Shown here: positions 1 to 35,000 of the stretch, one piece after another | Numbering within the stretch: the first letter of the stretch is position 1 | Layout of the letters: each line of letters starts with the position of its first letter | Assembly: GCA_029245795.1 (NCBI GenBank) | Contig: JAQWOP010000004.1 | Coordinates: 1-35,000 of the forward strand | Source of the DNA: Hyphomicrobiales bacterium | Lineage (GTDB): Bacteria; Pseudomonadota; Alphaproteobacteria; Rhizobiales; TMED25 | Reading direction: 5' to 3' | DNA: 35,000 bases | The notes under the pieces: model-generated | Database searches by the model: none | What the model was told of the DNA's origin: nothing | What the model saw: the letters and a program-made list of their open reading frames with translations, nothing else | Translations under genes and position numbers: made by a program

Positions 1-440
1 TGTTCATCATGTTCTTCATGTTCATCGTGTTCATCATGTTCTTCATGTTCATCATGTTCTTCAAAAATATTATTATCTCTGAATTTTAATTTTTGCATTT
101 CTTTAGCTTCCATAAAACTGATTTTTCTCGCGTCTAATGAAATTGAATCTAGAGGTTTTACTAAAAAATTTTCTAATCCATCCCCAATCCAAAATATAAG
201 TTCAGCATCTTCTAACTTTGATGCATCTGTTGGTTTAAATCTGAATGTATGAGGTGAGGTAGTGTCTTTTATGATTAAATATGGTTCACCAATACCTTCC
301 ATTACATTGGATACCAAGGAGTGGATAGGTTTTATTGAGGTTACAACTTTTGGCCCTGCTTCTGCTATAGATGAATAGGTAAAAAATACTGAAGCTAAAA
401 GTATACTTTTTATATTAATTAGAGAATTATTTTGTTTCAT
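1..440 (-). CDS. znuA: Zinc ABC transporter substrate-binding protein ZnuA (partial, 3' part cut by window edge)
   Basis: Reading the minus strand from the ATG at 440 gives about 146 residues before the window ends. There is a signal peptide (residues about 1-28, hydrophobic core ILLASVFFTY). A mature part follows with the ZnuA-type stretch KVVTSIKPIHSLV and SPHTF, whose His is a normal zinc ligand, then SDA/LEDAEL-like and FWIGDGLENF segments. The visible end (about residues 127-146) is a run of His, Glu and Asp, matching the charged His-rich loop of periplasmic ZnuA proteins. The family captures Zn2+ in the periplasm and passes it to ZnuB. It is divergent from znuC, with a shared Zur-type control region between them. 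The C-terminal domain lies outside the window. Confidence 0.93.
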   Translation of the reverse strand, partial: MKQNNSLINIKSILLASVFFTYSSIAEAGPKVVTSIKPIHSLVSNVMEGIGEPYLIIKDTTSPHTFRFKPTDASKLEDAELIFWIGDGLENFLVKPLDSISLDARKISFMEAKEMQKLKFRDNNIFEEHDEHEEHDEHDEHEEHDE

Positions 441-467
441 GTTATTAGACTTTCGTATATATGTAAT

Positions 468-500
468 GTAATAATATTACGTGTTATAATATAACATTTC
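468..500. promoter_or_regulatory. Two Zur-box-like palindromes between znuA and znuC
   Basis: GTAATAATATTAC (468-480) and TGTTATAATATAACA (482-496) are both perfect palindromes around a central A and lie one base apart. The second, with its right flank TTTC, matches the known proteobacterial Zur consensus core GTTATANTATAAC. They sit between the divergent znuA and znuC starts (440 and 517), and a zur gene lies downstream in the same cluster. This suggests zinc-dependent repression of both directions. The assignment rests on sequence match and context; binding has not been shown. Confidence 0.8.
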
Positions 501-516
501 ATTTGTAAAGAGATTA

Positions 517-1260
517 ATGAACCAAAAAGAAAATTTATTAATAAAATTAGATAATATTGGTATTTTCAAATCTGATAAATGGTTAGTACGCGGTGTATCA
601 TTTGAAATTTCTAAAGGAGAAATTGTAACATTAATTGGCCCTAATGGCTCTGGTAAGACTACAACGGCTAAAATAGCTCTAAATATTCTTCAATCGAATG
701 AGGGGAAGATTGCTTTTTATGCAAAAAAGATAGCATATGTCCCTCAAAAAATTAATATCGATTGGACGCTTCCCATTCGAGTCATTGATTTTATGAACCT
801 AACCAATAAAATTAATGAAGGGCAGATATTAAAAGCCCTGGAATTAACGGGTGTTCAAGATCTTTTTCGTGCTGATATGAAAAATTTATCTGGGGGAGAA
901 TTGCAGCGTGTTTTATTAGCAAGAGCAATCGCGAGGAATCCTGATTTATTAATCCTTGATGAGCCTGCCCAGGGCGTTGACTTTAATGGAGAAATTGCCC
1001 TCTATAATATAATAAAAAAAATATCTGATGATTTAAATTGTGGGATATTATTGATATCTCATGATATACATTTCGTGATGTCAGCCACAGATCATGTTAT
1101 TTGTTTAAATGGGCATGTTTGTTGTTCTGGATCACCGAGTGCTGTCGCACAAAATCCTGCTTTTATTGAACTTTTTGGTGAACGAGCATCATCAACACTA
1201 TCAGTATACGAACATCATCATGATCATACCCATAACCATGACGGAAGTGTAGTAAAATGA
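517..1260 (+). CDS. znuC: Zinc ABC transporter ATP-binding protein ZnuC
   Basis: This 247-residue ABC ATPase powers Zn2+ import through ZnuB. Visible motifs are Walker A GPNGSGKT (residues 41-48), Q-loop region YVPQK, signature LSGGELQRV, Walker B LLILDEP followed by AQGVD, and the switch His in LLISHD. The last 20 residues hold a His cluster (EHHHDHTHNHDG), a zinc-binding type of tail. ATG start at 517 is preceded by AAAGAGA. The stop overlaps the znuB start by four bases (ATGA), implying translational coupling. Identity as the zinc system rather than Mn/Fe rests on the His-rich ZnuA, the Zur boxes and the neighbouring zur gene. Confidence 0.93.
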   Translation: MNQKENLLIKLDNIGIFKSDKWLVRGVSFEISKGEIVTLIGPNGSGKTTTAKIALNILQSNEGKIAFYAKKIAYVPQKINIDWTLPIRVIDFMNLTNKINEGQILKALELTGVQDLFRADMKNLSGGELQRVLLARAIARNPDLLILDEPAQGVDFNGEIALYNIIKKISDDLNCGILLISHDIHFVMSATDHVICLNGHVCCSGSPSAVAQNPAFIELFGERASSTLSVYEHHHDHTHNHDGSVVK

Positions 1261-2057
1261 TTTTAGATGATTTTTTTACTAGAGCACTAATTGCAGGTAT
1301 CGGAGTCGCTATTGTTGCAGGTCCTCTTGGCTGTCTTGTGATATGGAGAAGATTAGCTTATTTTGGAGATACACTTTCACACTCGGCACTCCTTGGGGTA
1401 GCAATAGCATATGTTTTTGATTTGAATATCTCGATAGCTGTTTTTCTTTTATCTGGAATCGTTGCCTTAATCCTTTTAGACCTCCAAAAGAGAACTAGAC
1501 TGCCAGGTGATGCATTATTAGGGTTGTTATCTCATGCAAGTCTTGCCATTGGATTAGTCTTTATTAGTTTTCTAAGTTTCATTCGATTTGATTTAATGGG
1601 TCTATTATTTGGTGATATTTTATCGGTCTCAAGAACCGATATTTATGCTATATGGGTCGGTGGGTTTGTTATATTAGGAATATTATATTTTATCTGGCAA
1701 TCAATATTTGCTGCAACTGTTAACCATGATCTTGCATCAGCAGAAGGTTTGAAGCCTCATATAGCTAATCTTATTTTTACTCTACTTCTCGCAGGTGTTA
1801 TAGCTATATCAATTAAAATGATTGGCGTTCTTCTGATAACAGGTTTACTACTTATTCCTGCTGCAATGGCAAGGAATTTATCTAATAATCCAAAACAGAT
1901 GGTTTTATTTTCAATATTGGGTGGGGTATTATCTGTAATTGTTGGTCTTTTTGCATCTCTAGAATTAAACTCCCCTTCCGGGCCATCTATTTTAGTTGCA
2001 GCATTTGTACTATTTATAATATCATTACTTATAATGAAAGTAAGAAACATATCATAA
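1257..2057 (+). CDS. znuB: Zinc ABC transporter permease ZnuB
   Basis: This 266-residue integral membrane protein of the ABC-3 (ZnuB/MntB) family forms the inner-membrane zinc channel. It is almost entirely hydrophobic, with about seven to eight predicted membrane segments. Family-typical stretches are GPLGCLVIWRRLAYFGDTLSHSALLGVA near the N-terminus and LLITGLLLIPAAMARNLSNNPKQM near residue 200. It starts inside the znuC stop codon (four-base overlap). The zur gene follows 16 bases after its stop, so znuC-znuB-zur is probably one transcript. Confidence 0.93.
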   Translation: MILDDFFTRALIAGIGVAIVAGPLGCLVIWRRLAYFGDTLSHSALLGVAIAYVFDLNISIAVFLLSGIVALILLDLQKRTRLPGDALLGLLSHASLAIGLVFISFLSFIRFDLMGLLFGDILSVSRTDIYAIWVGGFVILGILYFIWQSIFAATVNHDLASAEGLKPHIANLIFTLLLAGVIAISIKMIGVLLITGLLLIPAAMARNLSNNPKQMVLFSILGGVLSVIVGLFASLELNSPSGPSILVAAFVLFIISLLIMKVRNIS

Positions 2058-2073
2058 AAAGAAATTTAAAATA

Positions 2074-2481
2074 TTGAATATTATGCCATTAAAGAATGAA
2101 AATTTAACAAGAAACCAGAAGATTGTATTAGATCTTCTAAAGAATACTAAAGAACCCCTGGGAGCATATACTATTTTAACTAATATAGAGAAAAAAGGTA
2201 TTAAAGCTCCATTGCAAGTATACCGTGCTTTGGATAAATTAATTGAGAGCGGAAAAGTTCATAAGATAGAGAGTAAAAATGCTTATATCATTTGCAAAAA
2301 TTCAAATTGCAATTCTCTAAAATCAACCTCATTTTTAATATGTGAAAAATGTGATAGTGTATCTGAAATTAAGCGAAATAATTTGAAACAGGATTTATCA
2401 ATTCTCAGTGAGGAGTCTGGCTTTAACTACGCCAATCATAATTTAGAAATATATGGGTTATGTAAAAGTTGTGGAGATTAA
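2074..2481 (+). CDS. zur: Fur-family zinc uptake regulator Zur
   Basis: A 135-residue protein with a winged-helix N-terminal half (NQKIVLDLLKNTKEPLGAYTIL to YRALDKLIESGKVHKI) and a C-terminal metal/dimer domain. Paired cysteines CEKC and CKSC near the C-terminus form the structural zinc site typical of Fur/Zur proteins, and the NHNLEIYGLC stretch matches the family end. It is inferred to be the zinc-sensing repressor of znuA and znuCB, because it sits in that cluster and Zur-type boxes are present upstream. The start at 2074 is TTG; an in-frame ATG at 2083 is a real alternative. Purine-rich AAAAAGAAA at 2056-2063 fits the TTG better by spacing. Confidence 0.9.
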   Translation: MNIMPLKNENLTRNQKIVLDLLKNTKEPLGAYTILTNIEKKGIKAPLQVYRALDKLIESGKVHKIESKNAYIICKNSNCNSLKSTSFLICEKCDSVSEIKRNNLKQDLSILSEESGFNYANHNLEIYGLCKSCGD

Positions 2482-2571
2482 TTTATGATGCATAATGTGA
2501 ACTATTAAATCATATATTACGTAAAAATATCGAAAATATTTGTTTTGTAACCTCAAATAAGGAAAAATAAA

Positions 2572-2892
2572 ATGTCAATTATAGAACGTCTAGGTATAGC
2601 AATAGATATGAAAGATAAAAACACAATGGATGAATTGCTTCATAAAGACTATAAATTTACGATGCATGCTTCCGGTAATGTTTTAAGAAAGCAAGATGTT
2701 ATAGATTGGGCTATGAGCGATGATATTAATCGCGAAAGAGTAAGAGTAATATACGAAAATGATGAAATTGGTATTGAGCATGCTTTTGTAACTTTTAGCG
2801 ATGGAAATAAACAAGCCGTGATGGGTGTTTATTCTTTTAAGGATGGTCAGGTTATTGCATTTGAGACTGGGGCAACTAACATTCCTGCATAA
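2572..2892 (+). CDS. NTF2-like / SnoaL-type small protein, function unknown
   Basis: This 106-residue protein resembles SnoaL/NTF2-fold proteins. It has an N-terminal helix pair with MDELLHKDYKF, a W-containing helix (VIDWAMSD), and curved-sheet strands ending in GVYSFKDGQVIAFETGAT. Such folds bind small hydrophobic ligands or act as hydrolases or isomerases, but no catalytic residues can be assigned with confidence. ATG at 2572 has a good ribosome site (AAGGAAAA). It lies 90 bases after zur on the same strand, so it may be co-transcribed, but nothing ties it to zinc. Family call moderate, function open. Confidence 0.7.
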   Translation: MSIIERLGIAIDMKDKNTMDELLHKDYKFTMHASGNVLRKQDVIDWAMSDDINRERVRVIYENDEIGIEHAFVTFSDGNKQAVMGVYSFKDGQVIAFETGATNIPA

Positions 2893-3030
2893 TACTCGAG
2901 TGAGTTAACTGACATTATTTTGATATACTAGATATTGGCTATTGTTAGTAAAGAAATTATTTACAATAAGTTTAAGTCCATTATTTAGGAAAATGTAAGA
3001 TATTCCTTGTAGATGGGATAACGATTTTCG

Positions 3031-3058
3031 TTGACAATTAATATCTGCTACTTAAAGT
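3031..3058 (+). promoter_or_regulatory. Candidate sigma70-type promoter for the TPP riboswitch/thiamine operon
   Basis: TTGACA at 3031-3036 is a perfect -35 hexamer. A 16-base spacer leads to TAAAGT at 3053-3058, a 4/6 match to TATAAT. The predicted start near 3065 would put the first transcribed base just before the riboswitch P1 stem at 3066, which supports the call. The -10 element is weak. Confidence 0.5.
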
Positions 3059-3065
3059 TCTAAGA

Positions 3066-3138
3066 ATGACAGGGGTGCCTTTATGGCTGAGATAAACCCT
3101 TTTAACCTGAACCAGATAATGCTGGCGGAGGAAGTCAT
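3066..3138 (+). ncRNA. TPP (THI-box) riboswitch aptamer
   Basis: All conserved thi-box blocks are present in order: GGGGTGCC (3072-3079), GGCTGAGA (3085-3092), ACCC (3096-3099), ACCTGA (3105-3110), and ATAATGCTGGCG (3116-3127). The outer P1 stem is ATGAC (3066-3070) paired with GTCAT (3134-3138). The aptamer binds thiamine pyrophosphate and normally lowers expression of downstream thiamine genes. Here it precedes a thiM fragment and the thiYZX-type transporter, which fits a thiamine-precursor operon. Confidence 0.96.
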
Positions 3139-3186
3139 GATGAATATTCCTAGGTCATTCATGTCTTCTCCGTAAATATGAGAAAG
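3126..3186 (+). promoter_or_regulatory. Expression platform of the TPP riboswitch (mutually exclusive hairpins)
   Basis: CGGAG (3126-3130) pairs with CTCCG (3168-3172). The stem continues as AAG.CATGA (3132-3140) against TCATG.CTT (3159-3167), with one bulge and one mismatch. This hairpin uses the 3' strand of the aptamer, so it cannot coexist with P1. When P1 forms (TPP bound), CTTCTC at 3165-3170 is freed and can pair with GAGAAAG at 3180-3186, the ribosome site for the ATG at 3195. No U-tract follows, so control is probably translational, as in the E. coli thiM leader. Pairings were found by eye. Confidence 0.55.
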
Positions 3187-3194
3187 AATATTTA

Positions 3195-3341
3195 ATGATC
3201 AATAATCTCCAGAAAATGAGAGAAAAAAATCCTCTTGTGTATTCTATAAAAAACTATGTTGCAATGAATATTGCTGCAAATACTTTGCTTGCAGCTGGGG
3301 CCTCCCCGACTCATCATTTTCATAATCTTTGGAGAAAATGA
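3195..3341 (+). pseudogene. thiM: Truncated hydroxyethylthiazole kinase (thiM) remnant, 48 codons
   Basis: This is an open frame from ATG 3195 to TGA 3339-3341. Its first 38 residues read as the N-terminus of Thi[35 protein letters not shown] compares with the family pattern P-L-V-x-x-I-T-N-x-V-x-x-N-x-x-A-N-x-L-L-A-x-GASP. The protein then ends with ten unrelated residues. ThiM proteins are about 260-270 residues long, so over 80% is missing, including the catalytic and most substrate-binding residues. Other frames up to the thiY start show no further ThiM. It has its own ribosome site (GAGAAAG, eight bases upstream) under riboswitch control. It is either a deletion scar or a retained leader peptide. 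Confidence 0.8.
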
Positions 3342-3380
3342 AATCGATAATAGCAAATTACTAATTAAAAGGGGTTAAAA

Positions 3381-4331
3381 ATGAAAAAGATTATATTTAT
3401 GGGATACGTATTCCTGTTATCAATAATGAATCCAATTAATGGCCATGCCGCTGATAAAGTATCACTTCTATTAGACTGGTTTATTAATCCTGACCATGGC
3501 CCAATAATTATTGCAGAAGAGAAAGGATACTTTTCTAAATATGATTTAGAGGTAGAGATTGTTGCCCCCGCCGACCCATCTATGCCCCCAAAATTGGTGG
3601 CAGCAGGAAAGGCTGACCTTGCCGTAAGCTATCAACCTCAACTTCATCTGCAAGTTAGTGAGGGACTTCCACTTATAAGAGTTGGTACATTAGTTGCAAC
3701 CCCGCTAAACTGCCTACTTGTTCTAAAAGATGGACCAATTTCTAGTCCAGCAGATCTTAAGGATAAGAAAGTTGGTTTTTCAGTTGCCGGAGTTGAAGAG
3801 GCACTATTAAAAGCAATTTTAGGGAAATATGGATTATCGATAGAAGATATTGAACTAATTAATGTAAACTTTTCATTATCTCCTGCTTTGATGTCAAAAC
3901 AGGTTGATGCTGTGATTGGTGCGTATAGAAATTTTGAACTAAACCAAATGGATATTGAAAATGTTCCAGGACATTGTTTCTACATTGAGGAAGAAGGCGT
4001 ACCTGCTTACGATGAATTAATCTATGTGGCAAATCCAAAGAAGATGGATCAGAGTGAAATAGCAAGATTTATTAAAGCCACTGAATTAGCAACTCAATTT
4101 ATAATTAATAATCCTGAAGAAAGTTGGAAAATTTTCTCATCAACTTCAAAGGAGTTACAAAATGAACTAAATAGAAGAGCTTGGTTTGATACAATACCAA
4201 GATTTGCTCTTAGACCAGCGGCATATGATGAGGCAAGATATGAAGAGTTTCAAAACTTTCTCTACAATTCAGGTCTTATTGAAAAGAAAGTTTCAATCAA
4301 GCAACTTACAAAAGATGTAACACGTAAATGA
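3381..4331 (+). CDS. thiY: THI5/NMT1-like ABC transporter substrate-binding protein (HMP/thiamine precursor uptake)
   Basis: A 316-residue periplasmic binding protein. It has a signal peptide ending near AA (residues 23-24) and then the NMT1/THI5-like fold: LDWFINPDHGPIIIAEEKGYF, LVAAGKADLAVSYQP, and a second-lobe stretch LKDKKVGFSVAG. These match the ThiY family that binds formylamino-HMP or HMP, the pyrimidine precursors of thiamine. ATG at 3381 follows a clear AAAAGGGG ribosome site. It is the first full-length gene after the TPP riboswitch and is followed by matching ATPase and permease genes. Substrate specificity is inferred from family and riboswitch context. Confidence 0.88.
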   Translation: MKKIIFMGYVFLLSIMNPINGHAADKVSLLLDWFINPDHGPIIIAEEKGYFSKYDLEVEIVAPADPSMPPKLVAAGKADLAVSYQPQLHLQVSEGLPLIRVGTLVATPLNCLLVLKDGPISSPADLKDKKVGFSVAGVEEALLKAILGKYGLSIEDIELINVNFSLSPALMSKQVDAVIGAYRNFELNQMDIENVPGHCFYIEEEGVPAYDELIYVANPKKMDQSEIARFIKATELATQFIINNPEESWKIFSSTSKELQNELNRRAWFDTIPRFALRPAAYDEARYEEFQNFLYNSGLIEKKVSIKQLTKDVTRK

Positions 4332-4411
4332 GTAATATCTATAGTAATGTAGTTTCAGATTTAATATCTGAACAAGATATTAAATTCTGGGAGATGGGTT
4401 TAAAGCCATGA
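4328..4411 (+). CDS. 27-residue ORF linking thiY and thiZ with four-base overlaps at both ends
   Basis: ATG at 4328 overlaps the thiY stop (ATGA), and its TGA at 4409-4411 overlaps the thiZ start (ATGA), so all three frames are joined without an untranslated base. The peptide is acidic/neutral and soluble (begins MSNIYSNVVSDLI, ends KFWEMGLKP) and matches nothing I recognise. It may serve only for translational coupling or be the remnant of a lost gene. A Shine-Dalgarno-like GGGAG for thiZ lies inside it. Coding status is uncertain. Confidence 0.45.
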   Translation: MSNIYSNVVSDLISEQDIKFWEMGLKP

Positions 4412-5133
4412 AATCAACTATTCCTTCTTTGTGTATAAATGGTCATGCATTATTCGAAGATAATATTTTATTCAATGCTAAAAATATGATCATAGGGTCA
4501 TCACAGTGGACATGTCTACTTGGGCCTTCAGGATCAGGGAAGTCAACTTTATTGAGACTAATTGCTGGCCTAGATACCCATGTTGTATTCAATGGAGACA
4601 TAAAGGCAAGCGATAATAATATGTTTAATAACCGAGTGGCTTATATGGCTCAAAGTGATTTACTTTTACCTTGGTTAAATGTAATTGATAACATCAAGGT
4701 TGGTTCTAAACTTCGCGGTGATAAGATAGATAATAATATATTAGATGTAATTATTGAAAATGTTGGTTTAGTTGATCATCGACAGAAATATCCTTCAGAA
4801 TTATCTGGCGGACAAAGGCAAAGGGTTGCGCTTGCCAGAACTTTAATGGAAAATAAGCCAATTATACTTCTGGATGAGCCCTTTTCTGCATTAGATGCAA
4901 AAACTAGATTAGAAATGCAGGACTTGGTAGTTATGCACTTGCAGGATAAAACCATATTGTTAGTGACCCATGATCCTAGTGAAGCAACTAGATTGTGTCA
5001 TAATATATATCTACTTAATGATAATGAAATATATTCAACTAAAAGTCTTCCCCCACCATTTCCTAAGAGTATTAATGACAGAGATGCATTTTCCTTACAA
5101 ACACAATTACTAGAAGAGATTAGGAGTACTTAA
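4408..5133 (+). CDS. thiZ: ABC transporter ATP-binding protein, ThiZ-type (HMP/thiamine precursor import)
   Basis: A 241-residue ABC ATPase of the nitrate/sulfonate/taurine (SsuB/TauB-like) class. It has Walker A GPSGSGKS (residues 39-46), Q-loop YMAQSDLLLPW, signature LSGGQRQRVALART, Walker B IILLDEP followed by FSALD, and H-loop LLVTHDPSEATRL. It energises uptake of the ligand brought by the THI5-like protein. Its start overlaps the stop of the small linker ORF, and its stop overlaps the permease start by one base (TAATG), so the operon is tightly coupled. The LLPW motif after the Q-loop is typical of this importer class. Confidence 0.88.
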   Translation: MKSTIPSLCINGHALFEDNILFNAKNMIIGSSQWTCLLGPSGSGKSTLLRLIAGLDTHVVFNGDIKASDNNMFNNRVAYMAQSDLLLPWLNVIDNIKVGSKLRGDKIDNNILDVIIENVGLVDHRQKYPSELSGGQRQRVALARTLMENKPIILLDEPFSALDAKTRLEMQDLVVMHLQDKTILLVTHDPSEATRLCHNIYLLNDNEIYSTKSLPPPFPKSINDRDAFSLQTQLLEEIRST

Positions 5134-5867
5134 TGAGGAGTTGGTATTATCCATTAGCTTCTATTTCATCAATCATATTAATTTGGCAAATGGGGGTATG
5201 GATTAGTTCAGCTCCATCATATATATTGCCAGCCCCTGTGGATGTCATATTATCTTTCATCGATAATTGGCAATTAATTTTAGAACATACTATAGTAACA
5301 GTCACAGAAGTTTTACTTGGACTATTTTTTGGTATCTCCCTTGGTTTTATAACTGCATTATATTTAGAAACATCTAAAAAAGCTGTACTTTTTTTGCGTC
5401 CTGTTTTGATATTTAGTCAAGCAATTCCGGTATTTGCACTAGCACCACTTTTAACACTTTGGTTGGGTTATGGGATAATTTCAAAAGTAGTGATGGCAAT
5501 ATTAATAATTTATTTTCCAGTCACATCATCTTTCTATGATGGACTGACAAAGACACCGAGATCATTTCTTGATCTCGCACAGACAATGGGAAGCACAAAG
5601 TCACGTATTCTTTACTATATTAAAATTCCAGCAGCAATACCAAGTCTCTTTACAGGAATAAGACTAGCAGCTGTCTATGCGCCCATTGGTGCCACAATTG
5701 GTGAGTGGGTCGGATCATCTCAGGGTCTGGGTTACCTAATGTTATTAGCAAATGGTAGGGTAAAAATAGATTTGATGTTTGCGAGCCTGTTAACATTAGG
5801 TTTTATATCAATTGGGCTATACGGGATTGTGTCATTTATATTAAACAAAATTTCTTCACATTATTAA
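5133..5867 (+). CDS. thiX: ABC transporter permease, ThiX-type (HMP/thiamine precursor import)
   Basis: A 244-residue inner-membrane permease of the BPD-transport (SsuC/TauC-like) family with about six membrane segments. The cytoplasmic coupling loop is present around residues 136-180 (SFYDGLTKTPRSFLDLAQTMG then IKIPAAIPSLFTGIRLAA). The C-terminal GEWVGSSQGLGYLM stretch is characteristic of the family. Starts one base inside the thiZ stop. With thiY and thiZ it forms a complete importer. No other thiamine gene follows within the next few kilobases. Confidence 0.88.
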   Translation: MRSWYYPLASISSIILIWQMGVWISSAPSYILPAPVDVILSFIDNWQLILEHTIVTVTEVLLGLFFGISLGFITALYLETSKKAVLFLRPVLIFSQAIPVFALAPLLTLWLGYGIISKVVMAILIIYFPVTSSFYDGLTKTPRSFLDLAQTMGSTKSRILYYIKIPAAIPSLFTGIRLAAVYAPIGATIGEWVGSSQGLGYLMLLANGRVKIDLMFASLLTLGFISIGLYGIVSFILNKISSHY

Positions 5868-5869
5868 AT

Positions 5870-5890
5870 AGCAAACTAAAATTAGTTGCT
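5870..5890 (+). terminator. Weak hairpin just after the thiX stop
   Basis: AGCAA-A-CTAA pairs with TTAGTTGCT across a very short loop, nine pairs with one bulged A, beginning three bases after the thiX stop. There is no following U-run, so it is not a canonical intrinsic terminator; it may stabilise the 3' end or mark the operon end. Low certainty. Confidence 0.25.
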
Positions 5891-6013
5891 CTAAAGAATA
5901 GAAAAATTATGTGAATATATATTTGTATTATTTTTAATAAGTAGAATTTATTGTTATGATTTTTTATACATAACAATAACTACTTTTAGATAACTGCAAT
6001 TAGTGAGGAACTA

Positions 6014-6550
6014 ATGAAAATAAAAAAAGGTGATAGAATAGAAGAAATCTCACTTCCTAAAATAGATGGAACAATCTTTAATTTATCTGAAACAAAAGGG
6101 AAAAAAGTACTTCTAACTTTCTATAGAATTGCGGGATGTAGTTTTTGTAATCTTAGATTAAATGAATTTAAAAGGCGATTTCAGGAGTTTGGAGAAAATT
6201 TTACCCACGTAGGTATATTTCATTCACCTATTAATAACCTCGAATCTTATATGAACAAACACGGCACACTTCCTTTTATAATTTTAGCTGATGAAAGTTT
6301 TAAATATTATAAAAAATATGAAATTGAGAGGTCTCTTTCCAAATTACTAGCGGCTATGATATTCAAGGCGCATAAGATCTTTCCTGCCCTTATAAAAGGA
6401 TATATTCCATTTTCAATAAAAGGTTACTTTGATATTGCTGTTACGGATATTTTGATAAATGAAAAGGGGCTTGTAGAAGAAGTTTACTATGCTAAAAAAG
6501 ATATAGCAGATCATTTTAGTTTTGATAAAATAAAAGAATTCTCATTATAA
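6014..6550 (+). CDS. Peroxiredoxin-like / AhpC-TSA family redoxin
   Basis: A 178-residue cytoplasmic thioredoxin-fold protein. The N-terminal part GDRIEEISLPKIDGTIFNLSE and the strand VLLTFYRIAGCSFCNLRLNEF match the AhpC/TSA-type peroxiredoxin-like family. The active-site pair is Cys42 and Cys45 (CSFC), a CxxC arrangement closer to thioredoxin than to typical peroxiredoxins, so it may reduce peroxides or disulfides. No signal peptide. ATG at 6014 has a good ribosome site (GTGAGGA). It stands alone, 146 bases after thiX, so it is probably its own transcript. Substrate unknown. Confidence 0.8.
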   Translation: MKIKKGDRIEEISLPKIDGTIFNLSETKGKKVLLTFYRIAGCSFCNLRLNEFKRRFQEFGENFTHVGIFHSPINNLESYMNKHGTLPFIILADESFKYYKKYEIERSLSKLLAAMIFKAHKIFPALIKGYIPFSIKGYFDIAVTDILINEKGLVEEVYYAKKDIADHFSFDKIKEFSL

Positions 6551-6626
6551 AAGAGAGTGACATATAAATTTATACCAAAATTAATTTTTTGTGGTTCGTG
6601 ATTTTTTTTAATGCTATTATTTACTT

Positions 6627-7178
6627 ATGAGTGATAAAAAAACAAATGTGATTGCTGTATGTATTAATAGTTCACACACATTTTCAAAAACCAAACAAAA
6701 AGAAATCAAATTAATTAAAATGATAGGTGTTGAAGGTGATGCTCATGCTGGGAAATATGTAAAACATCTATCAAGAGTAAAAAGAGATCCTAAGGCAATT
6801 AATTTAAGACAAGTCCACCTTATCCAAAATGAATTATTTGATGAACTTTTAAGAGAAGGTTTTATAGTTAAACCTGGGAATCTTGGAGAAAATATTACAA
6901 CATCAGGCATAGATCTAATCAATTTACCAAAAGCTACAATTTTGAAAATTGGCGAAGATGTTCAACTAGAGATCACAGGTTTAAGGGATCCATGTCGGCA
7001 GATAGATGATTACAATAATGGTTTGTTAAAAAAGATGATTTCAAAAGATGAAGACGGAAATATAATTAGAAAAACTGGTATTATGACAATTGTAAAGAAT
7101 GGAGGTATTGTAAGAAAAGGAGATAATATCGAAATTATAATACCCAAAGAGCCGCATCAAAAATTAGAAGTCGTCTGA
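6627..7178 (+). CDS. MOSC domain-containing protein
   Basis: A 183-residue protein with a stand-alone MOSC (molybdenum cofactor sulfurase C-terminal) domain. Family signatures are GVEGDAHAGKYVKHLSR near residue 35-50, INLRQVHLIQNEL, GNLGENITTSGIDL and GLRDPCRQID. Cys123 in the last stretch is the conserved MOSC cysteine proposed to carry sulfur or bind the molybdopterin cofactor. Such proteins handle sulfur delivery to Mo enzymes or detoxify N-hydroxylated bases (YiiM-like). No ribosome site is obvious upstream of ATG 6627, so translation may be leaderless. It converges with the next gene, 27 bases apart. Confidence 0.88.
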   Translation: MSDKKTNVIAVCINSSHTFSKTKQKEIKLIKMIGVEGDAHAGKYVKHLSRVKRDPKAINLRQVHLIQNELFDELLREGFIVKPGNLGENITTSGIDLINLPKATILKIGEDVQLEITGLRDPCRQIDDYNNGLLKKMISKDEDGNIIRKTGIMTIVKNGGIVRKGDNIEIIIPKEPHQKLEVV

Positions 7179-7205
7179 GCAAAGAAAATAATGGGAATTA
7201 TACTT

Positions 7206-8153
7206 TTATTCAGTCCAGTTGTGGGATTCTTTTACAAAAATATCTTCGATGGATACTTTTTTAGTGATTAGTTCTTGCTCAAATAAGTAATCTAATAATT
7301 TCTGAATATTATTTCTATTAGATTTACTTAACCCATGCGGGTAGGGGTCATAATTAAATATATGCATGGTTTCAGACCATTGTTTATCAGCCCAAGGAAG
7401 CAATGTAGACCCTAGCTTTCTTTTTAAAGCTAATTTCTTACTATCACTATAAGCTTGGAATAATAAATGTCCAAGATTAGGATATTTTAAGTAAGTGTCT
7501 TGGTGAATCATTACACAATGATTAATAGGGTATATTCCTGTTTTATAAAAATAATCTTTCTCAATATCGATTACATTATCAAGAAGTGGTCTTAATTTTC
7601 TTTGACCGACATTCTTAAGGTTATCTTGGGTACGAGGGGCAATATAAGCATCTAATTCACCTTTAATAACCATTTCTTCTGGATCTTTATCAAGTAGAGA
7701 AAGTTTAGCTCTTTTGGGAGCTTCGAATCTCTGATTTTTATTTGCATACCAATCTATATCACTCCAATGAACTTCGTACTCATCCAGAAGTATTCCCCTA
7801 AGCCAAACTGCTGCTGTTTGCGAATAATCCTTTATACCAACTTTTAATTTCTTTAAATCCTTGATAGATTCTAATTTACTATCTTCTCTAACCCATATAA
7901 TCCCATGCCTAAAACCTCGATTTATAAATATTGGTATCGCAACCATATCACTTATATTTTTATCCCTCATCATGGTAAAATTAGATAGGGAGAATTCAGA
8001 TACTTCAAAAAGTTCATGATTAAGGATTTTATTATATATATCGGGCAAGTTAGATGGGATATAATTTAAATTGATATCTTCTTTAACCCCAGATATGTCT
8101 AAAGTAAATTCGTAATCTCCTCCAAGGATATTAATATTTTTCTCTGTATTCAC
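7206..8153 (-). CDS. Solute-binding-fold protein of the 4,5-dihydroxyphthalate decarboxylase (Pht5)-like family
   Basis: This 315-residue protein lacks a signal peptide and has the periplasmic-binding fold seen in Pht5-like decarboxylases. It has the EVSEFSLSNF stretch, the DLKKLKVGIKDYSQTAAVWLRGIL strand-helix, EMVIKGELDAYIAPR, and a C-terminal YDPYPHGLSKSNRNNIQKLLDYLFEQELI stretch typical of the family. The start is GTG at 8153 with an AAAGG ribosome site; no better ATG precedes it. No aromatic degradation genes are nearby, so decarboxylation of dihydroxyphthalate is not supported. It may act on another small acid or be a cytoplasmic binding protein. Family call fairly sure, substrate unknown. 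Confidence 0.75.
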   Translation of the reverse strand: MNTEKNINILGGDYEFTLDISGVKEDINLNYIPSNLPDIYNKILNHELFEVSEFSLSNFTMMRDKNISDMVAIPIFINRGFRHGIIWVREDSKLESIKDLKKLKVGIKDYSQTAAVWLRGILLDEYEVHWSDIDWYANKNQRFEAPKRAKLSLLDKDPEEMVIKGELDAYIAPRTQDNLKNVGQRKLRPLLDNVIDIEKDYFYKTGIYPINHCVMIHQDTYLKYPNLGHLLFQAYSDSKKLALKRKLGSTLLPWADKQWSETMHIFNYDPYPHGLSKSNRNNIQKLLDYLFEQELITKKVSIEDIFVKESHNWTE

Positions 8154-8201
8154 TTCGAACCTTTTATTGGGAGTCTATAATTTCTAGTATTAGATCCTTT
8201 T

Positions 8202-8741
8202 TTATATTGCAGCTGATATTGCGGCAGCATTTTTAGAATTTTTAGCTAATTGATTTTCGATATTTGATATTGCTTCAATCTCTTTAATACCTCTAGATCT
8301 AGATACTTCTTTCGCCAGTCTATCGAGGGCAGATTCATATAATTGCCTTTCGGAGTATGATTGCTCGGATTGGCTCGGATTTCTATGTAAATCTCTTACA
8401 ACTTCCGATAGTGCAATTATATCTCCTGAATTTATCTTTGTTTCATATTCTTGAGCTCTCCTGCTCCACATTGTTTTCTTTGTTTTTGCATTGCTCTTAA
8501 GAATAACAAAAGCTTCATCAATAAGTGTTGTATCAGATATTGATCTCATACCAGTTGAAGTGGCTTTACCAATAGGCACCCGAAGTGTCATCTTATCTTC
8601 TTCAAAATAGATAACATATAGTTCTAACTTCGTGCCAGCTATCTCTTGTTCAACAATTTCAGTAACCTTTCCAACTCCATGTGAGGGATATACAACGTAC
8701 TGATTTAATTTATAGTTCTTATTCGTATTTGATTTTTCCAT
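8202..8741 (-). CDS. carD: CarD/CdnL family RNA polymerase-interacting regulator
   Basis: A 179-residue cytoplasmic protein. The N-terminal Tudor-like RNA-polymerase-interacting domain (residues about 10-70) has YVVYPSHGVGKVTEI and LRVPIGKATSTGMRSI. The helical C-terminal DNA-contacting domain follows, with the conserved W (TMWSRRAQEYETKI) and SYSERQLYESALDRLAKEVS. CarD/CdnL stabilises open promoter complexes, notably at rRNA promoters, and is widespread in Alphaproteobacteria. Start ATG 8741 has AAGGA upstream. It lies 22 bases after fdxA on the same strand, the order seen in many alphaproteobacteria. Confidence 0.92.
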   Translation of the reverse strand: MEKSNTNKNYKLNQYVVYPSHGVGKVTEIVEQEIAGTKLELYVIYFEEDKMTLRVPIGKATSTGMRSISDTTLIDEAFVILKSNAKTKKTMWSRRAQEYETKINSGDIIALSEVVRDLHRNPSQSEQSYSERQLYESALDRLAKEVSRSRGIKEIEAISNIENQLAKNSKNAAAISAAI

Positions 8742-8763
8742 TGACTAGTATTCCTTTTTTTAA

Positions 8764-9102
8764 TTAATCACCTTTACCTGGTTCTTCAGAAAAGTGTTCT
8801 GTTAATTTATTTTCCATATCTTTATAAGTATCCGCGTCAGACGGTGGGTCTTTTTTAATTGTTATGTTTGGCCAAATTTCAGAATACTTCCTATTAAGTT
8901 CAAGATATTCTTCCATACCAGGCTCCGTATCTGGTAAAATTGCTTCAATTGGACATTCAGGCTCACAAACTCCACAGTCGATACACTCATCGGGGTTGAT
9001 GACTAGCATATTCTTACCTTCATAAAAGCAGTCGACTGGGCATACTTCAACACAATCCATAAATTTGCATTTAATACAAGCTTGATTCACAACATATGTC
9101 AT
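8764..9102 (-). CDS. fdxA: 7Fe ferredoxin FdxA
   Basis: A 112-residue ferredoxin that binds one 3Fe-4S and one 4Fe-4S cluster and carries low-potential electrons in the cytoplasm. Cysteines at 9, 17, 21, 25, 40, 43, 46 and 50 match the classical 7Fe set (CxxxxxxxCxxxCP followed by [12 protein letters not shown]). The C-terminal extension with [12 protein letters not shown] is also typical of alphaproteobacterial FdxA. ATG 9102 follows AAGGAAC. It sits between the helicase and carD genes; the electron partner is not evident. Confidence 0.94.
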
Positions 9103-9130
9103 TCTAGTTCCTTATATCTAAAAACTAAGA

Positions 9131-9226
9131 AATTTAAGATCATGAGATTTATATATATATATATAACAGAAATATTTATGAAAATTTAAGATCATGAGAT
9201 TTATATATAACAGAAATCTTTATGAA
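9131..9226. repeat. Tandem direct duplication at the 3' end of the helicase gene
   Basis: Two adjacent copies of a unit starting AATTTAAGATCATGAGATTT and ending TTTATGAA lie at 9131-9182 (52 bp) and 9183-9226 (44 bp). They differ by eight bases in an internal TA run and by one A/C change. The second copy runs into the last codons and stop of the helicase gene, so the first copy looks like a duplicated gene end. On the minus strand the second copy can pair AGATTT with AAATCT; the single change breaks this in the first copy. No coding role is seen. Confidence 0.85.
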
Positions 9227-11688
9227 TTTGAAGCACTGTTAATTTTCTTCAATATGAAGAAAGGGTTATTATCACTATTAGGTTCAATTTTGCTGAAATT
9301 TTTCTTATTCTTTTTCTTTATCCAACTTATATTTTTTTCAGATGTTTTTTTTCTCATTTTTACAAAACCTAATCCAGTAAGTAATTTCTCAATACTATCC
9401 TTTTTTAAGTCCAACTGTGCAGATATTTGATCATTCAATATAAATTTATTTGATTTTTCAATTTGTCTTTGAATTCTAATCGAACTTAGTAATTTTTCTA
9501 TAACATCAGGTCTAATTATTAAACTACTATTCTCAAAATACCCAAGTTTTTTATAAAAATCAGATTCTTTTGAATTTTTAATAATTTTAAGGTTCAATAA
9601 TTCAGATTTTGTTATTTTAATATCTTCATAAATTTTTAATAATAAGGATCTTAAAAAAAATTCTTTATCATCAAATATATTCTTAAAGTAGATGTATTTC
9701 TCACCAATAAATATTCCAAAAGCTCGCAGCTCCTTCTTTTCATATCTGGATAATTGTTCAAAATTAATTCCAAGATTATTTTTATTTGCAACACCTAGGT
9801 TCTCTAACATAGAAAACTTTATTGCAGATAAAGAGCCTTTAAAATTAGACTCATGAAATTTAATAAGACCAGGAATTAATGAGTTGATATAGTTCGACAA
9901 CCATTGATTTAATTTAATTATGATTCTTTTCTTATTTATATCAGTGAGGTTATCGTCACAAATAATTTGTATATTTGGTTTTAAAATTTCTGAACTTTTC
10001 TTTATGGTTGCAATAGGCATTTCTTGCCATAAAATTTGCTTCTCATTTGATAATTGAAATTCATCTGATTTACTAGATAAGATCAGTAAACTTTGTTCAT
10101 TAATTTTACTCACAATAATTTTATTCAGTTTACTTTTGGCTAATTTATTTAGTTTAGCTGAGGACTGATGTTTAAATTTTAAACCGTTCACAGTTCCCAA
10201 AGAGACATTACCTACATTAATTTTATTTCTTTCATCAATCTTAATTAGATTAAGATCTGAGTGATTAATTAATATACTTGTTCTTTTATCTATGAACCTT
10301 TGCATTAATCTCTCATGCAATGTATCAGATAATTTATCTTCAATTGACCTTGTTTTCTTTTGCCAATAATCTGTATCTTCTACCCAGTTCTTCTTATTTG
10401 CAATAAAATTACAAGTTCTTATGAAGGAAATTTTATTGGACAGTCCATCAATATCACCTTGGTATTTTGCAGATAATTTAACTTCCTTTTCAAGCCAGTC
10501 ATTATCTAAATATCCATTATTTTCTGTTATGTCAGAAAATATTTTTAGAACGATCTTGGTATGACTATCTATGCCAGTTTGTCTATAGTCTGGAATTTGA
10601 CAAATTTCCCACAATAATTGGAGTTCATCTTTTTCTAATTTCCTATAATCGAGTAATTTATTTTCATAAATATGTTCAAGTGTAAGATGATCTTCACCAG
10701 TCATTATTGGTTTTAAAAAAGGCAAATTCGGTCTTATCCGAAGGCTATCTAGGATTGATTTAATTGAAGTATATTTTAAATTAGTATTTCTCCATTTAAT
10801 ATTATCAATATTATTGAATTTATGGCTCTCAACTGCTGAAACAATATCTAAGCTTAGATCAGGACTTGGGTGAGTCATGCAAAATGATCCATTATTTTTA
10901 TATCTCCCAGCTCTCCCAGCTATTTGGCCAATTTCATATGGCAAGAGATAACGATATTTTGAACCATCGAATTTTTTTATTGAATCAAATGCGATATTAT
11001 CAATATCCATATTTAACCCCATTCCAATTGCGTCTGTTGCCACCAGATAATCTGCCTCTCCTGATTGATACAAATCCACTTGAGCATTCCTAGTTCTTGG
11101 GGATAAAGCTCCTAATACTACTGCTGTTCCACCATTCTGCTGTCTGACAAAATCTGCAATCTCATAGACTCTATTAACTGAAAAAGCAATGATTGCAGAC
11201 CTTTTCTTTAGACGGGATATTTTTTTAGTTCCTTCATAAGTCAGACTAGATAATCGTGGTTTATTTTGTATTTCTATATCTGGTATAATTTTCTTCAGTA
11301 TTGGTTCAATCGTATTAGACCCCAAAAAAATTGTTTCTTTTAGACCTCTTGACTCATATATTCTTTTTGTAAATATGTGCCCTCTTTCATTATCATTTGC
11401 TAATTGAATTTCATCAACAGCTATGAAATCCATAGGTATATCCGTGGGCATTGCTTCTACTGTACAGATGTAATATTTTGGATACTTGGGTATATACTTC
11501 TCTTCCCCAGTTATTAAAGCTACTGCTTGTTGTCCAATTTTTAAAGAAATTTGATCATATATTTCTCTAGCTAGCAATCGCAGAGGAACACCAATCATTC
11601 CATTATTATGTTTTAGCATGGCATTTATAGCCATATAAGTTTTACCAGTATTTGTTGGACCTAATATTGCTTTTATTCTATGTGCCAT
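9220..11688 (-). CDS. SUV3-like ATP-dependent RNA/DNA helicase
   Basis: An 822-residue superfamily 2 helicase of the SUV3 type, related to the mitochondrial degradosome helicase. It has Walker A GPTNTGKT (residues 10-17), Walker B DEIQ (92-95), motif III-like FLGSNT, motif V DAIGMGLNMD, and motif VI QIAGRAGRY near 255-265. The long C-terminal part (from about 380) is lysine/asparagine-rich and ends shortly after IEKLLTGLGFVKMRKK. The family unwinds RNA 3' to 5' for decay; the bacterial role is little studied. It is the first gene of a minus-strand series with fdxA and carD. In many alphaproteobacteria an S4-domain gene sits between helicase and fdxA; here only the repeat is present. Confidence 0.88.
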   Translation of the reverse strand: MAHRIKAILGPTNTGKTYMAINAMLKHNNGMIGVPLRLLAREIYDQISLKIGQQAVALITGEEKYIPKYPKYYICTVEAMPTDIPMDFIAVDEIQLANDNERGHIFTKRIYESRGLKETIFLGSNTIEPILKKIIPDIEIQNKPRLSSLTYEGTKKISRLKKRSAIIAFSVNRVYEIADFVRQQNGGTAVVLGALSPRTRNAQVDLYQSGEADYLVATDAIGMGLNMDIDNIAFDSIKKFDGSKYRYLLPYEIGQIAGRAGRYKNNGSFCMTHPSPDLSLDIVSAVESHKFNNIDNIKWRNTNLKYTSIKSILDSLRIRPNLPFLKPIMTGEDHLTLEHIYENKLLDYRKLEKDELQLLWEICQIPDYRQTGIDSHTKIVLKIFSDITENNGYLDNDWLEKEVKLSAKYQGDIDGLSNKISFIRTCNFIANKKNWVEDTDYWQKKTRSIEDKLSDTLHERLMQRFIDKRTSILINHSDLNLIKIDERNKINVGNVSLGTVNGLKFKHQSSAKLNKLAKSKLNKIIVSKINEQSLLILSSKSDEFQLSNEKQILWQEMPIATIKKSSEILKPNIQIICDDNLTDINKKRIIIKLNQWLSNYINSLIPGLIKFHESNFKGSLSAIKFSMLENLGVANKNNLGINFEQLSRYEKKELRAFGIFIGEKYIYFKNIFDDKEFFLRSLLLKIYEDIKITKSELLNLKIIKNSKESDFYKKLGYFENSSLIIRPDVIEKLLSSIRIQRQIEKSNKFILNDQISAQLDLKKDSIEKLLTGLGFVKMRKKTSEKNISWIKKKNKKNFSKIEPNSDNNPFFILKKINSASNS

Positions 11689-11838
11689 CTAATGCATCAT
11701 TTAAATAATTAATGGTTTCTTTATTTTTTTAGAACACTTGAAGAACATACCATGTCCGAATCAATAATCTTTCTTAATTCATCTTTTGTTCTATACTAGA
11801 TGTAGTATATTAATGATGAATAGTACATATTAAATTTA

Positions 11839-12663
11839 TCAAAAAGATAAGCTTTCACCGTTAACTATCATCCCCTTTAATTCTATTGATGAGTTCATAC
11901 CTTCACTTGTTGATATTTTAGTTGGAATTAATATAGAAAAGTTATTTATAAGCTTGACTTTTGCCAATTGGATTAGAAAAGGTGAGGATGGATCCTCTCT
12001 TTCTTTTTGGTATTCTTTATCAGAAAATCCACTTAAGGGTATATATTTAAGGGAACATTGGCCAATATTTTCCAATAACTCATAGCGAAGAGAAAAGATT
12101 CTTCTACCGTCAGTAATTTTTTTACTTCCTTCACATATATTTTTAGATGGATATATAGACATTTCGAGAATTGATGAGATAGGGTCAATTATATCTGGAT
12201 TCAGATTATTATGCAATTCCAAGCGTTTTTCATCAGCAATTGTGGGCCTTGCAAGAATATTATGAAGGCCATTCCTATAAACAATACTAATATGTCCTAC
12301 CCCCTTTTTAGTTTCTATATGATTATTATAAAATTTTGGCTGGATTTCTGATTTTTTAAGAGTTCCTCTTGCTGAAAATGTCCAAGTTGAATTTGAAAAA
12401 ATATCTCCAAGTCCCTGAGTTTCAATCACTGCACTAGAAAAGAATTGTGACTCTGTAAGGTTAACCTCAAAATCAAGTTTAGCTATTCTAAGACCAAGAG
12501 ATTTAATTTCATAATTAAGGTTTATTTGATGATCAAGATAATATCTATCTTCAATTAGATAAGTGGTTTTCTTTTCATCTATATCCTCATCGGCTATCAA
12601 GGAATTAGGACAAAAATAAAGAAGAAAGCAAAAGCAGAAAAGCAACGCATTAATTAATTTCAT
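11839..12663 (-). CDS. DUF3108 family exported protein
   Basis: A 274-residue protein with a signal peptide (MKLINALLFCFCFLLYFC, cleavage near SLIA-DED). The mature part is a beta-rich DUF3108-type domain: YEIKSLGLRIAKLDFEVNL, ETQGLGDIFSN, FYNNHIETKKG. These proteins are periplasmic, and their role is unknown. I chose ATG 12663 rather than the TTG at 12690, because the signal peptide then begins properly. It diverges from rpmB, a pairing common in Alphaproteobacteria. Six cysteines are present, three of them in the signal region. Confidence 0.82.
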   Translation of the reverse strand: MKLINALLFCFCFLLYFCPNSLIADEDIDEKKTTYLIEDRYYLDHQINLNYEIKSLGLRIAKLDFEVNLTESQFFSSAVIETQGLGDIFSNSTWTFSARGTLKKSEIQPKFYNNHIETKKGVGHISIVYRNGLHNILARPTIADEKRLELHNNLNPDIIDPISSILEMSIYPSKNICEGSKKITDGRRIFSLRYELLENIGQCSLKYIPLSGFSDKEYQKEREDPSSPFLIQLAKVKLINNFSILIPTKISTSEGMNSSIELKGMIVNGESLSF

Positions 12664-12783
12664 TTTTTTATCTTTAATATAATCTTTCAAAAATATTATA
12701 TTAAAATTTGTAAATTAATTATAACTTTATTTAATTTATACTATTAATTTTTTTATTTTTTTAATTGATTTATCATTATCAAG

Positions 12784-12812
12784 TTGACTGACCATCAGTG
12801 AAAGGTTATACA
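12784..12812 (+). promoter_or_regulatory. Sigma70-type promoter of rpmB
   Basis: TTGACT (12784-12789) and TATACA (12807-12812) are separated by exactly 17 bases and match consensus at five of six positions each. The predicted start near 12819 gives a leader of about 24 bases with GGAG before the rpmB ATG. Position and strength suit a ribosomal protein gene. Confidence 0.75.
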
Positions 12813-12842
12813 AAGTCTAAGATTACTATATGGAGAATTTCA

Positions 12843-13136
12843 ATGTCAAGAAAGTGTGAATTAACTGGGAAAGCTGTTATGTCTGGAAATAATGTCAGTC
12901 ATGCTAAGAACAGAAATCGTAGAAAATTCCTACCAAATCTGAATCAGGTTTCACTTCATAGTAATTTACTTGATGAAAAAGTTTACTTAAGAATTTCATC
13001 AAATGCACTTAGAAGCGTTGAGCATAGAGGTGGACTAGACGAATTCTTAGTTAAAGAATCTTCAGAAAATTTATCCCCAAAAGCTCTCATAATAAAAAAA
13101 CGTGTAATTAAAGCTAAGAATAATCTTGTAACTTAA
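12843..13136 (+). CDS. rpmB: 50S ribosomal protein L28
   Basis: A 97-residue large-subunit ribosomal protein. It begins [21 protein letters not shown], continues [13 protein letters not shown], and has [21 protein letters not shown], all diagnostic of L28. Only one cysteine is present, so this is the zinc-free form. ATG 12843 is preceded by GGAGAATTTCA. A GTG at 12798 would add 15 residues with no family counterpart and overlaps the promoter, so I rejected it. The stop shares one base with the start of the next gene. Confidence 0.96.
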
Positions 13137-13744
13137 TGAAAAAATACATCGTTCCATACATGGTTGTGTGTATGTTACTAGTAATTCTAGTATCAAATAT
13201 TCTAGTGCAATACCCTATTCATATATGGGGGTTAGAAGACATATTAACATGGGCCGCTCTCACATATCCATTAGCATTCTTCATTACTGATATAACTAAT
13301 AAGATATATGGCGTGCATAAAGCAAGAAGAATAGTTTATTGGGGTTTCTTTTTTGCAGTAATCTTATCGATCTATTTTTCTACACCGAGAATTGCCGTTG
13401 CCTCAGGAACAGCATTCATAATATCTCAATTACTAGATATTTATATTTTTTCTAGACTAAACAAGTATGACTGGTGGAAGGCTCCTTTAATTTCATCAAC
13501 AATTGGTTCAAGTATTGATACAATCTTATTTTTCTCTCTGGCTTTTTCAATAAACTTCTCTCTTCTTGGTAATGCAGACAGTTTTGCTATTGAAAAAGTA
13601 AATCTATTAACGGATGGCATTAATATTTCGAGATGGGTATTATGGGCTTTTGGAGATTTTTGTGTCAAGTTAATAGTTGCTTTTATCCTCCTTGCACCAT
13701 TTAGAATTTTCTATTTAAAATATAATTTATTATCAGGAAAATAA
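13136..13744 (+). CDS. VUT family (YhhQ-like) queuosine precursor transporter
   Basis: A 202-residue integral membrane protein with about six membrane segments. It resembles the VUT/YhhQ family: YPIHIWGLEDILTWAALTYPLAFFITDITNKIYG, then RIAVASGTAFIISQLLDI and APLISSTIGSSIDTILFFSLAF. YhhQ imports preQ0/preQ1, precursors of the modified tRNA base queuosine. Starts one base inside the rpmB stop, so it is translationally coupled to it. Its stop abuts the convergent cobT stop with no gap. Substrate is inferred from family. Confidence 0.87.
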   Translation: MKKYIVPYMVVCMLLVILVSNILVQYPIHIWGLEDILTWAALTYPLAFFITDITNKIYGVHKARRIVYWGFFFAVILSIYFSTPRIAVASGTAFIISQLLDIYIFSRLNKYDWWKAPLISSTIGSSIDTILFFSLAFSINFSLLGNADSFAIEKVNLLTDGINISRWVLWAFGDFCVKLIVAFILLAPFRIFYLKYNLLSGK

Positions 13745-15553
13745 CTATTTATTGGCTTTTTCGTCAAAGAGCTCAGCAAGTTTTTCTGTCATTGCCCCAC
13801 CTAATTCTTCAACATCAATAATTGTAACAGCTCTTTTGTAATATCTTGTTACGTCGTGTCCTATTCCTATTGCAATTAACTCTATATCTTTATCTGCCTC
13901 TATCTTACTTATTACTTTTTTTAGGTGTAACTCTAAATAATTACCTGAATTAACAGATAAGGAAGAGTCATCTACAGGAGCGCCATCAGATATTACCATC
14001 ATAATTTTTCTTTGTTCTTGTCTCTTTTGAAGTCGATTATATGCCCAATCTAGAGCTTCCCCATCTATATTTTCTTTCAATAGGCCTTCTTTCATCATTA
14101 AACCCAGGTTACGTTTTGCTCTTCTCCATGGTGCATCAGCAGATTTATATATTATATGTCGTAAATCATTTAATCGACCTGGTCTCATTGGTTTCCCTGA
14201 ATTTGTCCAAACTTCTCTTGATTGACCTCCCTTCCATGCTTTGGTAGTAAATCCAAGAACTTCAGCTTTTACTCCGCACCTTTCGAGTGTACGAGTCAAT
14301 ATGTCAGCACATGTTGCTGCGACCATGATTGGTCGTCCCCGCATAGACCCAGAATTATCGATTAGTAAAGTAACGATTGTATCACGGAAATCTGTATCTC
14401 TCTCCATTTTGAATGAAAGAGGTTGCATTGGATCCGTTACTACTCGAACTAGCCTTGCTGTATCTAAAGTACCTTCCTCTAAATCAAAATCCCAAGAACG
14501 ATTTTGTTGGGCCATTAATTTTCTTTGAAGTTTATTTGCTAATCTAGCCACTATACCCTGTAAGTTTGATATTTGTTTGTCTAGATAATTTCTTAGTCTA
14601 TCCAATTCTTCTGGTTCAGCAATTTCTTCAGCAGATATGATTTCATCAAATTCTGAGGTAAATATTTTATATGCTTTTCGGATATTATTTGGGCTATCCT
14701 CGATCTCTCCTTGATTATCAGGTACAGAACTTTCATCACCTTCTTCTTCTGAGCCTTCTAATTCATCAAGATCAATCAGTTCTTCAGCATCATCATCTAT
14801 AGTTTCTGTTTCATCTGGGTTGAATTCTTCACTGAGCTCGGTATTTTCTTCTTCTGATCCATCGAGTTCGCTCTCACCATCTTGATCTTTTGATGAAGAT
14901 GGGTCTGGATCACCCAACATACTAGAGATATCTAATGCATTCAGAAGAGCTGGTATTTTGCTTGCAAATAATTCTTGGTCAAATATATCATTCTTTAGAC
15001 TCTCTAATTCATTTAAAGCTTTTTTATTTATATGTGGTCTCCATAAATCAACAAATTTTCTTGTATTATTTGGAGGTGAAAAGCCAGTTAGACTTTCTCT
15101 AACAATTAGACTGATTGCCTCACTTACAGGAGCTTCATCTTTATTTGTTATATTATTAAGTACAGAGTTTCTATAATTTGCTATATTTCTTGCATTAAGG
15201 TTTGATGCACAACCTGGCATAGCAATAGCTCCAACTGCTTCAATACGAGCGTCTTCAACGGCATCGAAGATACTTTGAGCTTGAGGTGAGGAAGGTTTAT
15301 ATTTTTGATGTATTTCTTGATTATGATTCTTAATCTTTAAAGCTAATAAGTCTGCATTTCCTCTTAGTATGGCGAGCTCTTCTTTATTAAGAGTATTCCC
15401 AGGATCTCTCAGTTTTATCTTTTTTCCATTTAAATGAGGAGGTTCATCACCAAATATAACTTCTAAGTCTGGCTCTTCAGCAATTGACCTTGTTGCCTCC
15501 GCTATCGTTTTTTTTAAGATATCAGCAAAATTATTTTCTTTTGTTTCTGACAA
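13745..15553 (-). CDS. cobT: Cobaltochelatase subunit CobT
   Basis: A 602-residue protein. The N-terminal CobT domain (about 1-210) is followed by a strongly acidic linker rich in Glu, Asp and Ser (about 215-285). The C-terminal von Willebrand A domain has the metal-site motif DNSGS (Asp399, Ser401, Ser403). CobT and the AAA+ protein CobS form the motor that drives CobN to insert cobalt in aerobic B12 synthesis. The start is TTG 15553, since the next Met is far inside the conserved domain; it lies five bases after the cobS stop. No cobN or other B12 gene is in the window, so the true client could be another protein. Confidence 0.92.
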
Positions 15554-15558
15554 ATTTT

Positions 15559-16548
15559 TTACTCTTCACTTGATTTTAATAGTTCTACACCTTGAAGCTC
15601 ACTGTCAAAGCATCTCTGATAGAATTCTGCTACAACAGGTCTTTCAAGCTCATCACATTTATTTAAAAATGTTAGTCTGAACGCAAATCCAATATCAGCG
15701 AATATTTGGTTATTTTCAGCCCAAGTGAGAACTGTTCTTGGACTCATTACAGTGGAAAGGTCACCATTTACAAATGCATTCCTTGATAATTCTGCTACTT
15801 TTACCATTTTATCAATAATCTGGTGCCCATCTTTTGTATCGTATTCTCGTGCTTTTGAAATAATAATTGATTTTTCAACATCATGAGGAAGATAATTTAG
15901 TGTTGAAACGATTGACCATCGATCCATTTGCCCCTGATTTATCTGTTGGGTGCCATGGTAAAGTCCAGTTGTATCACCTAAGCCTACTGTATTTGTAGTT
16001 GAAAACATTCTAAAGTATGGATGAGGTGTAATGACTTTGCTTTGGTCCAAGAGAGTTAATTTTCCTGAAACTTCAAGAATTCTTTGAATGACAAACATTA
16101 CATCTGGTCGACCTGCATCATACTCATCAAAGACGAGAGCAATATTAGATTGCAGTGCCCATGGAAGCATACCTTCCTTGAATTCTGTCACCTGTTTCCC
16201 TTCTCGAAGAACAATTGCATCTTTACCAATTAGATCAATCCTACTCACATGACTATCAAGATTGATTCTAACACACGGCCAATTGAGCCTTGCCGCAACC
16301 TGCTCTATATGGGTTGATTTACCCGTTCCATGATAACCTTGAACCATTACTCTTCTATTATGAGAAAATCCAGCTAAAATTGCCAAGGTTGTCTGCGGAT
16401 CAAATATATACGCTTCATCTATTTCTGGGACATACTCATTTCTTTTTGAATATGCCGGCACTTTTAGTTTTGATTTGAAACCAAATGTCTTTTCTACTGA
16501 AATTTCAATATCTGGTGTATCATTAATATCTTGATTATTTGTATTCAT
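15559..16548 (-). CDS. cobS: Cobaltochelatase subunit CobS, AAA+ ATPase
   Basis: A 329-residue MoxR-type AAA+ ATPase. It has the CobS N-terminus ([30 protein letters not shown]), Walker A GYHGTGKS (residues 71-78), Walker B with [18 protein letters not shown], and sensor stretch [33 protein letters not shown]. It hydrolyses ATP to remodel its partner with CobT. It is upstream of cobT on the same strand and probably co-translated. The DnaJ-like gene ends 24 bases upstream, giving the J-protein/cobS/cobT order known from Alphaproteobacteria. Confidence 0.93.
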
Positions 16549-16572
16549 TTTACTTCCTTTAGTTACAATTTT

Positions 16573-17181
16573 TTAATTAACAAATCCAATTGATTTTAAA
16601 TATCTATATGATTTTATAATCTCAATAAGCTTCTCATCTGTAGATTCTTTTCCCCCTTTAAGATCGGGATGATGCCTCTTAACCAATAATTTATATTTAT
16701 TTTTAATTTCATCACTTGAAGAATTAGTTTCAAGTCCTAAAACATATAACGCTTTTTTTGCTGCATTTCCAATCTTTTGTCGTCTTTGATTTTTTTGGCT
16801 AATATTATCTTGATTTCGGTTTGAATTTATTCTGTCAGCCTTTAATCTTTTTAGGATTTCTTCAGCAGAGAAATTTCCAAGTTGCTCCTTATTATCAACA
16901 CCTAGTTTCCAAGTGGGTCTATTTCCTAGCATAGACTCTTTCTGAAATTTGGATAAATCACTTTGATTCATTCCTTCAAAATAATTATAATTTTTATTAT
17001 ATTCCCTCACATGAGTAAGGCAAAAGTTTAAGTACTGCCCTTCTTGTCCCCTGCCCACCGGAGCTCTATGTTTTGCAGGAAGATTACAATTTTCCCATTG
17101 GCAATCATCACTTGTTTTTGAGATTTCTTTTTTTTTAGTAATTTTTATGTCATCAAAATATTTTGAATTAATATTTGCCAT
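16573..17181 (-). CDS. DnaJ-like J-domain protein
   Basis: A 202-residue protein with a J domain at its C-terminus (about 142-200): ALYVLGLETNSSSDEIKNKYK then the HPD triad at 171-173. The HPD triad would stimulate the ATPase of an Hsp70. The N-terminal half has Cys27, Cys32, Cys54 and His57 (CQWENCNLPAKHRAP and FCLTHVREYN), a possible zinc-binding knuckle. It lies directly upstream of cobS-cobT on the same strand, suggesting a link between Hsp70 and the CobST motor, though this is inference. ATG 17181 encodes MANINSKYFDD. Confidence 0.87.
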   Translation of the reverse strand: MANINSKYFDDIKITKKKEISKTSDDCQWENCNLPAKHRAPVGRGQEGQYLNFCLTHVREYNKNYNYFEGMNQSDLSKFQKESMLGNRPTWKLGVDNKEQLGNFSAEEILKRLKADRINSNRNQDNISQKNQRRQKIGNAAKKALYVLGLETNSSSDEIKNKYKLLVKRHHPDLKGGKESTDEKLIEIIKSYRYLKSIGFVN

Positions 17182-17235
17182 ATGTTGTTCTCTGATTAAT
17201 AGTATCTATATATATATTTTTAGGAGTGGATGTAA

Positions 17236-17508
17236 ATTAGAATTGAAGAAAAAATAAGAGAAAAATTGACTTTCCTTAAGCCTTTGGAACTCGTAATTAC
17301 TGATGAATCCGAAAAACATAAAGGTCATATTGGATGGAAAGAGGTTGGTCAAACTCATTTTCATATATATATCATCTCCGATTATTTCTATGGCAAATCA
17401 AAATTAGAACGTCATAAAATAATAAACGAATTACTTCAGGATGAAATTAAAATGATCCATGCATTATCTCTATCAACAAAAACCTCACATGAAGTAGATT
17501 TGATTTGA
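17236..17508 (+). CDS. BolA family protein, probable AUU start
   Basis: A small BolA-fold protein: VITDESEKHKGHIGW, THFHIYIISDYFYGKSKLERHKIINELLQDEI, IHALSLSTKT. BolA proteins work with monothiol glutaredoxins in Fe-S handling, using conserved His residues. BolA homologues begin with a helix of type VEEKIREKL just before this. Here that helix is encoded (IEEKIREKL) upstream of the first TTG (17266), with no ATG: the frame reads ATG-TAA-ATT-AGA-ATT-GAA from 17230. The SD sequence AGGAG (17222-17226) lies nine bases before the ATT at 17236, so I place the start there (90 residues). Alternatives are TTG 17266 or a mutation/assembly error at the TAA. Confidence 0.8.
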   Translation: MRIEEKIREKLTFLKPLELVITDESEKHKGHIGWKEVGQTHFHIYIISDYFYGKSKLERHKIINELLQDEIKMIHALSLSTKTSHEVDLI

Positions 17509-17523
17509 GAAATTCAATAAATA

Positions 17524-18624
17524 TCATGAAGATAGAGTTGTATCAATAACACTTTTTATAATTTTATGGTCAATATCTGATATTATTGATACTTCCCCAA
17601 TTTTATTTGGAATAATAAAATTAATGGATCCTTTTTTAACTTTTTTATCTCTTTGCATAAGTCTCATTAATAAATCTGAGTCAATCTTATCTTTTAATAA
17701 ACCATCAAGATTAGTTTTGAGACCAATTTTTTTAAAATGTTTTTCCACAATACTAAATTCTCTTTGGGTACATATCCCTAAAGAAACGCTGGTTCTAAAA
17801 GCCATTATTATTCCAATTGAAACAGCTTCTCCGTGTAATACCAAACCATTATAATTAAATGCAGCTTCGATTGCATGACCAAATGTATGCCCTAAGTTTA
17901 GATGCGCTCTAACATCATTTTCTAACTCGTCCCTCATAACAATATTAGCCTTTACAAGCGAACTCCTGAATAAAGCTTCTTGGAGGATCTTTATGTTATC
18001 AAAGATTATATTAATATTTTTTTCTAGATAGGAAAAAAGATTAGCGTCGCCAATCAAGGCATGTTTAACAAGCTCTGAATATCCTGCAAGCATTTCACGT
18101 TTTGGAAGAGTGGATAGCGTATCAATATCACAGATAACTAATTTAGGCTGTTTAAAGGCACCAATAAGATTTTTTCCGTAAATTGAATTTACACCTGTTT
18201 TACCACCTATTGATGAGTCAACCTGAGCCAATAGTGTGGTAGGAATATTTATAAAACTTACACCCCTATGTATAATCGCAGAAATAAATCCAGCTAAGTC
18301 ACCAATCACCCCACCACCTAGGGCAATAATTGTATCTTGACGCTCAAATTTTTCACTAAGTAATTTATCTAAAATTTGATTTGCGATCTTTAAATCCTTA
18401 TTCTTTTCACCGGGGGTCAGAATAAACTCAATTATAGCTATATTTGATTCTGATAGGCTGTCCTTAAGCATAGATAAATGTTTCTTTGAGGCATTAGTAT
18501 CTGTGATTATCGCAATTTTATTTCCATTTATTTGTCTGGATATTAGAGAAATAGCTGCTTCTTGAATGTTAGTATATATAACATCGTAGTTGATGTTCTT
18601 TAGTTTGATTTCAATTTTATTCAT
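17524..18624 (-). CDS. aroB: 3-dehydroquinate synthase
   Basis: A 366-residue enzyme converting DAHP to 3-dehydroquinate in the shikimate pathway, using NAD+ and a divalent metal. It shows GGGVIGDLAGFISAIIHRGVSFINIPTTLLAQVDSSIGGKTGVN, the YSELVKHALIGD motif with the metal-ligand Glu, and HLNLGHTFGHAIE with metal-binding His residues. Length is normal. ATG 18624 overlaps the aroK stop by eight bases, so the two are translated together. It converges with the bolA-like gene. Confidence 0.96.
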   Translation of the reverse strand: MNKIEIKLKNINYDVIYTNIQEAAISLISRQINGNKIAIITDTNASKKHLSMLKDSLSESNIAIIEFILTPGEKNKDLKIANQILDKLLSEKFERQDTIIALGGGVIGDLAGFISAIIHRGVSFINIPTTLLAQVDSSIGGKTGVNSIYGKNLIGAFKQPKLVICDIDTLSTLPKREMLAGYSELVKHALIGDANLFSYLEKNINIIFDNIKILQEALFRSSLVKANIVMRDELENDVRAHLNLGHTFGHAIEAAFNYNGLVLHGEAVSIGIIMAFRTSVSLGICTQREFSIVEKHFKKIGLKTNLDGLLKDKIDSDLLMRLMQRDKKVKKGSINFIIPNKIGEVSIISDIDHKIIKSVIDTTLSS

Positions 18625-19123
18625 TGAGTTCTATTTCTTTTATTATTTCATTAGCGCAATTTTTAATATTCTTTCCCTTACATTCTATATGTATTTGTGC
18701 CATAGCATAATAGATTAATCTATCTTCTAATATTTTTTCTATCTCTACTTTAGTATTTTGAAGAATTAAAGGTCTTTTGTTATTTTTACCAATTCTACTC
18801 ATAATTGCACTTGTGTCTAATTTTAGCCAAACTGATATCGACCGATTAAGAATATTATTTCTAATTACTTTATTCATAATTGCACCCCCACCAGTTGATA
18901 TAATTGCTTTATTTTCTTGCATGAGGGCCTTTAATGTTATTTCCATTTCTCTTTTTCTAAAATAACTTTCTCCTGATTGTTCAAAAATTTTAGATATTGT
19001 CTTAGATTCAGATTTCTCAATTAAATCATCAATATCAAGAAATGGAATATCAAGAGATTTTGATAGTTCTTTTCCTATCGTAGATTTTCCTACACCCATC
19101 ATTCCAACTAATACGATGTGCAT
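18617..19123 (-). CDS. aroK: Shikimate kinase
   Basis: A 168-residue P-loop kinase that phosphorylates shikimate. It has Walker A GMMGVGKST (residues 7-15), FLDIDDLIE with the substrate-binding Asp, YFRKREME, and the ISTGGGAI glycine loop, then the lid NNKRPLI with its Arg. It lies upstream of aroB with an eight-base overlap, the normal alphaproteobacterial aroK-aroB pair. No clear ribosome site motif stands out beyond AAGGTAA. Diverges from xerD. Confidence 0.95.
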   Translation of the reverse strand: MHIVLVGMMGVGKSTIGKELSKSLDIPFLDIDDLIEKSESKTISKIFEQSGESYFRKREMEITLKALMQENKAIISTGGGAIMNKVIRNNILNRSISVWLKLDTSAIMSRIGKNNKRPLILQNTKVEIEKILEDRLIYYAMAQIHIECKGKNIKNCANEIIKEIELNE

Positions 19124-19153
19124 TAAATTACCTTTTTAGTCATAAAATAACCT

Positions 19154-19179
19154 AATATTAAAGATTAAAGATTAATATT
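19154..19179. repeat. Inverted repeat between aroK and xerD
   Basis: AATATTAA (19154-19161) and TTAATATT (19172-19179) form an eight-base inverted repeat around a ten-base spacer. The spacer region carries an imperfect direct repeat of ATTAAAG. It lies in the divergent promoter region of aroK and xerD and could be an operator, but AT-rich DNA makes chance likely. Confidence 0.3.
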
Positions 19180-19227
19180 TAACATATATTATAGCTTATT
19201 TTCATTATATTTATTTAGGCTCATAGG

Positions 19228-20154
19228 ATGAAATTATTTATTGAAAACTTTATTGAAATGATGTCTGTTGAAAGGGCCGCATCTTTAAATACTCAAAGTG
19301 CATATCAACGTGACCTTAATGATTTCTATAATTTCTTATCAAAGAAGAGAACTGATTTTAGACTCGTTAACCAACAAATTATAAGGTCATATATAAGTGA
19401 AATAAATTCGGTTGGAATAAAAAGTAATACACTAGCCAGAAAGATAAGCTCAATCAGGCAATTTTATAAATTTTTGTTTCAGGAAAATATAATAATACAT
19501 AACCCTTTAAATGGTATTGAAAATCCAAAATTAGGGAGGCCTCTTCCAAAGTTAATGAGTGAAGAACATATTTTTAGAATTATTATATATACAAAAGAAA
19601 TGATAAAAAAAGATCAAATAAGTATCAAAAAAAAATATCAATACCAGAGATTTTTGTCACAACTTGAAATACTTTATTCAACTGGAATGAGAATAAGTGA
19701 ATTGCTCACATTAAAGTTTGATCAGATTTTTGATAATGATAATTTTTTAACAGTCACTGGTAAGGGAGGCAAAGAACGCATTGTACCTCTAACAGAAGAT
19801 GCAAAAACTGCGATAAAAGAATATATTGATCTCTTATCTATTTTTTATGATTTAGATAAAGTTATATATTTTTACCCCTCAAGAGATTCAAGGAAACATA
19901 TAACTCGACAGCATTTTGCAAACGAATTGAAGTGTATTGCTAGAGAGACTGGTTTGGATGAGTCAAAGATTTCACCACATGTATTAAGGCATGCATTTGC
20001 AAGTCATTTATTATCAAATGGAGCAGATTTAAGAGCTGTGCAGCAAATGTTGGGACACTCAGATATATCTACAACACAGATTTATACTCATATTCTGGAT
20101 GAGAAATTAAAGTCAATTATCAAAGAAAAACATCCTTTAGCAAAAAAATTATGA
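19228..20154 (+). CDS. xerD: Tyrosine recombinase XerD (chromosome dimer resolution)
   Basis: A 308-residue tyrosine recombinase. The N-terminal SAM-like core-binding domain spans about 1-100 and the catalytic domain from about 107. The active-site set is complete: Arg155 (STGMRISELL), Lys179 (TGKGGKE), His251 and Arg254 (SPHVLRHAFASHLL), His277 (LGHSDISTTQ) and Tyr286 (IYTH). It acts at dif with a partner Xer protein and FtsK to separate chromosome dimers. XerD rather than XerC is supported by the accA/aroK neighbourhood typical of alphaproteobacterial xerD. It is not accompanied by any integron or phage gene. Confidence 0.9.
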   Translation: MKLFIENFIEMMSVERAASLNTQSAYQRDLNDFYNFLSKKRTDFRLVNQQIIRSYISEINSVGIKSNTLARKISSIRQFYKFLFQENIIIHNPLNGIENPKLGRPLPKLMSEEHIFRIIIYTKEMIKKDQISIKKKYQYQRFLSQLEILYSTGMRISELLTLKFDQIFDNDNFLTVTGKGGKERIVPLTEDAKTAIKEYIDLLSIFYDLDKVIYFYPSRDSRKHITRQHFANELKCIARETGLDESKISPHVLRHAFASHLLSNGADLRAVQQMLGHSDISTTQIYTHILDEKLKSIIKEKHPLAKKL

Positions 20155-20221
20155 TATAAATTTATTATTAATAAATTAAACTTTATGGATTATTTTTGTC
20201 TTTGGACAAATAGGAAGACTT

Positions 20222-21172
20222 ATGCAATATTTAGATTTTGAAAAAAATGTAGCTGAACTGGAAAGCAAAGTTAATGAGCTAAAACAATTGAATCCATCAG
20301 AAAACGAAATTTCAATTGATGAGAATATTAAGCAGCTTGAAGAAAAAGCAAATAAGGCTCTAGAAAAATTATACTCTACATTAAGCCCTTGGGAAAAAAC
20401 AAAAGTTGCTCGGCATCCAGAGCGTCCGCATTTCAGAGATTATCTTGACAGCATATTTGATGATTTTACTGAATTATCTGGTGATAGAAAGTATGCTAAT
20501 GATCATGCTATTATTGGAGGGTTAGCAAGGTTTAATGACTTTAACGTTATGGTTATTGGTCATGAGAAGGGCGCAAATACCACTGAGAGAATAAAACATA
20601 ATTTTGGTATGGCCGGCCCAGAGGGTTATAGAAAAGCTGAACGTTTAATGCAATTAGCAGATAGGTTCAATTTGCCTATTATAACTTTTGTCGATACCGC
20701 CGGGGCATATCCAGGAATTGGTGCTGAGGAAAGAGGGCAATCGGAGGCAATTGCAAGATGTACTCAGACGTGCCTAAATGTTAGTGTTCCGATTGTATCA
20801 ATTATTATTGGAGAAGGTGGTTCGGGTGGCGCTGTTGCAATAGCTACCGCTAACCGCGTTGTGATGTTACAACATTCAATATATACTGTAGCATCTCCAG
20901 AAGCTTCTGCTTCAATTCTCTGGAGAGACGCAAGTAAGGCTAGTGAAGCGGCAAATAGCATGAGAATAACAGCTCAAGATTTGATTGAAATGAAGATAAT
21001 TGATGGAATAGTTGCCGAGCCACTTGGAGGAGCACATAGAAATCATCAGAAGATTATAAGAGATGTAGAGAAAATTATTATTAAACATCTATCTGAATTA
21101 ACTAAATTAGATCGTAATATTTTGGTAGCAGATAGAAGGGATAAATTCTTGTCAATTGGCAGAAAGTTATAG
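20222..21172 (+). CDS. accA: Acetyl-CoA carboxylase carboxyltransferase subunit alpha
   Basis: A 316-residue subunit of the carboxyltransferase that, with AccD, transfers CO2 from biotin carboxyl carrier protein to acetyl-CoA to start fatty acid synthesis. It has the AccA N-terminal helical part (LDFEKNVAELESKVNELKQL) and the crotonase-fold core FVDTAGAYPGIGAEERGQSEAIA, IIGEGGSGGAVAIATA, and YTVASPEASASILWRDASKA. Full length. Its TAG stop directly abuts the secA stop of the opposite strand, and its apparent terminator is inside secA. Confidence 0.97.
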   Translation: MQYLDFEKNVAELESKVNELKQLNPSENEISIDENIKQLEEKANKALEKLYSTLSPWEKTKVARHPERPHFRDYLDSIFDDFTELSGDRKYANDHAIIGGLARFNDFNVMVIGHEKGANTTERIKHNFGMAGPEGYRKAERLMQLADRFNLPIITFVDTAGAYPGIGAEERGQSEAIARCTQTCLNVSVPIVSIIIGEGGSGGAVAIATANRVVMLQHSIYTVASPEASASILWRDASKASEAANSMRITAQDLIEMKIIDGIVAEPLGGAHRNHQKIIRDVEKIIIKHLSELTKLDRNILVADRRDKFLSIGRKL

Positions 21173-23872
21173 TTAATTTACACTGCCGTGGCAGTGTTTG
21201 TATTTTTTTCCACTTCCACATGGGCAAGCTTCATTTCTTCCAACTTTCCCCCATTTCGTTGCATCAATATTATTAGTCTTTTTTAGATTAAGAGCATTAG
21301 ATTGGCTTTTTTGTACTGTTGTATCTTCGTTATCTAATTTTTGATCTTTTTTTACGACTTCAACTCTTATTAGATGTGCCGTAACTTGCTCTCTGAGTTT
21401 TATTAACAAACTTTGAAATAGTTCAAATCCTTCAGTCTTATATTCATTTAAAGGGTCTCTTTGACCATAACTTCTAAGTGTGACAGATGTTCTTAGATGC
21501 TCCAATCTTGATAAATGCTCTCGCCAAAGTATGTCCAAAACCTGAAGTAGAACTGTTTTTTCGATTTTTTTTAGTACATCTAATCCATACTTTTTTTCTT
21601 TTAATTCCATAATTTGATCGATTATTTTCTTTAATCTTGATATGATTTCTTCTTCTGCAATACCCTCTTCCTTAGCCCAATCATCAACTGGAGCATCTAT
21701 TAATAACGTAGTTTTAATTTTATTTCTCAATGATTGAGTATCCCATTGTTCAGGATATGAATTTTCTGGGATATATTGTGAGACCAAATCTTCTATATAT
21801 TCGTATCTCATATCAATTATTGTTTCTGAAGCTTCAGTTTCATCCATAAGATCTCTTCTTTGTTCAAAAATCACTTTTCTTTGATCATTCATTACATCAT
21901 CAAATTGGAGAATGCTCTTTCTTATGTCAAAATTTCTAGATTCTATTTTTGATTGAGCTTTCTCAAGAGCCTTATTAATCCAAGGATGAATAATTGGCTC
22001 TCCCTTTTTAAGTCCAAGTTTTTTAAGCATTGATTCCATATTTTCAGTCCCAAAAATGCGCATTAGCTCATCTTGTAAACTTATATAGAACTTTGACTTA
22101 CCAGGATCACCTTGCCTTCCAGATCTTCCTCTTAGCTGATTGTCAATTCTACGGCTTTCATGTCTTTCTGTTCCCAACACATATAGACCGCCAGCTTTAA
22201 TGACATTATTTTTTTCTTTTTCTATATTTAATTTTATTAATTCAATTTCCTCTAGCTTATTTGATGAATCTGAATCTTCAATAATTTTTATTTCTGCATC
22301 CAGATTTCCACCAAGTTGGATATCAGTTCCTCTACCAGCCATATTTGTTGCAATCGTGATTGCACCTAATCGTCCAGCCTGTTCAATTATTCTTGCTTCT
22401 TGAACATGATATTTTGCATTTAATACCGCAAATGTATTAGATCTTATCTTTAGATCTTCTTTATCTAGATAATTATTTCTTTTATAACCTGCCTTCTCAA
22501 GCAATGAAGATAAAAACTCTGATCTTTCAATAGAAGTTGTTCCAACTAAGACAGGCTGGTTCTTCTTGTTACATCTTATAATTTCTTCAATTATTGCATC
22601 ATATTTTTCATCTAATGTCATATAGATTTCATCATTCTCATCTGATCTACTTATAGGCTTATTTGTCGGAATTTCTAGGACTGGAAGGCTATAAATATCC
22701 ATAAATTCTTCTGCTTCGGTAGATGCGGTGCCTGTCATTCCAGCAAGTTTTTTATAAAGTCTGAAGTAATTTTGGAAGGTTACTGAGGCAAGGGTTTGAT
22801 TTTCAGCTTGAATGATACAGTTTTCTTTTGCTTCTAAAGCTTGGTGAAGTCCATCTGAGTATCTTCTACCTTCCATCATCCTTCCAGTGAATTCATCAAT
22901 TATGATAACTTTCTTGTCTTTAACAATATAATCTTTATTTTTGGTGAATAGTTTATGAGCTCTTGCAGCTTGATTAATATGATGGATTATGGATATATTT
23001 TCAATATCAAATAGAGATTGCCCAGTTAAAACACCATTCTTTTTCAATAAATCTTCAGCGTTCTCAACACCACCTTCAGATAGATTGATTGACTTAGTCT
23101 TTTCATCAATTTCAAAATCATCATCTTTTAGCATTGGCATTAACTTATTAATTGAAGTATACATATCAGACTTGACTTCAGATGGCCCTGAGATGACTAG
23201 TGGAGTCCTTGCTTCATCAATTAAAATTGAGTCTACTTCATCTACTATTGCAAAATGATGCCCTCTTTGGACCATACTTTCAAAATCATGTTTCATATTA
23301 TCTCTTAGATAATCAAATCCAAATTCATTATTTGTTCCATAGGTTATATCAGCTTCATAAGCAGCTTTACGGTCTTCATCACTCATATTATTTTGAAGGC
23401 AGCCAACTTTTAGTCCTAGGAATTCAAATATTTGACCCATCCATTTTGAATCTCTCTGGGCCAGATAATCATTTACAGTTATAATGTGTACACCTGACTC
23501 ATTTATTGCATTAAGATAGACTGGTAATGTTGAAACAAGTGTTTTTCCTTCACCAGTTTTCATTTCACTTATTCCACCATCATTTAATACCATGCCACCT
23601 ATTAATTGCACATCGTAATGTCTTTGTCCCAATGTTCTCTTTGAAGCCTCTCTGACAGTTGCAAAAGCCTCTACTAAAATATCTTCTAATTGTATTCCCG
23701 ATGAGATTTTTTCTTTTAATTCTTGGGTTTTATTTTTTAAATCTTTATCGTTTAAACCAATAAATAAATCTTCTAAAAGATTTATTTTTTTTACTTGATC
23801 TTCGTAAAATTTATATTTTTTTTTAATTGGTTTATTAAAAATATTATTTGTAATTTTTTTTATATCAAACAT
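21173..23872 (-). CDS. secA: Preprotein translocase ATPase SecA
   Basis: An 899-residue motor that pushes unfolded preproteins through SecYEG. It has nucleotide-binding fold 1 with Walker A MKTGEGKT (residues 104-111) and the [14 protein letters not shown] stretch, preprotein-binding and helical scaffold domains, and nucleotide-binding fold 2 with [15 protein letters not shown] and [13 protein letters not shown]. It ends in the SEC-C zinc motif [13 protein letters not shown], which supports SecB and ribosome contact. Length is normal for Alphaproteobacteria. It converges with accA (stop codons adjacent) and diverges from argJ. Confidence 0.97.
21180..21209 (+). terminator. Intrinsic terminator of accA nested in the 3' end of secA
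   Basis: ACACTGC (21180-21186) pairs perfectly with GCAGTGT (21191-21197) around a CGTG loop. A U-rich run (TTGTATTTTTTT) follows at 21198-21209 on the plus strand. It begins eight bases after the accA stop. The same bases encode the terminal Lys-Tyr-Lys-His-Cys-His segment of the SecA zinc motif on the other strand. In the secA direction no U-run follows, so it would act only for accA. Confidence 0.78.
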
Positions 23873-24066
23873 TTACCGTTCCAGACCTGATCTTATATAT
23901 ATATATGTAGTATATAAATTAACAAACTTAAATTTTGAGGAAAGTTAGTTAGTAGTATTTTCTTAAAATAATCTCAACTATAATATATTATAAAATCAAC
24001 AGTAATTTTAAATTAATAAAATTTAATTAAAGATATTATAAAATAAAAATACATATGTAACTTTAG

Positions 24067-24080
24067 TAAGAGATCTCTTA
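24067..24080. promoter_or_regulatory. 14-bp perfect palindrome covering the argJ ribosome site
   Basis: TAAGAGATCTCTTA is self-complementary over all 14 bases, and its last A is the first base of the argJ ATG. As RNA it can form a five-pair stem with a GAUC loop that hides the AAGAGA ribosome site; as DNA it could be an operator. Whether it has either role is unknown. Confidence 0.4.
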
Positions 24081-25297
24081 TGATTCAAAATAATTATAGT
24101 CAAACCATTAATAAGAATGAAATTAGTGGTGTAAATATATATACATTCATTACAAATGCCCATTACAAGAACAGGAAAGATCTGCTACTTATCGTTTTTG
24201 ATGATGTATACAGTTATGCTAGTTTATATACAAAATCATCATGTCCTTCCATCCCAGTTGACTGGTGTAAAAATAATTTAAATAAAGACAAAATAAAGGC
24301 AATTCTTGTCAACTCTGGGAATGCTAACGCATTTACAGGTGAGAGAGGAAAGAAAGATCTTATTGAAATACTGGGTAAATTATCAATAAAACTTGGATGT
24401 AAATTAAATGAGATTGCCGTTGCCTCTACAGGAGTTATTGGAGAATTTCTCAATACCAGACCAATAATTGAAGCATTATTAGATAATGAGATGATGAAAA
24501 GATCAACATGGCATGATGCTGCTAATTCAATCATGACAACTGATACATACCCAAAAATATATTTCAAACAGTCAAATATTGATGGGCAGAATGTTAAAAT
24601 CGTTGGTATCGCAAAGGGGTCAGGTATGATTGAACCGAATATGGGTACGATGCTTTCTTTTATTTTTACTGATGCTAATGTTTCTAAAACAATTTTAAAT
24701 AAATTACTAAAAGAGGTTACAAATAATAGTTTTAATTCAATTACTGTTGATGGAGAAACTTCAACAAGTGATAGTATTTTTCTTGTATCAACGAATAAAG
24801 CTAAGCACAAAAAGTTGCTAGATTTAAGCAGCCCTTTACTTAATGATTTTAGAAATGATATTGAAGAGCTTGCCATTAATCTAGCGAAGCAAATAGTTAT
24901 AGATGGAGAGGGAGCAACTAAGTTAGTGGAGATTTTTGTGACTGGCGCAGTTAGCAAAAGTTCTGCTACGAAGATTGCTAAATCAGTTGCTAACTCTCCG
25001 CTTGTTAAAACAGCGCTATATGGTGAAGATCCAAATTGGGGAAGAATAATTGCCGCGATAGGAAAATCATATGAAAAAGTAAATTTAGAAAAATTAAATC
25101 TATTTTTTGGTGGGCATCAGATTACAAAAAATGGACGTAATATTGAAGATTATGACGAATCAATTGTAAAAGATTATATGAAAAATGATAACTTGCTAGT
25201 CACTATTAATCTTGGGATGGGAAATTATAGTCACAAGGTATGGACGTGTGATCTTTCGCATAAATACATAGATATTAATACAGATTACAGATCTTGA
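24080..25297 (+). CDS. argJ: Glutamate N-acetyltransferase / ornithine acetyltransferase ArgJ
   Basis: A 405-residue enzyme that recycles the acetyl group between N-acetylornithine and glutamate in arginine synthesis. It self-cleaves into alpha and beta chains at a conserved Thr. Here the junction is PNMGTML with Thr190 as the new nucleophile, after KGSGMIEPN. Other family marks are NSGNANAFTG, VASTGVIGE, DGETSTSDS and EDPNWGRIIAAIGKS. Whether it also uses acetyl-CoA (bifunctional) cannot be read from sequence. The ribosome site lies in a perfect palindrome. mutT follows after nine bases, the usual alphaproteobacterial order. Confidence 0.95.
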   Translation: MIQNNYSQTINKNEISGVNIYTFITNAHYKNRKDLLLIVFDDVYSYASLYTKSSCPSIPVDWCKNNLNKDKIKAILVNSGNANAFTGERGKKDLIEILGKLSIKLGCKLNEIAVASTGVIGEFLNTRPIIEALLDNEMMKRSTWHDAANSIMTTDTYPKIYFKQSNIDGQNVKIVGIAKGSGMIEPNMGTMLSFIFTDANVSKTILNKLLKEVTNNSFNSITVDGETSTSDSIFLVSTNKAKHKKLLDLSSPLLNDFRNDIEELAINLAKQIVIDGEGATKLVEIFVTGAVSKSSATKIAKSVANSPLVKTALYGEDPNWGRIIAAIGKSYEKVNLEKLNLFFGGHQITKNGRNIEDYDESIVKDYMKNDNLLVTINLGMGNYSHKVWTCDLSHKYIDINTDYRS

Positions 25298-25306
25298 GGT
25301 AATACA

Positions 25307-25705
25307 ATGATAGTTAAACTTGTAGTAGCTTGTGCGTTAGTGGATGAGGGAGGTAAAGTATTAATAAACCAAAGACCAATAGGTAAAGATTACGAGGGTT
25401 ATTGGGAATTTCCTGGAGGAAAAGTAGAAAATGGTGAAACTCCTGAAGATGCAATAATACGAGAGCTCAAAGAAGAGATTGGTATTGATGTGAGCAGTTC
25501 TTGTCTTGCACCATTATCATTCGCTGAAAATATGTATGATGATTTTTATGTAGTCGTCTTATTATACGTTTGTAGGAAATGGGAAGGGTATATTCAACCA
25601 TTAGAAAACCAAGAGATTGAATGGATTAGACCTCAAGATATATACCAATATAATGTATTACCTGCAGATAAATCATTTTTTGCAATTTTAAGAGATCTGC
25701 TCTAG
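25307..25705 (+). CDS. mutT: Nudix hydrolase MutT (8-oxo-dGTP diphosphatase)
   Basis: A 132-residue Nudix protein with a complete Nudix box at residues 37-59 (GGKVENGETPEDAIIRELKEEIG: all required Gly, Glu and Arg positions present). MutT removes oxidised guanine nucleotides and so prevents A:T to C:G mutations. N-terminal VVACALVDEGGKVLINQRP and EFPGGK are MutT-like. Probably co-transcribed with argJ. The TAG stop overlaps the opposing methyltransferase stop in a CTAG palindrome. Confidence 0.92.
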   Translation: MIVKLVVACALVDEGGKVLINQRPIGKDYEGYWEFPGGKVENGETPEDAIIRELKEEIGIDVSSSCLAPLSFAENMYDDFYVVVLLYVCRKWEGYIQPLENQEIEWIRPQDIYQYNVLPADKSFFAILRDLL

Positions 25706-26574
25706 CTAGAATTTTTTAACACATCCTTTAAATATATTTTTGCGCTTCCAGGAGCTAATGGTTTTTGTTGGTTCTCATGAAACTTCCAACCTGTTAGAGT
25801 TATAATTTCAAATGTTGAAGGAATAAGATTTGGATTAGTGCTTTTTTCCTTAAGGAGATGAGTAGCCATATTCCACACTTTCCTTTTGATTGGAGGTTTT
25901 TTTAAATTAATATAATTATTTTCTCCCATTGATCTAATCAGTTTAATTAATTCTAATGGATGCTCATGCATCAGTTGAACTTTGTAATTATCTGCAACAC
26001 AAAGCTTAAACCCTGAACTATATAATATATCGCCAGCATTTTTTATATCGATGAATGGATTCACCCTTGGATAGGTTAGGCCTGTAATTTTTTCTTCAGC
26101 GCTAATGAGTGAATATTTTAATTCAAATAAAGTATCACTGCCAAACATAGTAGCAATCATTAGTCCATCTGGCTTTAATAGATCTCTAATTTTCTTGAGG
26201 GATTCTTGTAAATTATTAGATGTATGAAGAAATAGATCTGAAATAATTAAATCAAATTTATTACTATTAAATGGAAGCATTTCCTCATCTTCAAATATTA
26301 TATTATTGAAGTTAAAGGGATATGTTGGTGATAAAATGCATGGGTTACTCTTATCTTTAATTGGTATATTAAAGGATTCAAAATTCCTATTTTTTGTAAT
26401 AATTAAAACTGAGTCAAATAACCTATTAATTTCGGATAATCTATTGCTAATATCATTAGAAATTTGTGTATAAATTTTATTCTCAAGGTTAACAGATTTT
26501 GCTCTAATTCGCGACCTTAGCAATTTATTTCGATCAAATAATTGTTTTTTATTATTTTTTAGAACTGTAGACAT
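25702..26574 (-). CDS. NDUFAF5-like methyltransferase-fold protein (complex I assembly)
   Basis: This 290-residue protein matches the NDUFAF5/BioC-like family well in its second half: FDLIISDLFLHTSNNLQESLKKIRDLLKPDGLMIATMFGSDTLFELKYSL, VNPFIDIKNAG, EHPLELIKLIRSMGENN, and the end GWKFHENQQKPLAPGSAKIYLKDVL. NDUFAF5 modifies a complex I subunit (arginine hydroxylation of NDUFS7 in mitochondria), so a role in NADH dehydrogenase assembly is likely. SAM motif I, normally a DLGCGxG type, is not recognisable: the position reads SVLIITKNRNFESF. The N-terminal LFDRNKLLRSRIRA is typical. Opposite strand to grxC. Confidence 0.85.
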   Translation of the reverse strand: MSTVLKNNKKQLFDRNKLLRSRIRAKSVNLENKIYTQISNDISNRLSEINRLFDSVLIITKNRNFESFNIPIKDKSNPCILSPTYPFNFNNIIFEDEEMLPFNSNKFDLIISDLFLHTSNNLQESLKKIRDLLKPDGLMIATMFGSDTLFELKYSLISAEEKITGLTYPRVNPFIDIKNAGDILYSSGFKLCVADNYKVQLMHEHPLELIKLIRSMGENNYINLKKPPIKRKVWNMATHLLKEKSTNPNLIPSTFEIITLTGWKFHENQQKPLAPGSAKIYLKDVLKNSS

Positions 26575-26657
26575 TTATCTTTATTAGAATTTGAAATTAA
26601 CTAAAATATATCATATTTAATTTTATTATATTCACAATATTTATGTATAATAAAATC

Positions 26658-26939
26658 ATGTCTTCAAAAATTGAAATATATACTTCTGAGAGTTGCTTTT
26701 ACTGCATTGCTGCAAAAAGGCTACTTAATGAGAAAAAACTCAAATTTAGTGAATTTGATATCACTAATAACAAAGATCAAAGAAATATAATGGTTGAGAG
26801 ATCTAATGGAAGAAGGACAGTTCCACAAATATTTATAAGTAATATTCATATAGGTGGATGCGATGAACTTTATGCATTAGAAAATCTTGGTAGGTTGGAT
26901 GAAATAACATCAGAGATATTCAATGACCGTATCAAATAA
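26658..26939 (+). CDS. grxC: Glutaredoxin 3 (dithiol)
   Basis: A 93-residue glutaredoxin from ATG 26658 (MSSKIEIYT). The active site is CFYC (Cys13, Cys16). The family marks TVPQIFI and GGCDEL, which bind glutathione, are present. It reduces protein disulfides with glutathione. ATG 26643 would add five residues; it lies beside a TATAAT (26646-26651), and neither ATG has a ribosome site, so a leaderless mRNA beginning at 26658 is possible. Its 3' end overlaps the nitrilase start by 17 bases. Confidence 0.92.
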   Translation: MSSKIEIYTSESCFYCIAAKRLLNEKKLKFSEFDITNNKDQRNIMVERSNGRRTVPQIFISNIHIGGCDELYALENLGRLDEITSEIFNDRIK

Positions 26940-27747
26940 GTTTAAAGTTGCCTGCTTACAAATGACAACTGGGACTAATATCGCTGATAATTTATCAATT
27001 TTATCCAAGAGATTGAAAATTGCAAAAGATATGGGTGCTAATTTAATCATAACACCTGAGCAAACGTTACTGATGGCAGAAAATAAGACCCAATTATTCA
27101 ATCAGATTTCAAATGAAAAGGAAGATTTTGGGCTTAAGGAAATAAGAAAAATAATAAAGCATTTGGGAGTATTTGTGATTATTGGTTCATTATCAATAAA
27201 ATACAATAATCAATTAGCTCTTAATAGATCATACGCATTTGACTCAATGGGTGAGGTGATTGGTTTTTATGATAAAATTCATATGTTTGATGTTAAGATT
27301 AGCGATGAAGAGAGTTATTTTGAGTCAAACACATATAAGCCAGGAGAGAAGTTATCTATAATAAATCTTCCTTGGGGAATGTGTGGTCTATCCATTTGCT
27401 ATGATTTAAGATTCCCAAATTTATATAGACAGTTAGCTCAAAAAGGAGCAAAATTTATAACAGTACCATCTGCATTTACTATAACAACAGGTAAAGCACA
27501 TTGGCATACTTTATTAAGAGCAAGAGCAATAGAAACAGGGTGCTATATTTTTGCACCTGCACAAATTGGGTTTCATGAAAATGGGAGAAAAACATATGGA
27601 CATAGTTTAATTGTATCTCCGTGGGGAAATATTATATCAGAAGCAAAGATTGGAGATCAAATGGCCTTTGCAGAGATTGATACTGATGAAGTCGAATTAT
27701 ATAGAAAAAAAATACCTACTATTAACCAAAACTATGATTATTTATAA
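26923..27747 (+). CDS. Carbon-nitrogen hydrolase (nitrilase superfamily, Nit2/omega-amidase-like)
   Basis: A 274-residue enzyme with the Glu-Lys-Cys catalytic triad: Glu46 (ITPEQTLL), Lys118 (YDKIHMFD) and Cys159 (GLSICYDLRFP). The context RQLAQKGAKFITVPSAFT and HWHTLLRARAIETGCYIFAPAQ match the Nit1/Nit2 branch, which hydrolyses amides such as deaminated glutathione or alpha-ketoglutaramate. It starts within grxC and is followed by the DUF1178 gene, an arrangement common in Alphaproteobacteria. Location beside grxC fits a deaminated-glutathione repair role, but this is inference. Confidence 0.9.
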   Translation: MTVSNKFKVACLQMTTGTNIADNLSILSKRLKIAKDMGANLIITPEQTLLMAENKTQLFNQISNEKEDFGLKEIRKIIKHLGVFVIIGSLSIKYNNQLALNRSYAFDSMGEVIGFYDKIHMFDVKISDEESYFESNTYKPGEKLSIINLPWGMCGLSICYDLRFPNLYRQLAQKGAKFITVPSAFTITTGKAHWHTLLRARAIETGCYIFAPAQIGFHENGRKTYGHSLIVSPWGNIISEAKIGDQMAFAEIDTDEVELYRKKIPTINQNYDYL

Positions 27748-27766
27748 TTAATAATTGGAGTTGAGA

Positions 27767-28192
27767 ATGATAAGATATGATCTAGTATGTTCAAATAATC
27801 ATAAATTTGAGTCTTGGTTTAAGGATTCTAAGTCCTTTCAAGAACAAGTTCACTCCAAAGATATTTCATGCCCTATATGTAATAATAATATTATCAGCAA
27901 GACCCTGATGGCACCAGGTATACCCAAAAAAGAAAATACTAAGAAAGATGATGTTTTATTAAATAAGACGTCAAATTCAATTAATAATGCAATCAAGAAG
28001 ATCAGAAATGAAATAAAAGAGAATTCTGAATATGTAGGCAAGGAATTTCCTGAAGCTGCACGAAAAATCCATTATAATGAAGAAAATAGTAGATCCATAT
28101 ATGGGGAAGCTTCATTAGATGACGTTAAAGAATTAAAGGATGAAGGGATAGATGTAATACATATACCGGATGCACCAGATGATAAGAATTAA
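27767..28192 (+). CDS. DUF1178 family protein
   Basis: A 141-residue protein. The N-terminus MIRYDLVCSNNHKFESWFKDS and the later CPICNN provide a zinc-ribbon-like set (Cys and His before, CxxC after). The middle is a Lys/Asn-rich helix, and the C-terminal stretch YVGKEFPEAARKIHYNEE with IYGEASLDDVKELKDEGIDV is the family signature. Function unknown. I use ATG 27767 (GGAG upstream) instead of TTG 27755, because family members start MIRYDL. Last gene of grxC-nitrilase-DUF1178; its TAA overlaps the ubiG stop in a TTAA palindrome. Confidence 0.9.
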   Translation: MIRYDLVCSNNHKFESWFKDSKSFQEQVHSKDISCPICNNNIISKTLMAPGIPKKENTKKDDVLLNKTSNSINNAIKKIRNEIKENSEYVGKEFPEAARKIHYNEENSRSIYGEASLDDVKELKDEGIDVIHIPDAPDDKN

Positions 28193-28926
28193 ATTAATTT
28201 CTGATAGCTAGAAATATAATTTATTGATAAATCTTCTGATAGTTTCCAAGCCATTTTGATAGGGTCAAATACTATGCCTTTTGATGTAATAAAGTCATAA
28301 TTTAATTCTGCCATCTGAGAATTTAATTTATTCGGTTCAATAAATTTTTGCCAGTCATGAGTTCCTTTTGGAACCCATCCTAGAAAATATTCTGCAGCTA
28401 TTTTTGCAAATAGTAATGATTTTAAATTTTTATTAATGGAAGAGATAAAAATAAGTCCATTATCTCTTATGAAGGGATTTATTTTCTCAAGAAAATTAGT
28501 TGGATCATCTATATGCTCAATTATTTCCAGAGCAAATATTATATCGAATTTGTTTTTGTCATTTAATTTCAACATTTCAATACTTTTATTTTCATAATGA
28601 ATATCTAAATTCTCAATACTTGAGTGTTCTTTAGCTATATGTATTGCTTGCTTGTCAGCGTCAATGCCTTTAACAAAGCCACCTAACTTGGCAATTGGTT
28701 CACAAGTAAGTCCTCCTCCACAGCCTATATCTAATATTTTCAAACCTGAGAGGGGTTTTTTATCGAATGAAGTAATATTGAAATGATTATATGTAATATC
28801 TAAAATAAATTTAATTCGCAAAGGGTTTATTCTATGTAAAGCTGTGAATTTTCCTCGAGGATTCCACCAATCATAGGAGATATTTGTGAATTTATTTATT
28901 TCAGATTTATTTATAGATTGGGTCAT
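28189..28926 (-). CDS. ubiG: Ubiquinone biosynthesis O-methyltransferase UbiG
   Basis: A 245-residue SAM-dependent methyltransferase that performs the O-methylations of ubiquinone synthesis. It has the UbiG start (FTNISYDWWNPRGKFTALHRINPLRIKFI), SAM motif LDIGCGGGL (residues 65-73), EIIEHIDDP, and FLGWVPKGTHDWQKFIEP. All are diagnostic. It diverges from lysC, as in many alphaproteobacteria. Presence implies aerobic respiration using ubiquinone. Confidence 0.95.
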   Translation of the reverse strand: MTQSINKSEINKFTNISYDWWNPRGKFTALHRINPLRIKFILDITYNHFNITSFDKKPLSGLKILDIGCGGGLTCEPIAKLGGFVKGIDADKQAIHIAKEHSSIENLDIHYENKSIEMLKLNDKNKFDIIFALEIIEHIDDPTNFLEKINPFIRDNGLIFISSINKNLKSLLFAKIAAEYFLGWVPKGTHDWQKFIEPNKLNSQMAELNYDFITSKGIVFDPIKMAWKLSEDLSINYISSYQKLI

Positions 28927-28947
28927 AAATTTAACTTATAGTTCGTC

Positions 28948-28976
28948 TTGCAGTAAATATTAAAATATATATTATA
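28948..28976 (+). promoter_or_regulatory. Candidate promoter of lysC
   Basis: TTGCAG (28948-28953) and ATTATA (28971-28976) are separated by 17 bases upstream of the lysC ATG at 29010. The -10 match is only fair, and the surrounding AT run offers others, so the exact hexamer is uncertain. Confidence 0.35.
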
Positions 28977-29009
28977 TACATAAAGTCATTACAGAAAGAT
29001 CTCAAGCCC

Positions 29010-30275
29010 ATGATTGATAAAAATTATTCTAAGATAGTTATGAAATTTGGGGGAACATCGATGGCTGATATTGAAAAAATATCAAAAGTTGCCGATCATG
29101 TGGAAAGAGAATTTAAGAATGGTAAAAAAGTTGCTGTCGTAGTATCAGCGATGTCAGGAGAGACAGATAGGCTAATAAATCTCGTCAATGCAATTGGACC
29201 TGTTGATAAATCAGAAAGGGATGCTGTAATTTCATCAGGTGAGCAAGTAAGTTCTGCATTGTTAGCACTTACACTTAAAGCTAGGAATATTCCAGCAACG
29301 TCAGTGCAGGGTTGGCAGATACCTCTCAGAACTAATAAAATGCATGGATCAGCAAGAATACTTGATGTTAAATCTAAATATCTAGATCAGTTAATTACTA
29401 AAAATGAAATACCTATAATAGCTGGTTTCCAAGGTATTACTGAAGAGAATAGAATTTCTACCTTTGGAAGGGGTGGCTCAGATACAACCGCAGTAGCTAT
29501 AGCATGCTCTTTAAAGGCAGATTTGTGTGATATTTATACAGATGTAGATGGTGTTTATACATCAGACCCACGAATTGTAGAATTTGCTCAAAAAATATCA
29601 AAGATATCTTTTGAGGAAATGTTAGAGATGGCATCACAGGGAGCAAAAGTATTGCAAACTAGATCGGTAGAGCTTGCCATGTCATATAATATGCCAATTA
29701 GAGTTCGATCAACATTTGCTGAAAATAATTTTGAAAAAAAAAATAAAACTATTAATATAGGTACAATTGTTACAAACGAGGATAATATTTTGGAAGATAA
29801 AGTAGTTAGTGGTATTGCATACTCAAAGAATGAAGCAAAAATAACCATTCAGAATCTGGATGACAAACCAGGTGTTGCTGCACAAATTTTTGGAAATTTG
29901 GCAAAAGAAGGTGTGAATGTAGACATGATTGTTCAAAACATTTCTGCAGATGGGAAACATACAGATCTTACATTTACTGTACAAGAAACTGAACTAAAGA
30001 ACGCAAAATCCATATTAGATAACCTAAAAAGTCAAATCAACTTCCATAAGTTAATTGAGTCAAAGGATATAGCAAAAGTTTCAGTGATAGGAGTTGGCAT
30101 GAGAAGTCATGCAGGTGTCGCTGCGGAAATGTTCTCTACACTCGCAGAAAAAGGGATTAATATTCAAGCTATAACAACCTCTGAAATTAAAGTTAGTGTT
30201 ATAATAGATTCACAATATATTGAATTAGCTATGAGAGCATTGCACAGCGCTTATGGGCTAGATAAGAAAAAATAA
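29010..30275 (+). CDS. lysC: Aspartate kinase
   Basis: A 421-residue aspartokinase that starts the lysine, threonine and methionine pathways. It has the KFGGTS motif (residues 12-17), the SSGEQVSSALLAL and FGRGGSDTTAVAIA substrate/ATP loops, and DVDGVYTSDPR. Two ACT regulatory domains follow in the C-terminal third (from about 265), likely giving feedback control by lysine/threonine; ligand specificity cannot be read. Length is normal for the monofunctional class. Divergent from ubiG; a RodZ-like gene follows after 17 bases. Confidence 0.96.
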   Translation: MIDKNYSKIVMKFGGTSMADIEKISKVADHVEREFKNGKKVAVVVSAMSGETDRLINLVNAIGPVDKSERDAVISSGEQVSSALLALTLKARNIPATSVQGWQIPLRTNKMHGSARILDVKSKYLDQLITKNEIPIIAGFQGITEENRISTFGRGGSDTTAVAIACSLKADLCDIYTDVDGVYTSDPRIVEFAQKISKISFEEMLEMASQGAKVLQTRSVELAMSYNMPIRVRSTFAENNFEKKNKTINIGTIVTNEDNILEDKVVSGIAYSKNEAKITIQNLDDKPGVAAQIFGNLAKEGVNVDMIVQNISADGKHTDLTFTVQETELKNAKSILDNLKSQINFHKLIESKDIAKVSVIGVGMRSHAGVAAEMFSTLAEKGINIQAITTSEIKVSVIIDSQYIELAMRALHSAYGLDKKK

Positions 30276-30292
30276 TATTTTTGAATTAATCT

Positions 30293-31081
30293 ATGAAAGA
30301 AGAAATAGAAACCACTATTGGCGCTATCATAATAAATAATAGGGAGTATTTAAAAAAGGATATAGCTGACTGTGCGAATGATCTGAATATACCTATCGAA
30401 TATCTTGATGCCCTTGAAAGAGATTTTTTCTCTATAATGCCAAGCAAAGATTATTCACTTAATTGTATAAAAAAATATATTAAATATTTAAATATTAATG
30501 GGGATGATTTAGTTAAAATTAATTCCCTTATCGATCAATATTTTTATCAATTAAATAAATCAAATGCCGCAATTTATAGAATATTTCGCGTCTTTTATCT
30601 TCTCCTGAGATATTCGATATTTTCTATTTTAATAATAATATCTATCTCTATATTTTTAAGTGAAGAAAGCTATAAAAAGATATTTCTTTCTCAGTTTTAT
30701 AATTTAGAATCTATCTATAATAAAATAAATTTAAATCAGGATGATAAGATACTTAAATATGAAATTGATACAAAGGTGATAGATCAGCCAGAAGATGTTA
30801 TTCTTGACGAAGATAATGATAAAAAAATTGGAAATAAGATTATACAGTTAGAGGCAAAAGATAGTTTGTGGATAGAAATTATAGACCACAACAGTAAAAT
30901 TTTGATATCAAAAAATTTTAGGCAAGGCGATAGGTATTTTTTTACATTTAATGATGGTGATGTATTATTAACAAACAACCCTTCAAATTTATTAATTAAA
31001 TATGATAATATTTTAATAAACACAATAAGTAATAATGATGAAGATATTATTGAAATAGATCTAAGAAAAATATTAAATTAG
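30293..31081 (+). CDS. RodZ-like membrane protein with helix-turn-helix and DUF4115 domains
   Basis: A 262-residue bitopic membrane protein. The N-terminal cytoplasmic HTH_25-type domain spans about 1-90 (YLKKDIADCANDLNIPIEYLDALERDF, YIKYLNIN). A single membrane segment is near residues 104-126 (RYSIFSILIIISISIFL), followed by an acidic linker and a C-terminal periplasmic DUF4115 beta domain (KDSLWIEIIDHNSKILISKNFRQGDRYFF). RodZ anchors MreB in cell-shape control. No mreB is here, and the sequence is divergent, so RodZ-like is the safe name. Between lysC and prfA many alphaproteobacteria carry ptsP instead. Confidence 0.78.
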   Translation: MKEEIETTIGAIIINNREYLKKDIADCANDLNIPIEYLDALERDFFSIMPSKDYSLNCIKKYIKYLNINGDDLVKINSLIDQYFYQLNKSNAAIYRIFRVFYLLLRYSIFSILIIISISIFLSEESYKKIFLSQFYNLESIYNKINLNQDDKILKYEIDTKVIDQPEDVILDEDNDKKIGNKIIQLEAKDSLWIEIIDHNSKILISKNFRQGDRYFFTFNDGDVLLTNNPSNLLIKYDNILINTISNNDEDIIEIDLRKILN

Positions 31082-31103
31082 TGACAGATTATAAGGAAAG
31101 ATA

Positions 31104-32177
31104 ATGTTAGACGAAAAAAAATTAGATAAATTACTTCTAAATTATCAAGAACTTCAGAAACAGATGATGAATGTATCTGGTGATAGAAAAAGATATGCAG
31201 AAATAGCTATAGAATTCTCAAATATTGAACCACTTGCAAAAACAATAATAGATTATAGAGAGGTTTTAAGAGAAAATACTGAGCTTAATGAAATGCTGAA
31301 CTTAGAAGCGGAGGATAAAGATATCATAAGTATGGTTAAAAATGAGATTCTTAAAGTTGAAAATAAGATTATTCTGTTAGAGGAAAAAATTAAAGATTTG
31401 CTTTTGCCAAAAGATATTGATGATAAAAAGAGCGTAATTATTGAAATTAGAGCAGGTACAGGGGGCGATGAGGCAGCAATTTTTGCTGGAGATCTTGTTA
31501 GGATGTATTTAAGATTTTCTGATATTAAGAGATGGAAAGTTGAAGTTATGAGTTCCAACGAAGGGGAATTTGGAGGTTATAAAGAATTTATTGCAAATAT
31601 TTCAGGAAATAATGTTTATCAGAAATTGAAATTTGAGTCAGGAGTTCATAGGGTTCAGAGAGTGCCAGAGACTGAGTCTAGTGGAAGGATTCATACTTCA
31701 GCTGCAACTGTTGCCGTTCTACCAGAGGCTGAAGAAGTAGATATAAAAATAGAAGAAAAAGATATTAGAATTGATGTATTTAGGGCCAGTGGTCCGGGCG
31801 GTCAGTCGGTTAATACAACAGATAGTGCAGTCCGAATTATTCATATTCCAACAGGAATAACCGTTTCTCAGCAAGACGAAAAATCCCAACACCGCAATAG
31901 GGAGAAGGCACTAAAAGTATTACGGGCAAGATTATATGAAAAAGAAAAATTTGAAAAAGATAGTGAGAGGGCTTCAAGCAGAAGATCACAAATTGGCACA
32001 GGAGACAGGTCCGAAAGAATTCGCACATATAACTATCCTCAGGGTAGGGTTACAGACCATAGAATAAGTTTAACTCTTCATAAATTAGTCTCAATAATGG
32101 AAGCTGAAGGATTAGAGGAAATCGTAGATGCACTTGCTACAGAGGATAAAGCCAGAAGAATGTCAGGGGAGACTTGA
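31104..32177 (+). CDS. prfA: Peptide chain release factor 1
   Basis: A 357-residue class I release factor that ends translation at UAA and UAG. The GGQ catalytic motif is at 232-234 ([17 protein letters not shown]). The stop-codon recognition tripeptide is P-E-T at 188-190, the PxT of RF1 rather than the SPF of RF2. [18 protein letters not shown] and [16 protein letters not shown] are also diagnostic. Followed by prmC six bases after its stop, the usual pair, since PrmC methylates the GGQ glutamine. Confidence 0.97.
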
Positions 32178-32183
32178 TATTAT

Positions 32184-33044
32184 ATGATGCTTTGCCTGCA
32201 GGAAATTATAGACACATCTCGGAATAAACTAAAATTAGCATCTATACAATCAGCCAATATTGATAGTGTGTTATTGTTGTCATATATACTAGGTGTTTCG
32301 CGGGAATATCTTATCACACATAGTCAAGAAGTGATTTCAGAGAAAAATTGCTTAGATTACTTTGCAATTATAGATAGACGCATAAAGGGAGAACCAGTTT
32401 CAAAGATATTGGGAAAGAAAGAATTTTATGGTAGAGATTTTATCGTTAATTCTGATGTGCTTGATCCAAGACCAGATAGTGAGTTAATTATAGATACAGC
32501 TAAAGAATTATTCTCTAACAGGAATGAAAAATTAAAATTCCTGGATTTAGGCACCGGATCTGGTTGTTTATTACTCACATTATTACTTGAATTTAGAGAT
32601 GCAAGAGGTGTTGGAATTGATATTTCTGAAAAAGCAATTGAGGTAGCAAAACGTAATTCCTATTTACATGCTTTAAATGACAGAGGATCATTTATAATAT
32701 CAGATTGGTTGGACTCTATTAAGTTTGAAGATTTTAATTTAATAGTTTGTAATCCACCTTATATACCTGATGAAGATATTAATGATTTAAATAAGGATGT
32801 TAAACTTTATGACCCAATTGTTGCATTAAGCGGAGGAAATGACGGACTGAGATATTATAAAAAGATAATTACCCAATTAAAAAAGAAAAACTTAAATAAA
32901 AAAATTATTTTTATAATGGAATTATATTCGGATAGTGCTGATGCAATTATTAAACTTATGATTAATGCCGGTTATGAAGCTAATACGATAAAGATTCGTC
33001 AAGATTTGAGCAATAAAAGAAGGGTCATGTTTACTGATTTATAA
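32184..33044 (+). CDS. prmC: Release factor glutamine methyltransferase
   Basis: A 286-residue SAM methyltransferase that methylates the Gln of the GGQ motif in release factors, boosting termination. The N-terminal helical domain precedes LGKKEFYGRDFIVNSDVLDPRPDSE, SAM motif DLGTGSG (residues 121-127) and the catalytic NPPY motif (190-193). It begins MMLCLQEI; both adjacent ATGs could serve. Forms an operon with prfA. Confidence 0.95.
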   Translation: MMLCLQEIIDTSRNKLKLASIQSANIDSVLLLSYILGVSREYLITHSQEVISEKNCLDYFAIIDRRIKGEPVSKILGKKEFYGRDFIVNSDVLDPRPDSELIIDTAKELFSNRNEKLKFLDLGTGSGCLLLTLLLEFRDARGVGIDISEKAIEVAKRNSYLHALNDRGSFIISDWLDSIKFEDFNLIVCNPPYIPDEDINDLNKDVKLYDPIVALSGGNDGLRYYKKIITQLKKKNLNKKIIFIMELYSDSADAIIKLMINAGYEANTIKIRQDLSNKRRVMFTDL

Positions 33045-33204
33045 TTTTTTTTTATTTTAACTTGGAAAATGTGATAGAACTATATATATATAACAGCAAC
33101 TGGTAAGTTAATATTTCATTTAACTGTATATAATTTTTATAAAATTCTAATTTAGCTAGTTTAAGTATTTCAAATATATCTCATACATTATTTGTTCACA
33201 TTTA

Positions 33205-33636
33205 ATGAAATTGAATAAAAAGGATTGCATGGTGCCCCTGCCTATAAAGAGGAAAAATAGAAATAGATCAAGAAGACCATTTTCATCTTCTAGATTGCTA
33301 GAATCTAACGGACCTGATATCAAAATAAAAGGAAGCGCCCTTCAAATAGTTGATAAATATATGGCACTTTCAAGGGAATATCAAACGTCTGGAGATCCAA
33401 TAACTGCTGAAAGTTATCTCCAATATGCAGAGCACTATCAGAGAATTGTTGATGCCAACGAATTAAAGATTCAACAAAATCAGGTTATCGAAAAAGAAAA
33501 AAATCAAACAAAAACGATTGTTTCAGAGGAAAGATCTGTTGACGAAACCTTGGTTAGGGAATCCAAAGTAGATGATGAACCAAAGCCAAGTGAAATTAAT
33601 CAGCCTTTATTAGAAGAAAATATTATTGGGAAATAG
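33205..33636 (+). CDS. DUF4167 family protein
   Basis: A 143-residue protein. A Lys/Arg-rich N-terminus (KRKNRNRSRRP) is followed by the DUF4167 core: LLESNGPDIKIKGSALQIVDKYMALSREYQTSGDPITAESYLQYAEHYQRIV. The rest is a Glu/Gln-rich tail. The basic start suggests nucleic-acid or ribosome binding; function is unknown. It follows prmC, a typical alphaproteobacterial arrangement. ATG 33205 is used; Met9 at 33229 is an alternative. Its 3' end overlaps the opposing M23 gene by 14 bases. Confidence 0.88.
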   Translation: MKLNKKDCMVPLPIKRKNRNRSRRPFSSSRLLESNGPDIKIKGSALQIVDKYMALSREYQTSGDPITAESYLQYAEHYQRIVDANELKIQQNQVIEKEKNQTKTIVSEERSVDETLVRESKVDDEPKPSEINQPLLEENIIGK

Positions 33637-34969
33637 TCTCCAAATCCAAAGCATTAATTTCTTTTTGAATTCTATTTTTATTATTTAAGTATCTATCGAG
33701 TTCGTTATTTTCTAGATAATTATTTTTAATAATGTCATGCAATTTTTCGGGGTCAATTCTCTTTTGATCTAATATAATTTCAAAATGAAGATGTGGACCA
33801 GTACTTAAACCTGTATTACCTGTATAGCCAATAATATCCGATTGGCTCACTATACTTCCTTTATCAAGGTCTTTAGCAAATTTACTGAGATGTGCATAAG
33901 CTGATTCCAAATCATTATTATGGGAAAGTCGGATATATTTACCAAAATCTCCTTTTATGCCAATGAAATCAACAATTCCATCCGCCACAGCATATATGGG
34001 TGTATTGACTTCTGCTGAATAATCTATTCCATAATGCATCTTCTTTTCTCCAGAAACTGGGTGATTTCTTAATCCAAATTTTGATGTAACATAGTTTTTT
34101 TCTAGGGGTTTGATAATCCTTATGCTATCAAATGCAACACCATTTTGATCATAATAGGACTCTTTCCCATTCGTCTTTTGGAAGTAGTAAAATTCATTTT
34201 TCATATTATTGTTGAGTAGAGATGTATATAAGAGCTGATATTTCCTTAGCTCACTCTTTCCAAGATTTAGGTTATCTTTGAAGTAAAATTGAGCCACGCT
34301 GCCAGACCTAATATCCTTATCAAAATTTATTTTCTTTTCATGCAGGTCAATTGTTTTCTCTAATATAGTTGCTGGGATATTATGCTCATTAGAACTTTCG
34401 TATAGAGTCCGTTTAATTAAAAATTTCTTATAAATATATTCGTATTTCCCTGGCTGACTTATTAAATCTGCTACAAATGAATCATTTTCATTTCTAATTA
34501 TGATTCTCGAATTTTTTGTTATTAAGACAAAATCCTTCAACTTTTTATCTTTAGAACTATAGATTTCAATTTTATCACCAATTTGGATTAAGTTCGAAGG
34601 AATGATTGGATTGATTGCTTGTGCTAGTTTAATTGATATGGATGTTTTATAGCCTCTTTCTGAAAGAAGGGAAATGATAGTGTCGCCTTTTTGAAATACT
34701 AATTCATCAATCAATTTATATATTTCTCTATTATCAAATTCCTCATTTATCTCTGCTATATTAATTGATGGATCTAAAATATATGGTTCCTTATCTAAAA
34801 ATAGCCTATCCACTGCATTATTATCTAGATTTTGTTGATGTATTAGGTGTTGCTCTGTTAGATTCTTTGTGGGATTAAAAATAATAAAATAGTATGTTAC
34901 AAACAATAAAATTGGCAACAAAATGCATAGGATTAATAGCAATTGATATTTTAGAATTATTTTTTTCAT
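33623..34969 (-). CDS. M23 family metallopeptidase, membrane-anchored
   Basis: A 448-residue envelope protein with an N-terminal membrane anchor (about 9-32). A LysM-like or OapA-type segment lies near residues 90-140 (FQKGDTIISLLSERG, IGDKIEIY). The C-terminal LytM/M23 domain (about 285-405) has complete zinc ligands: His312 and Asp316 (MHYGIDYS), and His393 with His395 (GPHLHFEI), plus His360. It is a predicted peptidoglycan endopeptidase or activator of amidases (MepM-like). Full length, ATG 34969. The C-terminal extension after the domain is charged. It converges with the DUF4167 gene. Confidence 0.92.
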   Translation of the reverse strand: MKKIILKYQLLLILCILLPILLFVTYYFIIFNPTKNLTEQHLIHQQNLDNNAVDRLFLDKEPYILDPSINIAEINEEFDNREIYKLIDELVFQKGDTIISLLSERGYKTSISIKLAQAINPIIPSNLIQIGDKIEIYSSKDKKLKDFVLITKNSRIIIRNENDSFVADLISQPGKYEYIYKKFLIKRTLYESSNEHNIPATILEKTIDLHEKKINFDKDIRSGSVAQFYFKDNLNLGKSELRKYQLLYTSLLNNNMKNEFYYFQKTNGKESYYDQNGVAFDSIRIIKPLEKNYVTSKFGLRNHPVSGEKKMHYGIDYSAEVNTPIYAVADGIVDFIGIKGDFGKYIRLSHNNDLESAYAHLSKFAKDLDKGSIVSQSDIIGYTGNTGLSTGPHLHFEIILDQKRIDPEKLHDIIKNNYLENNELDRYLNNKNRIQKEINALDLETISQ

Positions 34970-35000
34970 GAAAATTAAATTTATTCTCTCAATAATCCAA

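Follow-up and report, generated by a model that had tools for sequence, protein, structure and literature searches.

The thiamine locus described here is a genuine case of in-frame gene loss beneath a riboswitch, and a variant of a known arrangement. Within the window (the whole stretch of DNA that was analysed, 35,000 nucleotides long), alignment with relatives shows two in-frame deletions in this lineage, one of ~2.1 kb and one of ~590 bp, so that gene loss inside an operon has been caught with both joints still readable. The explanation that best accounts for the locus as a whole, to which we assign a probability of roughly 0.6, is that these deletions left the importer genes thiY, thiZ, and thiX under the control of thiamine pyrophosphate (TPP) by way of a translated stub, and that ThiYZX would supply the cell with thiamine or a phosphate of it. 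The locus illustrates how a vitamin riboswitch may go on working after the loss of its first gene.

The features of the locus are listed below; TMED25 (L032) is a relative from the same genus, and SI048 (L033) is close to TMED25 (thiY dS 0.18).

3031..3058, + strand: promoter-like site TTGACA-16-TAAAGT, just 5' of the riboswitch (consensus match 10/12)
3061..3150, + strand: TPP riboswitch aptamer (Rfam RF00059, 74.0 bits, model positions 1-105 of 105)
3151..3194, + strand: former thiM expression platform and ribosome-binding region (identity to TMED25)
3195..3341, + strand: thiM'-'thiD in-frame fusion scar ORF, 48 aa (codon comparison, profile matches)
3195-3308, + strand: thiM codons 1-38 within the fusion ORF
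3309-3332, + strand: last eight sense codons of thiD (THHFHNLW) within the fusion ORF
3333-3341, + strand: two readthrough codons and the stop of the fusion ORF
3381..4331, + strand: thiY, NMT1/THI5-type solute-binding protein (Pfam NMT1, E 2.5e-70)
4328..4411, + strand: tenA in-frame deletion scar, 27 aa, with ATGA overlaps with the thiY stop and the thiZ start (codon comparison)
4408..5133, + strand: thiZ, ABC ATPase (Pfam ABC_tran, E 3.1e-27; same place in L032 and L033)
5133..5867, + strand: thiX, permease (Pfam BPD_transp_1, E 3.1e-29; same place in L032 and L033)

The intact operon in relatives

At the same syntenic spot TMED25 carries, in order, a TPP riboswitch (3586-3675), thiM (3720-4499), thiE (4573-5133), thiD (5141-5956), thiY, thiZ, and thiX. 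Two ABC transporter genes, a Fur-like gene, and a SnoaL-like gene lie 5' of the riboswitch and AhpC-like and MOSC-like genes 3' of thiX, and the neighbours in the window are the same ones, without thiM, thiE, and thiD. The flanking genes were paired by eye, three of them also by codon alignment. One part of this flank, window 517-2481, is a zinc-uptake-like cluster syntenic with TMED25, made up of an ABC ATPase and an ABC-3 permease (Pfam) followed by a Fur-like regulator (by eye). The TMED25 genome is 98% complete with 6% contamination; two entries from the genus, G003 and G061 (the genome of L032), have identical coordinates and scores and were counted as one genome.

By arithmetic from the codon alignment, the ~2.1-kb deletion corresponds to 3834-5929 in TMED25 coordinates. 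The suspicion voiced in the initial annotation that further genes went with thiM is thus borne out by thiE and thiD, both present in TMED25 at this spot. Its proposal that the deletion brought the importer under an old thiM switch fails on the same comparison: in TMED25 thiYZX already follows thiM-thiE-thiD under the same riboswitch, so the importer was in the operon before the deletion. In SI048 a full tenA of 225 codons (1689-2366) stands in the place of the second scar, with ATGA overlaps with thiY and thiZ. Combining the order in L032, which has no tenA, with that in L033, whose contig starts inside thiD, the ancestral operon was most likely TPP riboswitch-thiM-thiE-thiD-thiY-tenA-thiZ-thiX.

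Two joints that keep the reading frame

The fusion ORF starts 44 bases 3' of the aptamer and stops 39 nt before thiY, a distance given earlier and confirmed from the coordinates. Pfam HK recognises residues 5-40 of its 48 amino acids (39.9 bits against a cut-off of 27, E 3.9e-10), though only through the first 36 of 247 profile positions. A second hit, of residues 2-39 to NCBIfam PRK09355 (E 2.1e-11), scores 43.7 bits against a whole-protein cut-off of 180, as is expected because the ORF is a fragment. These matches uphold the original identification of a thiM remnant, in which 38 of 259 codons are kept and the ThiM kinase domain is no longer whole. The ORF is not a thiM fragment that then stops, as had been supposed: codon comparison with TMED25 thiD identifies residues 39-46 as the ThiD C-terminus, which makes it a thiM'-'thiD fusion. 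The 27 bases at 3306-3332 differ from the TMED25 thiD end by 3 mismatches, a match found in 0 of 100 shuffles of the window, and the joint bases CC/CCG can be assigned to either gene. Nothing of thiD beyond its last eight sense codons remains at the locus, far short of a whole ThiD kinase domain, and since the thiD stop TGA here reads AGA, the frame runs two codons past the former end. The profile scores, together with the thiD and tenA tail matches, rule out a chance ORF.

The second scar, at 4328-4411, was absent from the initial annotation. Its 27 codons encode MSNIYSNVVSDLISEQDIKFWEMGLKP and are built from both ends of tenA: codons 1-19, less one codon, run in frame into the final nine sense codons, and both overlaps are retained. 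The ~590-bp deletion thus fell between codon 19 and this tail, and no whole TenA thiaminase II domain is left at the locus. The tail at 4382-4411 differs from the tenA end by 3 mismatches, and 0 of 100 shuffles matched. The loss of tenA in TMED25 is exact, with the ATGA of thiY being the ATGA of thiZ (L032:6948-6951). The two ends of the SI048 tenA carry similar 12-base words, ATGAGTGTAATC and ATGAGTGCGATC, alike at 10 of 12 positions, and recombination between ends of the SI048 type would therefore yield the TMED25 form; overlapping junctions may thus act as repeats for seamless gene loss.

A 10-codon mini-ORF, MREQMGLNSP, lies between thiY and thiZ in an Anderseniella MAG (L048:6921-6953), with ATGA overlaps at both ends. 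Its end, QMGLNSP, resembles the common tenA end FWQMGLTP, and it is probably another tenA deletion scar; it is the weaker evidence, because it was recognised by eye and missed by the tblastn remnant scan described below. In the thi operons of two other loci a second, partial tenA match stands beside the main tenA (L050:8323-8667 and L059:7583-7936).

Distribution of tenA and of similar scars

The sample of 190 thiY sources comprised 80 of 473 loci, 109 of 111 further matches (without G292 and G327), and the window. A full tenA match lies behind thiY in 78 of them, overlapping thiY in 58, thiZ in 64, and both in 52, with no thiZ seen in 8. Thirteen sources have thiZ next and no tenA, two of which (L052 and L155) share their junction and may be near-identical genomes. 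No thiZ, thiX, or tenA follows thiY in a further 97, many of which have thiX or thiZ elsewhere in the stretch, and thiY runs off the end in 2. The tblastn scan for remnants covered 162 of the 190 sources and looked for the ends of thiM, thiE, thiD, and tenA near thiY on the same strand where the gene was otherwise absent (E<5). It returned seven lines, four of them in the window (E 2.5e-17 to 0.21); the remaining three (E 1.7 to 3.8), from the separate loci L256, L227, and L100, are taken as chance. The scars are carried by one assembly only, a 24-contig draft. A search of viral_contigs, from which records near the window's genome may be excluded, gave no match to the junction pattern, and searches of literature listings turned up nothing relevant on in-frame operon scars.

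The riboswitch and expression of the importer

The aptamer is complete, scores 74.0 bits against a gathering score of 54.3, and is the sole TPP riboswitch found in the window's genome at E<=0.001. It is identical to that of TMED25 at 79 of 90 positions, and the segment that includes the start codon (3168-3197) at 28 of 30, so the earlier impression that riboswitch and start region are intact holds. Identity is 20/23 in the promoter region (3032-3054) and only 4/19 at 3146-3164. The promoter call at 3031..3058 is weak, because 18 such sites occur in the scanned region and shuffled sequences average 15.5 (sd 3.8).

One predicted fold of the platform (3145-3215) pairs the GAGAAAGA run with UCUUCUC, and another (3131-3215) leaves this run in a loop. 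The window folds are no more stable than those of shuffled sequences (z-scores -0.71 to -1.13), whereas two shorter folds of the TMED25 platform are (z -2.98 and -2.18). The folds, which are not significant in the window and differ from those of TMED25, with no conservation in detail, do not prove control of the start site. No plus-strand terminator-like site was found between the aptamer and the stub, which favours translational control.

Under the preferred explanation, high TPP would cause the riboswitch to close the old thiM start site. At low TPP, ribosomes would translate the 48-codon stub and so cover the transcript as far as 39 nt short of thiY, after which thiY, the tenA stub, and thiZ would be translated as a chain through their ATGA overlaps. 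With stub and overlap chain translated, the importer would stay TPP-controlled and non-polar. ThiYZX would then bring in intact thiamine or a phosphate, and ThiL would finish the cofactor.

Age of the stub and alternative explanations

Compared with TMED25, codons 1-38 of the stub carry 16 codon changes that are synonymous and 4 that are nonsynonymous (NG86 dN 0.058, dS 2.41), resembling thiY (dN 0.060, dS 1.57). Across six neighbouring genes dS is 1.11-1.57, so that synonymous sites are near saturation while the riboswitch and start region are conserved. All but one of the nonsynonymous changes alter the conserved ThiM motif, at H16, C17, and T19 (Y, S, and K in the window), residues kept by 27, 24, and 29 of 30 ThiM homologues, respectively. 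In a rough neutral simulation, with TMED25 thiM as the ancestor and mutation assumed to be AT-rich, a count of four or fewer nonsynonymous codons was compatible with as many as about 8 neutral substitutions (P 0.14 at 8, 0.035 at 10). With all 23 differences neutral, four or fewer occurred in 0 of 5000 runs, and 54% of copies acquired a stop. The differences are thus not all neutral: either most of the divergence had accumulated before the deletion happened, or constraint acts on the stub. Since a large share of the divergence may be older than the deletion, dN/dS is uninformative and was set aside as proof of peptide function.

Two alternatives share this history with the preferred explanation and differ from it in the role of the stub. 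The first, which the initial annotation had raised, is that the mini-ORF is selected as a regulatory leader (uORF) whose translation thiY would require, through reinitiation or shielding from Rho. The riboswitch, the start region, and the short ORF upstream of thiY together have the anatomy of a riboswitch-controlled translated leader, and the conservation of the first two argues for it. Precedents exist: PMC11260477 describes a riboswitch that controls a translated leader on which the next gene depends, and PMC5234074 reports control through Rho at the thiC TPP riboswitch of E. coli. The 16 to 4 ratio speaks in its favour too, but says little about the stub if most changes came before the deletion, and the changes at H16, C17, and T19 mean that conservation no longer extends to the ThiM sequence itself. 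There is also the 39-nt gap to thiY, which by eye carries its own purine-rich site and so may not need the stub. The leader is a possibility that we rate somewhat below even odds.

Alternatively, the stubs could be young, neutral fossils, recent scars left in frame by luck (about 1/3 for each) and destined to decay, with thiY expressed from its own site. The three changes in the ThiM motif are expected once ThiM function has gone, the thiD stop has already been lost, and the simulation leaves room for up to ~8 neutral substitutions. However, start and frame are kept in both scars, the tenA stub preserves both of its ATGA overlaps, a mini-ORF of 10 codons with both overlaps occupies the same place in L048, and the fully neutral simulation fails. 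We regard neutral decay as unlikely, if still a serious contender. Doubtful, in our estimation, is the more ambitious proposal that selection for non-polar loss in a streamlined lineage let only translation-keeping deletions survive, with the stubs serving as leader and linker and the importer having changed its cargo from a pyrimidine precursor to thiamine or a phosphate.

An assembly artefact, in which the thiM-thiE-thiD and tenA segments were lost in assembly, would fit a 24-contig draft that alone carries the scars, with intact genes such as the thiM of TMED25 present at the same spot in relatives. It would have to explain two separate in-frame joins, diverged sequence on both sides, a changed stop codon, and the failure to find thiE, thiD, or tenA elsewhere or thiM other than as the scar and one match below cut-off. 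Assembly error alone, the doubt attached to the original reading, is accordingly very improbable. A transplant of thiYZX under an orphan thiM riboswitch, suggested by its position directly behind the stub, has a negligible chance and is ruled out by synteny with L032, where the same riboswitch, gene order, and flanks enclose thiM-thiE-thiD, the end of which is still in the window.

Thiamine genes and the cargo of the importer

The window's genome (G000) spans 1.36 Mb in 24 contigs and is 95.5% complete. Family searches found no other thiM above cut-off, only a weak match on contig 16 (11.8 bits, with an internal stop), in line with the loss of thiazole salvage suggested initially. They gave no match for thiE, TPK, or thiC, none for thiD (PF08543, E<=0.01) or tenA (PF03070, E<=0.1), and none for the ThiB-type family (E<=0.01). 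Among genes for B1 uptake and phosphorylation, the inventory took in the ThiB-type family, thiY, TPK, and thiL. The gene thiL was found in G000 (L133, G000:C15:26592-27554) and in all 7 genomes searched for it, of which G003 and G061 look like one genome. In 14 control genomes the same searches gave a match for thiE in 11, thiD in 14, tenA in 7, TPK in 8, ThiB-type in 8, and thiC in 13, so TenA, TPK, and ThiB-type genes are not universal.

None of 12 genomes of the genus, some of them incomplete (53-99%), gave a match for TPK or thiC. ThiB-type proteins, taking TIGR01254 to be the model that covers ThiB, score above cut-off in 9 of the 12, and a TPP riboswitch directly precedes the ThiB-type gene in 8 of the 10 that bear one (L120-L127), the exceptions being G000 and G003. 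Strong thiY matches occur in G000 and G003 only, with three others at E 2.5e-4 to 9.0e-4. Judged by these searches, the genus has two alternative importers under TPP riboswitches, ThiB-type and thiYZX.

The binding protein, ABC ATPase, and permease of the ThiYXZ set are present in one operon of the window. Among solved structures ThiY best matches 3ix1, an N-formyl-aminopyrimidine-binding protein (E 7.7e-39). Of 175 conserved columns, six differ from the consensus in the ThiY of the window. All six also differ in TMED25 and SI048, five of them with an identical letter, and these two relatives have 8 and 9 departures in total. This pattern shows a protein under constraint and not decaying. No change at the conserved sites separates the window from its enzyme-keeping relatives, which gives no support for a change of cargo and no sign of a new pocket.

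A pyrimidine cargo would be unusable by the known route, because ThiD, ThiE, and TenA were not found in G000. By an argument drawn only from these enzymes not found, the cargo of ThiYZX is most likely intact thiamine or a phosphate. Two papers show both possibilities in use: a ThiY-type importer is named an 'HMP and/or B1' transporter in PMC10881298, and 'ThiXYZ2' is listed for B1 in PMC6593275. A marine survey classes thiY as a pyrimidine(/B1) transporter (PMC10881298), so the matter bears on counts of auxotrophy. The locus offers a clean test case, in which the sole detected TPP riboswitch precedes the importer and the pyrimidine-precursor enzymes were not found, and the cargo is the most valuable question that it raises.

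Comparison with known systems

The closest known systems are the alphaproteobacterial thiM-thiE-thiD-thiYZX operons (L032, L052, L061, L070, and L100; with tenA in L089, L093, and L105), which have the gene order and importer genes of the window and, in the first five, a TPP riboswitch before thiM. In the window, by contrast, the enzyme genes and tenA are reduced to in-frame stubs or gone. The ppe2 leader of Mycobacterium tuberculosis (PMC11260477) likewise places a short ORF (uORF) directly under a vitamin riboswitch and before the regulated gene, whereas the ORF in the window arose when a deletion fused two enzyme genes, and its translation and coupling to thiY are predicted. ThiY-type importers of pyrimidine precursors (3ix1; PMC10881298 and PMC6593275) unite the same protein families in one operon; the importer in the window differs in being kept in a genome where thiD, thiE, tenA, and an intact thiM were not found. 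The ThiB-type importer of other genus members is similarly TPP-controlled where thiM and thiE were not found, but it belongs to a different transporter family from the importer retained here.
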